This document shows, piece after piece, positions 1-64,000 of a DNA stretch of 64,000 nt. The position numbers and the translations under genes were made by a program. The notes below the pieces were generated by a model. The model had not been told where the DNA came from, did not search any database, and worked only from the letters and a program-made list of their open reading frames with translations. How positions within the stretch are numbered: the first letter of the stretch is position 1; the number at the start of each line of letters is the position of its first letter. The stretch lies in assembly GCF_014643635.1 (NCBI RefSeq), contig NZ_BMJV01000004.1, positions 372,001 through 436,000 of the forward strand, written 5' to 3'. This DNA comes from Salipiger pallidus (GTDB lineage: Bacteria; Pseudomonadota; Alphaproteobacteria; Rhodobacterales; Rhodobacteraceae).

Positions 1-1065
1 CACGAGGCCGGGGAACTTGTTCATATTGTCGAGCATGTTCTGCGGGTAGATGATCATCTTGTCGACAACGCCTGCAAGGCGGTTCAGCGCGAAATCGAGC
101 GTGATGGTGGCGTCGGGGGCGATGCCGCGCTCGACCGAGCTGTGCGAGATGTCGCGTTCATGCCAGAGGGCGACGTTCTCCATCGCCGGGATCACGGTCA
201 TGCGGACAAGGCGCGCGAGGCCGGTGAGGTTCTCGGTCAGGACCGGGTTCTTCTTGTGCGGCATCGCCGACGAGCCCTTCTGGCCCATGGAGAAGAACTC
301 CGCGCCCTCGAGCACCTCGGTGCGCTGCATGTGGCGGATCTCGATGGCGACGTTCTCGATGCTGGAGGCGATGACACCCAGCACGGCGAAGAACATGGCG
401 TGGCGGTCACGGGGGATCACCTGGGTGCTGATCGGCTCGGGCTTGAGGCCGAGCTGCTGGCAGACATGTTCCTCGACCGCCGGGTCGATGTTGGCGAAGG
501 TGCCGACGGCGCCCGAGATCGCACCGGTGGCGATTTCCTCGCGGGCAGCCACGAGGCGGGCGCGGTTGCGGTCCATCTCGGCGTAGAAACGAGCGAAGGT
601 GAGGCCCATGGTGGTGGGCTCGGCGTGGATGCCGTGGGAGCGGCCGACGCGCACGGTGTCCTTGTGCTCGAACGCGCGTTTCTTGAGCGCGGCCAGAACG
701 TTGTCGACGCCCTTCAGCAGGATGTCGGCGGCGCGCACCAGCTGCACGTTGAGGCAGGTGTCGAGCACGTCCGACGAGGTCATGCCCTGGTGGACGAAGC
801 GCGCCTCGTCGGCGCCCACGTGTTCGGCGAGGTGGGTGAGGAAGGCGATGACGTCATGCTTGGTGACGGCCTCGATCTCATCGATGCGGGCGACGTCGAA
901 GTCCACGTCCTTGGCTTTCCACACGGCGTCGGCGTTTTCCTGCGGGATGACGCCGAGCTTGGCCTGCGCGTCGCAGGCGTGGGCCTCGATCTCGTACCAG
1001 ATGCGGAACTTGGTTGCGGGTTCCCAGATCGCGGTCATCTCGGGGCGGGCATAGCGGGGGATCAT
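1..1065 (-). CDS. purB: Adenylosuccinate lyase, 3' end outside the window
   Basis: PurB cleaves SAICAR to AICAR and adenylosuccinate to AMP, two steps of cytosolic purine synthesis. On the minus strand the ATG at 1065 opens a frame reading [14 protein letters not shown], the usual N terminus of this family, and stays open to base 1, so about 355 residues are visible and the C terminus is missing. The fumarase/aspartase-superfamily signature [11 protein letters not shown] lies near residues 263-275. The TSSDVLDT motif near residue 95 and the [10 protein letters not shown] motif, which carries the catalytic histidine region, are also readable. I chose 1065 because the protein aligns with family starts there. 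The window edge cuts the gene; nothing suggests it is broken. Confidence 0.95.
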
Positions 1066-1161
1066 CGGCGGTCCTCTGGTTGATTGGGGACTTGGTGGCG
1101 GGTTGCGGTTGGATTGGGCGCGTCATAGGCCCTGAGGGGCTGGGCGGCAAGTGCAGCGAGG

Positions 1162-1236
1162 GAAGGGGGCGCTGCCCCCCTCTTGGCTGCGTCAATCCAC
1201 CCCCCGGCGTATTTGGAAAGAGAAGAAGGGGCGGGC
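1162..1236 (+). repeat. Dispersed intergenic hairpin element, copy A
   Basis: The copy has a GGGGGC-GCT-GCCCCC hairpin followed by CCCCCGGCGTATTT and AAGAGAAGAAGG. Related blocks occur at 19333, 42920 and 46755. Copy A ends only a few bases before the GTG of the next gene, and its AAGGGG supplies a plausible ribosome-binding site for it. Confidence 0.6.
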
Positions 1237-1238
1237 GC

Positions 1239-1640
1239 GTGCGGCTGGCGGAGTTCATCGGGGAGTGGAGCCTTGAGCGCGAGATCTCGCAGGCGGATGG
1301 CGGGCAGGCGCGGTTCGAGGGGATGGCGGAATGGCGCGCCTCGGGGGGCGGCGCCGATTACCTTGAGCGGGGCGAGCTGGTGATGCCCACCGGACGCTTT
1401 GCCGCCGAGCGGCGCTATCGCTGGGAGAGCGATTTATCGGTGTGGTTCGACGATGGGCGGTTCTTTCACCAGGTGCCCGAGGCCGGGGGGGAGACCGGGC
1501 ATTGGTGCGATCCCGATCAGTATGATGTCAGCTACGATTTCAGCCTCTGGCCGCTGTGGCTGGTGCGCTGGCAGGTGCGGGGGCCGCGCAAGGATTATGT
1601 GATGGTGTCGCGTTACGCGCCACTGGAGGCAAAGGGGTGA
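1239..1640 (+). CDS. DUF6314 family protein
   Basis: This is a 133-residue soluble protein of unknown function, recognised as DUF6314, a family common in Rhodobacteraceae. The visible pattern is an N-terminal FIGEWSLER strand, a central SVWFDDGRFFH strand and a C-terminal block CDPDQYDVSYDF..WPLWLVRW.VRGPRKDY, as in a small lipocalin-like beta barrel; the fold is an inference. I chose the GTG at 1239 because the frame upstream gives low-complexity residues unlike the family, and AAGGGG sits 9-10 bases before it. That Shine-Dalgarno lies inside a dispersed intergenic repeat. There is no operon partner: purB runs away on the other strand and the next gene starts 126 bases downstream. Confidence 0.75.
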   Translation: MRLAEFIGEWSLEREISQADGGQARFEGMAEWRASGGGADYLERGELVMPTGRFAAERRYRWESDLSVWFDDGRFFHQVPEAGGETGHWCDPDQYDVSYDFSLWPLWLVRWQVRGPRKDYVMVSRYAPLEAKG

Positions 1641-1766
1641 GATTTCCGTATCTTACGGCGCGGTATGCGGTGGTATTCCCGTAAGGTGCTGGAACCGCTT
1701 GGGAAAATCGCTTTACTTGGGCGCGGTTCCGGGTAGGTTCCCCGGGCCGGAACGAAAGGACGCCCC

Positions 1767-3065
1767 ATGCCCCCCATCGCGGACCACCCGCTGCGCTATC
1801 AGCTGGCCAACGAGCTACATGCGCGGCCCTTCCCGTCGCTGCACGCACCGGGCCGGGCGGTATTCCTTGCGGTGAAGAAAGCTCAGGATGCGGCCTCGCG
1901 CGATCGGAGCGAGGATCTTGCGCATCTACTGGATCTGCTCGACCGCTACGGCACGCCGCATCCACAGCCCGGCGCCACCCATTTCAGCGCCGCTATCGGG
2001 CGGCATGTGTTGAAATGGGAGCAGCATACCGAGTTTGTCACCTACACCGTCTTCCTGCGGGGGCTGGGTGAGCGGCCCTATGATCCGGCGGACTTCGATG
2101 TCTTCCCCGAGGATTGGCTGGCGGCGGCGCCGGGCGTTCGCGTGACCTCGGCGATGATCCGGGTCTGCGAGCGGCCAGACCATGCGCGCGAGATCAACGA
2201 TCTTGCCAACACCTGGCTGGTGCCGGACAGCATGGCGGTAAGCCGGGTTCTGGACGATGCCATCGTGGTGGCGGGGGATTTCCGCATCGACGCGGGCGGG
2301 CATCTGCGCTTTGCCGTCTTCCCCGCCGCCGGAACCGGCGAGCGGCGGGTGGGACGTGTGGTCCAGCGCCTGTGCGAGATCGAGACTTACAAGGCCATGT
2401 CCATGCTGGGCTTTACCCGGGTGCGCGAGATCGCCGCGAAAATGACCGCCATCGACGAAACCCTGACCGGCTTGATGACCGAGATGACTCACGGCTCGGC
2501 CCCTGAGGAAGAGACGCTGGGATCTCTTTTGCGGGTGTCCTCCGAGCTCGAGACGCTGTCAGCGCAGACCGCCTTCCGGCTCTCGGCGACCGCCGCCTAC
2601 GAGGCGCTGGTGACACAGCGTATCACGGTGCTTAGGGAAGAGCGGTTCGAGGGGCGGCAGACCTTCCGTGAGTTTATGGCGCGGCGGTTCGATCCGGCCA
2701 TGCGCACGGTGAAGAGTGCTGAAAAGCGGCTCGAGGCCATGTCAGCGCGGGCGATGCGGGCCGGGGACCTGCTGCGCACTAGGGTCGAGGTGAAGCGGTC
2801 CGCACAGAACCAGGACCTGCTGGCCAGCATGGACAAGCGCGCCGACCTGCAGTTGCGTCTGCAGCACACGGTCGAGGGGCTGTCGGTGGTGGCGATCAGC
2901 TATTATGCCGTGTCGCTTGTGGGATACCTGCTGTACCCGCTGGCGGAGCAGGTGGAGATGAGCAAGGGCATGCTCAGCGCGCTGTCGGTGCCGCCGGTGG
3001 TGCTGGCGGTCTGGTGGGGGCTGCGGCGGATCCGGAACAAGGTGTCCGGCGGCGATCACCCGTAA
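1767..3065 (+). CDS. DUF3422 family membrane-anchored protein
   Basis: This 432-residue protein starts with HPLRYQLANELHARPF, the typical opening of DUF3422, whose biochemical role is unknown. The middle part, about residues 215-370, is helical and charged. It ends in two hydrophobic segments near residues 372-396 and 405-425, as the family does, so the bulk probably faces the cytoplasm on a C-terminal anchor. The ATG at 1767 follows AACGAAAGGACG, a reasonable ribosome-binding site. Its last ten bases overlap the end of the convergent sulfotransferase-like gene. The intact length and conserved ends argue for a functional gene. Confidence 0.8.
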   Translation: MPPIADHPLRYQLANELHARPFPSLHAPGRAVFLAVKKAQDAASRDRSEDLAHLLDLLDRYGTPHPQPGATHFSAAIGRHVLKWEQHTEFVTYTVFLRGLGERPYDPADFDVFPEDWLAAAPGVRVTSAMIRVCERPDHAREINDLANTWLVPDSMAVSRVLDDAIVVAGDFRIDAGGHLRFAVFPAAGTGERRVGRVVQRLCEIETYKAMSMLGFTRVREIAAKMTAIDETLTGLMTEMTHGSAPEEETLGSLLRVSSELETLSAQTAFRLSATAAYEALVTQRITVLREERFEGRQTFREFMARRFDPAMRTVKSAEKRLEAMSARAMRAGDLLRTRVEVKRSAQNQDLLASMDKRADLQLRLQHTVEGLSVVAISYYAVSLVGYLLYPLAEQVEMSKGMLSALSVPPVVLAVWWGLRRIRNKVSGGDHP

Positions 3066-3799
3066 TCATACCCCAGCCGCGCCTCGAGCCCGAGGTCGAG
3101 GCGGCTGCGCAGGAAGGCCATGTCCTCGGGGGGCATGGCGTCTGGCGTGGCGGGGCGATTTGCGATGGCGGGCAGGAATTTCGAGCCGAGGCGCTTCATC
3201 ACCGGGCGGTAGGGGCCCGGTGCGGGCTGGCCTGCGGCCTCTGCCAGCTCTGCGAGGAACCGTTCGGGCGCGGCCTGCACTGCCTCGAGACGGCAGAAGA
3301 CCACCGAGCACTCCCGGTTGAAGAAGCTCAGCAGCCCGCGCAGTTTCGCCTGCCGCAGGGCGAAGAGGTCGGGCCAGGGCAGGCCGGTGTAGGGATCGCG
3401 GTCATATTGCAGCGGCTGCCCCACGCCCCCCAGCGCCTTGACCTGCGGGAAATAGCGGGGGCGGTCGGCGATGGTGGCCCATTCGGTGCGGATGAAGTCG
3501 GAGAACGCCAGCGCCTGCATGGCGGGCGGGCAATGCCAGGGCTTGGCATGCATGGACAGGGCCCAGCGGGCCGCATCACGGACCAAGCAGATCACCGCCG
3601 TGTCCGGGGGGATCGCCGTCATGTGGGGCAGGGCGTGTTTCCAGCCCAGATCTTCAGTCGGGGCGAGGGCGGTGTTCCGGCCCACCAGCCGCTTGACGAA
3701 ATTGGTCCCGGACGAACGTTCGCCGAGCACCTGGTAGCGACCAACCGGGCCGCGCAGGGCGATCTGCCAGCCGGTTACCGCAAACTGTTCTGAAATCAT
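3056..3799 (-). CDS. Sulfotransferase-like P-loop protein
   Basis: This 247-residue protein has GERSSGTNFVKRL near residue 20, which resembles the 5'-PSB loop that binds PAPS in bacterial sulfotransferases. VICLVRDAARWALSM near residue 80 resembles the 3'-phosphate-binding RDP..R..S region. I therefore expect transfer of a sulfuryl group to a carbohydrate or small-molecule acceptor, which the sequence does not identify. I chose the ATG at 3799, ahead of MISEQFAVTG and preceded by GGGCGG; the frame is open upstream to 3952 but that stretch looks non-coding. It is divergent from a glycosyltransferase gene 125 bases away, so the two may decorate the same surface glycan. Its 3' end overlaps the DUF3422 gene by 10 bases. 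Confidence 0.65.
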   Translation of the reverse strand: MISEQFAVTGWQIALRGPVGRYQVLGERSSGTNFVKRLVGRNTALAPTEDLGWKHALPHMTAIPPDTAVICLVRDAARWALSMHAKPWHCPPAMQALAFSDFIRTEWATIADRPRYFPQVKALGGVGQPLQYDRDPYTGLPWPDLFALRQAKLRGLLSFFNRECSVVFCRLEAVQAAPERFLAELAEAAGQPAPGPYRPVMKRLGSKFLPAIANRPATPDAMPPEDMAFLRSRLDLGLEARLGYDYG

Positions 3800-3923
3800 C
3801 GCATTACCGCCCGTTCTTGCCGCGTGCCCTGCGCGCCACGATAAACTGATCCCCGCCGATTGGCGATATTCAACCGCGGGGCGCGCCGCTAACATCGCAT
3901 GAAAGACAAATGGGGGCAGGCAG

Positions 3924-4799
3924 ATGCAATCGGTGGCTGCGGCGATCACCATGGTGCGGGACGACCCGTTCTTCCTTCGGACGTGGGTTCGATACTACGG
4001 CGACCTGCTGGGGCGCGAGAATTGTACCGTGGTGAACCATGGACACGGGGACGAGGTGCGGCGCATCGCCGAAGGGTGCAACATCGTCGGTATTCCGGGT
4101 GATCCCCACAAGAACTTCGACATGAAGCGCTGGCGGCTGCTGGGTGGGCTCGTGCAGGGGCTGCGCAGCTATTATTCCCACGTCATCGTCGGGGACGTGG
4201 ACGAGCTGGTGGTGCTCGACCCCGAGGTGGGGGTGTCTTTGGTGGACTGGTTGGCTCAACAGCCGATCCGCCGGCTGCTGACGCCGCTGGGCATCGAGGT
4301 GATCCATCGCCCCGCGCTTGAATTGGAGCCGGTGAGCGGGGGCATCCTGGGCCCGCGCCGCCATGTTCGTCTCGCGCCGCATTACTCCAAGCCATGCGTC
4401 ATTTCTCTGGGAACCAAGATCGCGCGGGGCGGACATTATACACAGGCGTCAAAGCTGTTCGCGCCGGACCCGCTTTACCTCTTCCATCTGAAGTTCTGCG
4501 ATTTCGAGACATATGTCTCTACCCTGAACCAGCGAAACGCGATGACCGAAACGGTGGGGGGCGATGCGCGCGAGGTTTCCATCGGGCGCCACTGGTTTGC
4601 CGAAGCCCGGGGCGAGGACCGCGAGGTCTTTGCCCGGTTTGACGATCTGGAGATGCAGGAAGGGTTCGACTTGGCCTGGGTCCGCAAGCGCATGAAGCGT
4701 AGCTGGAAGGCGCGGAGCGATACGGGCTTCTGGCAGTTCGACCGGCCGGACTATCGGCTGCAGTATGTCCTGCCGGAGCGCTTCGTGGGGATGTTCTGA
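3924..4799 (+). CDS. Glycosyltransferase family 2-like protein
   Basis: The protein has 291 residues. A DVDE motif at residues 91-94, directly after a hydrophobic strand (VIVG), is the DXD-type metal and nucleotide-sugar site of a GT-A glycosyltransferase. The N terminus (AAITMVRDDPFFLRTWVRYY) matches the Glyco_tranf_2_4 group. No membrane segment is visible, so it should act in the cytoplasm or at the inner face of the membrane. The ATG at 3924 follows GGGGGCAGG. The neighbouring divergent sulfotransferase-like gene suggests a shared pathway making a sulfated glycan, which is an inference. Donor and acceptor cannot be told from the sequence. Confidence 0.7.
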   Translation: MQSVAAAITMVRDDPFFLRTWVRYYGDLLGRENCTVVNHGHGDEVRRIAEGCNIVGIPGDPHKNFDMKRWRLLGGLVQGLRSYYSHVIVGDVDELVVLDPEVGVSLVDWLAQQPIRRLLTPLGIEVIHRPALELEPVSGGILGPRRHVRLAPHYSKPCVISLGTKIARGGHYTQASKLFAPDPLYLFHLKFCDFETYVSTLNQRNAMTETVGGDAREVSIGRHWFAEARGEDREVFARFDDLEMQEGFDLAWVRKRMKRSWKARSDTGFWQFDRPDYRLQYVLPERFVGMF

Positions 4800-4879
4800 C
4801 GCAAAGGCGCTCCGCTCAGCGGGGGCAGACGCCGTATCTGTTAGGGCGCGATGCGCAGCCGCAGCTCAGGGAGGGGGGC

Positions 4880-5422
4880 TCAGAACCCGCTTAGCGATGA
4901 CACGAAAGCGATGGACGCGGCGCTTACGGGAACCGCGCTTTTGACGCCTTCGGAGGCGGCCACCAGAAGAGACCGCGAGTTGTCGTCCAGCAGCCCCATC
5001 CCGGCCTCGACCACGCTGGCAGGCGTGTAGATCAGAGCGGCCGCAAGGAAGGCCCCCAGTATCACGCCGCTGGAATTGCTGCGCTTGATGGTCTTGGGGC
5101 GGCTCATGGTCCAGCGGAAAACGTTGATCCCCAGCGCAACTGCGGCAACCGCGAGGAATACGGTGAGGGCGAGGAGGACGACATGCTGCTGGCCAGCTGA
5201 CAGGCTGCCGTCCGCGAGGTGGACTTCGATGGCCTCGCGGTTGCGGGCCACGGTCATCACGATGTAGGCGCCGCCAAACCCGGTGAGCATGTTGAGGAAG
5301 GGACGGCGGCTTCCCTTTTCGGGGCGCTTGGTCTGACCGTTGCGGCAAGAGGACGCATCAATCCGACGCACGCGATCCCTGAAGTCCGCTTGGGTCATCT
5401 TTCTAAAAGCATATGTCCGCAT
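4880..5422 (-). CDS. Unknown membrane protein, 180 residues
   Basis: I do not recognise this protein. A basic N-terminal third (RDRVRRIDASS..) is followed by three hydrophobic stretches near residues 44-60, 80-100 and 120-140, so it is probably an inner-membrane protein. A basic loop, SRPKTIKRSNSS, follows the second segment. Codon use matches the high-GC neighbours and no other frame here is credible. The ATG at 5422 has AAGGG 12 bases upstream; an in-frame ATG at 5398 with AGAAAG before it is equally possible. It is a single gene between two convergent or tandem neighbours, with no operon context that suggests a role. Confidence 0.5.
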   Translation of the reverse strand: MRTYAFRKMTQADFRDRVRRIDASSCRNGQTKRPEKGSRRPFLNMLTGFGGAYIVMTVARNREAIEVHLADGSLSAGQQHVVLLALTVFLAVAAVALGINVFRWTMSRPKTIKRSNSSGVILGAFLAAALIYTPASVVEAGMGLLDDNSRSLLVAASEGVKSAVPVSAASIAFVSSLSGF

Positions 5423-5831
5423 CGGTCGTTCTTGCCCTTGCTGGCGATCTGCCTGTCTTCACGTCCGGTCCGCGGTTCCGTCTCCATTGGGGCTTCTGTC
5501 CCGGAGCGGCGCGGGGGTATCCGGCGCGATGTGTTAAGAGCTAGGGGTGAATAAAGGCAAATTCGTGCACTGATTAAGGCCGGCTGCGGATGAACTGGCG
5601 TTAAGTCGATAAAACCCCCTCAAATAACGCCTTGTTTGCTTAATTTTTGATCAATACCTGTCCTCACCTGTGACCATAGCGTGATGGGCGGCGCTGGAAG
5701 TGCCGCAAAGGTTGTTTAATCACTGCCTGAAGTCAGGTTTTTGACAGAACGGGGAACACAAGTGGCGACACCGGCGACAAATCCGCCGGTGCCAGAGAAT
5801 CACCTGTGGATCCGCTGCGATTCATCCATGG
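5423..5831. other. Intergenic stretch, no gene seen
   Basis: I find no credible coding frame in these 409 bases. The 5580-5660 part is AT-richer than its surroundings. A small CCTGA-AG-TCAGG-TTTTT hairpin at 5726-5742 is too weak to call a terminator with confidence. Confidence 0.4.
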
Positions 5832-7235
5832 TCACTCGGACATGGCCGCCAGCATGCGCGCCCAGCTACGGGTGCCCTTGTGGAAGCTCTCGAGGTCGTA
5901 TTTCTCGTTCGGGCTGTGAATCATGTCGTCGTCCTTGCCCCAGCCAACAAGCATCGCGTCCATGCCGAGGATCGACTTGAAGTAGCCTGCGATTGGGATC
6001 GACCCACCGCAGCCCGCATAGGCCGCCGGATCGGGCCATTCGTCGGTCAGCGCCTTGCGCGCCGCCTCGAAGGCCGGGTGGTCGGTGGACATCTGCGAGG
6101 CGGGCGAACAGCTGTGGTCCTTCCACGTGATCTTGCAGTCCGCCGGCAGCTGCGCCTCGACCCAGGCGCGGAAGTTCTTGCGGATCGCCAGCGGATCCTG
6201 CGTGCCCACGAGCCGGAAGCTGAGCTTCGCCGAGGCCTCAGAGGGCAGGACGGTCTTGAAGCCCGCGCCGGTGTAGCCCGACCAGATGCCGTTGATCTCG
6301 GCAGTGGGGCGCGACCAGATCATCTCGAGCGGGGTGACCGATGCTTCGCCGGCCGGCTCGGAGAGGCCGACATCCCCTAGGAAGGTCTTGTAGTCAAAGC
6401 CAAGCCCCTCCCATTGCGCCTTCATCTCGGGGTTGAGCACCGGTACGCCTTCGTAGAGGTCCGGCACCTGGATGACGCCGTCCTCGTCGAAGAGGTTGCC
6501 GAGGATCTTCGTCAGCACTCGCGCCGGATTCATGGCAAGTCCACCATACATGCCAGAATGCAGGTCCTTGTCGGGGCCGGTGATGGTGAACTCCTCGCCC
6601 AGCAGGCCGCGCAGCATGGTCATGATGGCGGGGGTCTTCGACTGAAAGAGGCCGGTGTCGCAGATCAGAGCCAGATCACAGGTCAGTTCGTCCGCGTTCT
6701 CTTTCATGAAGGGCACGAGGGATGGCGATCCGGATTCCTCTTCGCCCTCGAGGAAGAAGGTGATCTTGCAGGGCAGCTCTCCATGTTCAGCCTTCCATGC
6801 GCGGCAGGCTTCGATAAAGGTCATCAGCTGGCCCTTGTCATCGGCAGAGCCACGGCCACGGATAACCTTGCCCTTGGCGGTGTCCTCGATCGCCGGATCG
6901 AAGGGATCACGGCGCCAAAGGTTCAGCGGGTCAACCGGCTGCACGTCGTAATGGCCGTAGAAGAGGATGTGCGGGCCGGTGCTGCCCTTTGGGCCGTCGA
7001 CGTGCCCCACCACCATGGGGTGCCCGGGGGTGGGGCGTTTTTCCGCCTTGATGCCAAGAGATTGCAGGTCGGTCACGAGCCAGTCCGCGGCACGGTCGCA
7101 ATCGCCCTTGTAGGCCGGATCGGTCGAGATCGAAGGGATTCGCAGCAGCTCGAGCAGGCGGTCGGTCGCTGCGGGCAGATCGGAATCGATCCGCGCCAGC
7201 ACAGTGTCGAGCTTTGCATTAGGGGAGGATGTCAT
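5832..7235 (-). CDS. M20 family zinc dipeptidase
   Basis: This 467-residue M20 metallopeptidase hydrolyses dipeptides or related N-acyl amino acids with a dinuclear zinc centre. The metal and catalytic motifs are readable: GHYDVQP with H95 and D97, RGSADDKGQ with the bridging D132, and FLEGEEESGS with the catalytic and metal glutamates at about 165-166. The dimerisation lid lies between roughly residues 220 and 390. The C-terminal metal histidine sits in DDDMIHSPNEKY. No signal peptide is present, so it should be cytosolic. It stands alone; downstream is an intergenic region and upstream a transporter remnant. Family members include carnosinase-like and succinyl-diaminopimelate desuccinylase-like enzymes, and the exact substrate is open. 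Confidence 0.88.
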   Translation of the reverse strand: MTSSPNAKLDTVLARIDSDLPAATDRLLELLRIPSISTDPAYKGDCDRAADWLVTDLQSLGIKAEKRPTPGHPMVVGHVDGPKGSTGPHILFYGHYDVQPVDPLNLWRRDPFDPAIEDTAKGKVIRGRGSADDKGQLMTFIEACRAWKAEHGELPCKITFFLEGEEESGSPSLVPFMKENADELTCDLALICDTGLFQSKTPAIMTMLRGLLGEEFTITGPDKDLHSGMYGGLAMNPARVLTKILGNLFDEDGVIQVPDLYEGVPVLNPEMKAQWEGLGFDYKTFLGDVGLSEPAGEASVTPLEMIWSRPTAEINGIWSGYTGAGFKTVLPSEASAKLSFRLVGTQDPLAIRKNFRAWVEAQLPADCKITWKDHSCSPASQMSTDHPAFEAARKALTDEWPDPAAYAGCGGSIPIAGYFKSILGMDAMLVGWGKDDDMIHSPNEKYDLESFHKGTRSWARMLAAMSE

Positions 7236-7314
7236 GGTGGGGAGAACTCCTGCGGTCGGTCACGTTCCCGCGACCCTAGGATCGCCCCCCGGTACTGTCC
7301 AGTCCGCCCCCGGA

Positions 7315-7482
7315 TCAGAGCGTCAAGACTGCGAGACCGCCCAGCATCAGCGCCGTTGCCAGCCCCTGCCACAGGCTGAGCTCTTCTCCGATGGCGGGGG
7401 CAGAGAGCGGAACGATCAGCGTCCCGGCGACGCCGATGGCTATGTAGATCACCGAATGACCGACACGGCGCTCCAGCGTTGT
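7315..7482 (-). pseudogene. 3' fragment of an EamA/DMT-type transporter
   Basis: On the minus strand a 55-codon frame ends at a TGA (7315-7317) and reads a typical last segment of a drug/metabolite transporter: YIAIGVAGTLIVPLSAP, then GEELSLWQGLATALML, then a final hydrophobic helix. In this family GE.l...q..G..li..G..l is the last helix pair. An in-frame stop (TAA, 7485-7483) immediately precedes it and no start codon is available, so the rest of the gene is gone. The call rests on pattern similarity alone. Confidence 0.4.
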
Positions 7483-7788
7483 TTAGTCCAGGAGGTCAGG
7501 AGAAGGAAGCGATATCAGAGGGTTATGTACCTTCTCTAACTCGCCTGATGACAGTTTCCGCCTCACGTTTGCAGTGGCGTGGCCAAGGGCGGTGGTCCGT
7601 GCAAGGGCGCGCTGCGGGAAACGAAGCAACGGCACTGCACGTGGGGCACTGGAAAAGGAGCAAGGTTGCGCGCGAGACTTTGTGCGGCGTGTCGAGTGTC
7701 TGAAGGGATGCGCCCGCGGGGGCGGCTAAGTCGGGCGCTTCACACCGTCCATGCCTTGAGAGCGGCTAGCGACTGTAATCCGAAAGTC
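7483..7788. other. Upstream region of hemA, no gene seen
   Basis: These 306 bases hold short open stretches without convincing starts or family resemblance. I see no RNA gene. The functional content recognised in the wider gap is the FNR-type box that follows. Confidence 0.4.
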
Positions 7789-7802
7789 TTGATGTATATC
7801 AA
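7789..7802 (+). promoter_or_regulatory. Perfect FNR/FnrL box upstream of hemA
   Basis: The sequence TTGATGTATATCAA is an exact match to TTGAT-N4-ATCAA, the FNR/FnrL consensus. It lies 181 bases upstream of the hemA start. FnrL control of hemA is known in Rhodobacter sphaeroides, so low-oxygen activation of haem synthesis is the natural reading here. The transcription start was not determined. Confidence 0.8.
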
Positions 7803-7982
7803 GGATGCGACATTTAGGATGCCTCTAAACCGTGGACATGACGTTTACCGGACGGTATCCAAACCCGACCAGGCCCGAACCAGAAACGGCTTGGACCCGC
7901 CCAGGAAGAGGCAGCGCAGAATGACCCCCAACCCGTTCCGTCAGGGCGGGGGTGCGCGGCAAGACCAAGGAAGGAGACGCCG

Positions 7983-9206
7983 GTGGACTACACCGCGAAG
8001 CTCGACGAAGCCCTGAACCGCCTGCACGAGGAAGGTCGTTACCGCACGTTCATCGACATCGAGCGCAAGAACGGCCAGTTCCCGCATGCCACGTGGCGCA
8101 AGGCGGACGGCTCCGAAGAGGCGATTACCGTCTGGTGTGGCAACGACTACCTCGGGATGGGGCAGCACCCGAAGGTCCTTGCCGCCATGCACGAGGCGAT
8201 CGAGGCAACGGGCGCGGGCTCTGGCGGGACCCGCAACATCTCGGGCACCACGGTTTATCACAAGCGGCTCGAGGCGGAACTGGCGGACCTTCACCAGAAG
8301 GAAAGCGCATTGGTCTTTTCGTCGGCCTACATCGCCAATGACGCGACCTTGTCGACGCTGCCCAAGCTGTTCCCCGGCCTCATCATCTATTCCGACGAGC
8401 TCAACCACGCCTCGATGATCGAGGGCATCAAGCGCAACGGCGGCGCAAAGCGGATCTTCCGTCACAACGACGTCGCCCACTTGCGCGAACTGATGGCGGC
8501 GGACGATCCCCGCGCGCCCAAGCTCATTGCCTTTGAATCGGTCTATTCGATGGACGGCGATTTCGGCCCCATTGAAGAGATCTGCGATATCGCCGACGAA
8601 TTCGGCGCGCTGACCTACCTCGACGAGGTGCACGCGGTGGGCATGTACGGCCCGCGCGGTGGCGGCGTGGCCGAGCGTGACAATCTTCTGGACCGGCTCG
8701 ACATCATCAACGGCACTCTGGGCAAGGCGTTTGGCGTCTTCGGCGGTTACATCGCCGCGTCTTCCAAGATGTGTGACGCGATCCGCTCCTACGCGCCGGG
8801 TTTCATCTTCACCACCTCGATTCCACCGGCGGTGGCGGCAGGGGCGGCGGCATCTATCGCGCATCTCAAGACGGACAGTGCGATCCGCGAACGTCACCAA
8901 ACCCAGGCGAAGATCCTAAAGCTGCGGCTCAAGGGCATGGGCCTGCCGATCATCGACCACGGCAGCCATATTGTTCCTGTGATCGTCGGCGACCCCAAGC
9001 ACACCAAGATCCTGTCGGACATGCTGCTTGAGCGCTACGGCATCTACGTTCAGCCGATCAACTTCCCGACCGTGCCCCGCGGTACGGAGCGTCTGCGCTT
9101 TACCCCGTCGCCGGTGCATGGCCCGGGCGAGATGGACGCGCTGATCCGCGCCATGGATTCGCTCTGGTCCCATTGTGCCCTGAACCGGCAGGAACTGAGC
9201 GCCTGA
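7983..9206 (+). CDS. hemA: 5-aminolevulinate synthase
   Basis: HemA condenses glycine with succinyl-CoA to 5-aminolevulinate, the first step of tetrapyrrole synthesis by the C4 route used in alphaproteobacteria; it is a cytosolic PLP enzyme. The 407-residue length is standard. The PLP lysine is K248 in NGTLGKAFG, the same number as in the Rhodobacter capsulatus enzyme. The glycine-rich [12 protein letters not shown] near residue 78 and the DEVHAVG cofactor motif near residue 214 are also present. The start is GTG at 7983, 7-8 bases after AAGGAAGGAG, and gives the usual MDYTAKLD N terminus. The gene is monocistronic, with an FNR box upstream and an intrinsic terminator 57 bases after the stop. 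Confidence 0.97.
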
Positions 9207-9262
9207 TACCGCGAACCTGACACCGCTTGGGGCTGAACCATCCTGCGCAGTGCTCAAAATCG

Positions 9263-9294
9263 AACCTCTTCCGTCCGTCGGGAGAGGTTTTTTT
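9263..9294 (+). terminator. Intrinsic terminator after hemA
   Basis: AACCTCT pairs with AGAGGTT around a 13-base loop containing CCGTCCGTCGG, and a run of seven T follows. It lies directly after hemA on the same strand. Confidence 0.75.
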
Positions 9295-9602
9295 GGATCC
9301 CGTTTTCATCTTCATTGCATCAAATTCATCGGGAAAATCCGGCCAAATCGCGGCTTACCGCGTGGCATTCATGCCTCAAAGCCGCGAAACTGGACCGGAA
9401 AGGCTTGAATCCGCCGGGAACACTTGGGGTCAGCAGGAGTTTGCCCATCGAGAGCGCGTGCGCGACTGCACGCTCATGGCAGGGGAAATCCTGTAAAACC
9501 AGTTGTGATGTGCTAACGTAGTATCAATAAGAAGCGCGACGCGAATCGCGAAAGCGTGAGTGGCAGGGCACTTTTGGACAGCTGAAATTTAGGGACGGAC
9601 GC
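9295..9602. other. Intergenic stretch before the rodZ-like gene
   Basis: No coding frame or RNA gene was recognised in these 308 bases. The promoter of the rodZ-like gene must lie here, but I see no clear -35/-10 pair. Confidence 0.4.
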
Positions 9603-11246
9603 ATGATCGGGCGGAAATCCTCTCGAAAGCCGGAAACTGACGCGACCGACGCCGGACCCCGCGGGTTCGACGATTTTGCGCTTCGGCTCGGAGATGTGAT
9701 GCGCGGCGAACGCGCAACCATGGGCAAATCGCTCTTGGATGTGCAGCGGGAGCTGCGCATCAAGGCAAGTTATATTGCCGCCATCGAGAATTGCGACCCC
9801 TCCGCTTTCGACACGCCCGGCTTCATCGCCGGTTACGTGCGGTCCTACGCGCGCTACCTCGGTATGGACCCGGACGAGTGCTTCAACCATTTCTGTGCCG
9901 AAAGCGGTTTTTCCGTCGCCCATGGCATGTCCGACAAGGCCTCGACCATCCGCAAGCCGGGCGTTGCGCCCGTAGTGGATGATCAGCCACGCCCCAAGGC
10001 CCGGGACCCGTTCCAGGAACCGCGCATGGCCTTCGTGCCCGCCGGTGACAGCTTCTTCTCGCGGATCGAACCCGGTGCCATCGGCTCCATGCTGGTGCTG
10101 GTCGCGCTGATCGGCGGTATCGGCTACGGCGGCTGGTCCGTGCTGCGCGAGGTGCAGCGCGTGCAGCTGGCGCCGGTGGATCAGACCCCGGTGGTGCTGA
10201 GCGAACTTGACCCGCTGGCCGGTGCGACGGAACCCGCTGATGATGAAACCGACGAGGTGCAGACCGCAGGGGCAGGGGTGTTTTCTCCGCCTCGCTCCGA
10301 AGCGATGGACCGGCTCTATCGGCCGCAGGCGCTTGATGTGCCGGTACTGGTGGCGCGGGATGCGCCGATCTCGTCACTTGATCCGTCGACCGTGGGGGCC
10401 TTTGCTTCGCGCGGGATGCCGAACCGTGGTCAGACCGTGGCTCCCGATGGCAGCGAACGTCAGGTGGCGTCCCTCACTCAGGGCTTTGGCACCGACGCGG
10501 CGCCGCAGACGCTTCCTTCCCTTGCAGGGCAGGTGACGCTGGTTGCCGTGCGCCCTGCATGGGTTCGGGTGCGCGGCAGCAATGGCGGCGTGCTTTACGA
10601 GCGGGTGATGAATGCTGGCGATACCTGGCAGGTGCCCGCAGGCGAGACGGACCCGAGCCTTAATGTGGGCGAGTCCGGCGCGGTCTATTTCGCCGTCAAC
10701 GGCCAGACCTATGGTCCCGTCGGTGCCACTGGCACCGTGACCCGTGATCTGGGGCTGGACCCGGTGGTGTTGACCGCCGCCTACCAGCCCGCCGACCCCG
10801 GACGGGACGAGGATCTGCAGAGCATCGTCGCTGACCTTGGCTCTTCCGTGGCGTCGGTGGGCTCTGGCGCAACCGCTCTGCCCAAGGTTTTGGCCGACAA
10901 CGCGCCGGGTGTGATGATGATCGCCGTGCGTCCCGCGTGGGTGCGGGTGCGTGCCGCCGACGGGTCGGTGATCTACGAGGCGACCATGAATGCTGGCGAC
11001 ACCTACAAGCTGCCGGCGACCGACAATCCCGCCACGCTGCGGGTGGGCGAATCCGGCGCGATTTACTTTGCCGTCAACGGCCAGACCTACGGCCCGGCTG
11101 GTCCGAATGGACAGGTGACGTCGAACCTTGCGCTGTCGGTGGACAACCTCACCCAGAGCTTCGCCGTGGCCGACGCCTCGGACGACCGCGATCTGGGCCG
11201 GGTGGTCGCCGAGCTTGCGGATCTTGGCCCCCGCCGCACCGACTGA
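9603..11246 (+). CDS. RodZ-like protein with two DUF4115 domains
   Basis: RodZ-type proteins link the MreB cytoskeleton to the cell-wall elongation machinery. This 547-residue protein has an N-terminal helix-turn-helix domain (HTH_25, about residues 24-95, with GKSLLDVQRELRIKASYIAAIE). A single membrane helix follows at about 160-180 (IGSMLVLVALIGGIGYGG). The rest is predicted periplasmic and carries two copies of a DUF4115-like domain, about residues 304-396 and 430-516. Both copies contain VAVRPAWVRVR or its close variant, MNAGDT, VGESGA and YFAVNGQTYGP. Family members normally have one such domain, so the tandem duplication is unusual. The ATG at 9603 follows GGGACGGACGC. A strong terminator closes the gene before ispG. 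Confidence 0.75.
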   Translation: MIGRKSSRKPETDATDAGPRGFDDFALRLGDVMRGERATMGKSLLDVQRELRIKASYIAAIENCDPSAFDTPGFIAGYVRSYARYLGMDPDECFNHFCAESGFSVAHGMSDKASTIRKPGVAPVVDDQPRPKARDPFQEPRMAFVPAGDSFFSRIEPGAIGSMLVLVALIGGIGYGGWSVLREVQRVQLAPVDQTPVVLSELDPLAGATEPADDETDEVQTAGAGVFSPPRSEAMDRLYRPQALDVPVLVARDAPISSLDPSTVGAFASRGMPNRGQTVAPDGSERQVASLTQGFGTDAAPQTLPSLAGQVTLVAVRPAWVRVRGSNGGVLYERVMNAGDTWQVPAGETDPSLNVGESGAVYFAVNGQTYGPVGATGTVTRDLGLDPVVLTAAYQPADPGRDEDLQSIVADLGSSVASVGSGATALPKVLADNAPGVMMIAVRPAWVRVRAADGSVIYEATMNAGDTYKLPATDNPATLRVGESGAIYFAVNGQTYGPAGPNGQVTSNLALSVDNLTQSFAVADASDDRDLGRVVAELADLGPRRTD

Positions 11247-11284
11247 GCGTTTCGTGGCCTGATCCCTTGGGGCCTGCACCCAGC

Positions 11285-11309
11285 GACCCCGGTAGCACCG
11301 GGGTCTTTT
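11285..11309 (+). terminator. Intrinsic terminator after the rodZ-like gene
   Basis: GACCCCGGT-AGC-ACCGGGGTC forms a perfect 9-bp stem followed by TTTT. It separates the rodZ-like gene from ispG. Confidence 0.85.
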
Positions 11310-11526
11310 CATATGCGGACCGCAGGGTGGTCCGCGCGTCGCGGGCAGGCCCCGAACACAGTCAAGTGGCCGCCGCGCCCCTTGCTGCAAGCCGGACGGA
11401 GCACCATCTATGGACCGGCGTTGCAGGGGACAGGTTCACTTTCCCTCTGGTCCTATGGTGATTTCATGTCCATCGGGTTAAACAGACGCGTATGACCACG
11501 AACGCTCTGCGGAGGAGCATTTCCCC

Positions 11527-12657
11527 ATGAGCCACAATCCCATTCGTCCCTGGCGCAACATCGACCGTCGCAAATCCCGCCAGATCATGGTGGGCAATGT
11601 CCCGGTCGGGGGCGATGCGCCGATTTCGGTCCAGACGATGACCAACACGATCACCACCGACGTCAAGGCGACGGTGGAGCAGGTGCAGCGCGCCGCCGAG
11701 GCCGGTGCCGACATCGTGCGTGTTTCCGTCCCCGACGAGGACAGCGCCAAGGCGCTAAAGGAGATCGTGCGCGAAAGCCCCGTGCCGATCGTCGCGGACA
11801 TCCACTTCCACTACAAACGCGGCATTGAGGCCGCCGAAGCCGGTGCGGCTTGCCTGCGGATCAACCCCGGCAACATCGGCAGCCCCGAGCGTGTGCGCGA
11901 GGTCATCAGGGCCGCACGTGACAACAACTGCTCCATGCGCATCGGCGTCAACGGTGGCAGCCTCGAGCGCCATTTGCTTGAGAAATACGGAGAGCCGTGC
12001 CCCGACGCGATGGTGGAATCCGCGCTTGATCACATCAAGCTTCTGGAAGACAACGATTTCCACGAGTTCAAGATCAGCGTGAAGGCGTCTGACGTCTTCC
12101 TGTCCTCGGCCGCCTATATGGGCCTTGCCGAGGCAACCGACAAACCGCTGCACCTTGGCATCACCGAGGCGGGCGGGCTGACCTCGGGCACCATCAAGAG
12201 CGCCATCGGCCTTGGCCAGCTGCTGTGGATGGGCATCGGTGACACGGTGCGGGTGAGCCTTTCGGCGGACCCGGTCGAGGAGATCAAGGTCGGCTACGAG
12301 ATCCTCAAATCGCTCGGCCTGCGGCATCGCGGCGTCAACATCATCTCCTGCCCGTCCTGCGCGCGGCAGGGCTTTGACGTCATCAAGACCGTGGAGGCGC
12401 TCGAAGAGCGGCTCGAGCACATCAAGACGCCGATGTCGCTGTCGATTATCGGCTGCGTGGTCAACGGCCCCGGCGAGGCGCTGATGACCGATGTGGGCTT
12501 CACCGGCGGCGGTGCGGGCAGCGGTATGGTCTACCTTGCGGGCAAGGCCAGTCACAAGATGTCCAACGACCAGATGATCGACCATATCGTCGAGGAGGTC
12601 GAGAAGAAGGCGGCCGAGATCGACGCCAAGGAACGCGCCTCCGAGGCGGCCGAATAA
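11527..12657 (+). CDS. ispG: 4-hydroxy-3-methylbut-2-enyl diphosphate synthase
   Basis: IspG (GcpE) reductively dehydrates MEcPP to HMBPP, the penultimate step of the MEP isoprenoid pathway, using a [4Fe-4S] cluster. The protein has 376 residues. The three cluster cysteines are visible: C275 and C278 in SCPSCARQG, and C310 in [10 protein letters not shown], which also carries the family glutamate E317. The N-terminal TIM-barrel part has [15 protein letters not shown] near residue 26, as expected. The start is the ATG at 11527, preceded by GGAGGAGCATTTCCCC. The last 20 residues are a charged helical tail. In several bacteria ispG lies beside a rodZ-like gene, and that neighbourhood is kept here. 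Confidence 0.96.
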
Positions 12658-12790
12658 GGCGCGGCTTTGTCGCGTGCCACCCAGGCGCTTGTGAAACCCG
12701 CCGGGGTGGTTGCTTTACCGGCTCGCGGAGCCTTCGATGTCTCCGGTATCGGTACGGCCCCTTCTGGGCAGGGCCGCACCGGACAAGACC

Positions 12791-13561
12791 TCAGCCTTCC
12801 GAGCGGATCTCTTCGACCACCTGACGCATGCCGTCGAGCGGCACGTAGCCACGCAGCATCTGGTCGCCGAAGACGAAGCTCGGAGTGCCATTGATCTGCA
12901 TCTGTTGCGCCAGCGTGCGGGTTTCCTGAATGCGGCGGGTGATCTCCTCGTCTGACATCCGCGAGATCACCGCGTCCGCGTCCAGCTCGAGCGTCTCTGC
13001 AAGGCGGCGCAGAACCGGCTCGGAGGGCTCGCCCTCGAGGGTCATGAGTGCGTCATGAGCTTGCTTGTAGGCGTCGTCCCCCGCTTCCATCATCACCGCC
13101 AGCGCAAAGCGCGACGAGGTCATGGACGCTTCGCCGAGGATCGGGAATTCCTTTAGGATGATACGGATGTTGCCGTCGCTTTCTACCAGTTCCTCGACCT
13201 CGGGAAAGGCGCGGCGGCAGTAGCCGCAACGGTAGTCGGCGAATTCTACGATGGTCACGTCGCCATCGGGGTTGCCGCCGACGTAGCTGTAGCCGTCGTC
13301 GAAGAGAGCGTCGGCGTTGGCGGCCACCAGTTCGTCATCGGCGGCGGCCTGCGCTTCGGCCTGCTGGTTTTCAAGGGCGCTCACCGCCTCCATGATGACC
13401 TGCGGGTTGTCGAGCAGGTAGCTACGAACCTCGGCACCGAAAGCCTCGCGCTGCTCGTCGGTCATGTTCGCCACGTCGAATTCCTGTGCGGGCAGGGTGG
13501 TGGCAGTCAGGCCGGCCGCAAGGGCGGCGGCACTGGCGGCAAGGCGGGGGCGGTTGAACAT
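12791..13561 (-). CDS. DsbA-family periplasmic thiol-disulfide oxidoreductase
   Basis: The protein has 256 residues with a signal peptide of about 24 residues ending at LPAQ. A helical N-terminal extension (EQREAFGAEVRSYLLDNPQVIMEA..) is typical of the DsbA/Com1-like DSBA_thioredoxin group. The thioredoxin domain contains the redox motif C112-G-Y-C115 in FADYRCGYCRRAF, and the cis-proline loop is in GTPSFVFG. It should oxidise or isomerise disulfides of exported proteins. The frame is open upstream to 13591, but the ATG at 13561 gives a proper signal peptide. It is divergent from an aminotransferase gene; the 235-base gap between them holds GC-rich repeats. Confidence 0.85.
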   Translation of the reverse strand: MFNRPRLAASAAALAAGLTATTLPAQEFDVANMTDEQREAFGAEVRSYLLDNPQVIMEAVSALENQQAEAQAAADDELVAANADALFDDGYSYVGGNPDGDVTIVEFADYRCGYCRRAFPEVEELVESDGNIRIILKEFPILGEASMTSSRFALAVMMEAGDDAYKQAHDALMTLEGEPSEPVLRRLAETLELDADAVISRMSDEEITRRIQETRTLAQQMQINGTPSFVFGDQMLRGYVPLDGMRQVVEEIRSEG

Positions 13562-13671
13562 CGAAGCTCCGTTCTGTCTGGTTGGCCGCACTTGGAATGG
13601 CGGGCTTGCCTGTTTTGCCGCCCCAGTGGCGGCGGGCTTGTGCGGCGTCTATCACATTTCCGGCGCGGTGC

Positions 13672-13736
13672 CACGCGCCCGGAGGGGCAGATGTCACGCG
13701 CCCGGAGAGGGCTAGTGCGAAGCGCCCGAAGGGGCG
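13672..13736. repeat. Three short GC-rich imperfect repeats
   Basis: Three tandemly arranged imperfect copies of GCGCCCGGAGGGGC, each itself weakly palindromic, sit about 23-25 bases apart in the divergent promoter region between the DsbA-like and aminotransferase genes. No regulator can be assigned to them. Confidence 0.45.
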
Positions 13737-13796
13737 GACGTTGACCCGTCCCGCCGGGCGGCGTAATCGGACACCCTCGGGCCAAAATGGGAGAGC

Positions 13797-14942
13797 GTGA
13801 TGCGGAACTCAAGCCGGGGGGCAGTGGATCCCTTCATCGTGATGGATGTCATGGAGGCCGCGCGGGCCGCCGAGGAGGCAGGCCGCCACATCATCCACAT
13901 GGAGGTGGGCCAGCCCTCTTCACCCGCCCCGGAACACGCCCGCAAGGTGCTGGCCGACACCATGAAGACCGACCCGCTTGGGTACACGGTCGCCCTTGGG
14001 ATCCCCGAATTGCGCACACGCATCGCGCAGCTTTACGGCGAATGGTACGACGTGGACCTCGATCCGGCGCGGGTGGTCGTGACCCCCGGCAGTTCGGGGG
14101 GCTTTGTGCTGGCCTTCACCGCGCTCTTCGATGCCGGCGACAAGGTGGCGCTGGGGATGCCGGGCTACCCGTCCTATCGGCAGATCCTCAAGGCGCTGGA
14201 CCTTCAGCCGCTCGAGGTGCAGGCAAAGCCCGAAAACGGATTGCAGCTGGTGCCCGACGATCTGAAGGGCCTCGATTATCAGGGTCTGATGATGGCATCG
14301 CCCGCGAACCCCACTGGCACGATGCTGGACCGTGGCCAGCTGGGCGACATGATCGGCGCCTGTCACGAGGCCGGCGCGGCCTTCCTGTCGGATGAGATCT
14401 ACCATGGCATCGAATACGACAAGCGCGCGGTGACCGCGCTGGAAGTGTCGGACGATGTCTGCGTCATCAACTCCTTCTCCAAGTATTTCTCGATGACCGG
14501 CTGGCGGGTGGGCTGGCTGGTGGTGCCGCCCGCGCAGGTGCGTCAGATCGAACGCTTGGCGCAGAACCTTTTCATCTGTCCGCCCCATGCGGCGCAGGTG
14601 GCGGCGTTGGCGGCGATGGACGCCGGGGACGAGCTGAACGCCAACCTTGCCGTCTATGCCCGCAACAGGGCCCTGATGCTCGAAGGGTTGCCGAAGGCGG
14701 GATTCGACCGCATCGCGCCGCCCGACGGGGCCTTCTACGTCTACGCGGACGTGAGCCACATCACCGATGACAGTCGCGCCTTCGCCGCCGAGATCCTCGA
14801 AAAGGCCGGCGTCGCCGTGACGCCGGGCCTTGATTTCGATCCGGTGCGCGGCGGCGGCACGCTGCGCTTTTCCTATGCGCGGGGCACGGCTGACATCGAG
14901 GAAGGGCTCGAGCGGCTGCGGGTCTTCATGGAACACCGCTGA
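13797..14942 (+). CDS. Class I/II PLP-dependent aminotransferase
   Basis: This 381-residue fold-type I aminotransferase should move an amino group between an amino acid and a 2-oxo acid in the cytosol. Visible features are the phosphate-binding PGSSGG near residue 99, the NPTGT motif, the DEIYHGIEY cofactor loop, the Schiff-base lysine K229 in NSFSKYFSMTGWRVGW, and the C-terminal LRFSYA arginine that binds the substrate carboxylate. The sequence is closest in feel to AspC/PatA-like enzymes without a fixed specificity, so I give no gene symbol. ATG codons occur at 13797 and 13800 and either could start translation. The next gene, the amidase, begins about 50 bases after the stop. Confidence 0.88.
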   Translation: MMRNSSRGAVDPFIVMDVMEAARAAEEAGRHIIHMEVGQPSSPAPEHARKVLADTMKTDPLGYTVALGIPELRTRIAQLYGEWYDVDLDPARVVVTPGSSGGFVLAFTALFDAGDKVALGMPGYPSYRQILKALDLQPLEVQAKPENGLQLVPDDLKGLDYQGLMMASPANPTGTMLDRGQLGDMIGACHEAGAAFLSDEIYHGIEYDKRAVTALEVSDDVCVINSFSKYFSMTGWRVGWLVVPPAQVRQIERLAQNLFICPPHAAQVAALAAMDAGDELNANLAVYARNRALMLEGLPKAGFDRIAPPDGAFYVYADVSHITDDSRAFAAEILEKAGVAVTPGLDFDPVRGGGTLRFSYARGTADIEEGLERLRVFMEHR

Positions 14943-14993
14943 GTCGGCTTGCACGAATCCGCCGGGGCCATGCTAGGGTCCGGCGAAACGGAC

Positions 14994-16232
14994 ATGAGCA
15001 GAAAAAGAGCCGGGCGGATGAGCAGGATCCTGACAGTTGTGCTGGCGCTGAGCCTTGTTGCGGGGCTGTGCTCCGCAGCGATGGCGCAGCCCATGGGAGG
15101 GCGTGCGAGCTTCGAGGACGGCCGCTTCGAAGATGCCCGCCAGGGCGCGGCGCAGCTTGATCTGCAGCTCAGCCAGGGGGTGCCGTGGCGTGCCTTCACC
15201 TTGACCGACCCGGCGCGGCTGGTGGTCGATTTCCGCGAGGTTGACTGGACCGGCGCCGAGGCCACGGCGATCGTGCACACGGACGCGGTGAGCGATCTGC
15301 GCATGGGGCCGTTCCGCTCGGGGTGGTCGCGGCTGGTGGCGGTGCTGGCGCGGCCCATGGTGATCGGCCAGGCGGGCATGACTGTGGCCGAGGGCAGTGG
15401 CGCGGCATCTCTGCTGCTGCGGCTCGATCCCAGCGATCCGGCGGCGATGGAGGAGCTGTCGGGCGCGCCCCAAGACCCGCGATGGGATCTGCCCCCCGCC
15501 AGTGCCACCGCCGACCGGCGCGGCAGGGACGGGCCGCTGCGCATCGTGCTCGACCCCGGCCATGGCGGCATCGACCCCGGAGCGGAACGGCGTGGTCATT
15601 CCGAAGCCAACCTGATGCTCGCCTTCGCGCGCGAGCTGCGCGACGTTCTGCGCCGGGCGGGGTACGACGCGATCCTCACCCGGGATGACGACGTTTTCGT
15701 ATCGCTCGAGGGGAGGGTGGCGCTGGCCCATGATCTGCGCGCCGACCTCTTCGTGTCGCTGCATGCGGATGCCATTGAAGAGGGTATCGCCCATGGTGCT
15801 TCGGTCTACACCCTGTCGGGCGATGCATCGGATGCCGCCTCCGAAGCGCTGGCCGAACGGCACAACCGCGATGACCTCCTTGCCGGGCTCGACCTGTCGG
15901 GCTCGGACGACCGGGTGGCGAACGTGCTGATGGACCTCGCGCGGCTCGACAATGGCCCGCGTAGCCTGTCGCTGGCCAAACACCTCGTGGGCGGCATCCG
16001 CAACGCGGTGGGCTCGGTCCACAAGCGGCCGCTGCGGCAGGCGGGGTTTTCGGTACTGAAGGCCGCCGACATTCCCTCGGTGCTGGTCGAGGTGGGGTTC
16101 CTGTCCACCGCGCGCGACCTCGAGCTTCTGCAGGATCCAGCATGGCGGGCCGGCATGGCGGCTGGCATCCGTGACGGGATCGAAGCGTGGGCTATCGAGG
16201 ACGAGGCGCTGGCCCGACTGCGCCGCCAGTAG
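14994..16232 (+). CDS. N-acetylmuramoyl-L-alanine amidase, AmiC type
   Basis: This periplasmic zinc amidase cuts the amide bond between MurNAc and the stem peptide, mainly at the septum. The protein has 412 residues from the chosen ATG, with a signal peptide ending near AAMAQP (about residue 31). An AMIN domain follows (about 40-140, with LVVDFREVDW), which targets peptidoglycan. The Amidase_3 domain begins with LDPGHGG. Zinc ligands are H190, E204 and H257, and the catalytic glutamate is E366 in VLVEVGFLS, all readable. A second in-frame ATG 24 bases downstream is also possible. In many relatives this gene lies directly before the PBP1A gene, as it does here, although 514 bases separate them. 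Confidence 0.92.
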   Translation: MSRKRAGRMSRILTVVLALSLVAGLCSAAMAQPMGGRASFEDGRFEDARQGAAQLDLQLSQGVPWRAFTLTDPARLVVDFREVDWTGAEATAIVHTDAVSDLRMGPFRSGWSRLVAVLARPMVIGQAGMTVAEGSGAASLLLRLDPSDPAAMEELSGAPQDPRWDLPPASATADRRGRDGPLRIVLDPGHGGIDPGAERRGHSEANLMLAFARELRDVLRRAGYDAILTRDDDVFVSLEGRVALAHDLRADLFVSLHADAIEEGIAHGASVYTLSGDASDAASEALAERHNRDDLLAGLDLSGSDDRVANVLMDLARLDNGPRSLSLAKHLVGGIRNAVGSVHKRPLRQAGFSVLKAADIPSVLVEVGFLSTARDLELLQDPAWRAGMAAGIRDGIEAWAIEDEALARLRRQ

Positions 16233-16686
16233 GCCAACATAGGGCGGTGACGGACCTGCGCCGACGTTGCTGCGGTGCCGGGCAGGGCGCTGGGGTCGTC
16301 GTGCCGCCGCTTGGGGACCGTCCCGTGCTTTGGGCGTGTGCCGACCCAGCGGACCTCATGCCGTATCTCTGTGGCGGGATAGTGCGCCACGGGTCCGGGA
16401 CGCAGCGCCGTTACGGACACCTCGGCTCTGGGCGCGCGCTGCACCATGAGCCCGGTCCGCTTGGCTTTCTCAAAACGTGGTTTGGGATGCCCCTGTCGCC
16501 GGCCCCGGGTCTGTGTGGGCGGGGCTGGCCCGATCTCACCGCAGAAATGGTCCCAGCGGCACGAAACCGCCTGTCTTCCTCCGATCCATCCGTTATGTAG
16601 AGCGCCGGAGGCCGGTGCCTGCCTTGTCCCGCATCGGCAGGAGCAGGGCGGGGCAAAACGTGATCGCCCCCTGATGTTCATGTGTT
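16233..16686. other. Long gap between amidase and PBP1A genes
   Basis: I find no credible gene in these 454 bases: frames are open because of high GC, but none has a good start, ribosome-binding site or family resemblance. No RNA gene was recognised. Only the promoter-like sequence at the right edge stands out. Confidence 0.4.
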
Positions 16687-16713
16687 TTGACCGGACGCCC
16701 CGTCTTGTATATT
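16687..16713 (+). promoter_or_regulatory. Possible sigma70 promoter of mrcA
   Basis: TTGACC and TATATT lie 15 bases apart, ending 33 bases before the GTG of the PBP1A gene. The spacing is short, so this is a tentative call. Confidence 0.4.
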
Positions 16714-16746
16714 GGGGGCGGCAATCCCACGAAAGGCGGCCATCGC

Positions 16747-19284
16747 GTGCTACGGTTCATCTTCTCCTTCTTCGGCGGAATCTTCTCGATCCTGACCCTT
16801 GGCCTTGCCATGGGGGCGGTCACCATCGGTGCCGTTTTCTGGATGTATGGACAGGATCTTCCCAGCCACGAGAGCCTTGCACAGTACACGCCGCCGACCA
16901 TCAGCCGGATCTATTCACAGGAAGGTCGGGTCATCGATGAGTTCGCGCAGGAGCGGCGAATCTTCACCCCTGCGGACCAGATCCCCGACCTCGTGAAGCA
17001 GGCCTTCATCTCGGCCGAGGACAAGAACTTCTACACCCACCAGGGGTATGATCCGCGCGGCATCGCCGTGGCGGCACTCGATGCGGTGAAATCGCGCGGG
17101 CGGGACGTGCGCGGCGCGTCGACCATCACCCAGCAGGTGATGAAGAACTTCCTGCTGTCCGGCGACCGCCGGGCCGAGCGCAAGATCAAGGAGATCATCC
17201 TTGCCTCCCGTGTGGAAAGCGCCCTGTCGAAGGAAAAGATCCTCGAGCTCTACCTGAACGAGATCTTCTTGGGGCAGAACTCCTACGGCGTGACCGCCGC
17301 TGCCCAGACCTATTTCAACAAGGCGCTGACTGAACTTGCGCCGAACGAGGCAGCTTTCCTTGCCTCGATGCCCAAGGCACCTTCGGATTTCCACCCGGTG
17401 CGCGCCAAGGAGCGCCTGCTGGCCCGCCGCAACTACGTGCTGCGCGAGATGGAGGACAACGGCTACATCGACACCGCGACGATGGAGCGAGAACTGGCCG
17501 CGCCGCTGCTGTCGGTTCAGAACGGCGATTACGAGCCTTACCAGATGGCGCTGCCGCCGCGCGACTACTTCACCGACGAGATCCGCCGCCAGCTGACACA
17601 GAACTTCGGCGAGGGCGAGTTCTACTCGGGCGGTCTGTCGGTGCGCGCCACGCTGGACCCCGAAATGCAGGTGGAGGCCGCCGAGAGCCTGCGCATCGCG
17701 CTTGAACAGTATGACCGTGGCCTCGGCCGTTGGACCGGCACCGGCGAGACCATCGCCGAGGATCAGCTGGGCAGCGAAGAGGCCTGGCGTGCTGCCCTGG
17801 CGTCGGCCAATGTGCCCCGTGACATCGACCTCGAAAGCCGCTGGTTGCCGGCGGTGGTGCTCGAGGTCGGGGACCAGTCGATGCAGCTGGGGATCGAGGG
17901 CGTGGCCTCGGATGACGCGCGCGGCTCTTCGGTGCCCCGTGATGACATCTCCTGGGTGCGTGGTAGCTTCGCCGATAATTTCGACCGTGGCGATGTGGTG
18001 CTGGTGCGCGAGATGACCTCGGACAGCGACGGCAGCTTCATTCGCTGGACCCTGCGGCAGGTGCCCAGGGTTCAGGGGGCGTTCATGGCGATGGACGTGA
18101 ACACCGGCCGGGTGATCGCGATGCAGGGCGGCTTCAGCTATCAGGACAGCGTCTTCAACCGCGCGACGCAGGCGATGCGCCAGCCGGGGTCGAGCTTCAA
18201 GCCCTTCGTCTATGCCTCGGCGCTGGATTCGGGTTACTCGCCGTCCACAATCATCATCGACGCGCCGATCGAGATCGACACGCCGCAGGGCGTCTGGCGG
18301 CCCAAGAACTCGTCCAACACCTATTACGGTCCGACGCCGCTGCGCACCGGGATCGAGCAGTCGCGGAACCTCATGACCATCCGCCTCGCGCAGGAAATCG
18401 GTATGGACACCGTGGGCCGCTACGCCGAACGCTTCGGGGTCTATGACCACATGGGCCGGGTGCTGGCAAACTCGCTGGGGGCGGACGAGACGACACTCTA
18501 CAAGATGATCTCCGCCTACGCGATGTTCGCCAATGGCGGGGAGCGCGTAGAGCCGACCCTCGTGGACCGGGTGCAGGATCGTTATGGCCGCACCATCTAC
18601 AACCACGAGAGCGCGGCGGGGAACGAACGGGTCTGCGTCGATTGCGCCGATCCGAACCTTGCACCGGGGCAAAGCCCGCGCATCGTCAACAACCGCGAGC
18701 GCATCATGGACGCGGTCACCGCCTACCAGCTGACATCGATGATGCAGGGCGTGGTGCAGCGCGGGACAGCATCCGGCGTTGTGGATCTCGGGGTGCCCAC
18801 CGCGGGCAAGACCGGCACCACCAACGATGCCAAGGACGTGTGGTTCCTCGGCTTCACCAGCAACATCGTGGCGGGCTGCTACATCGGCTACGACACGCCG
18901 CGTCCGCTGGGGCGCGGGGCCTATGGCGGCTCCATGTGCGGCCCGGTGTTCCAGCGCTTCATGACAAAGGCGGTGCAGAAATATGGTGGCGGCCCGTTCA
19001 AGGTGCCAGAGGCCTGCGAGTTCATCAACATCGACCGCTTCACCGGCTCGCGGCTCGGGCCGAATGCCTCGGGGTCGAACGTGGTTGCCGAGTGCTTCCG
19101 CCGTGGCGAAGAGCCGATGTTCGGGGTGCCGCTGGACGGCGGCTGGGCAATGTCGGGGAATTTCGACGTGATCCAGCCCGATGGCTCGACCCGGTCGCGC
19201 GAGGTCACCACCTCTACCGGCCGCCGCGCCGTGGTCGGCCCCAAGGCGAGCTTTGGCACGCTGTCGTCGGGCGGGCTCTACTGA
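16747..19284 (+). CDS. mrcA: Penicillin-binding protein 1A, bifunctional class A
   Basis: This 845-residue inner-membrane enzyme polymerises glycan strands and cross-links peptides in the periplasm. A membrane anchor lies at about residues 7-30. The GT51 domain carries the catalytic glutamate E91 in ISAEDKNFYTHQGYD and a RGASTITQQVMKN motif. An OB-like insert, about residues 330-440, is typical of PBP1A. The transpeptidase domain shows S482 in the SxxK box GSSFKPF, S539-R-N541, and K688-T-G. I chose the GTG at 16747 because GAAAGG precedes it and the protein then begins MLRFIFSFFGG. An upstream ATG in frame at 16687 would add 20 residues and run through the promoter-like sequence. ftsZ follows instead of the prfB gene often found next in relatives. 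Confidence 0.94.
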   Translation: MLRFIFSFFGGIFSILTLGLAMGAVTIGAVFWMYGQDLPSHESLAQYTPPTISRIYSQEGRVIDEFAQERRIFTPADQIPDLVKQAFISAEDKNFYTHQGYDPRGIAVAALDAVKSRGRDVRGASTITQQVMKNFLLSGDRRAERKIKEIILASRVESALSKEKILELYLNEIFLGQNSYGVTAAAQTYFNKALTELAPNEAAFLASMPKAPSDFHPVRAKERLLARRNYVLREMEDNGYIDTATMERELAAPLLSVQNGDYEPYQMALPPRDYFTDEIRRQLTQNFGEGEFYSGGLSVRATLDPEMQVEAAESLRIALEQYDRGLGRWTGTGETIAEDQLGSEEAWRAALASANVPRDIDLESRWLPAVVLEVGDQSMQLGIEGVASDDARGSSVPRDDISWVRGSFADNFDRGDVVLVREMTSDSDGSFIRWTLRQVPRVQGAFMAMDVNTGRVIAMQGGFSYQDSVFNRATQAMRQPGSSFKPFVYASALDSGYSPSTIIIDAPIEIDTPQGVWRPKNSSNTYYGPTPLRTGIEQSRNLMTIRLAQEIGMDTVGRYAERFGVYDHMGRVLANSLGADETTLYKMISAYAMFANGGERVEPTLVDRVQDRYGRTIYNHESAAGNERVCVDCADPNLAPGQSPRIVNNRERIMDAVTAYQLTSMMQGVVQRGTASGVVDLGVPTAGKTGTTNDAKDVWFLGFTSNIVAGCYIGYDTPRPLGRGAYGGSMCGPVFQRFMTKAVQKYGGGPFKVPEACEFINIDRFTGSRLGPNASGSNVVAECFRRGEEPMFGVPLDGGWAMSGNFDVIQPDGSTRSREVTTSTGRRAVVGPKASFGTLSSGGLY

Positions 19285-19332
19285 GCGGACCCGGCGGAGC
19301 CTCCGGCGCAGGTTGAGCGCCTGCGGCGCGGC

Positions 19333-19402
19333 ATGGGGGCTCTGCCCCCTGCCGCCTTCGGCGTCATTCCCCCGGCGTATTTTCCAAGAGAAGAAGGCCG
19401 GG
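19333..19402 (+). repeat. Dispersed intergenic hairpin element, copy B
   Basis: GGGGGC-TCT-GCCCCC is followed by CCCCCGGCGTATTTTCC and AAGAGAAGAAGG. Lying just after mrcA, the hairpin could also end its transcript, although it lacks a T run. Confidence 0.65.
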
Positions 19403-19470
19403 GCAGGGCTTGGCGGTTCTTTGCCGGCCCGATGTTTTTGGTCGTGACGCCGATTTCGGGCTCTGCTAGG

Positions 19471-19479
19471 TTATCCACA
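19471..19479 (+). promoter_or_regulatory. Exact DnaA box upstream of ftsZ
   Basis: TTATCCACA matches the strong DnaA-box consensus at all nine positions, 298 bases before the ftsZ start. DnaA activates ftsZ in Caulobacter, so a link between replication initiation and division is plausible. It is a single box, so this is not an origin. Confidence 0.5.
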
Positions 19480-19776
19480 GAACCGTGCACAAGACGCGGG
19501 CTCGGGATGTCGGGCAGACCTCCCCTTCAGATCGCCACAAGGCCCTTTCAGCACGTGTTCGTCACGTGGGCAGCTCAAGTGCGTTGCGTCTCCTTGTGGT
19601 TGAACCTCAAAATATGGTGAGCCCGGCAAAATAGCGCGCGAAAGTCCGCTTTCACCCCTAGATTTCGCGGTAAATTTGCGTTTTTCGCGTGACCGAACCT
19701 TGATATGCGGGTAATAATCGCAGTTAAAGGCGCAGGACAGGCGTGTAACAAAGTCATCAAGACAGGCGGAAACCAC
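19480..19776. other. Upstream region of ftsZ, no gene seen
   Basis: These 297 bases are AT-richer than the coding surroundings and must contain the ftsZ promoter or promoters. I could not pick a clear -35/-10 pair and saw no perfect CtrA site (TTAA-N7-TTAA). Confidence 0.4.
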
Positions 19777-21453
19777 ATGACACTCAACCTCTCGATGCCC
19801 GGTCAGGAAGAGCTGAAGCCGCGCATCACCGTATTCGGCGTCGGCGGTGCTGGCGGCAACGCGGTCAACAACATGATCACCAAGCAGCTGGAAGGCGTCG
19901 ATTTCGTTGTTGCGAACACCGACGCGCAGGCGCTGCAGCAGTCCATGTCGCAGAGCAAGGTGCAGCTGGGTGTCAAGGTGACCGAGGGTCTCGGGGCCGG
20001 TGCGCGGGCCTCTGTCGGCGCTGCTGCCGCCGAGGAGAGCATCGAGCAGATCGTCGACCACCTGGCCGGCGCGCACATGTGCTTCATCACCGCTGGCATG
20101 GGCGGCGGCACCGGCACTGGCGCCGCGCCGATCATCGCGCAGGCCGCGCGCGAGCTGGGCGTGCTGACCGTGGGCGTGGTCACCAAGCCGTTCCAGTTCG
20201 AGGGTGCCAAGCGGATGCGCCAGGCCGAGGAGGGTGTCGAGACCCTTCAGAAGGTCGTGGACACGCTGATCATCATTCCGAACCAGAACCTGTTCCGCCT
20301 CGCCAACGAGAAGACGACCTTCACCGAGGCGTTCTCGCTGGCCGATGACGTGCTCTACCAGGGCGTCAAGGGCGTTACCGACCTGATGGTGCGTCCGGGC
20401 CTCATCAACCTCGACTTCGCGGACGTGCGCGCCGTCATGGATGAGATGGGCAAGGCAATGATGGGTACTGGTGAAGCCGATGGCGAAGAACGCGCCATCC
20501 AGGCGGCCGAGAAGGCCATCGCCAACCCGCTGCTCGACGAGATCAGCCTCAAGGGTGCGCGCGGCGTGCTCATCAACATCACCGGTGGTCATGACCTCAC
20601 GCTCTTCGAGCTGGACGAGGCGGCCAACCGCATCCGCGAGGAAGTGGATGCCGACGCCAATATCATCGTGGGCTCGACCCTCGACGACAGCATGGCCGGT
20701 ATGATGCGTGTCTCGGTCGTTGCCACTGGCATCGATGCCTCGGCCGCGCAGCAGGAAGTTCCCGTGCCGCGCCGCAAGCTGGCTGAGCCGCTGCGCCAGA
20801 CTGCAGAGGAAGAGCCCGTTGCGGCCGCTCCGCAGCCTGCCGCTCCGGCACCGCGTCCGGCGCCCGCGCCGCAGGCCGCCCCCGTGCGTCAGCCCGCCGC
20901 GGCCCGTCAGCCCGAGCCGGTCTACGAAGAGGACGAGCCGTCGCTCTTCGAGAGCCACGGTGACAGCCATGCGCAACCGGTGTTCCGTGGCGAGGCGCCT
21001 GCCTCCTCCGCAGACGACGATCTGCCGCCCCCCGCCTACCGTCCACAGGTTGCGCAGTTCCAGCCGCAGCCCGACGCGCTCGATGCACAGCCCGAGGCCT
21101 TCGTTGCGCCGCGCGCGCCGCAGCCCGGTCAGCCGTCGCCCGAAACCATGGCCCGCATGCAAGCCGCCGCCGCGCGCAGCCGTCCGGCTCCCGGTGCCGC
21201 ACCGCGCCAGCCGCAGCAGCCCCAGGCCGCTGCACAGCGTCCCACCCCGGAAGCGGACAAGCCGCGCTTTGGCATCAACTCGCTGATCAACCGGATGACC
21301 GGTCATGGCCAGGAGGCTGCGGCCCCCGCGCCGCAGCGGCGCCAGCAGCCTCCCGTCCAGTCGCACCAGCCGATGCCAGTGGTGGATGAGGACGAGCAGC
21401 AAGATCAGGACCGGATCGAGATCCCGGCCTTCCTGCGGCGCCAGGCAAACTGA
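19777..21453 (+). CDS. ftsZ: Cell division protein FtsZ
   Basis: FtsZ is the tubulin-like GTPase that forms the division ring. The protein has 558 residues from the ATG at 19777 (AGGCGG upstream). The nucleotide-binding [13 protein letters not shown] opens the core, the tubulin signature GGGTGTG is at 109-115, and the T7 loop NLDFADV starts at 211. After the conserved core, about residue 330, comes a long linker of roughly 215 residues rich in Ala, Pro and Gln, as is typical of Rhodobacteraceae FtsZ. It ends in the conserved peptide IPAFLRRQ, which binds FtsA and other partners. No ftsA or ftsQ precedes it: the gene follows mrcA and a non-coding gap. A strong terminator lies 37 bases after the stop. 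Confidence 0.97.
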
Positions 21454-21489
21454 TTTCCCTGACGGGATCTGTCACGACAGCGTCAAGAG

Positions 21490-21515
21490 CGCCCCCTCAA
21501 TGAGGGGGCGTTTTT
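21490..21515 (+). terminator. Intrinsic terminator after ftsZ
   Basis: CGCCCCCT and AGGGGGCG pair around a five-base loop, followed by TTTTT. ftsZ and lpxC are therefore probably separate transcription units, at least partly. Confidence 0.88.
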
Positions 21516-21686
21516 CGTTTATGAACAATAGGTTGCCCGGAGCGTTTCCAAGAGTGGCGGTGGCCTGCCCATCGCGGCGGGGCCATGTTTCATACCGTTG
21601 CAATACTTGATTTGAGATGACGGGGCGGCGTTTGTATCTCAATGATCGAAGGTGTGTCAGTGGGGACGCGCCTTTGAGACCCAGAG

Positions 21687-22625
21687 GTGAGCATCGTGCA
21701 GACGACACTCAGAACCGCAGCAACATTCCAGGGCGTAGGCCTGCATTCGGGCAAGCCTGCCCGTCTGACCATCCGTCCTGCCGGTGCCGATCATGGCATC
21801 TGGTTCAAGCGGACTGACATCCTGCTGGGCGACACGATGGTTCCTGCGCATTTCAACTCGGTCGAGCTATCGCCGCTCTGCACCCGTATCGTGAACCGGG
21901 CCGGCGTATCCGTTTCGACCATCGAACACGTGATGGCCGCGCTGGCTGGCACCGGTGTCCACAACGCCCTGATCGAGATCGACGGCCCTGAGGTTCCCAT
22001 CCTTGACGGATCTTCCGCCCCCTTTGTGCGCGGCATCCTGGCTCGCGGGGTGCGTGCACTGCACCGTCCGGTGCGCGCCATCGAGGTGCTGAGCCCGGTG
22101 TCCGTCTACACTGCCAAGGGCTGGGCCCGCCTGTCGCCCGCCAAGCCGGGGCAGGGCATGACCATGGACTTCCATATCGACTTTGCTGATGCCGCGATCG
22201 GCACGCAGGACAAGCAGCTGGATCTCGCCAACGGCGCCTTCGTGCGCGAGCTGTGCGACAGCCGTACCTTCTGCCGCCAGGCCGACGTCGAGACCATGCA
22301 GGCCAACGGCCTTGCGCTCGGTGGCACCTACGAGAACGCTGTGGTCGTCGACGGTGACAAAGTCCTCTCGCCGGGCGGTCTGCGCCACGGTGACGAGGCG
22401 GTGCGCCACAAGATGCTCGATGCGCTTGGCGATCTCTATACCGCTGGCATGCCAATCCTTGGTCATTACGAAGGTCACAAGGCCGGCCACGCGATCACCA
22501 ACATGCTGCTGCACGAGCTCTTTGCGAATCCCGACTGCTTCCGCATCGTGGATTGCATCGGAGCACGCGCCGCGCTTCTGCCCGGGGCAGGGGTCGAGGT
22601 CGACGAGATCCCCGCGGTCGCCTGA
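21687..22625 (+). CDS. lpxC: UDP-3-O-acyl-N-acetylglucosamine deacetylase
   Basis: LpxC removes the acetyl group from UDP-3-O-acyl-GlcNAc, the committed step of lipid A synthesis, using a catalytic zinc. The 312-residue protein shows the expected blocks: FQGVGLHSG near the N terminus, the zinc-ligand histidine H81 in STIEHVMAAL, the DGSSAPF motif, and a C-terminal HKMLDALGDL and GHKAGHAITN region with the second zinc histidine, the aspartate and the general-acid histidine. The start is GTG at 21687 (CCCAGAG upstream); a second GTG nine bases later would give MQTTLRTAAT and is an equally good choice. The order ftsZ-lpxC-bamD-recN is conserved in alphaproteobacteria. Confidence 0.96.
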   Translation: MSIVQTTLRTAATFQGVGLHSGKPARLTIRPAGADHGIWFKRTDILLGDTMVPAHFNSVELSPLCTRIVNRAGVSVSTIEHVMAALAGTGVHNALIEIDGPEVPILDGSSAPFVRGILARGVRALHRPVRAIEVLSPVSVYTAKGWARLSPAKPGQGMTMDFHIDFADAAIGTQDKQLDLANGAFVRELCDSRTFCRQADVETMQANGLALGGTYENAVVVDGDKVLSPGGLRHGDEAVRHKMLDALGDLYTAGMPILGHYEGHKAGHAITNMLLHELFANPDCFRIVDCIGARAALLPGAGVEVDEIPAVA

Positions 22626-22739
22626 AGGAAACGTCTGGCGTAAAACGCGGTTAAGGCGTTTTGCCCCGGAAAGTTCTGTGCTACGACCATCGCCGATGGG
22701 CCTATGGTCGGCCCGGAACAAGGAAGAGGATTGTCGGGC

Positions 22740-23594
22740 ATGGCAGGCGGCACAGCGCGTGGTCTTGTGATCGGGGCGGGGCTCGTCGCGATCTTTCTGG
22801 CAGGATGTACCGCGAGGGAGCGCCCCGGCTACGCGCGGGGCAATGTCCCTCTCGAGACCTACAGCGCCCAGCAGATCTTCGAACGCGGCGCGTACGAGCT
22901 GGAACGCAAAGATGGTGAGCAGGCGGCCTACTACTTCGGCGAGGTCGAGCGACTCTATCCCTATTCGGACTGGTCCAAGCCGGCGCTGATCGAGCAGGCC
23001 CGCGCCTATCACCTTGAGAAGGACTACGACAACGCCCGCGCAGCGGCGCAGCGCTATATCGAGTTCTATCCGACCGATGAAAACGCGGCTTATGCGCAGT
23101 ATCTTCTGGCGCTGAGCTATTACGATCAGATTGAACTGGTGGGCCGCGACCAGGGCCTGACCTACGAGGCGCTGGAGGCGCTGCGCGCGGTGATCGAACG
23201 CTATCCCGAAAGCGAATATGCGCGCAGTTCGGTGCTCAAGTTCGACCTCGCCTTCGACCATCTCGCCGCAAAAGAAATGGAGATCGGGCGCTATTACCTG
23301 AAGCGCCAGAACTTCGGCGCGGCGCTCAACCGATTCCGTTCGGTCGTCGAGGATTTCCAGACCACCACCCACACCCCCGAGGCACTGCACCGCCTGGTCG
23401 AGGCTTACCTGTCGCTTGGCCTCACAGATGAGGCGCAGACCGCGGGTGCGATTCTCGGTTACAACTATCAGGGCACCGACTGGTACGAGGACAGCTACAA
23501 GCTGCTCACCGGGCGCGGCCTCGAGATGCGCTCCGTGGGTGACAACTGGCTGTCCGCCGTCTACCGGCAGACCGTCCGTGGCGAATGGCTGTGA
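22740..23594 (+). CDS. bamD: Outer membrane assembly lipoprotein BamD
   Basis: BamD is an essential part of the BAM complex that inserts beta-barrel proteins into the outer membrane. The 284-residue protein has a lipoprotein signal with a lipobox IFLAGC, so the mature cysteine is near residue 22. It is followed by TPR-like repeats: YSAQQIFERGAYELERKD, then AYHLEKDYDNARAAAQRYIEFYPTD, then later copies. I chose the ATG at 22740, which follows AAGGAAGAGG and gives a compact signal peptide. The gene lies between lpxC and recN, the standard order in the class. Confidence 0.93.
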   Translation: MAGGTARGLVIGAGLVAIFLAGCTARERPGYARGNVPLETYSAQQIFERGAYELERKDGEQAAYYFGEVERLYPYSDWSKPALIEQARAYHLEKDYDNARAAAQRYIEFYPTDENAAYAQYLLALSYYDQIELVGRDQGLTYEALEALRAVIERYPESEYARSSVLKFDLAFDHLAAKEMEIGRYYLKRQNFGAALNRFRSVVEDFQTTTHTPEALHRLVEAYLSLGLTDEAQTAGAILGYNYQGTDWYEDSYKLLTGRGLEMRSVGDNWLSAVYRQTVRGEWL

Positions 23595-23639
23595 GGCTGA
23601 TCTGAACGGTTTTCCCTCTCTGAGAAAGTGGCGCATCAC

Positions 23640-25286
23640 ATGCTGAGAGCGCTCGAGATCCGCGACATGCTGATCATCGACCGGCTGGACCTGAGCTTCC
23701 AGCCGGGACTTAACGTGCTGACCGGGGAGACCGGGGCCGGCAAGTCCATCCTTCTCGACAGTCTAGGCTTTGTCCTTGGCTGGCGCGGCCGGGCCGAACT
23801 GGTCCGCGCCGGTGCCAAGCAGGGCGAGGTCATAGCGGTGTTCGAGCTGGCCCCCGGCCATGCCGCCCGCGCGGTGCTAGAAGAAGCGGGGCTGCCTGCC
23901 GGGGACGAGCTGATCCTGCGCCGGGTCAACACCGCCGACGGGCGCAAGACCGGCTGGATCAACGACCGCCGCGCCAGTGGCGAAGTGCTGCGCCGTCTGT
24001 CCGAAACGCTTGTGGAGCTGCACGGTCAGCATGATGACCGGGGGCTTCTGAATCCCTCGGGGCACCGGGTGATCCTCGATGCTTACGCCGGGGTCAACAC
24101 GTCCGGCACCCGCGCCGCATGGGCCGGGCGCCGCGAGGCACGCAAGGCGCTTGCCGCCGCCGAGGCCGCGCTCGAGGCCGTCCGCGCCGAAGAGGATTTC
24201 CTGCGCCATGCGGTGAAGGAGTTGACCGATCTTGCTCCCGAGGCGGGGGAGGAAGAGACGCTTGATACAGAGCGCCGCATGATGCAGGCCGCCGAGCGCA
24301 TCCGCGAGGATATCTCGCGCGCTGCCGACGCGCTTGGCTACGAGGGTGCCGAGGGGGCTATGTCCAACGCCCTGCGCTGGCTCGAAGGCGCATCCGACAA
24401 GGCCGAGGGCCGGCTCGATGGCGCCATCGCCGCGCTGACCCGCGCCATGGCCGAGCTTGACGAGGCCTCGCGCGAGGTCGAGGGGAGCATCTCTTCGTTG
24501 GAATTCGATCCCTACCGCCTCGAGAACACCGAGGAGCGGCTCTTTGCCCTGCGCGGTCTTGCCCGCAAGCACGGCGTTGCCCCGGATGAGCTGGCCGAGT
24601 TGTCGCAGACCCTGTCGGCGCGTCTTGATGCGCTGGATCGGGGGGCCGAGGATATTGCCGACCTCTCTCGCGCCGTGGCCGACGCCGACAAAGCCTATGA
24701 CGCCGCCGCCGATATCCTGACGGAGCAGCGCAAGTCTGCGGCCCACCGGCTCGACGCGGCCATGGCAGCCGAGCTGGCGCCGCTCAAGATGGAGCGGGCG
24801 GTGTTCCGCACCGAGGTTGTCGATGGTGAGCCAGGCCCCGAGGGCATCGACGCTGTGGCCTTCACCGTTGCCACCAATCCGGGCGCGCCCGCAGGTCCGC
24901 TTAACAAGATCGCGTCGGGCGGCGAACTCTCGCGCTTCCTTCTGGCGCTCAAGGTGTGCCTTTCCGAAGAGCGCGATCAGGCCGTCACCATGATCTTCGA
25001 CGAGATCGACCGCGGCGTCGGCGGGGCGACCGCCAACGCGGTGGGCCGCAGGCTCAAGGCACTGGCCGATGGCGGGCAGGTGCTTGTCGTGACGCACTCG
25101 CCGCAGGTGGCGGCGCTTGGGGCGCATCACTGGCGGGTGTCGAAGCGGGTCGAGGACGGCGCGACGCTGTCCACCGTATCTTCCCTTGCCGAGAACGAGC
25201 GCGAAGAGGAACTGGCGCGCATGCTCGCGGGCGACACCGTCACCCCCGAAGCGCGCGCCGCTGCACGCGCGCTGATGGCCGGTTAA
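23640..25286 (+). CDS. recN: DNA repair protein RecN
   Basis: RecN is an SMC-like ATPase that acts in double-strand-break repair. The protein has 548 residues. The Walker A motif GETGAGKS is at residues 29-36. Long coiled-coil arms rich in Ala, Glu and Arg occupy about 155-370. The C-terminal head carries the ABC signature ASGGELSRFLLALK and the Walker B MIFDEIDRGVGG. I prefer the ATG at 23640 because it gives the family N terminus MLRALEIRDMLI; a GTG 12 bases upstream in frame sits closer to GAGAAAG and cannot be excluded. The gene closes the ftsZ-lpxC-bamD-recN block; ligA, often next in relatives, is absent here. Confidence 0.95.
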   Translation: MLRALEIRDMLIIDRLDLSFQPGLNVLTGETGAGKSILLDSLGFVLGWRGRAELVRAGAKQGEVIAVFELAPGHAARAVLEEAGLPAGDELILRRVNTADGRKTGWINDRRASGEVLRRLSETLVELHGQHDDRGLLNPSGHRVILDAYAGVNTSGTRAAWAGRREARKALAAAEAALEAVRAEEDFLRHAVKELTDLAPEAGEEETLDTERRMMQAAERIREDISRAADALGYEGAEGAMSNALRWLEGASDKAEGRLDGAIAALTRAMAELDEASREVEGSISSLEFDPYRLENTEERLFALRGLARKHGVAPDELAELSQTLSARLDALDRGAEDIADLSRAVADADKAYDAAADILTEQRKSAAHRLDAAMAAELAPLKMERAVFRTEVVDGEPGPEGIDAVAFTVATNPGAPAGPLNKIASGGELSRFLLALKVCLSEERDQAVTMIFDEIDRGVGGATANAVGRRLKALADGGQVLVVTHSPQVAALGAHHWRVSKRVEDGATLSTVSSLAENEREEELARMLAGDTVTPEARAAARALMAG

Positions 25287-25501
25287 ACATCATCTGGGCC
25301 TTTGTCTGGTCGCCTTGCCGGATCGCCCCGGCCCCTGATCTCGAATGCCATGCGACAGCGACTCGATCTTATGGATCTTCTGAGTCTTGTCGGAAGGCCA
25401 TGCCACGCAATGCCAACCCATTGCCACTTTCCGTACGGAGGTCCGGTGAGCGGGCGAAGCGGACGCGGGCACTTGACTGGCCATTGTCCGCTTCACGCGC
25501 C

Positions 25502-26254
25502 TTAGAGCTTGTTGATCGAGTTTCCACCATCCGCGATCATTGCGGTCCCAGTCACGAAAGACGCATGATCAGACAGAAGGAAGAGAGCGGCCCGCGCGAT
25601 CTCGGACGGATCGGCCATGCGCTTCAGCGCGTGGAAACCTCGCACGATCTCATGATAACCGGCATCCTCACCGGCCATCGGCGTCATGGTGCCTCCGGGC
25701 AGGAGCGCGTTCACGCGGATGTTCTCGGGCCCATGTTCCGCCGCCAAAACCTGCGTCATGCCGATCAGGCCCGCCTTTGCCGCGGCATAGGCGCCCATGC
25801 CGGGCAGCCCGATCGTGTGCCCGACAAAAGAGGACGTGAAGACAATCGAGCCGCCGCCGCGTTTGCGCATCGCCGGTATCTGGTGCTTTGCCGCATAAAA
25901 TCCGCTGTTGAGGTTCACTGACATCACTCTGTGCCAGTTGCTCTCCTCCATGGAGGGGATAGGCCCAATGTCCCCTGTAGTGCCTGCATTGTTGAAGGCG
26001 CCATCAAGACCACCGAAGCGCTCTTCTGCGCGTTTCACCAGTGCTTCTGCATACCCATTTTCTTCAACGTCTCCGGCGATGAAATCCGCCTCGCCACCGT
26101 CAGCCAGAATTTCGTTGACGGTTTTCTCAAGCAGATCAACGCGGCGCGCACCGAGGACAAGTCTTGCGCCTTCCGCCGCGAAGAGCTTTGCAGCCGAGGC
26201 ACCGATGCCGCTGCTTGCGCCGGTAATGATGATTGTCTTGCCTTCCAGAAGCAT
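25502..26254 (-). CDS. SDR family oxidoreductase
   Basis: This 250-residue classical short-chain dehydrogenase has the cofactor motif TGASSGIG at 11-18, FNNAGT near residue 88 and a catalytic triad S142, Y156 and K160. GARR at the end of strand 2 suggests NADP(H). The C terminus carries the usual FVTGTAMIADGG. The start is the ATG at 26254; frames open further upstream add 39 unlikely residues. The substrate is not predictable. It lies directly beside the low-GC insert, and its own base composition is nearer to normal for the window. Downstream is a 215-base gap up to recN. Confidence 0.88.
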   Translation of the reverse strand: MLLEGKTIIITGASSGIGASAAKLFAAEGARLVLGARRVDLLEKTVNEILADGGEADFIAGDVEENGYAEALVKRAEERFGGLDGAFNNAGTTGDIGPIPSMEESNWHRVMSVNLNSGFYAAKHQIPAMRKRGGGSIVFTSSFVGHTIGLPGMGAYAAAKAGLIGMTQVLAAEHGPENIRVNALLPGGTMTPMAGEDAGYHEIVRGFHALKRMADPSEIARAALFLLSDHASFVTGTAMIADGGNSINKL

Positions 26255-26602
26255 TTCAGTCTCCGTCTGATGATGTGTCGGAAACTGCTTAGGCAATGGT
26301 AGGCTGCTCGATCGACCCAGTTCATGCGCAAATGCCCCTCGTTCGAGTGATGACACCAGCCATTCGCTCATGATGCGCCATTTGGGAGTTCGGGCTCAGA
26401 GCGGTCATGCGGCGTCCACCTCATTTAGGCGAGGCGGTAATCTGGCGAGGACGGCCCTTTGCGGTCACTCGCCAAGTTGGGCTGTGCCGCGGCGCAGCTT
26501 CCCTACACCGGCCATCGGCGGTATTGGGCAGTATGATCTTGCCGACCAAGGGCGGCAGAGCGGACGAAGCCGCCGTGCAGGTTCTGGCGATTAATGTCCG
26601 CT
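26255..26602. other. Gap with a degenerate AATGTCCGCTTT-type remnant
   Basis: No gene is visible. The right end carries GGCAGAGCGGACGAAGC and AATGTCCGCTTTAGGGCGC, a type of sequence I recall as scattered in Rhodobacteraceae intergenic DNA. Weaker relatives sit at about 25484 (CATTGTCCGCTTCACGCG) and 28357 (GAATGACCGCTTGAG). Recognition is by eye only. Confidence 0.3.
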
Positions 26603-27361
26603 TTAGGGCGCAAGGTCCGATTGGTACCACTCGAAGCCAGCAGTTATCATTTCACTAAATCCGCGGGAGTTAAGAGCGGTTTCAGCCATTTTTTCCAAAG
26701 CCATACTCTGGATTTCCTCGTCTCCTAATCGGGCACCAATTCTTGTCAGTGTACTGTAGATGAGAACAGCACGAGCCCCATCCAGTTCTTCAGTTTGCAA
26801 GAGCGCCGTTGCTGTCTCTTGCGCCCAGAATTTTTGTTCTTCGCTTCCCCCGAAGAAAAGCATCTCTTGCGCATGCTGTGCTCTGAGGTAGGCATGTCCT
26901 TCTCTTGAAACTGCATCCCTTGCCGCGTCCAAAAGACCATCAAGAGTTTCGATGGGAATTTCCGGGGTCAGCATATCGTTCCAAGCAAACACGGGCTCAT
27001 CTATGCCATTCATAATCTGAATGGCTGCGTCGATCTCACCCATGCGTGCCCTTAAGTTCGCTATTTCACGTCTGGCCTGTGAATCAAGCACTGAGCTGCC
27101 CCAAACGATGGCACCGCTTACAACACCTACGCCCACGATTGCTTTATCATTCTGGGGAAAAAGGCTCTGTGCCCGCTCAAGCTTATCCTGAACTTCGCCC
27201 TCATCGGCACCCGCTATCATGAGTGCGCGCGCTGCTGCGATGTGTGAAAAGACCGGAAAGGCTGATGGCGCCGTATCGGCTTGGTTGCCCAAATCACGCG
27301 CCAACTCTAGTGCAATTGATTGCAAACCAAGATTTGCAGCGCGTACAACGGCACCTTCCAT
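26603..27361 (-). CDS. Unknown helical protein, probable 3' half of a frameshifted gene
   Basis: I do not recognise this 252-residue product. It is helical and Ala/Leu-rich, with segments resembling TPR or Sel1-like repeats (AAARALMIAGADEGEVQDKLERA; GLLDAARDAVSREGHAYLRAQ). Its ATG lies 55 bases inside the end of the upstream ORF in another frame. The frame is also open upstream of that ATG, reading SSEDPWPDFDKM, and the two products together look like one protein of about 570-600 residues, so a frameshift is likely. Base composition is clearly lower in GC than both flanks, which suggests transfer. Independent translation from the internal ATG is the alternative. Confidence 0.45.
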   Translation of the reverse strand: MEGAVVRAANLGLQSIALELARDLGNQADTAPSAFPVFSHIAAARALMIAGADEGEVQDKLERAQSLFPQNDKAIVGVGVVSGAIVWGSSVLDSQARREIANLRARMGEIDAAIQIMNGIDEPVFAWNDMLTPEIPIETLDGLLDAARDAVSREGHAYLRAQHAQEMLFFGGSEEQKFWAQETATALLQTEELDGARAVLIYSTLTRIGARLGDEEIQSMALEKMAETALNSRGFSEMITAGFEWYQSDLAP

Positions 27362-28260
27362 CTTGTCGAAGTCTGGCCAGGGGTCTTCGGAAGAAACTCG
27401 GTGAAAGCTCTTTTCAGATACTCTGTCGCAAGACTCAGATCTGTTTCAGCCGAAGCTGCAGTCAGAAGAATGTTATGGCCACTTCCACCGGCCTCGCGGT
27501 AGAGTCGCAATGCAGTCTGCGACCCAATGAGCCGGATGAGGTCATGAGACGGATTTATGAGAGGATTTCTTGTTTGTGGCAACGCTTCAAACAGTCGGAT
27601 CACTTCAGTGCGGTTATTCAAGGCAGTTTGTAGTTCAGCGGCATACATAAGGTGGATTGTCTGCGGCCGTTCTGGTTCTTCTTGCGCCATCTTGGCGATC
27701 CGCTCTGCCATATCTGAAACAACATCAAGTATCTGGTCATCAGGCATGATCCTGGGGCCAGATCGAACGCCGTATGGGTTACGGTCAAGTAGATCGAGAG
27801 CACTGATCCATATGACACCAGCGTCAACATCAGGCGTTCTCTCTATGGCAGCGTCCAAGTCGATACCGTTTCGGATTGCGGCTGTTATTCGGTGGCTGGC
27901 CAGTCTGCGATTGACGGTCGCTTCTACGTTTCGCGATGGTTGATCTTTTTCGCTTACGACACGAAACTCCAAAGCGAGAGCATCTTCTATGCGCCCCATC
28001 TGAGCCAGCATTCCAACCTCTCGCATGTATGGTGGCAGGGCGCGGGCATTTAGCGCTAAGTCTACACCCAGATCAGTCAGGCATTGCGATGAACGCTCAC
28101 TTCTGCAAGCCGAGAAATCTGCGTTTTGAGCGCTGATAGCTGGAGACAACGTGAAAGCGACAAAAACAATCGTTAGCGCTGCAAACCCAACGATGAAATA
28201 TCGGCAAATGATACGTAACAACTGCGTTTGCTTCCCAACTCGACGCCATCCATAGTACAC
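27307..28260 (-). CDS. Unknown membrane-anchored or exported protein, probable 5' half of a frameshifted gene
   Basis: The protein is not recognised. From a GTG at 28260 the product begins with a basic stretch and one hydrophobic segment, FIVGFAALTIVFVAFTL, ending SPAISAQ, which looks like a signal peptide or anchor. A periplasmic helical region follows, including paired cysteines (SACRSERSSQCL) and TPR-like stretches (MGRIEDALALEFRVV; RTEVIRLFEALPQ). The start is uncertain: no ATG fits, no ribosome-binding site is clear, and the frame stays open to 28497. The end is probably artificial, because after TEFLPKTP the reading continues sensibly in the frame of the downstream ORF. GC content is low compared with the window, as in its partner. 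Confidence 0.45.
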   Translation of the reverse strand: MYYGWRRVGKQTQLLRIICRYFIVGFAALTIVFVAFTLSPAISAQNADFSACRSERSSQCLTDLGVDLALNARALPPYMREVGMLAQMGRIEDALALEFRVVSEKDQPSRNVEATVNRRLASHRITAAIRNGIDLDAAIERTPDVDAGVIWISALDLLDRNPYGVRSGPRIMPDDQILDVVSDMAERIAKMAQEEPERPQTIHLMYAAELQTALNNRTEVIRLFEALPQTRNPLINPSHDLIRLIGSQTALRLYREAGGSGHNILLTAASAETDLSLATEYLKRAFTEFLPKTPGQTSTRWKVPLYALQILVCNQLH

Positions 28261-28574
28261 GATTACGCAAAATGTATGTTCAGAAAAGCTGACATTCGTG
28301 TACTGCGCCGCATTTGTAGAAGTGGGATCCCTGCCGGGCTCAACTGCAATTTTCACGAATGACCGCTTGAGCCCTTGTCCCGTCTGACGGGCGTAGCGCC
28401 GCGCTCTGGGGGAGCTCTGTGACGCAAAAGTCGGGTTTGATTGGTATCTGTCACCCGAGCGTTGGGCGATCGGGCAAAGGCAGGGCGCTGTTGCCACGGG
28501 GCCGGGTCAGTCCCAGCCAAAAGCAGCGATATGCCACGGTCTGGCTGTGGCTTGGGTTTGCTGACCTGTCAGCG
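28261..28574. other. Right flank of the low-GC insert
   Basis: No separate gene is seen; this region presumably holds the promoter of the low-GC genes. GC rises back to the window norm at about 28380, so one edge of the insert probably lies here. Confidence 0.35.
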
Positions 28575-29342
28575 TCAGCGCGGGGCCATGCGTAGCGCAC
28601 CGTCGAGGCGGATGACCTCTCCGTTCAGCATCCGGTTGCCGATAATCTCGCGCACCATCGACGCGTATTCCTCCGGGTGGCCCAACCGCGGCGGATAAGG
28701 GATGGTGCCGCCTAGGCTGTCCTGTACCGCCTGCGGCAGGCCCAGCATCATCGGCGTGGCAAACAGCCCCGGCGCGATGGTCACGACCCGGATGCCGTGG
28801 CGCGCCAGTTCCCGCGCGGCGGGCAGGGTGAGCGAGGCAACGCCCCCCTTTGATGCGGCATAGGCGGCCTGTCCGATCTGCCCGTCATAGGCGGCGATCG
28901 AGGCGGTGTTAATGATGACACCGCGCTCTCCTTCTGTTTCCGTCTCCTGCGATGACATGGCCTGCGCTGCCAGCCGCAGCATGTTGAACGTGCCCACGAG
29001 GTTGATCGAGATCGCCCGCGCGAAGCTGTCGAACCCATGCGGCCCATCTTTGCCGACGATCTTCTCTCCCGGCGCGATCCCTGCGCAGTTCACCAGCCCC
29101 GAGATTGGCCCGCAGCTGCGCACCGCTTCGGCCACCGCTGCCTCGGCACTGTCCGCGCTGGTCACGTCGCAGTGGATGAACCGCGCGTTTTTGCCCAGCT
29201 CCTCCGCCCGCGCCGTGCCGGCCTCGGCGTTCACATCGAGCAGGACCGGCCTGCCGCCCGCCGAGGCGATCATCTCTGCCACGGCGGACCCGAGCCCGGA
29301 TCCCGCGCCCGTGACCAGGTAGCTTGCACCCTCGATCTGCAT
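28575..29342 (-). CDS. SDR family, HSD10-like 3-hydroxyacyl-CoA dehydrogenase
   Basis: This 255-residue classical SDR resembles 17-beta-HSD10/type II 3-hydroxyacyl-CoA dehydrogenase, which oxidises short-chain 3-hydroxyacyl-CoA in fatty-acid and isoleucine breakdown. Visible are TGAGSGLG at 11-18, D36 at the end of strand 2 (NAD preference), NCAG, and the triad S148, Y161 and K165. The HSD10-type stretches [10 protein letters not shown] and [13 protein letters not shown] are diagnostic. The start is the ATG at 29342, in front of [12 protein letters not shown]. It stands alone beside the low-GC insert, without the acyl-CoA genes that often accompany it. Confidence 0.88.
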
Positions 29343-29737
29343 TGCTCTTCTCCCTCATTGGCGCGGCAGCGCCATGTCTTTCTCGTGAGCGCGGCAGCGC
29401 CCTGTCTCCCTGCGGGCCAGACTGGCATGAGGGCCGCGCGGCGGGCAATGATGACGCGGCGTGCCGGGTCATGTGCCGGGCAGGTGCCGTGACACCTTCT
29501 AGCCTAACGTTTAAGTTGCGCCGCTATTTTCGGCAAACGCCTCACGAAAGACATCGGTACCGGCAGTCTCACGCCGTCGCGTGTGAAGGTGATTGGTGAA
29601 ACGTTATAATCATATTGACTATCAGCGGAACTGTGGCTGGATTGAGGTGGAGTGATGCTGTCGGGGGGCGTGGTCGTCACGCGATACAGCGGCAAGCTCT
29701 ACTGCTGTCTATTGCATCTGATCTGCGGGGAGGCGCC
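29343..29737. other. Gap with a short direct repeat
   Basis: GCGCGGCAGCGCC followed by (A/C)TGTCT occurs twice, at 29361 and 29389, 28 bases apart, just upstream of the HSD10-like gene. A TATAAT-like hexamer lies near 29605 without a good -35. No coding frame is convincing. Confidence 0.35.
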
Positions 29738-30340
29738 ATGAACGCTGTCGTCGATTACTTCTTTTCTCCCAATTGCGGTGAGGCCTACCTCTGCCACGAT
29801 CTCGCGATGTCGCTCGCAGCCGACTGCGGGGCGAAGCTGCGACTTTGGCCAATGGACCTTTACGTAGTGCATGATACCGCCACGGGACGGCGGCCATCGA
29901 CCGATGACGAGATCACGCCCGAGGCCATCACCAACCGCCTGATCCGCGCCCGCCAGAGCGGTCTGCGCATGTCGCCGGTGCCGATGCATCACCCCACCGA
30001 TCCGCGCATGGCATGCCGGCTGCTGCTGGCGGCAGGCCGGATGGGGCTCGACGAGGGGCCGCTGGCCCTGGCGCTTTTGCGGGGCACATGGGCGGAGGGG
30101 CTTAATATCGGTGATCCCGGTGATCTTGCGGATGCGCTGCGCCAGATGGATCTGCCGGCGCTGGAGCTGCTGCGCCTTGCGGACAGCGACCGCCTGCGGG
30201 ATGCTGAGGACGACATCACCGCTAAGGCTGTCGAGGCAGGGGTGCGCTTCAGCCCAACGGCCGTGGTGGGTGGCGAGCGGTACGAGGGTGACGAAGGCCT
30301 TCAGCGCCTGCGCCGCAAGTTGATGCGCGCCGCCGCCTGA
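29738..30340 (+). CDS. DsbA-family protein, HCCA-isomerase-like
   Basis: The 200-residue protein opens with VDYFFSPNCGEAYL, close to the active-site opening of 2-hydroxychromene-2-carboxylate isomerase and kappa-class GST proteins, and continues with the expected helical insert and a C-terminal SPTAVVGGERYEGDEGL, which holds the cis-proline loop. Such enzymes use glutathione in aromatic-compound breakdown, but many members are of unknown substrate. A CxxC pair is absent, so it is not a disulfide oxidase. The start is the ATG at 29738, eight bases after GGGGAGG. No aromatic-degradation genes lie nearby, so the role is open. Confidence 0.6.
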   Translation: MNAVVDYFFSPNCGEAYLCHDLAMSLAADCGAKLRLWPMDLYVVHDTATGRRPSTDDEITPEAITNRLIRARQSGLRMSPVPMHHPTDPRMACRLLLAAGRMGLDEGPLALALLRGTWAEGLNIGDPGDLADALRQMDLPALELLRLADSDRLRDAEDDITAKAVEAGVRFSPTAVVGGERYEGDEGLQRLRRKLMRAAA

Positions 30341-30770
30341 CCGTTTGCCCCCCACCCCGCGCGATGCGGTGCCCGAATTGGTTAGAGGCCGTCCGGCATC
30401 CCCGCTGGCCGCGAGGGGCTGCGCAGGGGCCCGACACCCGGGCACCGAGAACAGGAGGCCGAGTACAGGGCGCCTTTGTCTCACAGGGTGAGATGGCGTC
30501 GTGCGGCAGGGCGACGCCCGCCGCATTCCTCTTTGTGGCCTCTTACCAGAACAGCGCATGACATTTGCGCGGCTCCGGGCCGCATGCCGCCGATCCGGGC
30601 AATCGGGGGCTTTTCGCGTTGAACCTCGGGCACATGGCCCTACTCTCGAAGGGCAACAGGACGGGCCGGGGAAGCTCAGGAAGCCCATGGCGCGCCGCGC
30701 CTCGTGGCGCAGGCCCGCCCCAGAGGCCCCCGGTCCTGGACAGGATGACAGGACGGAAGAGAGCCAGCAC
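30341..30770. other. Gap before the GH13 gene, no gene seen
   Basis: The reading frame of the next gene happens to be open from 30501, but the residues (Arg/Pro/Gly-rich) do not look like protein and no start there has a ribosome-binding site. I see no RNA or regulatory element I can name. Confidence 0.4.
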
Positions 30771-33176
30771 ATGACCGACAGCCCAGCGATCACCAGCGAA
30801 GCCGCCGTGGCGGAAAACCGTGCCTCCTGGTGCCAGGAGGTGCTCAACACCGCGCCGGACCGGTTCCACGCGGGCCGCCAGATCGCCCGCAGGCTGGGCG
30901 CACTGGTCGAGAACGGACTGGTGGAGTTCGGCTTCTGGACCCCCGAACTGCAGGACTGGCGCATCGCCGACGGCGACGTCTACCTCGAGATCCTGCGCCC
31001 GCAGGAGGAGCTTGACCTGACCGCCACCAATGCCGACGTGACGTTCGACCGCACGCTGCTGCCGGTGGTGCGCTGCGATGCCTTCACCTTCGCCGCAGCC
31101 AGCGGGCTGCGCGCAGGGGACCGGGACAGCATCGGCGACTTCTATGCGTTGGTCTATCGAGACCAGGAGGGCGGGCTGCAACGCATACTCGACCCACTGG
31201 CCGCCTCACTCCCCTATGGCGCTTTCGCCCCGGCCGAGATCTACGACGTGCCCGCGATGCAGGCGCGGCGGCAGGACAAGGGCTATTTTGAGCAGGTGAA
31301 GGGCGAGACCCCGCACAAGTTTGCGCCCCCCACCTCGATCCTGCAGGTGCATGTGCCCACCGCCACTCCCGGCGGCACGCTCGCCAGCCTCACCCGGCAG
31401 TTCGAACGCATCGCCGCCCGCGTCGGCAACCGCCTGACACTGGAGCCGGACGACGAGCTCTTCGCCGGCTATGACGCGGTGCAGCTGCTGCCGGTGGAGC
31501 CGACCACGGTCTACGAGGCAGGGCCCGCCTTCTGGAACGACATGGAGGGCGACGACGAGGCGGTGACCGCCCACCTGATGCGCCCTGACACCACCAACTG
31601 GGGGTATGACGTGGTGATCTCCGGCATGGCAACGGTGAACCCCGTACTGCTGGAAACCGCGCGCCCGGACGAGCTGGTGGACCTTGCGGCAGTGCTGCAC
31701 AACTTCCCGAGCTATCCCAAGATGCTGGTGCTCGACGTGGTGTTCGGCCACTCGGACAACCAAGGGCTCGGGGCGCTCAACAGCCACTATTTCGCCGGGC
31801 CGAACATGTACGGCCAGAACCTTGCTTACCATAACCCCTTCGTGCGGGCGATCCTGCTTGAGTTGCAGCGCCGCAAGGTGGATTTCGGCGCCGATGGCGT
31901 GCGGGTCGACGGGGCGCAGGATTTCAAGTGGTGGGATGCCTCGACGCAGGAAATGCGCCACGACGACGAATACCTGCGGGAAATGGCCGACACGGTGCAA
32001 TGTGTCGCGGGCACCGAATACCGACCCTGGTTCGTCTTCGAGGACGGCCGCCCGTGGCCTCAGGAAGACTGGGAGCTGTCGTCGGACTATCGCGCCGTCA
32101 TCAAGAGCCAGGCCGACAGCGATCCGGACGTGTTCCAGTGGGGACCGCTGACCTTTGCCCACAACACGCCTTTCATCTACACCTTCTGGCTGTCCAAGTA
32201 CTGGCGCCTGAAAGAGATCCTGCACACGGGCTCCAACTGGATCTCGGGCACCGCAAATCACGACACCCTGCGCCGCGGCACGCAGGTGAGCCCCAAGCTC
32301 AACATCAACACCCGCCTTGGCGACACCAAGATGGAGATCCTCGACAAGGCCTATGACAACCCGGCGGTGTCGATCCTGACCTATTCGGTACTGCCCGGCG
32401 TGCCGATGGACTTCCTCAATGCCACGGCACGGGCCAGCTGGGGCTTCATCCGCAACCAAGATGACAAGTACGGCGTGAAGGTGGTGGCCGAAGAGGCGAT
32501 CTCGCTAAAGTGGCAGGTGGACGCCTATTCCTATTCGATCCCCGGCGCGTTCCGTTTCCTCAAGGAGATGGGCTTCGAGACCCGAGAGGATCTTGCCCGT
32601 TTCCTCGAGTTCCTGCCCGCGCTTGTGGAGGTGACGGATTACGACCTCAACACTATCGCGACGCTGCTCAACGCGGTGGAGCCGCCGCTTGCCGGCCCGC
32701 ATCCCATCACCGTGGGCGGGCTGAAACAGATCGCGCGGGCCTGGATGGACGACATGCACGAATACTGCAATGTCTCGCATTCCGTGTCGAAGCTCGACCC
32801 GGTCCAGACTCACGCTATGCGGCGCCTGCGGATTTTCCGGCTCAACAATCCGTGGCTGCGGGGCAACCTGCGCGATGACGACCATTTCCGCTATCTCGAA
32901 CCCATCGAGGGTCGCACGGTCTTTGCCGCGCTGCGCAATGCGCCGCAGGGCGGGCAGGTGTTCACGGTCTGCCACATGGAGGGCGGCGAGACGGACGAGA
33001 TCGACCCGCTTGACCTGCTGCCCGACAGCATCAGTCGCAACGGCTGGGAACTTGTGATCCGCGGGCCGGGGATCGGCGAGGATTACACCGGCGGGCCGAT
33101 CACCCTGCGCGACTCCATGGGGCTAGTGTTCACCCGTGGCCTTGATGCCACGCGGCTTGCGGAAGAGAACGACTGA
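30771..33176 (+). CDS. gghA: Glucosylglycerol-hydrolase-like GH13 enzyme
   Basis: This 801-residue alpha-amylase-superfamily protein resembles GghA, which hydrolyses the compatible solute glucosylglycerol to glucose and glycerol. The GH13 catalytic set is readable: nucleophile D380 in GVRVDGAQD, acid/base E424 in FVFEDGRPW, and the transition-state aspartate D498 in TANHDTLR. Extra N-terminal (1-200) and C-terminal (640-801) regions match the long architecture of this family. There is no signal peptide, so it should act on an internal solute. I chose the ATG at 30771 because protein-like sequence starts there. No glucosylglycerol synthesis genes lie nearby. Assignment to this particular GH13 branch is by recognition and less certain than GH13 membership. 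Confidence 0.7.
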   Translation: MTDSPAITSEAAVAENRASWCQEVLNTAPDRFHAGRQIARRLGALVENGLVEFGFWTPELQDWRIADGDVYLEILRPQEELDLTATNADVTFDRTLLPVVRCDAFTFAAASGLRAGDRDSIGDFYALVYRDQEGGLQRILDPLAASLPYGAFAPAEIYDVPAMQARRQDKGYFEQVKGETPHKFAPPTSILQVHVPTATPGGTLASLTRQFERIAARVGNRLTLEPDDELFAGYDAVQLLPVEPTTVYEAGPAFWNDMEGDDEAVTAHLMRPDTTNWGYDVVISGMATVNPVLLETARPDELVDLAAVLHNFPSYPKMLVLDVVFGHSDNQGLGALNSHYFAGPNMYGQNLAYHNPFVRAILLELQRRKVDFGADGVRVDGAQDFKWWDASTQEMRHDDEYLREMADTVQCVAGTEYRPWFVFEDGRPWPQEDWELSSDYRAVIKSQADSDPDVFQWGPLTFAHNTPFIYTFWLSKYWRLKEILHTGSNWISGTANHDTLRRGTQVSPKLNINTRLGDTKMEILDKAYDNPAVSILTYSVLPGVPMDFLNATARASWGFIRNQDDKYGVKVVAEEAISLKWQVDAYSYSIPGAFRFLKEMGFETREDLARFLEFLPALVEVTDYDLNTIATLLNAVEPPLAGPHPITVGGLKQIARAWMDDMHEYCNVSHSVSKLDPVQTHAMRRLRIFRLNNPWLRGNLRDDDHFRYLEPIEGRTVFAALRNAPQGGQVFTVCHMEGGETDEIDPLDLLPDSISRNGWELVIRGPGIGEDYTGGPITLRDSMGLVFTRGLDATRLAEEND

Positions 33177-33215
33177 CCGAATGACGCCTAGGCACCCCGA
33201 GCAGGGAAGCGGGCC

Positions 33216-33995
33216 TTAGGCGAATAACAAAAGCAGCTTTTGCGCAAGCGGCTCCAGCGCAGCCAGAAGCGCAGCGCCGCTTGCGGTCTGCGCAATGGCG
33301 GCCACACTGGCTGCGCAGGTCAGTGTTCCCAGAATGATGGCGCCGGTGATCTTCAGTGAGCAGGCCAGCAGGCTGGGCCGTTTGGGCGTTCTGTCCCGAA
33401 GATCGGCCAAAAGATCGGTTTGCCGTTTAATGGTGTCGCATAGGTGGCTCATGGTATCCCTGAGTGCGTCGCTGACAGAAAGATTGTCGAAGGCCCGGGC
33501 GGCGTCTTGGCTGATGCAGCGTATTTCTGCCGGGGCGATCTCGCTCCTCAGAGTGAGGGTTTCCGCGCCGCTGAACCCATCCGGCCCCAACCTGAGTGCC
33601 AGCCTATCATGCAGGTCGCAAAGATGGCGCCAGCCCGCAACAAAGCCGCTATCCAAGGCGCTGGTGACATATTCGTCTTCGACGCCGCCGCGCAGGAAGG
33701 TCATCGGCCCCTCCAGAAGGGGTAGCAGCGGCACGTCCTCCGTCAGCACGGTTTCATAAGCCGCAAAGCGCGTCACGATGTCGCCTGGCAGCTGCTTGCG
33801 TACCGCTTCCGCCTGCAATTGCGCTAGGTGGATGCGCAGCGACAAAAGCACCACTTCGGTGTCGGCAGGCAGCGCCTGCCTGTCAAGCGACACGGCTGCA
33901 CGGTCAAGGTCGATACGCCCGTCCCGCTGCGTGACGAGTGCGCTGCCGATCTGTTCAAGCCGGTGACGAGGGGACGGTGCCGGTTGCCCGGCCAA
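33216..33995 (-). CDS. Unknown protein with a C-terminal membrane segment
   Basis: I do not recognise this 259-residue protein. It is mostly helical and charged (LRIHLAQLQAEAVRKQLPGDIV), and near residue 215 it gains a hydrophobic stretch, ITGAIILGTLTCAASVAAIA, followed by a leucine-rich end. This suggests a cytoplasmic domain tethered by its C terminus. Codon use is ordinary for the window and the frame is free of overlap with other real genes. It is convergent with the GH13 gene (39 bases between stops) and lies 50 bases downstream of a small MerR gene on the same strand, so the two could be cotranscribed. Confidence 0.5.
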   Translation of the reverse strand: MAGQPAPSPRHRLEQIGSALVTQRDGRIDLDRAAVSLDRQALPADTEVVLLSLRIHLAQLQAEAVRKQLPGDIVTRFAAYETVLTEDVPLLPLLEGPMTFLRGGVEDEYVTSALDSGFVAGWRHLCDLHDRLALRLGPDGFSGAETLTLRSEIAPAEIRCISQDAARAFDNLSVSDALRDTMSHLCDTIKRQTDLLADLRDRTPKRPSLLACSLKITGAIILGTLTCAASVAAIAQTASGAALLAALEPLAQKLLLLFA

Positions 33996-34045
33996 TTCCT
34001 AGGCAACTAATTCGACTGTCTCGTCCTGAGACAGAATCGTGGTTG

Positions 34046-34315
34046 TCAGCGCAAGAAATTCCTTTTCCCCAGATCCTTGTATCGCGACTGGACGGCCTTG
34101 AGGGTCGGGCCTTTCTCATGCAGCAGATATGCAACCACCTGCAGCAGGGCGATGTCTTCGCGCCGATAGTATCGCCTGCCACCGGCGCGTTGGACTGGGG
34201 TGAGGAAAGGAAACTTGGATTCCCAGAATCGCAGAATGTGCGGAGGGTACTGAAGCTGCTCCGCGACCTTGGATATCGTCTGGTATCGTTCGGTCGGAGT
34301 GGCAGGAGCAATCAT
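34046..34315 (-). CDS. Short MerR-family transcriptional regulator
   Basis: The 89-residue product is a MerR winged-helix DNA-binding domain with almost nothing after it: [22 protein letters not shown] is the recognition helix region, [17 protein letters not shown] the wing, and [18 protein letters not shown] the end of the domain. There is no effector domain or metal-binding cysteine. It resembles the small MerR proteins of Rhodobacteraceae that sit near ihfA, but ihfA is not here. I prefer the ATG at 34315; another at 34378 would add 21 residues. Because it lacks a coiled-coil tail it may bind DNA only with a partner. Confidence 0.7.
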
Positions 34316-34402
34316 GGCACGCCTCGGATATCGGGGAACATCGCCGGTCAGAGTGGCGATGCGGTAGAGTTTGGTCAAGCCAGTCGCGTGGGTAGGGTCA
34401 GC

Positions 34403-35389
34403 TCAGACCAGCGAAACGGCTTGGCGACGCTGGGCCCAGAGATGTCGCGCCGTCTTTTCGGGGTCCGCGACGCCCAGCGTGTCGAGCGCCAGCGCGGCGG
34501 TGCCGCAGACCACGTCCTCGGCAAAGGGATCATCAAGCTCCCCCCGCCAGAGGGCAGGCACCATGGCACCATCGCTCTCGCCCCCGTCGAGGCGGCGGGC
34601 TTCGCCCGTGGTCAGCGCCGGGAAATCGCCATCGAAGGACGTGCCGCCGCGCAAGCCAAAGCCCGCGATGGCCTTGCCGGGATGGCGTTCGAACTCGCCG
34701 CCGCCGCCCTTGATAACCGTGAGGCTGTCCAGCCCCAGCAGCGCGCCCGCGTCCTGTTGCAGCAGTCGGTAGGGCGGATGGAAGACCCCCTGCACAGACC
34801 GCTCCGCGCGGCCGGGGTTGAGCATCCGGCACACGGTGTTCACGCAGGACCGCAGGTGGAGCACGCTGCGCAGGGTGAGAAGGCGGAAAAGATCCGGCGA
34901 GAGCGTCTCCAGTGGCAGGTAGACGATGCCGTGCCGTTCCATAAGCGCCCTTGTCTTGGACGGGTCTTCGGCGAAGGGAATGCCAGCGCCGTCCAGCCCG
35001 TCGCGGATCGCGCGGTCGGCGCCGTTCCAGCCATGCATCAGCACCGGGTGCCCCGCATCAGCCACGAGCCGCGCCGAAAGCAGGAACCATGGCAGCCCGC
35101 GCGTGCGCCCCGCGGCATAGCTCGGCCAGTCGAGCGCCGGGCGCGGCAGATCGGGCAGGCTGGCCTGTGCCGCCGCGGCAAAACCGGCGATCTCGTCCGC
35201 CGTCTCGCCTTTCATCCGCATGAGCATGAGCACAGCGCCGATGGCATGGGGATCGGCGTCGCCTGACAGCATGAGCCGCATGGCGCTTTGCGCCTCGTCC
35301 CTTGTCAGAGACCGGGACCGTCCCGGCCCTCGGGCAAGGGTGCGGACATGGGCGCCAAGCGGCGCTTCGGGCGGGACCTCTTCGATCAT
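34403..35389 (-). CDS. TrpD-like glycosyl transferase family protein from the nas locus
   Basis: This 328-residue protein belongs to the anthranilate-phosphoribosyltransferase-like (YbiB/TrpD2) group: LTRDEAQSAMRLMLSGDADPHAIGAVLMLMRMKGET is the characteristic N-terminal helical domain, and KGGGGEFERHP and HLRSCVNTVCRMLNP stand for the phosphate-binding and substrate loops. TrpD2 proteins bind nucleic acid in Escherichia coli; the function in nitrate-assimilation clusters is not settled. The ATG at 35389 overlaps the nasA stop codon (ATGA), so the gene was the last one of a nasA operon. Unlike nasA it appears intact over its whole length, which implies either recent decay upstream or a role of its own. 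Confidence 0.75.
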   Translation of the reverse strand: MIEEVPPEAPLGAHVRTLARGPGRSRSLTRDEAQSAMRLMLSGDADPHAIGAVLMLMRMKGETADEIAGFAAAAQASLPDLPRPALDWPSYAAGRTRGLPWFLLSARLVADAGHPVLMHGWNGADRAIRDGLDGAGIPFAEDPSKTRALMERHGIVYLPLETLSPDLFRLLTLRSVLHLRSCVNTVCRMLNPGRAERSVQGVFHPPYRLLQQDAGALLGLDSLTVIKGGGGEFERHPGKAIAGFGLRGGTSFDGDFPALTTGEARRLDGGESDGAMVPALWRGELDDPFAEDVVCGTAALALDTLGVADPEKTARHLWAQRRQAVSLV

Positions 35390-37094
35390 TCGGCGGCTTC
35401 TTTCAATTGCACTTTGGTGAGGATCGCGGCAAGCGCGCGCGGGCACGACCCGCAGTTGGTCTCGGCCTCGAGCGCCGTGCCAATGGCCTCGGCGCTCATA
35501 AGGCCCTGGTCCTCGATGGTGGTGATGATGGCGTTGACCCCGACATTGAAGCACGAGCACACCAGCGGCCGGGAACGGGTCAGGCGGCGGAGGCATCGGC
35601 GCCAGGCAGGGTGGCGAGGAGATCGCGTTTCAACGCCAGTGGCTCGGGGCCTGCGAAAAGGGCTGCCACCAGCTGTCCATCTACGTTCAGCGCGATGCGG
35701 GCACGGCTCTTGCGGGTACCCACGAGCAACTGCGTATGCGCACCCGGCAGGCAGAACAGCGCGCGCGGCGGCCTCCCGGTCATCCGTGGCGACCGAGCCT
35801 GCAAAATCGGCGGGCGAGCCGTTTGGGGTACGGGCGCGGGCCCAGTTTACGGGCGCCTGGCGGGTGGTGGCGTGGCTCATGGCCTGTGGGTCGAGTTCCG
35901 TGGCTGACACGGAGAAACCGTACCATGAGGGGCTGAACTTCTCCAGAGCAACGACGCTTGCCTTGCTTTCGGGGTGTACCGAAACGGGGTGGGTGACGGC
36001 GGCGACCACCGCATCGATGCGCCCCGAGGGAGCGGTTTCGCCGGTCCAGTGTATGGAGGCAAAGACGTCGCCCTGCTGTATCGCATCGGGGATGCGGGCG
36101 CGCAGGATTGCAGTGCCTTCGGGGTTTGGCACCTTCACCAGCGTGGCCGCGTTGAGCCCGAGGCGGGTGGCGTCATCGAGGCGGATATCGAGGAACGGCT
36201 CGGCCGGGTGGGCCGAACGGCGCGGCGACAGCGCGGTGCGGGTCATGGTGTGTTACTGGCCGCGGATGCGCCCACTGTTAAGCGGAAGGGGCGGGCACTG
36301 TCGGGCTGTGCTGCGGAGGCGCAGGCGCGCACGGGGATCATCGGGGCCTTGCCGTCCGGATGATAGAACCGGCCATTGCTAAAGAACCGCTTGGCTTACC
36401 GCGTGACCGAGCAGGGCCAGCGGATGGGGCCATGGCCCTGTAGGCGCTGCCAGTCAATTCGGCAGTTTCCGAAATGTCGAAATCACGCCCCGGCTTGCCC
36501 ACGATGACCGAGAGGGCGGCGTATTCGTGGAAGATCTCGGCGGGGCAGGCGATAGTCGAAATCGCCGTGCCAGCCCAGTCGCTGCCCCATCTGCGCTAGG
36601 ATCTGCCACTCGGGCCGGGCCACGCCGGGGATGGGCAGCATCGCCCATTGGCGCGAGATGGCGTGGTCCGAGTTGGTGACCGTGCCGTCTTTTCCAGCCC
36701 ATGCGGTGGCGGGCGGCATGACATCGGCCAGCCGCACCGTGCCCGTCGCGCCGGTGATGTCAGACACCGCCACGACATCGCAGCCTTCGATGGCAGCGCG
36801 CACCGCCTCGGCGTCTGGCATGGTCAGGGCGGGGATGACCCACAGCGCCTTGATCTTGCCGGTGCCGACCGTGCGGAACATGTCCACAGCCTTGTTGCCG
36901 GGGTCGGCAGCCATGCGGGGGCTCTCCCAGAACTAGTGAACGGCGGCGCGGCGGTTGGGGTTGTCGAGGTTGCGTTGGCTGTTGAGGATAGCGTTGCCCT
37001 TGTTGGCCCCCGATGTGGGCTGGTTCACCCATTTACTGTAGATCGTGACCATCTTTTGGTGCGCAGCGACGTCGTGGCGCAACTCATCTTTGGT
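35386..37094 (-). pseudogene. nasA: Remnant of assimilatory nitrate reductase NasA
   Basis: Minus-strand frames together rebuild the middle and C-terminal parts of NasA, a molybdopterin enzyme reducing nitrate to nitrite. Pieces in order are MVTIYSKWVNQ..NAILNS (near 37050), FWESPRMAADPGNKAVDMFRT..IKALWV, DVMPPATAWAGKDGTVTNSDHAISRQ, then in another frame EIFHEYAALSVIVGKPGRDFDIS, then MTRTALSPRRSAHPAEPFLDIR, then ALNVDGQLVAALFAGPEPLALKRD, and last the [2Fe-2S] domain RPLVCSCFNVGVNAI with NCGSC. Damage includes an in-frame TAG at 36935-36933, several frameshifts (near 36560, 36420, 36250 and 35750), an internal deletion after NAILNS, and loss of the whole N-terminal region at the junction with the IS remnant near 37060-37100. 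Confidence 0.85.
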
Positions 37095-37952
37095 GCCGCC
37101 TGTCGCCTATCCGGTGGCCGTTCTGGCGACGGCGTCGTTCTCGGCCCTGCCGAGGTGCGGCGTCGCCCGCACGGTCTCGTTGCGCGCCGATGCTGCGGGG
37201 CAGCCTTGTTCCCAGGCGCGGCCGTTTCGGCGGATGGGTGCGATGGCCTCGGCGCCGCGCGCGATGATGAGTGTGGTGTCGCCGCCTGTCGTATGCACCG
37301 TCCGCGGTGACGGTGGCGATATCTTCATCCTCAGGAATTTGGACAGCACGTCGGGCAGCAGGGGGCTGTCGCTCTGGCGCCTTTAGGTCACCTCAGCCGC
37401 GCGTACGTCCCCGGCTTGCGTGTCCATGGCGATGTGTATCTTGCGCCATTGCCTGCGACGCGACGGATCATGCGTGCGGGCTAGCCGGGCACCATTGCCA
37501 CGGAACTTGATGCCGGTGCTGTCGACAAGGAGGGGCAAGGGTATGCCTGAGCAACCATAGGGGAGGGCTGCCCTGAACGGTCACTGCCGCCGACACAGCG
37601 TCGACTAGTCCTGCAGCGGCCAGTCGAGCCCAGCCATCCGGATCGGGCTCTCGACCAGCTCAGGTGTTTGCCGAAGGGCAAGGCCGAAGAGCACGTTCAG
37701 CATGAGGGCAGTCTTGGACCGCTGCACCAGAGAACGTCTCGGGCCGCCCACGATTGCTGGGCTTTCCTACCTGCCAGACTGTGCCGGGATCAAAATTAGA
37801 TCCAGAGCGATGTCCGCTGGCGGAGCGTGGCGTCGTAGTCGGGCCAGTTTGTCCTGCGATAGCGGGTGGGAGAGGGCTTCGGCATGGCATTGATCTAGCA
37901 CACTGGATTGGCGCGGTGTCTCCCCTTACCGCACTTCGCAACAAGCCCGCAG
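37095..37952 (-). mobile_element. Degenerate IS5-family insertion sequence
   Basis: The transposase frame starts at 37885 (MPKPSPTRYRRTNWPDYDA) and can be followed through several disruptions: GTVWQVGKPSNRGRPETFSG, LNVLFGLALRQTPELVES, RMAGLDWPLQD-stop-STLCRRQ, LPLLVDSTGIKFRGNG, RRRQWRKIHIAMDTQAGDV, DSPLLPDVLS, and IARGAEAIAPIRRNGRAWE..CPAASARNE. These match the IS5-family DDE transposase layout, with the first catalytic aspartate in VDSTG. In-frame stops, frameshifts and a missing C terminus make it inactive. The left end near 37930-37952 (GGGCTTGTTGCGAAGTGCGG on the minus strand) may be the terminal repeat; the right end is lost into nasA. Confidence 0.75.
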
Positions 37953-38525
37953 GCCCCCCACCCAGAGCGTCGCCATCATCATCCCGCCGCGTCCGCCACG
38001 CGGCCCTGATCCATGACGATTTGCGCAGAAAGGCATAGGCGGCATCCTCGTCGATGCCGAGGGCCTTCATCAGCATGCCCTTGGACTGGTCCATCATTTT
38101 ACGTTTCTCTATGGCGGGCTTGGTCTTTGCCGGTTCCGTGCGCCTGCGCTGGAACATGCCGAACCGCGCGATGGCGGCATCCAGCAGCGGCTTGACCCGC
38201 TGCGGCTTCATGCGGTCGACCACGTGGGCCGACGCCCCGCCTTGATCGCCGCATCCGCCAGGCCTGCGCCGTTCTGGACCACGAACATCGCGAGGGCACG
38301 CTCCAGCGGACCCAAGACCAGCACCAGTTCCTCAAGGGAAGCGCGGAAGGGGGGCTGGAGGTCGATGAGCACGAGGTCGGGGCTCAGCGCCTGTATCTTG
38401 CGCGCGAGGCCTGCGACGTCCGAGATGGTGTGGATCTCGTAATCGGCTCCGTCGCGCAGCCTGTCGACAAACTAGAGCGCGCGGTCTCTGTCATGCTCGA
38501 CGCCAACGATGGACAGCGCGCCCAT
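37953..38525 (-). pseudogene. nasT: Remnant of nitrate antitermination regulator NasT
   Basis: NasT is a response-regulator-like ANTAR protein that allows transcription through a terminator in nitrate-assimilation leaders. The start is the ATG at 38525 (MGALSIVGVEHDRDRAL). A TAG follows at 38474-38472, after 17 codons, in a position where homologues continue RIVDGLR. After it the frame gives LSPDLVLIDLQPP and LGPLERALAMFV; a deletion/frameshift near 38230 leads to VDRMKPQRVKPLLDAAIARFGMFQRRR and the ANTAR stretch KRKMMDQSKGMLMKALGIDEDAAYAFLRK. The last part (MDQGRVADAAG) is again shifted, before the IS remnant. It is clearly non-functional. Confidence 0.82.
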
Positions 38526-38620
38526 GAGGTCAGCACCACCAAGAGCGGTGGAGGAAGGCAATGTCGCACCCCTGCCTGCGCCCTGTGTCTGGGCGCAAGT
38601 GCCTGCAAAAGCAGTAGATC

Positions 38621-39472
38621 TTAACCCAGTTCCAATGTCGCCGTGGCGAACAGCCGGGGCGAGGCGGTTGGGGCCTCGCCGCCCTGACCTGTCCTGTACA
38701 TGCGTGCCGTGGCGAAGGTTTCGCTGAAACCTTCCGTCTCCAGCAGGCTGCGCAGCGGCTCGGTGCCCGAGGGCAGGTCGATGATGCAACGCGTGGCGCC
38801 GATGCTGCGGGCGGCGGCATGCGCAAGATCTCGCGCGGCGGAGGCGTCCGGGGCCACGACAGGACCGACCTTGCAGTCGGTCCGGCACAGCCGCGCGGTG
38901 GCAAAGCCCACGGGGCCGCCCGGGCCGTCCATCACCACCGTGCGGCGACAGCCGGTCTGCGTCAGCCACGCGGTGATGAAGCGCAGACGGTCCACGCCGG
39001 TCGCCTCTGCATCCAGCGCGGAAAGGGTGGCGATGTCTGCGGAAGTGGCCTCGCGAAGTCTCGGGGCATCGCCCAGAGGTTCGGCCACCGGGCCGACCAG
39101 GCGCGCGGTCGATCCGGCCAACGCGAAGCCCGAGCGCGCGTAGTTGCCCTGCTGCGCCGCAACACCATCGAGCCCCACGGCCCTCTCCCCCGCATGAGCC
39201 AGCGCGTGTTGCCAGAGCGCAAGCCCGATGCCGCGCCCGCGCCGGTCCGGGCGGCAGAGGTAGAGACCGAGGAAGGCGAAGCTGTCCGAATGATTCACAA
39301 CGCTGATGGCGGCGACGAGGCCGGTTTCGTCCTCGGCCACGAAGAATCCCTCGGGGTCGGCGGCATGGAAGGGGGCCGCATCATCCAGCCCGGGGTTCCA
39401 GCCTTCGGCTGCGGCCCAGTCGAGGATCAGGCCCAAATCACTGGTGGTGGCGGTGCGCATGGTGGGGGTCAT
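38621..39472 (-). CDS. GNAT family N-acetyltransferase
   Basis: The 283-residue protein has an N-terminal GNAT domain with the acetyl-CoA loop RPDRRGRGIGLALW near residues 75-88. A second, GNAT-like C-terminal half (LREATSADIATLSALDAEATGVDR) resembles two-domain acetyltransferases with a YitH/HolE-type tail. It should transfer an acetyl group to an amine in the cytosol; the acceptor is unknown. The ATG at 39472 overlaps the stop of the upstream GntR gene in an ATGA, so the two are translationally coupled. This suggests the acetyltransferase belongs to the pathway controlled by that regulator. Confidence 0.82.
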   Translation of the reverse strand: MTPTMRTATTSDLGLILDWAAAEGWNPGLDDAAPFHAADPEGFFVAEDETGLVAAISVVNHSDSFAFLGLYLCRPDRRGRGIGLALWQHALAHAGERAVGLDGVAAQQGNYARSGFALAGSTARLVGPVAEPLGDAPRLREATSADIATLSALDAEATGVDRLRFITAWLTQTGCRRTVVMDGPGGPVGFATARLCRTDCKVGPVVAPDASAARDLAHAAARSIGATRCIIDLPSGTEPLRSLLETEGFSETFATARMYRTGQGGEAPTASPRLFATATLELG

Positions 39473-40194
39473 TCGGACAGCGCCTCGCGCAGGCTTTGGG
39501 GGACATCGTTGCGCTCGCGCAGGTCGAGCGAGGTAAGCAGGTCGAGCAGGTGGCTTTTCATCATCTCCTCGGCGCGGACCCCGTCGCCCTTGGCAAAGGC
39601 TTCCAGCAAAGCGTGGTGCGCGTGGCTTTCGCACAGGGCGGCGCGGCGCTGCCAGTAAAGGGCGATGATGAGCGAGCTGCGTGACACCAGCTGGCCGATG
39701 AATTCGGCCACCGTGGCCTGATCGGCGATGCGCGCGATCTCGATATGAAAGAGCCCCGACAGGTGCAGCGCGCGGCCCGTGTCGCCGCGGGCAAGGGCCG
39801 CGTGTTCCTCGTCGATATGCGATTGCAGGCGGGCAAGGTCGCTCTCGGTCATGCGGGCGGCGGCGGAGTGGGCGGTGCGTGGCTCGAGCAGGGCGCGGGC
39901 TTCGAAGACCTCACGCGCTTCCTTGACGGTGGGCTGCGAGACAAAGGCGCCCCGGTTGCGCTTGAGATCCACCAGATGCATGTGCGCCAGCTTCTGAAGC
40001 GCCGCCCGCACCACCGTGCGAGAGACGCCATAGACCTCGCCCACTTCGTCCTCGGACAGCTTCATGCCCGGAGCGATACGGTGTTCGTGAATGGCCGAGG
40101 CAAGCTTTTGGACGATCCGGTCTTCGCCCGTTTCCGATTTCACCGGTGCCGGTGCTTCGGTCTTTGATGCCTGGGTCCTGGGTGCCTGCGCCAT
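39469..40194 (-). CDS. GntR family transcriptional regulator, FCD type
   Basis: This 241-residue regulator has an N-terminal winged helix (SETGEDRIVQKLASAIHEHRIAPGMKLSEDEVGEVYGVSRTVVRAALQKL pattern) and a C-terminal FCD ligand domain with the metal-site residues in ARALLEPRTAHSAA, LFHIEIARIA and SHAHHALLEAF. Such proteins usually repress a neighbouring catabolic or transport operon and release DNA on binding a carboxylate ligand. I chose the ATG at 40194 (MAQAPRTQ); the frame is open upstream. It is divergent from the ABC/racemase operon, and the 266-base gap holds a palindrome that fits its operator. It is coupled to the GNAT gene downstream. Confidence 0.88.
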   Translation of the reverse strand: MAQAPRTQASKTEAPAPVKSETGEDRIVQKLASAIHEHRIAPGMKLSEDEVGEVYGVSRTVVRAALQKLAHMHLVDLKRNRGAFVSQPTVKEAREVFEARALLEPRTAHSAAARMTESDLARLQSHIDEEHAALARGDTGRALHLSGLFHIEIARIADQATVAEFIGQLVSRSSLIIALYWQRRAALCESHAHHALLEAFAKGDGVRAEEMMKSHLLDLLTSLDLRERNDVPQSLREALSE

Positions 40195-40283
40195 CTGCGG
40201 TCCTGCCTTGTCTTGCCCTCTTGTCCAACGGAGCGCTCCGAATCTCAAGCCGTGGGGTCATATGAGGGATCGTCATCACAATT

Positions 40284-40296
40284 GTATACGATATAC
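40284..40296. promoter_or_regulatory. Likely GntR operator, GTATA-CGA-TATAC
   Basis: A perfect 5+3+5 palindrome, GTATACGATATAC, lies in the divergent region between the GntR gene and the ABC operon. FCD-type GntR proteins commonly bind short GTATAC-like inverted repeats. The pairing is inferred from position. Confidence 0.55.
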
Positions 40297-40460
40297 GCTG
40301 CAATCATGTGCGCAATGTTGTGGCGGCCGCTCAATACATGGGCGCTTGAGGTTTCCCACCGCCAAAGCTGCGAATTTGCGTTCCCAGGGCCCGCTTGCCG
40401 CGGGCAGCGTGCCGGAAAGCCGGGTGACAGCACCCCGACATCCTGAAGCGGAGTGGCACG

Positions 40461-41432
40461 ATGCGGACGAAAGACGATCTCGAACTGGTCCACCTGACCA
40501 AGCGCTACGGCGACACGGTGGCGGTGCGCGATATCAACCACGTCTTTACCCATGGCAGCTATGTCTGCCTGCTGGGCCCGTCGGGTTGCGGCAAGTCGAC
40601 GACGCTGCGGATGATCGCCGGGCATGAGGAGATCTCGGACGGCTCGATCCTGCTGCGAGGGCAGGACGTTGCACCGCTGCCCCCCGCACGGCGCGGCACC
40701 GCCATGATGTTCCAGAGCTACGCGCTGTTCCCGCACCTGTCGGTGCGTGACAACGTCGCGTTCTCCATGAAGATGAAGGGCGTCGACAAGCCCACCCGAT
40801 ACCGCGCCGCCGACGAGATGCTTGAACTGGTGGACATGAGCCACCTCGCGCAGCGACTTCCGGCCCAACTGTCGGGCGGGCAGCAGCAGCGCGTGGCACT
40901 GGCGCGGGCGCTGGTGACCAAGCCGCAGGTGCTGTTGCTGGACGAGCCGCTGTCGGCGCTGGACCCGTTCTTGCGCATTCGGGTGCGGGCCGAGCTCAAG
41001 AAGCTTCAGCGCGAGCTGGGGATCACCTTCATCCACGTCACCCACGGGCAGGACGAGGCGCTGGCGCTGGCCGACGAGATCGTGGTGATGAACGACGCTG
41101 TGATCGAGCAGGCGGGCCACCCCCGCGAGGTCTTCACCGCCCCGCGCACCGAGTTCGTCGCCCGCTTCATGGGTGGGCACAATGTGCTGCAGCTGGGTGG
41201 CGAGCGCTTTGCGCTAAGGGCCGATGATGTGCGCCTTGACGGGGCCGGGCAGGCCGCCGTGGTGCGCACGGTCGAATACCAGGGCCACCATGTGGCGGTG
41301 ACCGCCGCCATGGGGGACGAGGAGGTGCTGGCCTTCGTGCCGGAGGCCACATTTTTTGCAGCGCCCCGGGCGCCAGGCGATTCCGTGGGCCTTGCCTGGG
41401 ACGAGGCGCGACTGCACCGGCTTCAGGGCTGA
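40461..41432 (+). CDS. ABC transporter ATP-binding protein, PotA type
   Basis: The 323-residue ATPase energises the importer encoded just downstream. Walker A is LGPSGCGKST (GPSGCGKS at 39-46), the Q-loop glutamine is near Q85, the signature is LSGGQQQR from 137, and Walker B is VLLLDEPLS with D161-E162. A C-terminal TOBE-like domain, residues 240-320, is typical of spermidine/putrescine-type CUT1/POPT ATPases. The start is the ATG at 40461 (GAAGCGGAG upstream). It opens an operon of ATPase, binding protein, two permeases and a racemase-like gene, all on the plus strand, divergent from the GntR regulator. Confidence 0.93.
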   Translation: MRTKDDLELVHLTKRYGDTVAVRDINHVFTHGSYVCLLGPSGCGKSTTLRMIAGHEEISDGSILLRGQDVAPLPPARRGTAMMFQSYALFPHLSVRDNVAFSMKMKGVDKPTRYRAADEMLELVDMSHLAQRLPAQLSGGQQQRVALARALVTKPQVLLLDEPLSALDPFLRIRVRAELKKLQRELGITFIHVTHGQDEALALADEIVVMNDAVIEQAGHPREVFTAPRTEFVARFMGGHNVLQLGGERFALRADDVRLDGAGQAAVVRTVEYQGHHVAVTAAMGDEEVLAFVPEATFFAAPRAPGDSVGLAWDEARLHRLQG

Positions 41433-41582
41433 GCGCCATTCAAGGGACATAATCAGACGGGCGGGCAGCGCCCGCAGCCAACATCGACAGGCCCTGAGGG
41501 CCTGCGGTGCACAAGAAGACAGGCAGCCAATGCCTGCCACGGACAACACGGATCAACCGACCAACGACAGAGAGGACCAACC

Positions 41583-42848
41583 ATGGCCAAAGTCGGATAC
41601 ACCCGCCGCGCGCTGCTCAAGGGAGGCGCAGCCGCCGCCGCTGCATCGGCGCTTCCCGCCCCGATGCTCTGGGCGCAGGACATCAAGAACATCACCCTGC
41701 GCCAGTTCGGCACCGGGGTGTCGAACCTCAACGACGTGGCCACCAAGGTGAAGGAAGATCTTGGCTTCACGCTTGAGATGACTGCACTGGATTCGGACAG
41801 CGTGACCCAGCGGGCCGCCACCCAGCCGGACAGCTTCGACATTGCCGACATCGAGTACTGGATCTGCAAGAAGGTCTGGCCGACGGGCAACCTGCAGGCC
41901 ATGGACGTGAGCAAGATCGCCAACTACGACAAGATCGTCGGCATCTTCAAGGACGGCAAGCTGACCCCCGACAGCGACATCGCGCAGGGCACCGCGCCGC
42001 ACACCGTGGGGTTCATCCCCGAGCCGGGCGCGACAACCTTTGCCGATGAGCAGACCAACTGGATGACCCTCATCCCGACGATCTATAACGCCGACACGCT
42101 CGGCATTCGCCCCGACCTCATCAACCGTCCCATCGAAAGCTGGGCCGAGCTGCTGAACCCCGAGTTTCGTGGCAAGGCGTCAATCCTCGATATCTCGTCC
42201 ATCGGGATCATGGACATGGCCATGGTTTGCGAGGCCATGGGCGAGATCCAGTACGGCGACAAGGGCAACATGACCCGCGAGGAGATTGACGCCACCTTCG
42301 CGATCTTCACCGAGGCCAAGCAGGCCGGCCAGTTCCGTGCCTTCTGGAAGTCCTTCGACGAGAGCGTGAATCTCATGGCCTCGGGCGAGGTGGTGATCCA
42401 GTCCATGTGGTCGCCTGCCATAACCGCGGTAAAATCGCGCGGCATCGACTGCGTGTACCAGCCGCTGAAGGAAGGCTACCGCAGCTGGGGCGGCGGCATC
42501 GGCCTGTCGCAGTCGCTGTCTGGCATGGAGCTGGATGCAGCCTACGAGTACATCAACTGGTACCTGTCAGGATGGGTCGGCGGCTACCTCATGCGCCAGG
42601 GGTACTATTCGGCGGTTCCCGAAACCTCGAAGGAATACATGTCCGAGAACGAGTGGGGCTACTGGTTCGAGGGCAAGGAAGCCACCGATGTCATCACCTC
42701 GCCCACCGGCGACACGCTGGCGCAGGCCGGCGAGGTCCGCGATGGCGGCTCGTTCGAAGAGCGCATGGGCTCGGTCGCGTGCTGGAACGCGGTGATGGAC
42801 GAGAACCAGTACATGGTGCGCAAGTGGAACGAGTTCATTGCATCGTGA
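41583..42848 (+). CDS. ABC transporter substrate-binding protein, PotD-like, Tat-exported
   Basis: The 421-residue periplasmic binding protein has a twin-arginine signal: YTRRALLKGGAAAAAASALP with the RR pair at residues 8-9 and likely cleavage after MLWA. The mature part follows the PotD/SBP_bac_8 pattern, with QFGTGVSNLND, EMTALDSDSV, PTIYNADTLG and a C-terminal WYLSGWVGGYLMRQGYYS. It delivers the solute to the two permeases. The fold is that of polyamine binders, but the acidic pocket residues cannot be checked by eye, so the ligand is left open; the racemase gene in the operon hints at a hydantoin, ureide or amino-acid-like compound. It is followed by an intergenic hairpin element. Confidence 0.88.
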   Translation: MAKVGYTRRALLKGGAAAAAASALPAPMLWAQDIKNITLRQFGTGVSNLNDVATKVKEDLGFTLEMTALDSDSVTQRAATQPDSFDIADIEYWICKKVWPTGNLQAMDVSKIANYDKIVGIFKDGKLTPDSDIAQGTAPHTVGFIPEPGATTFADEQTNWMTLIPTIYNADTLGIRPDLINRPIESWAELLNPEFRGKASILDISSIGIMDMAMVCEAMGEIQYGDKGNMTREEIDATFAIFTEAKQAGQFRAFWKSFDESVNLMASGEVVIQSMWSPAITAVKSRGIDCVYQPLKEGYRSWGGGIGLSQSLSGMELDAAYEYINWYLSGWVGGYLMRQGYYSAVPETSKEYMSENEWGYWFEGKEATDVITSPTGDTLAQAGEVRDGGSFEERMGSVACWNAVMDENQYMVRKWNEFIAS

Positions 42849-42919
42849 TCCACTGACCGGTCGGCCCTTGCGGGCCGGCAGGCATGAGCTCGCGGCCCCC
42901 TTTGGGGACCGTGATCCGC

Positions 42920-42976
42920 CGGGGGGCTGCCGCCCCCCGGAGCCCCCCGCGCGTATTTTTCAAGAGAAGAAGGCGG
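42920..42976 (+). repeat. Dispersed intergenic hairpin element, copy C, inside the ABC operon
   Basis: GGGGGGC-TGCC-GCCCCCC is followed by CCCCCCGCGCGTATTTTTC and AAGAGAAGAAGG. The element sits between the binding-protein and permease genes, where a hairpin would protect or attenuate the upstream message. Confidence 0.6.
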
Positions 42977-43022
42977 CGGGGAATTCTCGGGATGATCGCC
43001 GCGCGCGAGGGGCAGGGGCCAT

Positions 43023-43877
43023 ATGTTGAAGAACCGTCATTTTCTGGGCTGGTTGCAGGCGGCGCCGCTGTCGCTGGTGCTGCTGGTTTTTTTGATCCTG
43101 CCGATCATCACCATCGTCATCGTGAGCTTCTGGCAGGCGACGGAGTTTTCCATCATCCCCGCCTTCTCGATGGAGAACTACCAGTTCCTCTTTGGCTCAC
43201 CGGTAACCTACAAGGTGTTCCTCGCCACGTTCAAATACGCCGCGATCACATGGGCGCTGACGCTGGCGATCGGCTTCACCGTTGCCTATTACCTTGCCTT
43301 CCACATCCGCAGCCAGACCGTGCAGATCGCGCTGTTCCTGCTGTGCACCATCCCGTTCTGGACCTCGAACATCATCCGGATGATCTCGTGGATCCCGTTC
43401 CTCGGGCGCAACGGGATTGCCAATTCGACCCTGATCGACATGGGTCTGATCGACGAGCCGCTGGAGTGGCTGCTCTATTCCGATTTCTCGGTGATCCTTG
43501 CCTTCGTGCATCTTTACACGCTGTTCATGGTGGTCCCGATCTTCAACACAATGATGCGCATCGACCGCTCGCTCATCGAGGCCGCCTACGACAACGGCGC
43601 GTCGGGCTTCCAGACGCTGGTGCACGTGATCGTGCCGCTGACCAAGCCCGGCATCATGATCGGCACCATCTTCGTGCTGACGCTTGTGATGGGCGATTTC
43701 ATCACCGTGCGCTTTATGAGCGGATCGCAGAGCGCCAACGTGGGGCGCCTGATTTCCAACGACATCGCGCTGCTGCAATACCCCTCTGCCGCCGCCACCG
43801 CCGTGGTGCTGCTGTGCACCGTGCTGATCGTGATCGGCATCCTGCTGCGCTTTGTCGACATCCGTAAGGAGCTTTGA
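43023..43877 (+). CDS. ABC transporter permease, PotB-like
   Basis: This 284-residue inner-membrane subunit has six hydrophobic segments; the first is LSLVLLVFLILPIITIVIV. The EAA loop that docks the ATPase reads LIEAAYDNGASGFQTLVHVIVPLTKPGI, the standard permease signature, near residue 180. It pairs with the next gene to form the channel. The ATG at 43023 follows GAGGGGCAGGGGCC. Its stop is followed three bases later by the start of the second permease, so the two are translationally coupled. Confidence 0.93.
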   Translation: MLKNRHFLGWLQAAPLSLVLLVFLILPIITIVIVSFWQATEFSIIPAFSMENYQFLFGSPVTYKVFLATFKYAAITWALTLAIGFTVAYYLAFHIRSQTVQIALFLLCTIPFWTSNIIRMISWIPFLGRNGIANSTLIDMGLIDEPLEWLLYSDFSVILAFVHLYTLFMVVPIFNTMMRIDRSLIEAAYDNGASGFQTLVHVIVPLTKPGIMIGTIFVLTLVMGDFITVRFMSGSQSANVGRLISNDIALLQYPSAAATAVVLLCTVLIVIGILLRFVDIRKEL

Positions 43878-43880
43878 GCC

Positions 43881-44717
43881 ATGGATCGCCGCCCCCGTTC
43901 CTTCTACCTCCTCACCGCCTTCTTCGGGCTGTTCATCCTGTTCCTCTACGGGCCGACCCTGACCATCGGCATCCTCAGCTTCCAGGGGCCCGAGGGCGGG
44001 CTGACCTTTCCCATGCGCGGCGCGTCGCTGCACTGGTTTCGCGATCTATTCCAGGAGCAGGCGGTGGGCGATATCTGGGGCGCCTTCCGGCGCAGCCTTG
44101 CGCTGGGGCTCATGGTGATGGTCACCACGGTGGTCGTGTCGGTCATGGGGGGGCTTGCCTTCCGCAAACGGTTCGCGGGGTCGGGGGTGCTGTTCTACCT
44201 CATCATCGCCAGCCTCGTGATCCCGTCGATCCTGATCTCCCTTGGCGTAGGCCTTATCTTCAACCAGCTGGGGCTGCGGGTGCACTGGGCGACCTCGGGC
44301 TTTGGCTCGCAGCTGACATGGACACTGCCTTTCGGCCTGCTCATCATGTTTGCCGTCTTCAACCGCTTCGACAAATCCTACGAGGAGGCAGCGCGCGACC
44401 AGGGAGCAAGCGCGGGGCAGACCATTACCCACGTGGTGCTGCCGATCATCGCGCCGTCGCTGATCGGGGTGGGGCTGTTCGGCTTTACCCTCAGCTATGA
44501 CGAGTTTGCCCGCACGCTGCTGACCTCGGGAAGCTACAACACCCTGCCGCTCGAGATCTTCGGGATGACCACCAATGTCACCACCCCGGTGATTTATGCG
44601 CTGGGCACCATGACCACGCTGTTCTCGCTGCTGATCATCGGGGCGTTCATCGTCACGGTCTGGGCGTTGGGGCGGCGGCGGGCGCGGCTTGGGTCGGACG
44701 CGGGAAAGGGTGTCTGA
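43881..44717 (+). CDS. ABC transporter permease, PotC-like
   Basis: This 278-residue second permease has about six membrane segments, beginning FYLLTAFFGLFILFLYGPTL. The ATPase-docking EAA motif is readable as SYEEAARDQGASAGQTITHVVLPIIAP. It completes the importer with the genes before it. The ATG at 43881 follows AAGGAGCTTTGAGCC, with the Shine-Dalgarno inside the end of the previous gene. The racemase-like gene starts three bases after its stop, which is strong evidence for one transcript. Confidence 0.93.
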   Translation: MDRRPRSFYLLTAFFGLFILFLYGPTLTIGILSFQGPEGGLTFPMRGASLHWFRDLFQEQAVGDIWGAFRRSLALGLMVMVTTVVVSVMGGLAFRKRFAGSGVLFYLIIASLVIPSILISLGVGLIFNQLGLRVHWATSGFGSQLTWTLPFGLLIMFAVFNRFDKSYEEAARDQGASAGQTITHVVLPIIAPSLIGVGLFGFTLSYDEFARTLLTSGSYNTLPLEIFGMTTNVTTPVIYALGTMTTLFSLLIIGAFIVTVWALGRRRARLGSDAGKGV

Positions 44718-44720
44718 GAA

Positions 44721-45356
44721 ATGATCCTCTTCCTGAACCCCAACTCGTCGGAGCACATGACGGACGGGATCGTTGCCACCGCGCGCGAGGTGCTGCCGGG
44801 GGTGCGTATCGAGGGGCGGACCAACCACGGCGCGCCCGCCGCGATACAGGGCGCCGAGGATGGCGCTGCCGCAGTGCCGGGCCTTCTGGCGCAAGTCGAG
44901 ACTGCAAGAGATGCGGAGGTCATCGTTATTGCCTGTTTTGATGACACCGGCCTTGCCGAGATGCGGGCGCGGGCTCACTGCCCGGTGATCGGCATCGGCC
45001 AGGCGGCCTTCCACGCGGCAAGCTTGCTGGGAGAGAGGTTCTCGGTCCTGACCACGCTGCCGGTGTCGCTGCCGGTGATCGAGGGCAACATCCAAGAGCA
45101 GGGCTTTGCGCAGGCCTGCATTGAGGTCCGGCCCAGCGGCATTCCCGTCCTCGAGGTCGAGGCCGGGGGCACCGAGGTGATCGCGCGGCTGCGCGAGGGC
45201 ATCGCGGCTCTGACAGACGGGGGCGCCGACGCGGTGGTCCTTGGCTGCGCGGGGATGTGCATCCACCGCGATGCATTGCGGGAGGGGATCGGCGCCCACG
45301 TGGTCGACGGGGTGCGGGCGGCGGCGCTGCTGGCCGATGTGCTAAGGCGAGTCTGA
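44721..45356 (+). CDS. Asp/Glu/hydantoin racemase family protein
   Basis: The 211-residue protein opens with LFLNPNSSEHMT, as hydantoin racemases do, and carries the two catalytic cysteines of the family: C72 in VIACFDDTGL and C176 in LGCAGMC. Enzymes of this group racemise 5-substituted hydantoins, allantoin or related compounds, or act on maleate-type substrates; the NPNSS opening favours the hydantoin racemase branch. It is translationally linked to the ABC importer, so it probably acts on the imported compound. No hydantoinase or carbamoylase lies in the window. Confidence 0.78.
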   Translation: MILFLNPNSSEHMTDGIVATAREVLPGVRIEGRTNHGAPAAIQGAEDGAAAVPGLLAQVETARDAEVIVIACFDDTGLAEMRARAHCPVIGIGQAAFHAASLLGERFSVLTTLPVSLPVIEGNIQEQGFAQACIEVRPSGIPVLEVEAGGTEVIARLREGIAALTDGGADAVVLGCAGMCIHRDALREGIGAHVVDGVRAAALLADVLRRV

Positions 45357-45480
45357 AGGCGCATGCAACGGCGCAGGCGGCCAAGCGCACAGCCTATGTG
45401 CGGGTCATGTGCGGGCGGCGGGGTTCACGCGGCCGGCTGCGCCTCTATGTTGCGTGCAAACAGGCAAAAGGTTTGGCGCA

Positions 45481-46509
45481 ATGGAACTTGGTCTCTACAC
45501 ATTCGGCGATGTCGGCACGAACCCGGTTACCGGGGAAAAAGTCGATGCCAATCAGCGCATGAAGGAGCTGATCGCCGAGATCCGGCTGGCCGACGAGGTG
45601 GGGCTGGATATCTTCGGGCTCGGGGAACACCACCGAGCGAACTATGCCATTTCCTCGCCCGCGACGGTGCTGGCGGCCGCGGCCTCGGTGACAGAACGGA
45701 TCCGCCTCAGCTCTGCGGTGTCGGTGCTGAGCTCGGATGATCCGATCCGGGTGTTCCAGCAATACGCAACGCTGGACAATCTCAGCGACGGGCGGGCCGA
45801 GCTCATGGTCGGGCGCGGCAGTTTCATCGAGAGCTTCCCGCTCTTCGGCTATGATCTCGACGATTACCATGAGCTTTTCGAGGAAAAGCTGCAGATGCTG
45901 CTGGCCATTGAAGAGCAGGAGGTGCTGCGCTGGCCCGGCTCGAAACACACGCACGCGGTAGATCGGCTCGGTGTATATCCGCGCCCGGTGTCGGGGCGCC
46001 TGCCGATATGGATTGCCGCCGGCGGGTCGCCGGAGAGCATGGTGCGCGCAGGCGCACTGGGACGGCCACTGGCGCTGGCCATCATCGGCGGTGAGCCGCG
46101 CCGCTTTGCGCCACTGGCCGACCTCTATCGGCGGGCAGCAGACCAGTCGGGCAACGCTGACAAGGCGCGGGTGTCGCTCAACGTGCACGGTTTTGTGGGT
46201 GAGGACGGCAAGGCAGCCGCCGACCTGTTTTTCCCGGCGCAGAAGGCGGTGATGGACCAGATCGGCCGCGAGCGCGGCTGGGGCCCGCAGAGCCGGGCGC
46301 AATACGATGCCTCGACCGGCCCCGAGGGCGCGATGTTCGTGGGCTCTCCGGCGCAGGTGACCGACAAGATCCTCGGTCTGCGCGAGGATCTCGGCTTTGA
46401 CCGGGTGACGATCCAGATGGCGATCGGGGTGATCGACCATAAGGAGATGATGAAGGCCATCGAAGTGCTGGGCACCAAGGTCGCCCCCGAGCTGCGCCGC
46501 GCCGGCTGA
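45481..46509 (+). CDS. LLM class flavin-dependent oxidoreductase
   Basis: This 342-residue luciferase-like monooxygenase has a TIM-barrel fold and uses FMNH2 or F420. The N-terminal MELGLYTFGDV, the DIFGLGEHHRANYAISSPATVLAAAA stretch and the DGRAELMVGRGSFIESFPLFG region are characteristic of the LLM subgroup often found beside small-molecule catabolic genes. I chose the ATG at 45481 because AAAAGG precedes it and the family N terminus begins there. It follows the racemase gene by 124 bases on the same strand and could be part of the same regulon, but the gap leaves room for its own promoter. Confidence 0.87.
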   Translation: MELGLYTFGDVGTNPVTGEKVDANQRMKELIAEIRLADEVGLDIFGLGEHHRANYAISSPATVLAAAASVTERIRLSSAVSVLSSDDPIRVFQQYATLDNLSDGRAELMVGRGSFIESFPLFGYDLDDYHELFEEKLQMLLAIEEQEVLRWPGSKHTHAVDRLGVYPRPVSGRLPIWIAAGGSPESMVRAGALGRPLALAIIGGEPRRFAPLADLYRRAADQSGNADKARVSLNVHGFVGEDGKAAADLFFPAQKAVMDQIGRERGWGPQSRAQYDASTGPEGAMFVGSPAQVTDKILGLREDLGFDRVTIQMAIGVIDHKEMMKAIEVLGTKVAPELRRAG

Positions 46510-46754
46510 GGACGAAGAGGGGCGCGCCGCCTTCGCAAATCCGTGTCACTTCGGGCGCATAACCGGCGCCGGCCTGCTGGGGCAGGGTGTCTGCTGCCGC
46601 AGCGGTCTCTGCCCCGCCGCAACGGTGCGGCCCGGACGTCGGAAGAGGGGCGCCGTTCTGACCATAGCGGCAGTGACCGCAAGTTGCGCTAATGCCAGTA
46701 AACTGACGTCCAACCTGTCGCTTGGCGATGCGCAGCATTGTGAGGTCGAAGCGC

Positions 46755-46803
46755 GCGCTGCCCCCGTCTCCTGCGGCGTATCTGAAAAAAAAGAAGAAGA
46801 GGT
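46755..46803 (+). repeat. Dispersed intergenic hairpin element, copy D (degenerate)
   Basis: GCTGCCCCCGTCTCCTGCGG is followed by CGTATCTGAAAAAAAAGAAGAAG. It is a decayed member of the same family, in the 491-base gap before prfB, where I otherwise see no gene. Confidence 0.5.
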
Positions 46804-46825
46804 GGGCCGGGCCCATGTCCGGCGT

Positions 46826-46872
46826 CACTGCCTGCGGCGCTTCCTTTGACCGCAAATATCCCCGCCGGAGGC
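46826..46872 (-). repeat. Dispersed intergenic hairpin element, copy F (inverted)
   Basis: Read on the minus strand, CTCCGGCGGGGATATTTGCG and GTCAAAGGAAGCG match copy E (CCCCCGGGATATTTGGGGTC, AAAGGAAACG). Together with copy D it forms a head-to-head pair in the gap before prfB. Confidence 0.55.
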
Positions 46873-47000
46873 ATGCCGACCGGTGCAACCGGACGGGTCT
46901 CGTGGCAAGGGCGGGGGGAAACCATATGGCAACGCTTGAAGGGATGCCGGGGCTGGTTTATGTCCCGTGGATCAACAGGACATATCCGAAGAGATCTTAG

Positions 47001-48116
47001 ATGCGCGCCGAAACCCAGAAGAACGTCGAAAAGATCGAGAAATCGCTGGATCTGCTGGGGCAGCGGCTCGACTGGGAGACGGCGCCTCACCGGCTCGAGG
47101 AATTCAACGCCCGGGTCGAGGATCCCAACCTCTGGGATGATCCCGCCGCGGCGCAGAAGTTGATGCGCGACCGCCAGTTCCTCGTGGATGCCATGGAGAC
47201 CTACACCTCCATCAAGCAGGAGCTGTCCGACAATATCGAGCTCATCGAGATGGGAGAGATGGAAGAGGACGAGGAGGTCGTCACCGAGGCCGAGACCTCG
47301 CTGAAGTCTTTGACCGAGAAGGCCGGGCAGAAGGAGCTGGAGGCGCTTCTGGACGGCGAGGCGGACGGCAACGACACCTTCCTAGAGATCAACGCCGGCG
47401 CCGGCGGCACCGAAGCCTGCGACTGGGCCGCGATGCTTCAGCGCATGTATGTGCGCTGGGCAGAAAAGCGGGGCTACGAAGTGGAGCTTCAGTTCGAGGA
47501 AGCGGGCGCCGAGGCGGGCATCAAGTCCTGCGGTTACAAGATCTCGGGCACCAACGCCTATGGCTGGCTGAAATCCGAAAGCGGCGTGCACCGGCTGGTG
47601 CGGATCTCGCCCTTCGGCAAGGGCACGCGCGAAACCTCTTTCGCCTCGGTCTGGGTCTATCCGGTGGTCGACGACAACATCGAGATCGACGTGAATCCGA
47701 GTGACATCCGGGTCGACACCTACCGTTCGTCCGGCGCGGGCGGGCAGCACGTGAACACCACCGACTCCGCGGTGCGGATCACGCACATCCCGACCGGCAT
47801 CGTCGTGACCTCGTCCGAAAAGTCACAGCACCAGAACCGGGACATCGCCATGAAGGCGCTGAAATCGCGGCTCTACCAGCAGGAGCTGGACCGCCGCAAT
47901 GCCGAGATCAACGCCCAGCACGAGGCCAAGGGCGATGCGGGATGGGGCAACCAGATCCGTTCGTACGTGTTGCAGCCCTATCAGATGGTGAAGGATCTGC
48001 GCACCAGCCACGAGACCTCGGACACCCAAGGGGTGCTCGATGGCGATCTCGACCCGTTCATGGGCGCCACGCTCGCCCAGCAGGCCAGCGGCAAAAGCCG
48101 CGCTGACGCGCAGTAG
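47001..48116 (+). CDS. prfB: Peptide chain release factor 2
   Basis: RF2 ends translation at UGA and UAA. The protein has 371 residues. The codon-recognition tripeptide SPF is at 203-205 (RISPFGKG) and the peptidyl-hydrolysis GGQ at 247-249 (SSGAGGQHVNTTDSA). The N-terminal helical domain is complete and in a single frame, so the programmed +1 frameshift that regulates prfB in Escherichia coli is absent, as is usual in alphaproteobacteria. The start is the ATG at 47001, preceded by GAAGAGATCTTAG. A hairpin terminator follows the stop by about 30 bases. Confidence 0.96.
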   Translation: MRAETQKNVEKIEKSLDLLGQRLDWETAPHRLEEFNARVEDPNLWDDPAAAQKLMRDRQFLVDAMETYTSIKQELSDNIELIEMGEMEEDEEVVTEAETSLKSLTEKAGQKELEALLDGEADGNDTFLEINAGAGGTEACDWAAMLQRMYVRWAEKRGYEVELQFEEAGAEAGIKSCGYKISGTNAYGWLKSESGVHRLVRISPFGKGTRETSFASVWVYPVVDDNIEIDVNPSDIRVDTYRSSGAGGQHVNTTDSAVRITHIPTGIVVTSSEKSQHQNRDIAMKALKSRLYQQELDRRNAEINAQHEAKGDAGWGNQIRSYVLQPYQMVKDLRTSHETSDTQGVLDGDLDPFMGATLAQQASGKSRADAQ

Positions 48117-48145
48117 CGCCCTTCACTCCCGATTTTGACGCCAGG

Positions 48146-48183
48146 ACGGGGCGCGTGCCGGAACGGGGCATGCGCCCCGTTTC
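48146..48183 (+). terminator. Intrinsic terminator after prfB
   Basis: ACGGGGCGC pairs with GCGCCCCGT over a 17-base loop and is followed by TTT. The U run is short but the stem is strong. Confidence 0.6.
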
Positions 48184-48300
48184 GTGTCTTCAAGGCGGGT
48201 TTGTCGCCCGGCAACCCTGACGTGCGAAACTTCTTGCGGGGCGGCCCCCTCCCAAGCATCATCGCAGCCCACGGAAAAGGGGCTGTGAGGAGGGCAGGGG

Positions 48301-49143
48301 ATGACCGAGACACCGACACCGGGCGTGCCGGAGCTTGCACCGGTGCGCCTTGCCACGCTGTTGGAGGCACTGAAACGCGGGGCCCGGGACCTGCGCCGGG
48401 CGCCAGGCTTCGCGCTGGCCTTCGCGGGGGGCTACGTGGCGGCAGGCTGGCTGATGGTCTGGATCACGCTCGCCACGGGGCAAAGCTACTGGCTGGTGCT
48501 GGCGGCCATCGGCTTTCCGCTGATCGGGCCCTTTGCCGCCGTTGGGTTTTACGATGTCAGCCGCCGGATCGAACTTGGCCTTCCGCTCGACCGGGTGCAG
48601 GTGATGTCGGTGGTTGTGCGGCAGTCGCGGCGTCAGTTGCCGTCGATCTGCGCGGTGATCGTGATCGTCTTCCTGTTCTGGTTCTTCCTCGGCCACATGA
48701 TCTTTGCCCTGTTCCTCGGGCTGTCGGTGATGACCAACGTGTCATCGAGCCTCGCGGTCTTCATGACGCCGAACGGGCTTATGATGGTGGCGGTGGGCAG
48801 CATGGTGGGGGCGGGCTTTGCCGCGCTGCTCTACATGATCTCGGTGCTGGCGCTGCCCATGCTGCTGGACCGCGAAATCGACTTCGTGACCGCGATGATC
48901 ACGTCATTCGGCTATGTCGCCGCCCACCCAGTGGTGATGTTCACATGGGCCGCGGTGCTGGCGCTGGCGAGCTTCCTTGCCATGCTGCCGGGGTTCGTGG
49001 GGCTGTTCATCGTGCTACCACTGCTGGGTCACGCCACATGGCATCTTTACGATCTGATAAGGGTCGGCGACGCCGCAGACACGGCCATGGTCAGTGCCCA
49101 CGACCATGGCGCCAACATAGCCTCCGGCCAAGGTGCGGCGTAG
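48301..49143 (+). CDS. DUF2189 family integral membrane protein
   Basis: This 280-residue protein has about six hydrophobic segments: [20 protein letters not shown], a second near [21 protein letters not shown], then pairs near residues 115-140, 155-185 and 215-250. The [16 protein letters not shown] loop after the second segment and [14 protein letters not shown] near residue 190 are the features by which I recognise DUF2189. It should sit in the inner membrane; its function is unknown. The ATG at 48301 follows GAGGGCAGGGG. It is a single gene, convergent with the XRE regulator 20 bases downstream. Confidence 0.8.
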
Positions 49144-49163
49144 CAACCGGCCGCGAGGCTTGA

Positions 49164-50015
49164 TCAGGCAAATCCTTCATCGAAGCGCAGGTGCTGGCGA
49201 TGGAATGGCGTCACATCTTCCAATTGCAGGTATCCGCCCCGGCGCGCAGCGGCAAGGATCTTGCCGGTGTCATAGCCAAGATGCTCATAGATCATCCGCG
49301 CGGCGCGACGGGCCGATGGGCTCTCCTGCGTGGTGCGCACGGCGTAACCCAGCCAGAAGGTGCGCGCGATGGACGGCATCCGCGACAGGTAGTTGAAGGA
49401 AGCGGTCAGGGCATCGCGCCGGTTCACGAGGAAGGCGATGCCCTCGGCCTGCTGCATCACGAGGCCACGAAATTCGCGGTTCTGGATGGTGGGCGTGACG
49501 CCGTTCATCTCGAGCGCGGCCTTGGGTTCCAGCCCCCGCAAGAAGCAGAAGCCATCCTTGCGGAAGACATAGATCACCCCGGTGACGAAGCGTTCGCTGT
49601 CGGAAAAGGCGGCGCGGGTGAAGCGGTAGAAGCCCGACGGAAAGGAGGCTTCTTCGACACCGCATAGGGCCGGTCCGGTGAAGCTTCCGAGCCAGGGGTG
49701 GCTTAGCAGGCCATTGGGCACATCGTCGGCAGGGTTGGCTTCGGGCACGGCTTCAGGCGCGATCTGTTCCACGGGTTCAAGCAGGATGCGTGCATCTACA
49801 CCGAAGAAATCACAGATCTTGTGCAACACGTCGGGCCGCGGAAAGCTTTCCCCTGCAAGGTAGCGGTTGAACTGGGTCCGGTTGATTCCAAGCTCGCGGC
49901 ACAGTGCCGACACCGAGGGCGCTTTTTTAACGAGAAGTTTGAGGTTTTCGCCGAAGACGCTGCGCAGGGCAGCGGGACTTGCGGTAAGTTCGGATTGGCG
50001 CGCGTGTCGCGTCAT
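49164..50015 (-). CDS. XRE-type helix-turn-helix regulator with a large C-terminal domain
   Basis: The 283-residue protein has an HTH_3/XRE domain at about residues 18-75 (LKLLVKKAPSVSALCRELGINRTQFNRYLAGESFPRPDVLHKI pattern). The remaining 200 residues are of a type I do not recognise, with several aromatic-rich strands (GFYRFTRAAFSDSERFVTGVIYVFRKDGFCFLRG pattern) and arginine-rich helices. It probably senses a ligand or protein partner. The ATG at 50015 is preceded by a 200-base AT-richer region that also serves the divergent small gene at 50215. It may regulate that gene or itself; there is no direct evidence. Confidence 0.75.
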   Translation of the reverse strand: MTRHARQSELTASPAALRSVFGENLKLLVKKAPSVSALCRELGINRTQFNRYLAGESFPRPDVLHKICDFFGVDARILLEPVEQIAPEAVPEANPADDVPNGLLSHPWLGSFTGPALCGVEEASFPSGFYRFTRAAFSDSERFVTGVIYVFRKDGFCFLRGLEPKAALEMNGVTPTIQNREFRGLVMQQAEGIAFLVNRRDALTASFNYLSRMPSIARTFWLGYAVRTTQESPSARRAARMIYEHLGYDTGKILAAARRGGYLQLEDVTPFHRQHLRFDEGFA

Positions 50016-50214
50016 GCGTTCTTTGTCCCCGTGCGAATTAACGGAAAATGATGCGTTTCATACGAATGATGCGGAGTAGCGTCAATATGTGGCGCTAATT
50101 GGCGTCAATCAAGTTAAAACTGACACGATTTCGTGCGGCGCGGCCTGTTTCTAGTTCGGTGCGAAACGGGCTAAATTTGACATGCGTGTGAAGTGGTTCT
50201 GAATTGGGGGTCTC

Positions 50215-50544
50215 ATGCCTAAGAGTACTGCCAAGGCACTGGGCGTCGTCATCTGGACGAAGGGGGCATCGCCCTGTGACTGCCGTGCCATCATCTGGTG
50301 CGAAGACCAGGGTGATCTTGCGCTGTTTGACAGCCGTGAGGATGGCCTAGGCCTCTCCGAGCCGCTGAAAGAAGGCGATCTTGTGCAGTTCGACCTTGCA
50401 CAGGTCAGCAGCCAGCGCCGCGCACGCAATCCTCAGAAACTGGTGCGGCACTGTTTCTCCGGGCTGGTGGATGCCCTCAGACCCGTGTCCCGGCCGCTTG
50501 GGCTGGCACCCGTGGGCAACGTGGTGCCGTTCCCCGGCAGGTGA
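50215..50544 (+). CDS. Small unknown protein, 109 residues
   Basis: I do not recognise this protein. The first 65 residues look beta-rich (ALGVVIWTKGASPCDCRAIIWCEDQGDLALF) with three cysteines near residues 20-30 in a CxC..C arrangement and an LKEGDLVQFDL strand; the rest is basic (SSQRRARNPQKLVRH) and ends NVVPFPGR. The first half has a vague OB/cold-shock-like look, which is only an impression. The ATG at 50215 follows GGGGGTCTC. It is divergent from the XRE regulator and convergent with ilvH. GC and codon use match the neighbours. Confidence 0.5.
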   Translation: MPKSTAKALGVVIWTKGASPCDCRAIIWCEDQGDLALFDSREDGLGLSEPLKEGDLVQFDLAQVSSQRRARNPQKLVRHCFSGLVDALRPVSRPLGLAPVGNVVPFPGR

Positions 50545-50568
50545 TCCCGGCAGGGGAAGGATCTGCAC

Positions 50569-50592
50569 CCGGCGCGCCATATCGCGCGCCGG
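50569..50592 (-). terminator. GC-rich hairpin after ilvH
   Basis: CCGGCGCG and CGCGCCGG pair around an 8-base loop in the gap between the convergent ilvH and the small unknown gene. There is no U run in either direction, so it is a weak terminator call. Confidence 0.35.
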
Positions 50593-50604
50593 ATGACACG
50601 CCGA

Positions 50605-51168
50605 TTACCGGGTTCCGCGCGACAGGGCGGCAACGCCGGTGCGGGCCACCTCGACAAGGCCCAACGGGCGCATGAGGTCGGCGAAGGCGTCAATCTTGTC
50701 CGGCGCGCCGGTCAGCTGGAAGATGAAGCTTTCCAGTGTCGAATCCACAACATTGGCCCGGAAGATATCCGCAAGGCGCAGCGCCTCGACGCGCTTCTCG
50801 CCGCTGCTCACAACCTTCATCAGCGCCAGTTCCCGCTCGACCGAGCTGCCCTCGGCGGTCAGATCATGCACATCGCGCACCGACACGATACGGCCAAGCT
50901 GTGCCTTGATCTGCTCGATCACCTGCGGCGTGCCGGTGGTGACGATGGTGATGCGGCTGAGGTGACCTTCGTGGTCCACTTCGGCCACGGTGAGGCTGTC
51001 GATGTTGTAGCCGCGCCCCGAGAACAGGCCGATCACGCGGGCCAGCACGCCGGGCTCGTTCTCGACCAGAACGGTGATGGTGTGTGCTTCGCTCACGTCC
51101 GAGAAGGTCGGGCGCAGGTTGTAGGCCGAATGCTTGTTCGAGCCCTTCTTGATCTGTAGTGCGGACAT
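50605..51168 (-). CDS. ilvH: Acetolactate synthase small (regulatory) subunit
   Basis: IlvH activates the catalytic subunit and confers valine feedback inhibition on acetohydroxyacid synthase. The protein has 187 residues. The N-terminal ACT domain reads ITVLVENEPGVLARVIGLFSGRGYNIDSLTV, the standard signature with the valine-binding glycines, and the second ACT-like domain starts near residue 105 (ERELALMKV). The ATG at 51168 follows GAGGAACCGGCGAA. It is normally directly downstream of ilvB; here 839 bases and an oppositely oriented gene separate them, so it likely has its own promoter, although none is clear. Confidence 0.94.
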   Translation of the reverse strand: MSALQIKKGSNKHSAYNLRPTFSDVSEAHTITVLVENEPGVLARVIGLFSGRGYNIDSLTVAEVDHEGHLSRITIVTTGTPQVIEQIKAQLGRIVSVRDVHDLTAEGSSVERELALMKVVSSGEKRVEALRLADIFRANVVDSTLESFIFQLTGAPDKIDAFADLMRPLGLVEVARTGVAALSRGTR

Positions 51169-51343
51169 TTCGCCGGTTCCTCTCGCTTATGCCACCGGTT
51201 GAGTGGCTGAGTTCGTTCAATGTTGTCAGAGTTGCCAGATTGGAGACGCAGTGTTGACACAATCTGCCGAAACCCGGTTTCTCTCGTTTTCGTGACTCCT
51301 CTTGCGGTTGATGCCGCGGACACCTGGCAGAGGAGAAAATAGG

Positions 51344-51796
51344 ATGTTCGGACTTTCCAAGCTTTTCGGAAGCAAGCAGGACGACAACCATACCGACGGC
51401 GGCCTGAACGTGGACCTGCTGGCCGACGTGGAGCTCGCCGGAGGCGACTTGCGCGATGTGGATGCCCTCGCAGATGTGGATCTCGACGAGGACGGCCTTG
51501 ATACCGATGTCCTCGCCAGCGTGGACGTGCTGGACGATGACGGCGTCAACGTCGATGCGCTGGCCAGTGCCGACTTGGGCGAGGACGGGATCGAGGTGGA
51601 TGCCCTATCTCTGGCCGAGGTCGGCGCCGATGAGCATATCGACCTTGGCGCCCTTGCGGATATCGACGTGGGCGATGACGTGAACCTCTTCGCGATCCTC
51701 GCATCCGGCGTTTCGGGCGGCGGAGAATATGGCGGTGACGCGGGCCACGATGACGGCTGTGGCTGTGACGACGGGCTTCTGGACGACATCCTGTAA
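51344..51796 (+). CDS. Acidic tandem-repeat protein of unknown function
   Basis: This 150-residue protein is extremely acidic. After a short basic start (MFGLSKLFGSKQ) it consists of about six imperfect repeats of 15-16 residues between residues 20 and 115: ADVDLDEDGLDTDVL, ASVDVLDDDGVNVDAL, ASADLGEDGIEVDAL, SLAEVGADEHIDLGAL, ADIDVGDDVNLFAIL. The last 30 residues are Gly/Asp-rich with two cysteines (DDGCGCDDG). There is no signal peptide or membrane segment. The regular spacing of hydrophobic and Asp/Gly positions suggests a solenoid, possibly Ca-binding, or a DNA-mimic; both are guesses. The start is the ATG at 51344 with a strong AGGAG upstream and a TTGACA at 51254-51259. It lies between ilvB and ilvH on the opposite strand. 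Confidence 0.6.
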   Translation: MFGLSKLFGSKQDDNHTDGGLNVDLLADVELAGGDLRDVDALADVDLDEDGLDTDVLASVDVLDDDGVNVDALASADLGEDGIEVDALSLAEVGADEHIDLGALADIDVGDDVNLFAILASGVSGGGEYGGDAGHDDGCGCDDGLLDDIL

Positions 51797-52007
51797 GCGC
51801 AGACCATCGCAAGTCCTGTGGTGCGGCGTCCCTGCGGGGGGCGCCGTATTGCCGTCAGCGATAGCGCCGCGCGGATGCGCAAGGCGTTCGGTGCCATGCT
51901 CGGTCCTCCTCCTGAGCCGGTGCCGAAGATCCCGAGGGCCGCGTCCGCCATGGGCGGCGGGCCGGGGCCGGGCAGGGTGCCCGGCCGCCGGGATCAAATG
52001 GCGGGCC

Positions 52008-53762
52008 TCAGACCAGAACGGCGCCCTTGCCGGCGATCGCGTTGGTCGCCTGCGCATCCCCGAGCAGCATCTTGTTGTGCGGCTCGCCCGACGGGATCAT
52101 CGGGAAGCAGTTCTCGTGCTTCTCGACGAGGCAGTCGAAGATCACCGGGCCATCGTGCTTGATCATCTCCATGATCGCGTCATCAAGGTCCGCGGGATCC
52201 TTGCAGATGATGCCCTTGGCTCCGAAGGCTTCGGCCAGCTTGACGAAATCGGGCAGCGCCTCGGACCAGCTGGAGCTGTAGCGCTCGCCGTGCAGCAGCT
52301 GTTGCCACTGGCGCACCATGCCCAGCCGTTCATTGTTGAGGATGAACTGCTTGACCGGCAGGCGGTACTGCACTGCCGTGCCCATCTCCTGCATGTTCAT
52401 CAGCCACGAGGCTTCGCCCGCCACGTTGATCACGAGGCTTTCGGGATGCGCCACCTGCACTCCGACCGAGGCCGGGAAGCCGTAGCCCATGGTGCCAAGG
52501 CCGCCCGAGGTCATCCAGCGGTTGGGATCCTCGAAGCCAAGGAACTGCGCCGCCCACATCTGGTGCTGGCCCACTTCGGTGGTGATGTAGCGGTCCATTC
52601 CCTTGGTCAGCGCCTCGAGCCTTTGCAGCGCGTACTGCGGCTTGATGGTGGTTTCAGACCCGGTGTATTTCAGGCAGTTGGCCTGCTTCCATTCCTCGAT
52701 CTGGCGCCACCACTTGGCAAGGCCCTCACGGTTGACCTTGCGGCCGCGCGCCTTCCAGACCTTCAGCATGTCCTCGAGCACGTGGCCCACATCCCCGACG
52801 ATCGGCAGGTCGGTCTTGATGACCTTGTTGATCGACGAGGGGTCGATGTCGATATGCGCTTTCTTCGACTTCGGAGAAAACGCGTCGAGCCGCCCGGTGA
52901 TCCGGTCGTCGAACCGCGCACCGATGTTGATCAGCAGATCGCAACCGTGCATGGCGAGGTTGGCCTCGTAGAGACCGTGCATGCCGAGCATCCCCAGCCA
53001 GCCCTTGCCCGATGCGGGGTAGGCGCCAAGGCCCATGAGGGTCGAGGTGATCGGAATGCCGGTGGCATCCACCAGCTCGCGCAGCAGCTGGCTGGCCGCG
53101 GGGCCCGAGTTGATGACGCCGCCGCCGGTGTAGAAGACCGGACGCTCGGCGTTCTCGATGGCCTCGACAAGGGCGGTGATCGTTTCCATGTCGCCCTTGA
53201 CCTGCGGCTGGTAGTGACCGACCGGCGCCTTGGGCTTGGAGGTGTATTCGGCGGAAGCGAACTGCACATCCTTGGGAATGTCGATGAGCACCGGGCCGGG
53301 GCGGCCGCTGCTGGCCACGTGGAAGGCCTGATGCAGGGTCGACGACAGCTTGGCGGTGTCCTTCACCAGCCAGTTGTGTTTCGTGCAGGGGCGGGTGATG
53401 CCCACGGTGTCCGCCTCCTGGAAGGCGTCCGAGCCGATCATGAAGGTCGGCACCTGCCCCGAGAGGCACACCAACGGAATGCTGTCCATCAGCGCATCGG
53501 TCAGGCCGGTGACCGCGTTGGTCGCTCCGGGGCCCGATGTCACCAGCGCAACGCCGACCTTGCCGGTCGAGCGGGCATAGCCTTCGGCGGCGTGCAGGGC
53601 GGCCTGCTCGTGACGCACGAGGATGTGCTGGATGTCGTTTTGCTGAAAGATCTCGTCATAAATCGGTAGAACGGCGCCGCCGGGGTAGCCGAATACCGTG
53701 TCCACGCCCTGGTCCTTGAGGGCCTGAACCACCATTTTCGCTCCGGTCATCTGACGTGTCAT
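52008..53762 (-). CDS. ilvB: Acetolactate synthase large (catalytic) subunit
   Basis: This 584-residue thiamine diphosphate enzyme condenses pyruvate with pyruvate or 2-oxobutyrate, the first common step to valine, leucine and isoleucine. The N-terminal domain has the catalytic glutamate in RHEQAALHAAEGYARSTGKVG. The central FAD-binding region and the C-terminal ThDP motif (GEASWLMNMQEMGTA..) with NNERLGMVRQWQ are complete. The ThDP-binding motif is usually GDASF.MN; here GEASW is seen, an unusual but interpretable variant. I chose the ATG at 53762 (MTRQMTGAK) after GGAGACACGC. Upstream are a leader peptide and attenuator. Confidence 0.95.
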   Translation of the reverse strand: MTRQMTGAKMVVQALKDQGVDTVFGYPGGAVLPIYDEIFQQNDIQHILVRHEQAALHAAEGYARSTGKVGVALVTSGPGATNAVTGLTDALMDSIPLVCLSGQVPTFMIGSDAFQEADTVGITRPCTKHNWLVKDTAKLSSTLHQAFHVASSGRPGPVLIDIPKDVQFASAEYTSKPKAPVGHYQPQVKGDMETITALVEAIENAERPVFYTGGGVINSGPAASQLLRELVDATGIPITSTLMGLGAYPASGKGWLGMLGMHGLYEANLAMHGCDLLINIGARFDDRITGRLDAFSPKSKKAHIDIDPSSINKVIKTDLPIVGDVGHVLEDMLKVWKARGRKVNREGLAKWWRQIEEWKQANCLKYTGSETTIKPQYALQRLEALTKGMDRYITTEVGQHQMWAAQFLGFEDPNRWMTSGGLGTMGYGFPASVGVQVAHPESLVINVAGEASWLMNMQEMGTAVQYRLPVKQFILNNERLGMVRQWQQLLHGERYSSSWSEALPDFVKLAEAFGAKGIICKDPADLDDAIMEMIKHDGPVIFDCLVEKHENCFPMIPSGEPHNKMLLGDAQATNAIAGKGAVLV

Positions 53763-53974
53763 CGCGTGTCTCCGTTTACGACGTCGTACTCTTGTAGCCC
53801 ACTGTACGAGGGCCTTCGATCTGCCCGCAGGGGGGCGTGGTCTTGGGCACCTATCCGGGCTTGCGGGTGAACACCTGGTCGGGTGTCTTCCATATAAGCC
53901 GCCCGTAAGGCGCTGTCTTGCGGGCCCTCGGGAGAGGTGCCCTTGTGCGGGCACCTTGCATGTCCCGCGGCAAC

Positions 53975-54002
53975 AAAAAAGCCCCCGAAGATTTTCGGGG
54001 GC
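53975..54002 (-). terminator. Attenuator terminator in the ilvB leader
   Basis: In transcript order GCCCCCGAA-AATC-TTCGGGGGC forms a perfect 9-bp stem with a four-base loop, followed by TTTTTT. It lies 28 bases after the leader peptide stop and 212 bases before the ilvB start, so it must be bypassed for ilvB expression. Confidence 0.9.
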
Positions 54003-54045
54003 GCATGGGGTCCTGAAAGGGTGTCCGGTCTACCGGCCCATGCGC
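54001..54045 (-). promoter_or_regulatory. Antiterminator stem of the ilvB attenuator
   Basis: GCGCATGGG (54045-54037, inside the last leader codons) is an exact complement of CCCATGCGC (54009-54001). Formation of this 9-bp stem takes two bases of the terminator's 5' arm and would compete with it. A ribosome stalled on the branched-chain codons leaves GCGCATGGG free; one that reaches the stop codon covers it. Confidence 0.65.
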
Positions 54046-54077
54046 GCGTTTCCTACAATGCCTACCAGCCGTGCCAT
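54030..54077 (-). CDS. ilv leader peptide, 15 residues
   Basis: The minus-strand ORF reads MARLVGIVGNARMGR and stops at TAG. Codons 4, 5, 7 and 8 are Leu, Val, Ile and Val, the three end products of the pathway. AAGGAG lies eight bases before the ATG, and a sigma70 promoter about 30 bases upstream would give a very short untranslated lead. The terminator and the competing stem follow directly. All this fits a translated attenuation peptide controlling ilvB; the assignment comes from the arrangement itself. Confidence 0.85.
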   Translation of the reverse strand: MARLVGIVGNARMGR

Positions 54078-54104
54078 GGCGCGGTCTCCTTTGTTACAGG
54101 GCGG

Positions 54105-54133
54105 ACCATATGAGCGGCCAGTTGTCGCGTCAA
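54105..54133 (-). promoter_or_regulatory. Sigma70 promoter of the ilvB leader
   Basis: On the minus strand TTGACG (54133-54128) and TATGGT (54110-54105) are 17 bases apart. Transcription would begin near 54098, about 20 bases before the leader peptide start. Confidence 0.7.
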
Positions 54134-54184
54134 CCTGCAAATGGCCCCGAAATGCATCGTTCAGAAGTGTCTATATTTCATTAA

Positions 54185-54197
54185 GTTGCTAGGCAAC
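54185..54197. promoter_or_regulatory. Palindrome GTTGC-TAG-GCAAC
   Basis: A perfect 5+3+5 inverted repeat lies in the 319-base region between the ilvB leader and the small membrane protein gene, among AT-rich sequence. It may be an operator for either side; no regulator is assigned. No gene is seen in this gap. Confidence 0.35.
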
Positions 54198-54396
54198 ACG
54201 AAATTCGGCAATTTTCGGAAAGTATTTTGGCCAATTGCGACATGGGCCGGCGTCCGGAAGTGATTCAGCACAGGCTGGCGAAGCTTTGCCTGTAACAGGG
54301 GCTTTCGCCTTCGTGAGTTGCCGTTCTGCCGCTGTTCTGGCATCCTTGCATCAAGTTCCGGTCAACCGGGCCACATGCCGACGAGGGAGTTTGCTC

Positions 54397-54615
54397 ATGT
54401 CTAGGATCAGTCGTTTTCACCGCAGCGTGCGCAATTTCGATATGGTGCGCGCCGGGGTTCTCGTGGTGCTTCTCGGGATTGGGTTCTTCCTGACCCTTGG
54501 ACAGGCGGACGATGACCTGATGGCCCATGATGGCGAGGAGCATTCGCTCGTGGTGCCGGCCTCGGGCATCGACATGGGCACCGCGCAACTGGCGCAGGCC
54601 GGCCCACTGGTCTGA
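54397..54615 (+). CDS. Small single-pass membrane protein, 72 residues
   Basis: I do not recognise this protein. A basic N terminus (MSRISRFHRSVRNFD) is followed by one hydrophobic segment, VRAGVLVVLLGIGFFLTLG, at about residues 17-36, and then an acidic tail (QADDDLMAHDGEEHS) predicted to lie in the periplasm. The start is the ATG at 54397, 9-10 bases after GAGGGAG. The frame is open further upstream but without a ribosome-binding site. A strong terminator follows 40 bases after the stop, so it appears to be a single-gene unit, which supports its being real. Confidence 0.55.
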   Translation: MSRISRFHRSVRNFDMVRAGVLVVLLGIGFFLTLGQADDDLMAHDGEEHSLVVPASGIDMGTAQLAQAGPLV

Positions 54616-54654
54616 TTTCAGCCTGTCGCCGACGGCATGTCAGTGACAACATGC

Positions 54655-54692
54655 AGCGCCTCGCCCGTGACGGGCCGAGGCGCTTTTTTTTT
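54655..54692 (+). terminator. Intrinsic terminator after the small membrane protein gene
   Basis: AGCGCCTCG pairs with CGAGGCGCT, with an inner CCCG-CGGG extension, followed by nine T. It is one of the strongest terminators in the window. Confidence 0.92.
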
Positions 54693-54717
54693 CCGTCATG
54701 GTGCTTGTGGCGGGGCG

Positions 54718-54783
54718 AAGGGGGCTCTGCCCCCGTCTCCTGCGGAGACTCCCCCGGGATATTTGGGGTCAAAGGAAACGGGG
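54718..54783 (+). repeat. Dispersed intergenic hairpin element, copy E
   Basis: GGGGGC-TCT-GCCCCC is followed by CTCCTGCGGAGACTCCCCCG and GGATATTTGGGGTCAAAGG. It lies between the terminator and the 3' end of the response-regulator gene. Confidence 0.65.
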
Positions 54784-54789
54784 GCGAGG

Positions 54790-55425
54790 TCAGCCGTTTA
54801 CGCCGGTACCCTGCAGGACGCCATGTTCAAGCGCGTAGCGGGTGAGGCCGGCGGTGGAGCTGATGCCCAGCTTGCGCTTGATGTTCTTGCGGTGGGTTTC
54901 CACCGTGCGCACCGAGATGTCGAGCGCGATGGCCACTTCCTTGTTGGACTTGCCCTGTGCCAGCTGCAGCAGCACCACCTGTTCGCGGTTGGTGAGTTGC
55001 TCGCGTCCGCCGGACATCACCGGGCGCAGTGCGCCTTCGGCACCGGTGCAGAGGTAACGCTCGCCCGCCATGACCGCGTCGATGGCGCGCTTGACCTCCT
55101 CGGAGGGCACGTCCTTGAGCACGTAGCCCGAGGCGCCGTGGCCGAGCGCGGTGGAGACGTATTCCGGTGTGTCGTGCATCGAGAGCACCAGCACCCGGGT
55201 TTCGGGGCGCTGCTCCAGGATCATTTCGGTTGCCGAGAGGCCGCCTATGCCGGGCATGTTGAGATCCATCAGGATCACGTCAGGGGCCAGCTCTTCGAGC
55301 CGGTCGACGATCTCCTGTCCTCCGGAGAGGGTGGCGACGACAGTGATATCGTCGTAGCCGTCGAGGATGGCCTCGATGCCCTCGGCCACGAGGGGATGGT
55401 CGTCGACGATCACGACACGGGTCAT
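54790..55425 (-). CDS. NarL/FixJ-family response regulator
   Basis: This 211-residue regulator has a receiver domain with acidic pocket D8-D9, phospho-acceptor D54 in ILMDLNMPG, S82 and K104. A LuxR-type HTH follows at about 145-205 (LTNREQVVLLQLAQGKSNKEVAIALDISVRTVETHRKNI pattern). It activates or represses transcription after phosphorylation. Its ATG overlaps the stop codon of the upstream histidine kinase (ATGA), so the two are translationally coupled. The pair is divergent from a TRAP transporter operon, the likely target. Confidence 0.93.
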   Translation of the reverse strand: MTRVVIVDDHPLVAEGIEAILDGYDDITVVATLSGGQEIVDRLEELAPDVILMDLNMPGIGGLSATEMILEQRPETRVLVLSMHDTPEYVSTALGHGASGYVLKDVPSEEVKRAIDAVMAGERYLCTGAEGALRPVMSGGREQLTNREQVVLLQLAQGKSNKEVAIALDISVRTVETHRKNIKRKLGISSTAGLTRYALEHGVLQGTGVNG

Positions 55426-56840
55426 GCGCTTGCCTTTGGTTGCGAGCGGCCCTCTTCGGGGGGCAGCAGGTGCGAGAGCGGGATCTGCGCTTCGATAACC
55501 GTCCCATGGCGCGAGGACAAGACGCGCAGGGCCCCTCCCAGTTGATCCATGCGCTCTTGCATGTTGCGCAGGCCAATGCCCCTGCGTCCTTCCTGCGGGG
55601 CTGGGGGGATGCCGCTGCCATTGTCGCTGATCCGCAGGGTGCAGCCCTTGCGGTGGCCACGCAGGTCCACGTCGACGCGGGTGGCCTCGGAGTGGCGTTC
55701 GATGTTGGTCAGCGCTTCCTGCGCGATGCGGTAGAGCGCGATACGCCCCTCCTGGTCGATGCGGTTGCGGAACACCACCGTCTCGAAGCTGGCTTCAATG
55801 CCGGTGCGGGTCGTGAAGTCGTCCACCAGAGCCTTGATCGCTGGGCCAAGTCCGAGATCGTCAAGCACGCCGGGCCGCAAATCGCGGCTGATGCGGCGCA
55901 CCTCCTGAATGGCGCCGGAGAGGTTGCCCTGGCCGCGCTCGAGCGCCTCGGCCGCGCGGGGATCACCGGTGGTGACCCGCCGCTTTGCAATGTCGAGCGC
56001 GTATTTCACGCCCACGAGGATCTGGCTGATGCCGTCATGCAGTTCCCGCGCCACGCGGCCCCGTTCCTCTTCCTGCGCATCGAAGACGCGCTGGGTGAGT
56101 TCCTTGAGCTTGGCGTCCGCCAGCCGCCGTTCGCGCAGGTTCATCACGAGGCCCGACAGGAACACCGTGAGCAGCGCCGCCAAGGTGATGCCGCTGATGT
56201 AGAGAAAGGTCTGGCGCACGCGTTCTTCGACACCCGCGCGGGCCAGCGCGACCTGGTCGACAATGTCGTCGATCCACACCCCGGTGCCCACCGCCCATTG
56301 CCAGTCCTGAAAGCCCAGCACGAAGGTGATCATCCGCGCCTCTTCCCCGGTCGAGGGCTTGGGCCAGAGATAGCTGTGATAGCCCGAGCCCGCGCGCGCA
56401 AGTTCGATCAGGCGGTCGGTGATGGGCGTGCCCTCGCTGTCGGTCATGCCGGTCCAGTCGCCACCGATGAGTTCCGTGTGGCGGGGTGAGACGAGGTTCA
56501 CCCCGTCGTAATCGTAGACGAAGAAGGATCCGTCCTCGCCGTAGATCATCGCGGCAAGGATCTGCGCCACCTCGCGCTTGGAGGCTTCGTCGTCGGGTGC
56601 GGCGCCGCCATAAATGAAGTAAAAGCCGTTGCGCGCTTGCGTCACGTAGTTGCGCAGCTCGGCCTTCTTGGTCTCGATCAGCTGGATCTCGAGCGCTCGG
56701 ATCTCGCGGTCGGCCATCTCCCGCGATTGCCAGGCCACCACCACGGCGATGGCTGCCGCCGCGAAGATCAGCGGCAGCGAGGCAAGGAGGAACAGTTTCT
56801 GCCCGTAGCTCAGGTGAAGACGGTCGAGAATCGCACGCAT
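55422..56840 (-). CDS. Cache-domain sensor histidine kinase, HisKA_3 type
   Basis: The protein has 472 residues. A membrane helix at about 16-37 is followed by a periplasmic single-Cache domain (about 40-205, with FYFIYGG, GEDGSFFVYDYDGVNLVSP and ITFVLGFQDWQWAVGTGVWI), which in relatives binds carboxylates or small solutes. A second helix lies at 211-235. The HisKA_3 dimerisation/phosphoacceptor box has H268 in RVARELHDGISQIL, and an HATPase domain contains SDNGSGIP and GIGLRNMQERM. I chose the ATG at 56840 (MRAILDRLHLSYGQK); the frame is open 126 bases further upstream. It is coupled to the NarL-type regulator and divergent from the TRAP genes. Confidence 0.92.
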   Translation of the reverse strand: MRAILDRLHLSYGQKLFLLASLPLIFAAAAIAVVVAWQSREMADREIRALEIQLIETKKAELRNYVTQARNGFYFIYGGAAPDDEASKREVAQILAAMIYGEDGSFFVYDYDGVNLVSPRHTELIGGDWTGMTDSEGTPITDRLIELARAGSGYHSYLWPKPSTGEEARMITFVLGFQDWQWAVGTGVWIDDIVDQVALARAGVEERVRQTFLYISGITLAALLTVFLSGLVMNLRERRLADAKLKELTQRVFDAQEEERGRVARELHDGISQILVGVKYALDIAKRRVTTGDPRAAEALERGQGNLSGAIQEVRRISRDLRPGVLDDLGLGPAIKALVDDFTTRTGIEASFETVVFRNRIDQEGRIALYRIAQEALTNIERHSEATRVDVDLRGHRKGCTLRISDNGSGIPPAPQEGRRGIGLRNMQERMDQLGGALRVLSSRHGTVIEAQIPLSHLLPPEEGRSQPKASA

Positions 56841-57099
56841 GTCATTGGATATGCCGTGAGGCGGGCCGCTGTCCAAACCTGTTTCCCCGCCCGCCCTAAG
56901 ACGATGATGCGCGCCGACGCTGGCCGAAAAGCCCATACAAGTGCCGCAAATTTCCGCAGCGTCCACGCAAGATAAATGCTCAACTCCGTAGCACTGGGTA
57001 TTTTGCGGATAGCGTTCACGTTCTAGTGTGCCTGCTACGTAACGATCCGCGCGGGACCGGGAGGAGCTGGGGACCGCTCGTCAAATCGGGAGGACACAC

Positions 57100-58185
57100 A
57101 TGGATCGCCGTTCTTTTCTGAGGGCCACCACTGCCGGTGGCGCTGCCGCTGCCGCGTCTGCACTGGCCGCACCGGCCTACGCGCAGGGCAAGCGCACGCT
57201 GACCCTCGTCACCACCTGGGGCCGCGGCCTTGCCGGTGTGCATGACAGCGCGCAATACTGCGCCGACCAGATCACTGCTGCCACCGACGGCCAGCTGACC
57301 GTCGACCTCAAGGCAGCGGGCGAGCTCGTGGGCGCGTTCGAGGTGTTCGACGCCGTGTCCGCCGGGCAGGCCGACATGTACCACGGCGTGGATTACTACT
57401 TCCTTGGTCAGCACCCGGCGATCAGCTTCTTCAGCCAGATCCCCTTCGGCATGAACTTCATGGAATACGCCAACTGGTGGTACCATGACGGCGGCATGGA
57501 GCTGGGCGACGAGCTTTACAGCATCTTCGGCCTCAAGGCCTTCCCGGCGGGCAACACCGGTCCGCAGTCGGGCGGCTGGTTCGCGCGCGAGATCAACAGC
57601 CCCGAGGATTTCCAGGGCCTCAAGTTCCGGATGCCGGGGCAGGGTGGCCAGGTGCTTGGCAAGCTGGGCGCGAGCGTTCAGAACCTGCCCGGCGCCGAAG
57701 TGTACCAGGCACTGTCCTCGGGTGCGATCGACGGTACCGAGTGGATCGGGCCGTGGGCCGACGAGAAGGCCGGTTTCCAGGAAATCACCAAGACCTACTA
57801 CACCGCGGGCTTCCACGAGCCGGGTCCGAACCTCAACCTGACCATGAACCTCGAGACCTACGAGAGCCTGTCGCAGCAGCACAAGGATATCGTGGCGAAC
57901 GTGGCGCGCGCGTCGAACATCTGGTCGATGTCGCTGTTCATGGCCAACAACTCGGCGGCGCTGCAGCGCCTTCAGTCGGGTGGCGTGAAGGTCATGGAAT
58001 TCCCCGACAGCGTCTGGGATGCCTTCGGTGCCGCCGCCAAGGAAGTGGTCGAAGAGCCCATGGGCGACGAGCTCTACAAGCGCTGCTACGACAGCTACAT
58101 GGAGTCGCTGAAATCGTCGGCTCAGTGGATCGCCCGTTCCGAAGGCGCGACCGCCGCGCAGCGCAACCGCATCATGGGCCTGTGA
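57100..58185 (+). CDS. TRAP transporter substrate-binding protein, Tat-exported
   Basis: This 361-residue DctP-family periplasmic binding protein has a twin-arginine signal, MDRRSFLRATTAGGAAAAAS.., with cleavage after AYA (residue 28). The mature part is TakP-like: TTWGRGLAGVHDSAQYCADQI at the start, PFGMNFMEY, and FRMPGQGGQVLGKLGA with the conserved arginine that fixes the ligand carboxylate, then GAIDGTEWIGPW. Related proteins bind 2-oxo acids or other monocarboxylates. The start is the ATG at 57100, shortly after a GGGAGGAC. A hairpin follows the stop before the permease genes, so the binding protein is probably made in excess. Confidence 0.92.
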   Translation: MDRRSFLRATTAGGAAAAASALAAPAYAQGKRTLTLVTTWGRGLAGVHDSAQYCADQITAATDGQLTVDLKAAGELVGAFEVFDAVSAGQADMYHGVDYYFLGQHPAISFFSQIPFGMNFMEYANWWYHDGGMELGDELYSIFGLKAFPAGNTGPQSGGWFAREINSPEDFQGLKFRMPGQGGQVLGKLGASVQNLPGAEVYQALSSGAIDGTEWIGPWADEKAGFQEITKTYYTAGFHEPGPNLNLTMNLETYESLSQQHKDIVANVARASNIWSMSLFMANNSAALQRLQSGGVKVMEFPDSVWDAFGAAAKEVVEEPMGDELYKRCYDSYMESLKSSAQWIARSEGATAAQRNRIMGL

Positions 58186-58205
58186 TCCCACGCGTTTGAC
58201 GGCAA

Positions 58206-58232
58206 GACGCCCCCGCACCGCGCGGGGGCGTC
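58206..58232 (+). terminator. Hairpin between TRAP binding-protein and permease genes
   Basis: GACGCCCCCGC pairs perfectly with GCGGGGGCGTC around five bases, with no U run. Such a structure usually protects the upstream mRNA end and lowers read-through into the permease genes. Confidence 0.65.
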
Positions 58233-58337
58233 CCTGTTTCCGGCGGATATCCCGCACCCGGCCCCGGGCCGGGCGGGCCCCGCCTCCTGACCAAAGACAC
58301 AAGTCATAAAGACACAAGCAATGAGGGGGCTCCGGTC

Positions 58338-59267
58338 ATGGAAGAGGCAGCCTCGGGCGGGGCAATCGCGGGTATCGCGGGGTTTCTGGCCTGGTTCTTC
58401 GGCAATATCGCCATGTCATTCTACAATTTCGTCTACGCCCTGACGCACCCGGCCAGCTGGCTGGACTGGTCGAACGCCGAAGCGGTCATGCGCTTCGTCT
58501 ACTACGGTGCCTCGGCGGAGTTCTTCTTTGTCGTGCTCACCGCGTTTCTGGTGCTCACCGCCTTGGGGCTGTGGCGCAGCGGCGCCATGTGGGCGATGGT
58601 GCGGGGGCTCGAGTGGTTCCACAACGGCATCGGCCGCATCGCCGCCTGGGCAGGCCTCATCATGGTGCTGCAGCAGGTGGTCATCATCATGGTTCAGCGC
58701 ATCTTCGCGCGGCCCGACATCGGCTTCGGCTTCGGCGTGCCCGTCAGCTTCGACGTGAGCTGGTGGTCCGAAGAGCTCAAGCTCTACAATGCCATCGTGG
58801 TCTGCCTGTGCCTTGCCTACACCTTCGTGCAGGGCGGGCATGTGCGCGTCGACCTCGTCTATGCGCCGGTAAGCTACCGCGCCAAGAAAATCATCGACAT
58901 GACCGGCAGCATCATCTTCATGATGCCCATGGCCGTGCTCATGTGGCTCTATTCGTGGTACTTCATGTGGCGCCACCTCATCACGCCGAAGCCCTCGGCC
59001 TCCGAAGGATTCGACCGGCTGCTGATGAAGGCCCGCGCCCTGCGCTGGAACGTCGAGACCATCGGCTTCAGCCCCAACGGGTTCTCCGCCTACTTCCTGT
59101 TCAAGATCCTGATCGTGCTCATGTGCGCCTTCATCTTCCTGCAGGCGGTCACGTTCTTCTGGCGCTCGCTTCTGGAGCTGCGCGAGGGGCCCGAGAGCGA
59201 AGGCAAATACCATGACCATGACCGGATCGAGGCTGGTGAAGAAGCCTACGATCACGCCGAATTCTAA
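58338..59267 (+). CDS. TRAP transporter small permease subunit, oversized
   Basis: DctQ-type proteins form the small membrane subunit of TRAP importers, normally 160-200 residues with four helices. This one has 309 residues. An extra hydrophobic N-terminal region (IAGIAGFLAWFFGNIAMSFYNFVYAL; FFFVVLTAFLVLTALGLW) precedes the DctQ core, where AYTFVQGGHVRVDLVYAPV is the conserved family motif near residue 155-180. The last 30 residues are polar and charged. The ATG at 58338 follows GAGGGGGCTCCGGTC. The large subunit gene starts 10 bases after the stop. Confidence 0.88.
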   Translation: MEEAASGGAIAGIAGFLAWFFGNIAMSFYNFVYALTHPASWLDWSNAEAVMRFVYYGASAEFFFVVLTAFLVLTALGLWRSGAMWAMVRGLEWFHNGIGRIAAWAGLIMVLQQVVIIMVQRIFARPDIGFGFGVPVSFDVSWWSEELKLYNAIVVCLCLAYTFVQGGHVRVDLVYAPVSYRAKKIIDMTGSIIFMMPMAVLMWLYSWYFMWRHLITPKPSASEGFDRLLMKARALRWNVETIGFSPNGFSAYFLFKILIVLMCAFIFLQAVTFFWRSLLELREGPESEGKYHDHDRIEAGEEAYDHAEF

Positions 59268-59277
59268 GGATTGACCC

Positions 59278-61632
59278 ATGCTGTTCGGACTTGATGGCGT
59301 CGAGATCGGCCTGATCATCGTCTTTCTCACGCTCTTTTCCTCGATCCTCTCGGGCTTCCCGGTGGCCTTTGCCATCGGCGGGGCTGGGGTGATCTCGTTC
59401 GGGATCATCGCCGCGCTCGACAGCGCGGGCCTGCTGATCCACCAGGCCATCGACAACTCGTCGCAGGCCTACCGCGACCTCGTGAACACGGGCGTCGTGG
59501 AAAGCACCATCTCCACCTTCCGCTACCCGGACCTGCCGCGCTACGACATGCCGGTGTTCGAGCGGGGCTGGGAAATGGCGATGGACCGCAACGTGTCCTT
59601 CATCGTCAACCGCATCAACGAACGGGTCATCGCCGGTGCCAGCATCGAGACGCTGCTGGCTGTGCTGATGTTCGTCATGATGGGCATCGTGCTGGAACGC
59701 TCGAAGATCGCGGACGATCTGCTGCAGACCATGGCGCGGGTCTTCGGACCTCTGCCCGGCGGTCTTGCGGTGTCTATCGTGGTGGTGGGCGCGTTCCTTG
59801 CCGCCTCGACCGGCATCGTCGGCGCGACGGTGGTGACCATGGGCCTGCTGGCCCTGCCCACCATGCTGCGCAACAACTACTCGCCGGAACTGGCCACGGG
59901 TGTCATCGCCGCGTCCGGCACACTGGGACAGATCATCCCGCCCTCCATCGTGATCGTGCTTCTGGGCACGCTGGCGGGAGATCTCTATTCCACCGCTCAG
60001 GAAGCACGGGCGCAGTCCATGGGCTGCACCGATGCGCTCACCTACCTTGGTGAGCCTGCGGTGGTTTCGGTGGGTACGCTCTTCCAGGCGGCGCTTTTGC
60101 CGGGGATTCTGCTGGCGGGGCTCTATGCTGCCTATGCCTTCGGCTATGCCATGCTCAACCCGCACAAGGCACCGCCTGTCATGGGCGAAGGTGCCATCGG
60201 CGAGCCGGTGACCCGCGGCGAGGCCTTCACCTGGTACCTTGGCGTGCCGCTGCTACTGATCGTGGCGACGATCGGTTTCGGTCAGCTCAACGTGGTGGGC
60301 AGCCAGTCCTTGACCGTGTCGTCCTTCTCGGATGCGGGCCAGACGGCGAGCCTGCGCACCAACGTGAGCGAGCAGTGCCAGGCCGCGATGATCGACCTGC
60401 ACGGCCAGTCCGCATGGGATGACGCTGTGGCCGAGCAGTCTGCCATCGACGCCTCTGGCGGCGTGGACAGCGGCCATCGCCTGTCGGAAGAAGAGATGTC
60501 GATCGCGTTTCAGGCCAAGATCGACAATGCCGCGCCCATCGGCACCGGTATCGCGGTCCTGACCGTTCTGCTCGGCATCACCCTTGCGTGGGGCCGGGCG
60601 GTGTCGCCCATGTCCTCGCCCCTGCCGCTGCTGATCGGCGCGGGGGGGCTTGCGCTCGGGCTGCTGGTGGACATCGCCTTCATCGGGCCACAGACCTCCG
60701 CGGGGGCGACCGTGCTGATGATGCTGATCCCATGGGCGCTGGCGCTTTACGGGTGCAAGCACGCGGCGCAGCGTCTGGCGACCAACGATCTCATCCGGGT
60801 GGTGTTCCCGCCGCTGGTGCTGATCGTGGCGGTGCTCGGCTCCATTCTCGGTGGCATCACCAACCCCACGCCCGCTGCGGCACTGGGGGCAGCAGGGGCC
60901 ATCATGCTGGCCGCGTTCCGCAAGCTGAAGGAAGAGGACAAGTCCACCCGCGTGGTGCTGTGGTCGACCTTCGCGGTGGTGCTGATGATCCTCATCGGGA
61001 TGAACTTCGATCTGCGGGTGCAGAACGAAAGCGTGAGCGCGGAAAGCTGGATCGCCTTCGTGCTGGCCAACGCCGCCTATCTCTACGCCCTGTTCGGCCT
61101 GTTCTTCAGCTGCTGGGTGCTGTTCCGCGCAGGGGTGCTGAGCCCCGCGGTGCGCGAGACGGCCAAGGTCACGTCCATGGTGTTCACCATCCTCGTGGCC
61201 TCGCAGCTGCTGAACCTCGTGGTGATCTCCTTCGGGGGTGAGCATTACATCCAGCAGTTCCTGCAAAGCTTCGACAATGAACACAAGGTGTTCCTCGTGG
61301 TGATGCTGGTGCTCTTCGTGCTGGGCTTCGTGCTCGACTTCCTCGAGATCATCTACATCGTAGTGCCCATCGTCGGGCCGGTGATCTACGGCGGCTCGTT
61401 CGACCCCAAATGGGTGACGATCATGATCGCAGTGAACCTGCAGACCTCGTTCCTGACGCCACCTTTCGGCTTTGCGCTGTTCTACCTGCGCGGGGTGGCA
61501 CCTGCGTCGGTGACCACCGGGCACATCTATCGGGGCGTCATTCCCTTCGTGCTGATCCAGGTGGCGGGCCTTGCGCTGCTTTGGTTCGCGCCGGGCATCG
61601 TGACCATCGTCCCGGATCTCATCCCGAACTGA
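59278..61632 (+). CDS. TRAP transporter large permease subunit, oversized
   Basis: DctM-type proteins carry out Na+-driven transport and usually have about 430 residues and 12 helices. This one has 784. The family motifs are intact: FSSILSGFPVAFAIGG at the N terminus, ATGVIAASGTLGQIIPPSI near residue 205-225, and the C-terminal LQTSFLTPPFGFALFYLRGV. Extra material includes a polar insertion at about residues 60-115 and a long central region at about 340-560, part soluble (TNVSEQCQAAMIDLHGQS) and part hydrophobic. Comparable large versions are known in marine alphaproteobacteria. Together with the two genes before it, it makes a complete importer. Confidence 0.9.
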   Translation: MLFGLDGVEIGLIIVFLTLFSSILSGFPVAFAIGGAGVISFGIIAALDSAGLLIHQAIDNSSQAYRDLVNTGVVESTISTFRYPDLPRYDMPVFERGWEMAMDRNVSFIVNRINERVIAGASIETLLAVLMFVMMGIVLERSKIADDLLQTMARVFGPLPGGLAVSIVVVGAFLAASTGIVGATVVTMGLLALPTMLRNNYSPELATGVIAASGTLGQIIPPSIVIVLLGTLAGDLYSTAQEARAQSMGCTDALTYLGEPAVVSVGTLFQAALLPGILLAGLYAAYAFGYAMLNPHKAPPVMGEGAIGEPVTRGEAFTWYLGVPLLLIVATIGFGQLNVVGSQSLTVSSFSDAGQTASLRTNVSEQCQAAMIDLHGQSAWDDAVAEQSAIDASGGVDSGHRLSEEEMSIAFQAKIDNAAPIGTGIAVLTVLLGITLAWGRAVSPMSSPLPLLIGAGGLALGLLVDIAFIGPQTSAGATVLMMLIPWALALYGCKHAAQRLATNDLIRVVFPPLVLIVAVLGSILGGITNPTPAAALGAAGAIMLAAFRKLKEEDKSTRVVLWSTFAVVLMILIGMNFDLRVQNESVSAESWIAFVLANAAYLYALFGLFFSCWVLFRAGVLSPAVRETAKVTSMVFTILVASQLLNLVVISFGGEHYIQQFLQSFDNEHKVFLVVMLVLFVLGFVLDFLEIIYIVVPIVGPVIYGGSFDPKWVTIMIAVNLQTSFLTPPFGFALFYLRGVAPASVTTGHIYRGVIPFVLIQVAGLALLWFAPGIVTIVPDLIPN

Positions 61633-61659
61633 TCCTCGGGACCATGACATGACAGAGAG

Positions 61660-61686
61660 GGGGCGGGCCGCAAGGTTCGCCCCTTC
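61660..61686 (+). terminator. Possible terminator after the TRAP operon
   Basis: GGGGCG pairs with CGCCCC across a 12-base loop, followed by TTCT. It is in the right place for a terminator but weak. Confidence 0.35.
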
Positions 61687-61755
61687 TCCTTGGGGCCACG
61701 CTTTCAGAGCAAACCTTATCAGGGCCCACCTTTCCCGCGCGCACAGGCTGCTGCT

Positions 61756-62289
61756 TCAGTATACGGCGCGCAGCGTCTCAGTCACGTCTTCGACGCCGTC
61801 TTGGGACAGGAGGTGGTGGCGGAAGATGAGGCGGTAGCTGTTGGTGTAAGCGTTGAAATCCGCCTCCCTGCGCACAAGGTCCGCCGGAAGGATCGCCGCC
61901 AGCCGGATACGGTACCCGGGATCGAAGATCACGACCGCAAGCCTGTCAAAACTGTCGAGATCGCGGATTGCCCCCAACTGGTAGCCGCTGGCATTGCTGC
62001 GCACCCGGCGAGACTTCACCTGGATCCGCAGGTTGCCGTCCGTGGCATCGAACCCCTTCTGAGAGCGCGCGGCGAGATCCCACCCGTGTGCCGTGGCAAA
62101 TATGTGCTCGGCAAGATCGCCGGTCATGTTGCCGGAGCGGATGACGCCCCGGTCGTGCAGCTCTCGCGCGATGGCACCATCCATATCCAGAAGCTCGCGT
62201 AGAGACAGCCGGTCATAGGTGGCCTGATCCGCAGAGGCGGCCGGGCAGAAGACCATGAGAATCGCGACGAGAACCAGATGCATGACCAC
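61756..62289 (-). CDS. PD-(D/E)XK-like protein with a signal-peptide-like start
   Basis: The 177-residue protein has a core pattern, LLDMDGAIARELHDRGVIR.., GDLAEHIFATAHGWDLAARSQKGFDATDGNLRIQVKSRR, which I recognise as the restriction-endonuclease-like DUF6998-type domain: E in GDLAE, D in KGFDATD, and QVK with the catalytic lysine. Such domains are normally cytoplasmic. Here the frame starts MVMHLVLVAILMVFCPAASADQ, which reads as a typical Sec signal peptide. Either the enzyme is exported, or the true start is further in. It is convergent with the TRAP operon; upstream, 220 bases separate it from the divergent amidotransferase gene. Function is unknown. Confidence 0.55.
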   Translation of the reverse strand: MVMHLVLVAILMVFCPAASADQATYDRLSLRELLDMDGAIARELHDRGVIRSGNMTGDLAEHIFATAHGWDLAARSQKGFDATDGNLRIQVKSRRVRSNASGYQLGAIRDLDSFDRLAVVIFDPGYRIRLAAILPADLVRREADFNAYTNSYRLIFRHHLLSQDGVEDVTETLRAVY

Positions 62290-62509
62290 AGCCTGCCGCA
62301 GACCCGCTTAGAAGTGGTTAATGCCGATCTGCCCAAAAAGGGGGCAGCCGCAGGGTCGTCACGCATCCCCGCACCATTTTTTCTATGAAGAAATTAATTT
62401 TCCTTGAGGTGAAAATTACTCCAAGGGCAAGTGCGATAGGGACAGGGCCGACACCGGCCCCGAATACACCTCGGGCCATCGCGGCCCCAAGCAACAACGG
62501 AGACTGAAG

Positions 62510-63397
62510 ATTTGCGGCATCGTTGGGCTGTTCCTCAAGAAGGAAGACCTGCGCCCCCGGTTGGGCGATCTGCTGACGGACATGCTGATCACCATGACCG
62601 ACCGTGGACCGGACAGCGCCGGGATCGCGATCTACGGCACGCCCGGAGAGGGCCACAAGATCACCGTCCAGTCCGATACGCCGGAAACGGATTTCGACGG
62701 CCTCGGTGATGCATTGGGCGCGGAGATCGGCGGCACGGTGACAACCCGGGTCAATGACACCCACGCCGTGCTCACCGTGCTGGAGGGCAGCCGCGCTGCC
62801 GCCATTGCCGCGCTCGAGGCGCGCGGACTTCGGATCATGGGGGTGGGCGAGACGATGGAGATCTACAAGGAAACCGGCCTGCCGCGCGACGTGGCCAAGC
62901 GCTTCGGCCTGCGGGACATGTCAGGCACCCATGGCATCGGGCACACCCGCATGGCCACGGAAAGCGCCGTCACCACTCTTGGCGCGCACCCGTTCAGCAC
63001 CGACGCGGACCAATGCCTCGTGCACAACGGGTCGCTGTCGAACCACAACACCATGCGCCGCATCCTCACCGAGAAGGGCTTCGCCCCGAAAACCGAGAAC
63101 GATACCGAGGTTGCCGCCTGCTACATCTCGTCCCGCATCGCCGAGGGCGCGGATCTTGGCACGGCGCTCGAGGGCACGCTGAACGATCTCGACGGGTTCT
63201 TCACCTTTGTCATGGGCACGAAGGACGGTTTCGGCGTGGTGCGCGACCCCATCGCCTGCAAGCCCGCTGTGATGGCCGAGACTGACGATTACGTCGCCTT
63301 CGGTAGCGAATACCGCGCCTTCGCCGGGCTGCCGGGGATCGAAAGCGCGAAGGTTTGGGAACCCGAACCCGCAACCGTCTACTTCTGGGAGCGCTGA
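62510..63397 (+). CDS. mgsA: Class II glutamine amidotransferase, MgsA/GlxB-like, apparent ATT start
   Basis: In the N-methylglutamate pathway the MgsA-MgsB-MgsC complex makes N-methylglutamate from methylamine and glutamate; MgsA corresponds to the class II glutaminase domain of glutamate synthase. The frame reads CGIVGLFLKKEDLRPRLGDLL from 62513, so Cys2 is the expected nucleophile. HTRMATES begins at 145 and HNGSLSNH at 172, both active-site loops. The codon before TGC is ATT, not ATG, with GGAG seven bases upstream. The first ATG or TTG inside the frame lies 17 codons later and would lose the nucleophile, so ATT is the only start that makes a working enzyme. The length is 295 residues. 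The stop overlaps the next ATG (TGATG). Confidence 0.8.
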   Translation: MCGIVGLFLKKEDLRPRLGDLLTDMLITMTDRGPDSAGIAIYGTPGEGHKITVQSDTPETDFDGLGDALGAEIGGTVTTRVNDTHAVLTVLEGSRAAAIAALEARGLRIMGVGETMEIYKETGLPRDVAKRFGLRDMSGTHGIGHTRMATESAVTTLGAHPFSTDADQCLVHNGSLSNHNTMRRILTEKGFAPKTENDTEVAACYISSRIAEGADLGTALEGTLNDLDGFFTFVMGTKDGFGVVRDPIACKPAVMAETDDYVAFGSEYRAFAGLPGIESAKVWEPEPATVYFWER

Positions 63398-64000
63398 TGA
63401 TGACCGCAACCGCAACCGCCCAAGATGCCGTGACGCTCGACATGGGCAGCATGGAACTGCGCGAGGTGAACAGCACCCTGCAGGCGGCCGCCGCCACCAA
63501 CCGCACGCAATTCGAGGTGCTCAACACCCTCGGCAGCCACGCCATCGCCGTGGGACTTGACGCCGAGATCAAGGTCACCGTGAAAGGCTCGACCGGCTAC
63601 TACTGCGCGGGCATGAACAAACGCGCGACGGTGCATGTCACCGGCTCGGTCGGACCCGGCGTGGCCGAGAACATGATGAGCGGCACGGTGATCGTCGATG
63701 GCGATGCGTCGCAATACGCCGGGGCCACCGCCCATGGCGGGCTGCTGGTCATCAAGGGCAACGCCTCGTCGCGCTGCGGCATCTCGATGAAGGGCATCGA
63801 CATCGTGGTGCATGGCAACATTGGCCACATGTCCGCCTTCATGGCGCAGAAGGGCAACTTGGTGGTGCTTGGCGATGCCGGGGACGCGCTCGGGGACAGC
63901 CTCTACGAGGCGCGTCTGTTCGTGCGCGGATCGGTGAAATCGCTCGGTGCCGACTGCATCGAAAAGGAGATGCGCCCCGAGCATCTCGAACTCCTCAAGG
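63397..64000 (+). CDS. mgsB: GlxC/MgsB-like glutamate-synthase-related subunit, truncated by window end
   Basis: About 201 residues are visible. The pattern VKGSTGYYCAGMNKRATVHVTGSVGPGVAENMMSG and the following G-rich strands match the GXGXG right-handed beta-helix domain of the glutamate synthase alpha chain, found alone in GlxC/MgsB proteins. It forms part of the N-methylglutamate synthase complex with the preceding amidotransferase. The start is the ATG at 63397, overlapping the upstream stop, or the ATG at 63400. The third subunit and the glutamine-synthetase-like GmaS would be expected to the right of the window. A role in another glutamate-dependent amidation cannot be excluded. Confidence 0.78.
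   Translation, partial: MMTATATAQDAVTLDMGSMELREVNSTLQAAAATNRTQFEVLNTLGSHAIAVGLDAEIKVTVKGSTGYYCAGMNKRATVHVTGSVGPGVAENMMSGTVIVDGDASQYAGATAHGGLLVIKGNASSRCGISMKGIDIVVHGNIGHMSAFMAQKGNLVVLGDAGDALGDSLYEARLFVRGSVKSLGADCIEKEMRPEHLELLK

Follow-up and report, generated by a model that had tools for sequence, protein, structure and literature searches.

A conserved RNA switch upstream of ilvB

We identified a real and strongly conserved RNA switch upstream of the acetolactate synthase gene ilvB in the Roseobacter/Rhodobacter group, which very probably acts as a ribosome-mediated transcription attenuator of this gene. Its parts, its conservation and the compensatory changes in both of its stems are directly established. 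This kind of switch is already known, and the Rhodobacterales ilvB element is a detailed addition to it, the added details being the theft of two to three pairs by the antiterminator, a stop codon placed in a conserved hairpin, and regulatory codons that are rare synonyms. It represents a well-supported, widespread control element for branched-chain amino acids in one bacterial order, without an Rfam match.

The copy described here lies on the minus strand of a 64,000-nt stretch of the Salipiger pallidus genome (the whole stretch analyzed, hereafter the window). An earlier note on this DNA had read a promoter, an AAGGAG, a 15-codon peptide, two competing stems and a U6 tract from the minus strand, all of which agree with the sequence base for base. 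It had also pointed to Leu, Val, Ile and Val codons within a row of five, and these were confirmed as part of codons 4-8. The features of the locus are as follows.

54105..54133 (-): sigma-70-type promoter TTGACG-17-TATGGT (direct reading of the sequence and consensus scan)
54133-54128, minus strand: -35 box TTGACG, spacer of 17 to the -10 box
54110-54105, minus strand: -10 box TATGGT
54086..54091 (-): Shine-Dalgarno AAGGAG of the leader ORF (sequence)
54030..54077 (-): leader ORF MARLVGIVGNARMGR, ATG...TAG, 15 codons plus TAG (sequence; leaders of relatives)
54054..54068 (-): regulatory codons 4-8, CTG GTA GGC ATT GTA (Leu Val Gly Ile Val)
54037..54045 (-): antiterminator 5' arm GCGCATGGG, from the end of codon 11 to codon 14 (sequence, helix calls, pair counts)
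54025..54036 (-): small hairpin CCGG-UAGA-CCGG, placed inside the antiterminator loop and holding the stop codon in its own loop
54012..54020 (-): tentative second small hairpin CCU-UUC-AGG in the antiterminator loop, seen only in the single-sequence MFE fold and variable among relatives in the leader comparison
54001..54009 (-): antiterminator 3' arm CCCATGCGC (sequence, helix calls, pair counts)
54001..54002 (-): the two bases, and no others, common to antiterminator and terminator
53981..54002 (-): intrinsic terminator stem-loop, arms GCCCCCGAA and TTCGGGGGC, 9 bp, loop AATC
53975..53980 (-): U6 tract of the terminator, T6 in the DNA (sequence)
53785..53974 (-): extra segment between terminator and ilvB, about 170-190 nt, not in relatives
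52008..53762 (-): ilvB, acetolactate synthase large subunit, 584 aa (NF006581 (NCBIfam), 1130 bits)
50605..51168 (-): ilvN, acetolactate synthase small subunit, 187 aa (profile match)

Four hallmarks of an attenuator are present: a translatable leader ORF with a ribosome-binding site upstream of ilvB, regulatory codons for the pathway's own products (four of the five in the window), an intrinsic terminator between leader and ilvB, and a 5' arm so placed that a ribosome at the stop codon would cover and mask it. The ilvB start that agrees with relatives is the ATG at 53762, 218 nt past the terminator.

When a 150-nt segment was shuffled 20,000 times with its dinucleotides kept, 2 shuffles produced a terminator with T5 and 8 or more perfect pairs, and 0 produced such a terminator together with a 9-bp antiterminator; on this ground we rejected a chance origin of the window element. 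The folding energy of the element as a whole stands out only mildly (z = -1.68; equally good folds in 16 of 200 shuffles), so energy alone is no proof; the proof is conservation. Rfam, including the T-box and ppGpp riboswitches, gave 0 gathering matches in the window, and a permissive Rfam scan of 53700-54400 returned sub-threshold hits only, with E of 0.61 or worse. A weak Leu_leader match in locus L020 (25.7 bits, gathering 50) was set aside as lying outside the ilvB leader: it ends at 1119, and the element starts at 1330.

In the window, about 840 bp separate ilvB from ilvN, and a plus-strand ORF of 164 aa in this interval (51302-51796) carries a degenerate acidic repeat (LADVDLDEDG-like runs) without a Pfam match. 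Upstream on the same strand as ilvB (54790-56966, minus) lie a LuxR-type response regulator and a Cache-domain histidine kinase.

Leader codons, promoter and gene context are conserved across the order

The earlier note had proposed an alignment of ilvB upstream regions and named missing conservation of the leader codons or stems in relatives as the outcome that would speak against it; in the alignment, both codons and stems turned out to be conserved. From 137 distinct ilvB upstream regions (family plus genus) we extracted 133 elements, 20 of them from the window's own genus. Four regions (L110, L130, L137, L147) were dropped for want of a leader call or U tract, the upstream region of genome G021 stood outside the 137, and a few leader calls among the 133 are doubtful (e.g., L140, L148, L149). 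Exactly 15 codons with Met13 were found in 102 of the 133 leaders, or in 82 of the 113 from outside the window's genus. Among these 102 canonical leaders, Leu, Ile or Val occupy all five of codons 4-8 in 81 cases, four in 17, three in 3 and two in 1, so that 98 of 102 keep at least four of the five; relatives mostly read L-V-V/L/I-I-V at these positions, and the C-terminal RMGR of the peptide is nearly invariant. When loci from public genome records are taken by themselves, 67 of 80 are canonical, and the 13 non-canonical ones comprise eight that are one codon longer or shorter and one with only 101 nt of upstream DNA. In L279 (Nereida), another of these 13, a leader was not found upstream of ilvB.

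The promoter is conserved as well. In 105 of 133 regions, the pattern TTGACN-(16-18)-TANNNT lies no more than 110 nt before the leader start; a control stretch located further upstream contains it in 0 of 133. Of the remaining 28 regions, 25 carry TTGAC without the full box pair.

A covariance model, R1, built from 94 elements and used with a match threshold of E <= 0.01, matched 112 of 121 genomes of the order; among the 104 order genomes outside the model and earlier samples, 96 matched. In 14 of 14 model-matched loci checked, ilvB lies directly downstream on the same strand. The window copy scores 96.6 bits (E = 7.6e-20), and its genome has no second copy, the next model match having E = 5.3. 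Nine of the 121 genomes are without a model match, including all six sampled from one genus (g24). The one locus of this genus that we read (L137, genome G023) keeps the TTGAC promoter, with no leader or terminator visible between promoter and ilvB, which suggests that genus g24 may have lost attenuation as a lineage. Elsewhere, genome G024 carries two ilvB copies (L019 and L062) with their own, different leaders, MADIVILVGKWRMGR and MGPILVVPKRMRMGR.

Outside the family, we viewed 60 of 138 ilvB upstream regions (L157 offers only 89 nt) and recognized by eye leaders of the same layout and other sequence in four of the 60 (L160, L167, L198, L210). All four belong to other alphaproteobacterial families, and the L210 leader has a poor U tract.

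Both competing stems show compensatory changes

Pairs were counted in an alignment of 94 rows (A1), the set left once near-duplicates had been removed from the 111 of 133 elements that passed an in-register helix filter, a filter that favors the structure in these counts. In the antiterminator and stop hairpin together, 93.9% of cells are paired and both-side changes occur at 6 of 13 pairs, against a mean of 1.3 in shuffles, none of 500 of which reach 6; slid registers are 22-60% paired. The terminator is 95.3% paired with both-side changes at 5 of 8 pairs (shuffle mean 1.4; 0 of 500 reach this). Both stems of the earlier note are thus kept in relatives with compensatory changes. Taken alone, the antiterminator has both-side changes at 3 of 10 pairs, in three cells from one row each (L094, L131, L073), the small number being due to arms that are nearly invariant.

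Row L094 has T as its leader base, A as its shared base and T as its last terminator base, with both alternative pairs kept; the same three positions read C, G and C in 77 of 94 rows. We withdrew this row as a clean triple covariation, because T at the last terminator base is also seen with the shared G, as a G-U pair, in 15 of the other 93 rows, which leaves two of its three changes as special, in a single sequence. A leader before an MFS transporter gene (L334, see below) has the same T-A and A-T set.

That the two stems share only two bases, and that kinetics may therefore matter, had been remarked in the earlier note; this is correct and proved to be a family-wide feature, with an overlap of two bases in 42 and of three in 69 of the 133 elements (two to three in 111). 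The antiterminator 5' arm begins 13 or 14 nt before the stop codon in 110 of 133. The best helix and the called terminator stem do not overlap in 17 of 133 elements, partly through failed calls (e.g., L093, L148) and otherwise in divergent leaders, which the model does not explain. Divergent leaders of the family without overlap are L099, L127, L141, L142, L145 and L150.

The stop codon is itself part of a structure. Relatives form the hairpin CCG-GUAA/GUGA-CGG, in exactly this form in 61 of 102 canonical leaders, whose GNRA-type loop is made of the stop codon and the preceding base; the window's CCGG-UAGA-CCGG is a register variant. Both-side changes occur at each of its three pairs (8 cells in A1), and 26 cells are unpaired, partly from rows in shifted register. 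The hairpin likely promotes a quick joining of the two antiterminator arms.

A proposed mechanism acting on the terminator foot

We infer the transcription start, stalling, masking, read-through and the sufficiency of stealing the bottom pairs, in the following order. RNA polymerase would start about 20 nt upstream of the leader ORF, as predicted from the -10 box, with a ribosome following behind. With ample charged tRNA-Leu, -Val and -Ile, the ribosome would reach the stop codon and cover codons 11-15, hiding the 5' arm, and the 9-bp terminator would then close fully and end transcription before ilvB. When these tRNAs are scarce, the ribosome would stall at codons 4-7 (or 8) and leave the 5' arm free to pair with the 3' arm, and the antiterminator would remove two pairs at the foot of the terminator (in many relatives three), beside the U tract, allowing read-through. 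The switch should permit the first enzyme of Leu/Ile/Val synthesis only on amino acid shortage. Conservation of codons, stems and promoter supports the attenuation reading of the earlier note; its further step, that stalling would favor the antiterminator, we likewise infer.

We computed equilibrium folding for 94 elements with the polymerase placed at the stem foot and the arm free, hidden by a ribosome at the stop codon, or shuffled. For the bottom two terminator pairs, the median probability was 0.45 with a free arm and 0.99 with a hidden or shuffled one (0.62 versus 0.99 in the window copy), and the upper terminator pairs kept a median probability of 0.95 with a free arm. In these predictions, the free arm contests the terminator foot and does not replace the terminator. 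Since the upper pairs persist, switching has to depend either on the bottom pairs or on kinetics. In the general view of intrinsic termination, closing the bottom stem pairs melts the RNA:DNA hybrid; a contest at the foot would therefore suffice, or kinetics would add to it. The element offers a natural test of the minimal antiterminator overlap needed: if two or three stolen stem-foot bases suffice in vivo, this would support the view that closure of the last pairs commits the polymerase to intrinsic termination.

Leader and terminator might instead chiefly yield an sRNA and/or a peptide acting elsewhere, with ilvB control secondary, in the manner of Sinorhizobium rnTrpL/peTrpL. Functions of the sRNA and peptide derived from the trpL attenuator are described in reports on an alphaproteobacterium (PMC7298713; PMC10117765), and an RNA released here would be short and highly conserved. 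We nevertheless consider this unlikely, because the conservation is already accounted for by the codons and the two alternative stems, a pure sRNA would give the antiterminator pairing no role, and the element adjoins ilvB in every one of the 14 loci checked.

The window copy compared with its relatives

Within the attenuator family, the window copy looks weaker than usual. Gly at codon 6 occurs in 2 of 102 leaders, namely the window's and L144; the antiterminator has 9 bp, as in 45 of 133 elements, compared with 10 bp in 60 of 133; and about 170 extra nt precede ilvB, the distance from terminator to ATG being 218 nt as against at most 95 nt in 128 of 133 elements. In none of 19 further genus genomes does the additional DNA (53790-53975) occur before ilvB; four genus genomes other than its own have matches of at most 31 bases, which are not before ilvB. 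We rejected it as a repeat or mobile element, given its one match in its own genome. An inverted repeat, GGTGCCC...GGGCACC, lies within 53785-53974.

These deviations could mean that the attenuator of this species is decaying or bypassed, having acquired Gly6 at the cost of one regulatory codon, lost its tenth pair and gained about 170 nt of new DNA with a possible control site or promoter. The rarity of Gly6, the long distance to ilvB, an extra segment that is unique in its genome and the weaker competition at the bottom pairs (0.62 left paired, median 0.45) would all fit. We regard this as distinctly unlikely, however: promoter, Shine-Dalgarno, ORF, stems and U tract are all intact, the model match is strong (96.6 bits, E = 7.6e-20), 9-bp antiterminators are common, and a simple consensus scan of the minus strand between terminator and ilvB finds no other sigma-70-like promoter. 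Judging from the model score, the window copy probably still works, if less strongly than usual.

Regulatory codons are rare synonyms

The regulatory codons of the leaders are rare synonyms. In the 67 canonical loci from public records, GTA makes up 91 of 174 Val codons at positions 4-8 compared with 152 of 3414 in the ilvB genes, and CTA makes up 38 of 85 Leu codons at these positions compared with 46 of 3507. The window leader, too, uses GTA for both of its Val codons, a synonym that makes up 58 of 1108 Val codons across 37 window ORFs; its Leu codon is the common CTG. A preference for the Leu codon CUA is common to the Salmonella leu leader, as presented in PMC1183508, and the Rhodobacterales ilvB leaders, and the choice of this rare codon fits the codon-sensitivity theory and the CUA experiment cited in that paper.

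This codon choice bears on whether the element might be a general translation sensor, responding for example to translation-blocking antibiotics and not to branched-chain amino acids. A stall of any cause at codons 4-7 would do, and related modules precede Bcr/CflA-family transporter genes (see below), but Leu, Val and Ile codons and their rare synonyms are kept before ilvB, a gene that makes these very amino acids, and we hold such a sensor to be very improbable. It is scarcely credible that the leader peptide, for all its nearly invariant RMGR end, is a functional small protein with incidental RNA pairing, and we rejected peptide function as the main cause on nucleotide-level conservation and paired changes: the RMGR codons are near-invariant as nucleotides (CGC 99/102, GGC 89/102, CGG 93/102), the coding arm changes together with its non-coding partner in a few rows, and divergent members pair with another peptide ending, e.g., GCGCAGTCGC/GCGACTGCGC in L099.

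Relation to known attenuators

In the enteric ilv, leu and trp attenuators, as proposed here, a stalled ribosome exposes an arm that disturbs the terminator. Enteric leaders form long, mutually exclusive hairpins with a whole arm in common, plus a protector hairpin. In contrast, antiterminator and terminator of the Rhodobacterales ilvB leaders overlap by 2-3 bases only, and the single-sequence fold of the window leader contains no protector (1:2) hairpin.

The precedent given in the earlier note was enteric, and it holds, but the mechanism is not enteric only. An alphaproteobacterial ilvB leader peptide has already been described (Corbino et al. 2005, PMC1273637, citing Vitreschak et al. 2004); by the description in the citing paper, it concerns the same gene in the same bacterial class. 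Caulobacter crescentus ilvBN, in the account of PMC4117421 citing Tarleton et al. 1994, is likewise controlled by attenuation, with a leader of tandem Ile and Val codons and a rho-independent terminator. The ilvB-II uORF motif of Corynebacterium resembles our element in its Ile/Leu/Val-rich uORF and terminator-complementary antiterminator before ilvB (PMC11109978; PMC10272879); on its published description we set it apart as belonging to another phylum and being reported there only in Corynebacterium. The Rhodobacterales cysS uORFC-8-2 motif, also a candidate for ribosome-mediated attenuation in the same order, differs by its description in Cys codons, the cysS gene and other stems (PMC8632094). 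In a literature search by title, we recognized no paper as describing this Rhodobacterales ilvB element.

A related module precedes Bcr/CflA-family MFS genes

Model R1 also matches outside ilvB, where Val/Ile-rich leaders of the same layout precede a Bcr/CflA-subfamily MFS gene, whose product scored above the TIGR00710 cut-off for both proteins tested. We tentatively propose, with somewhat more doubt than confidence, that the ilvB attenuator is one branch of an alphaproteobacterial module that would also control Bcr/CflA-family MFS genes in many families and block only the hybrid-melting terminator pairs. Such a module would consist of a leader some 15 codons long, rich in Val and Ile and with Arg-rich sequence at its end, a stop codon in a GNRA-type hairpin, and an antiterminator stealing only the bottom 2-5 terminator pairs, and it would couple the MFS transporter to valine supply or to ribosome stalling. 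As regulators of the transporter, the MFS leaders are putative; their position offers a testable clue to the transporter's role. Nothing on an attenuator before a Bcr/CflA MFS gene was recognized in the literature searched by title.

A class sample of 385 genomes yielded an MFS homolog at E <= 1e-110 in 16, with a query that itself came from a module-bearing gene and so biases the sample toward finding the module. By eye, a leader precedes 11 of these 16 homologs, in 10 families (L352, L353, L355, L356, L358, L369-L372, L374, L376), and the other five are without one (L354, L357, L359, L373, L375). In the window's family, 4 of 30 fetched homologs have a leader by eye (L322, L329, L334, L340) and the other 26 do not; three more MFS leaders were retrieved through the model (L312-L314). 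Under a stricter rule, an objective scan gave a count of 9 out of 45. Weak model matches at L301, L302 and L315-L319, which have no convincing leader, were treated as chance. The window's genome encodes an MFS homolog of 43-47% identity (L360), with no such leader in the upstream stretch read.

Across several alphaproteobacterial families, the MFS leaders are mostly Val-rich (e.g., MITVVVVVMRERRVDR and MHILIVVVGERRLDR). In several of them a central mismatch interrupts the antiterminator, the terminator of L356 is a different one without overlap, and L372 contains only one Val codon. In many alignment rows, ilvB and MFS leaders have in common the frame GGCGC...CCGGTAACGG...ATGCGCC(C/T)CC. The same attenuator layout before a Bcr/CflA-family MFS gene is also seen in L297, L298, L299 and L300.
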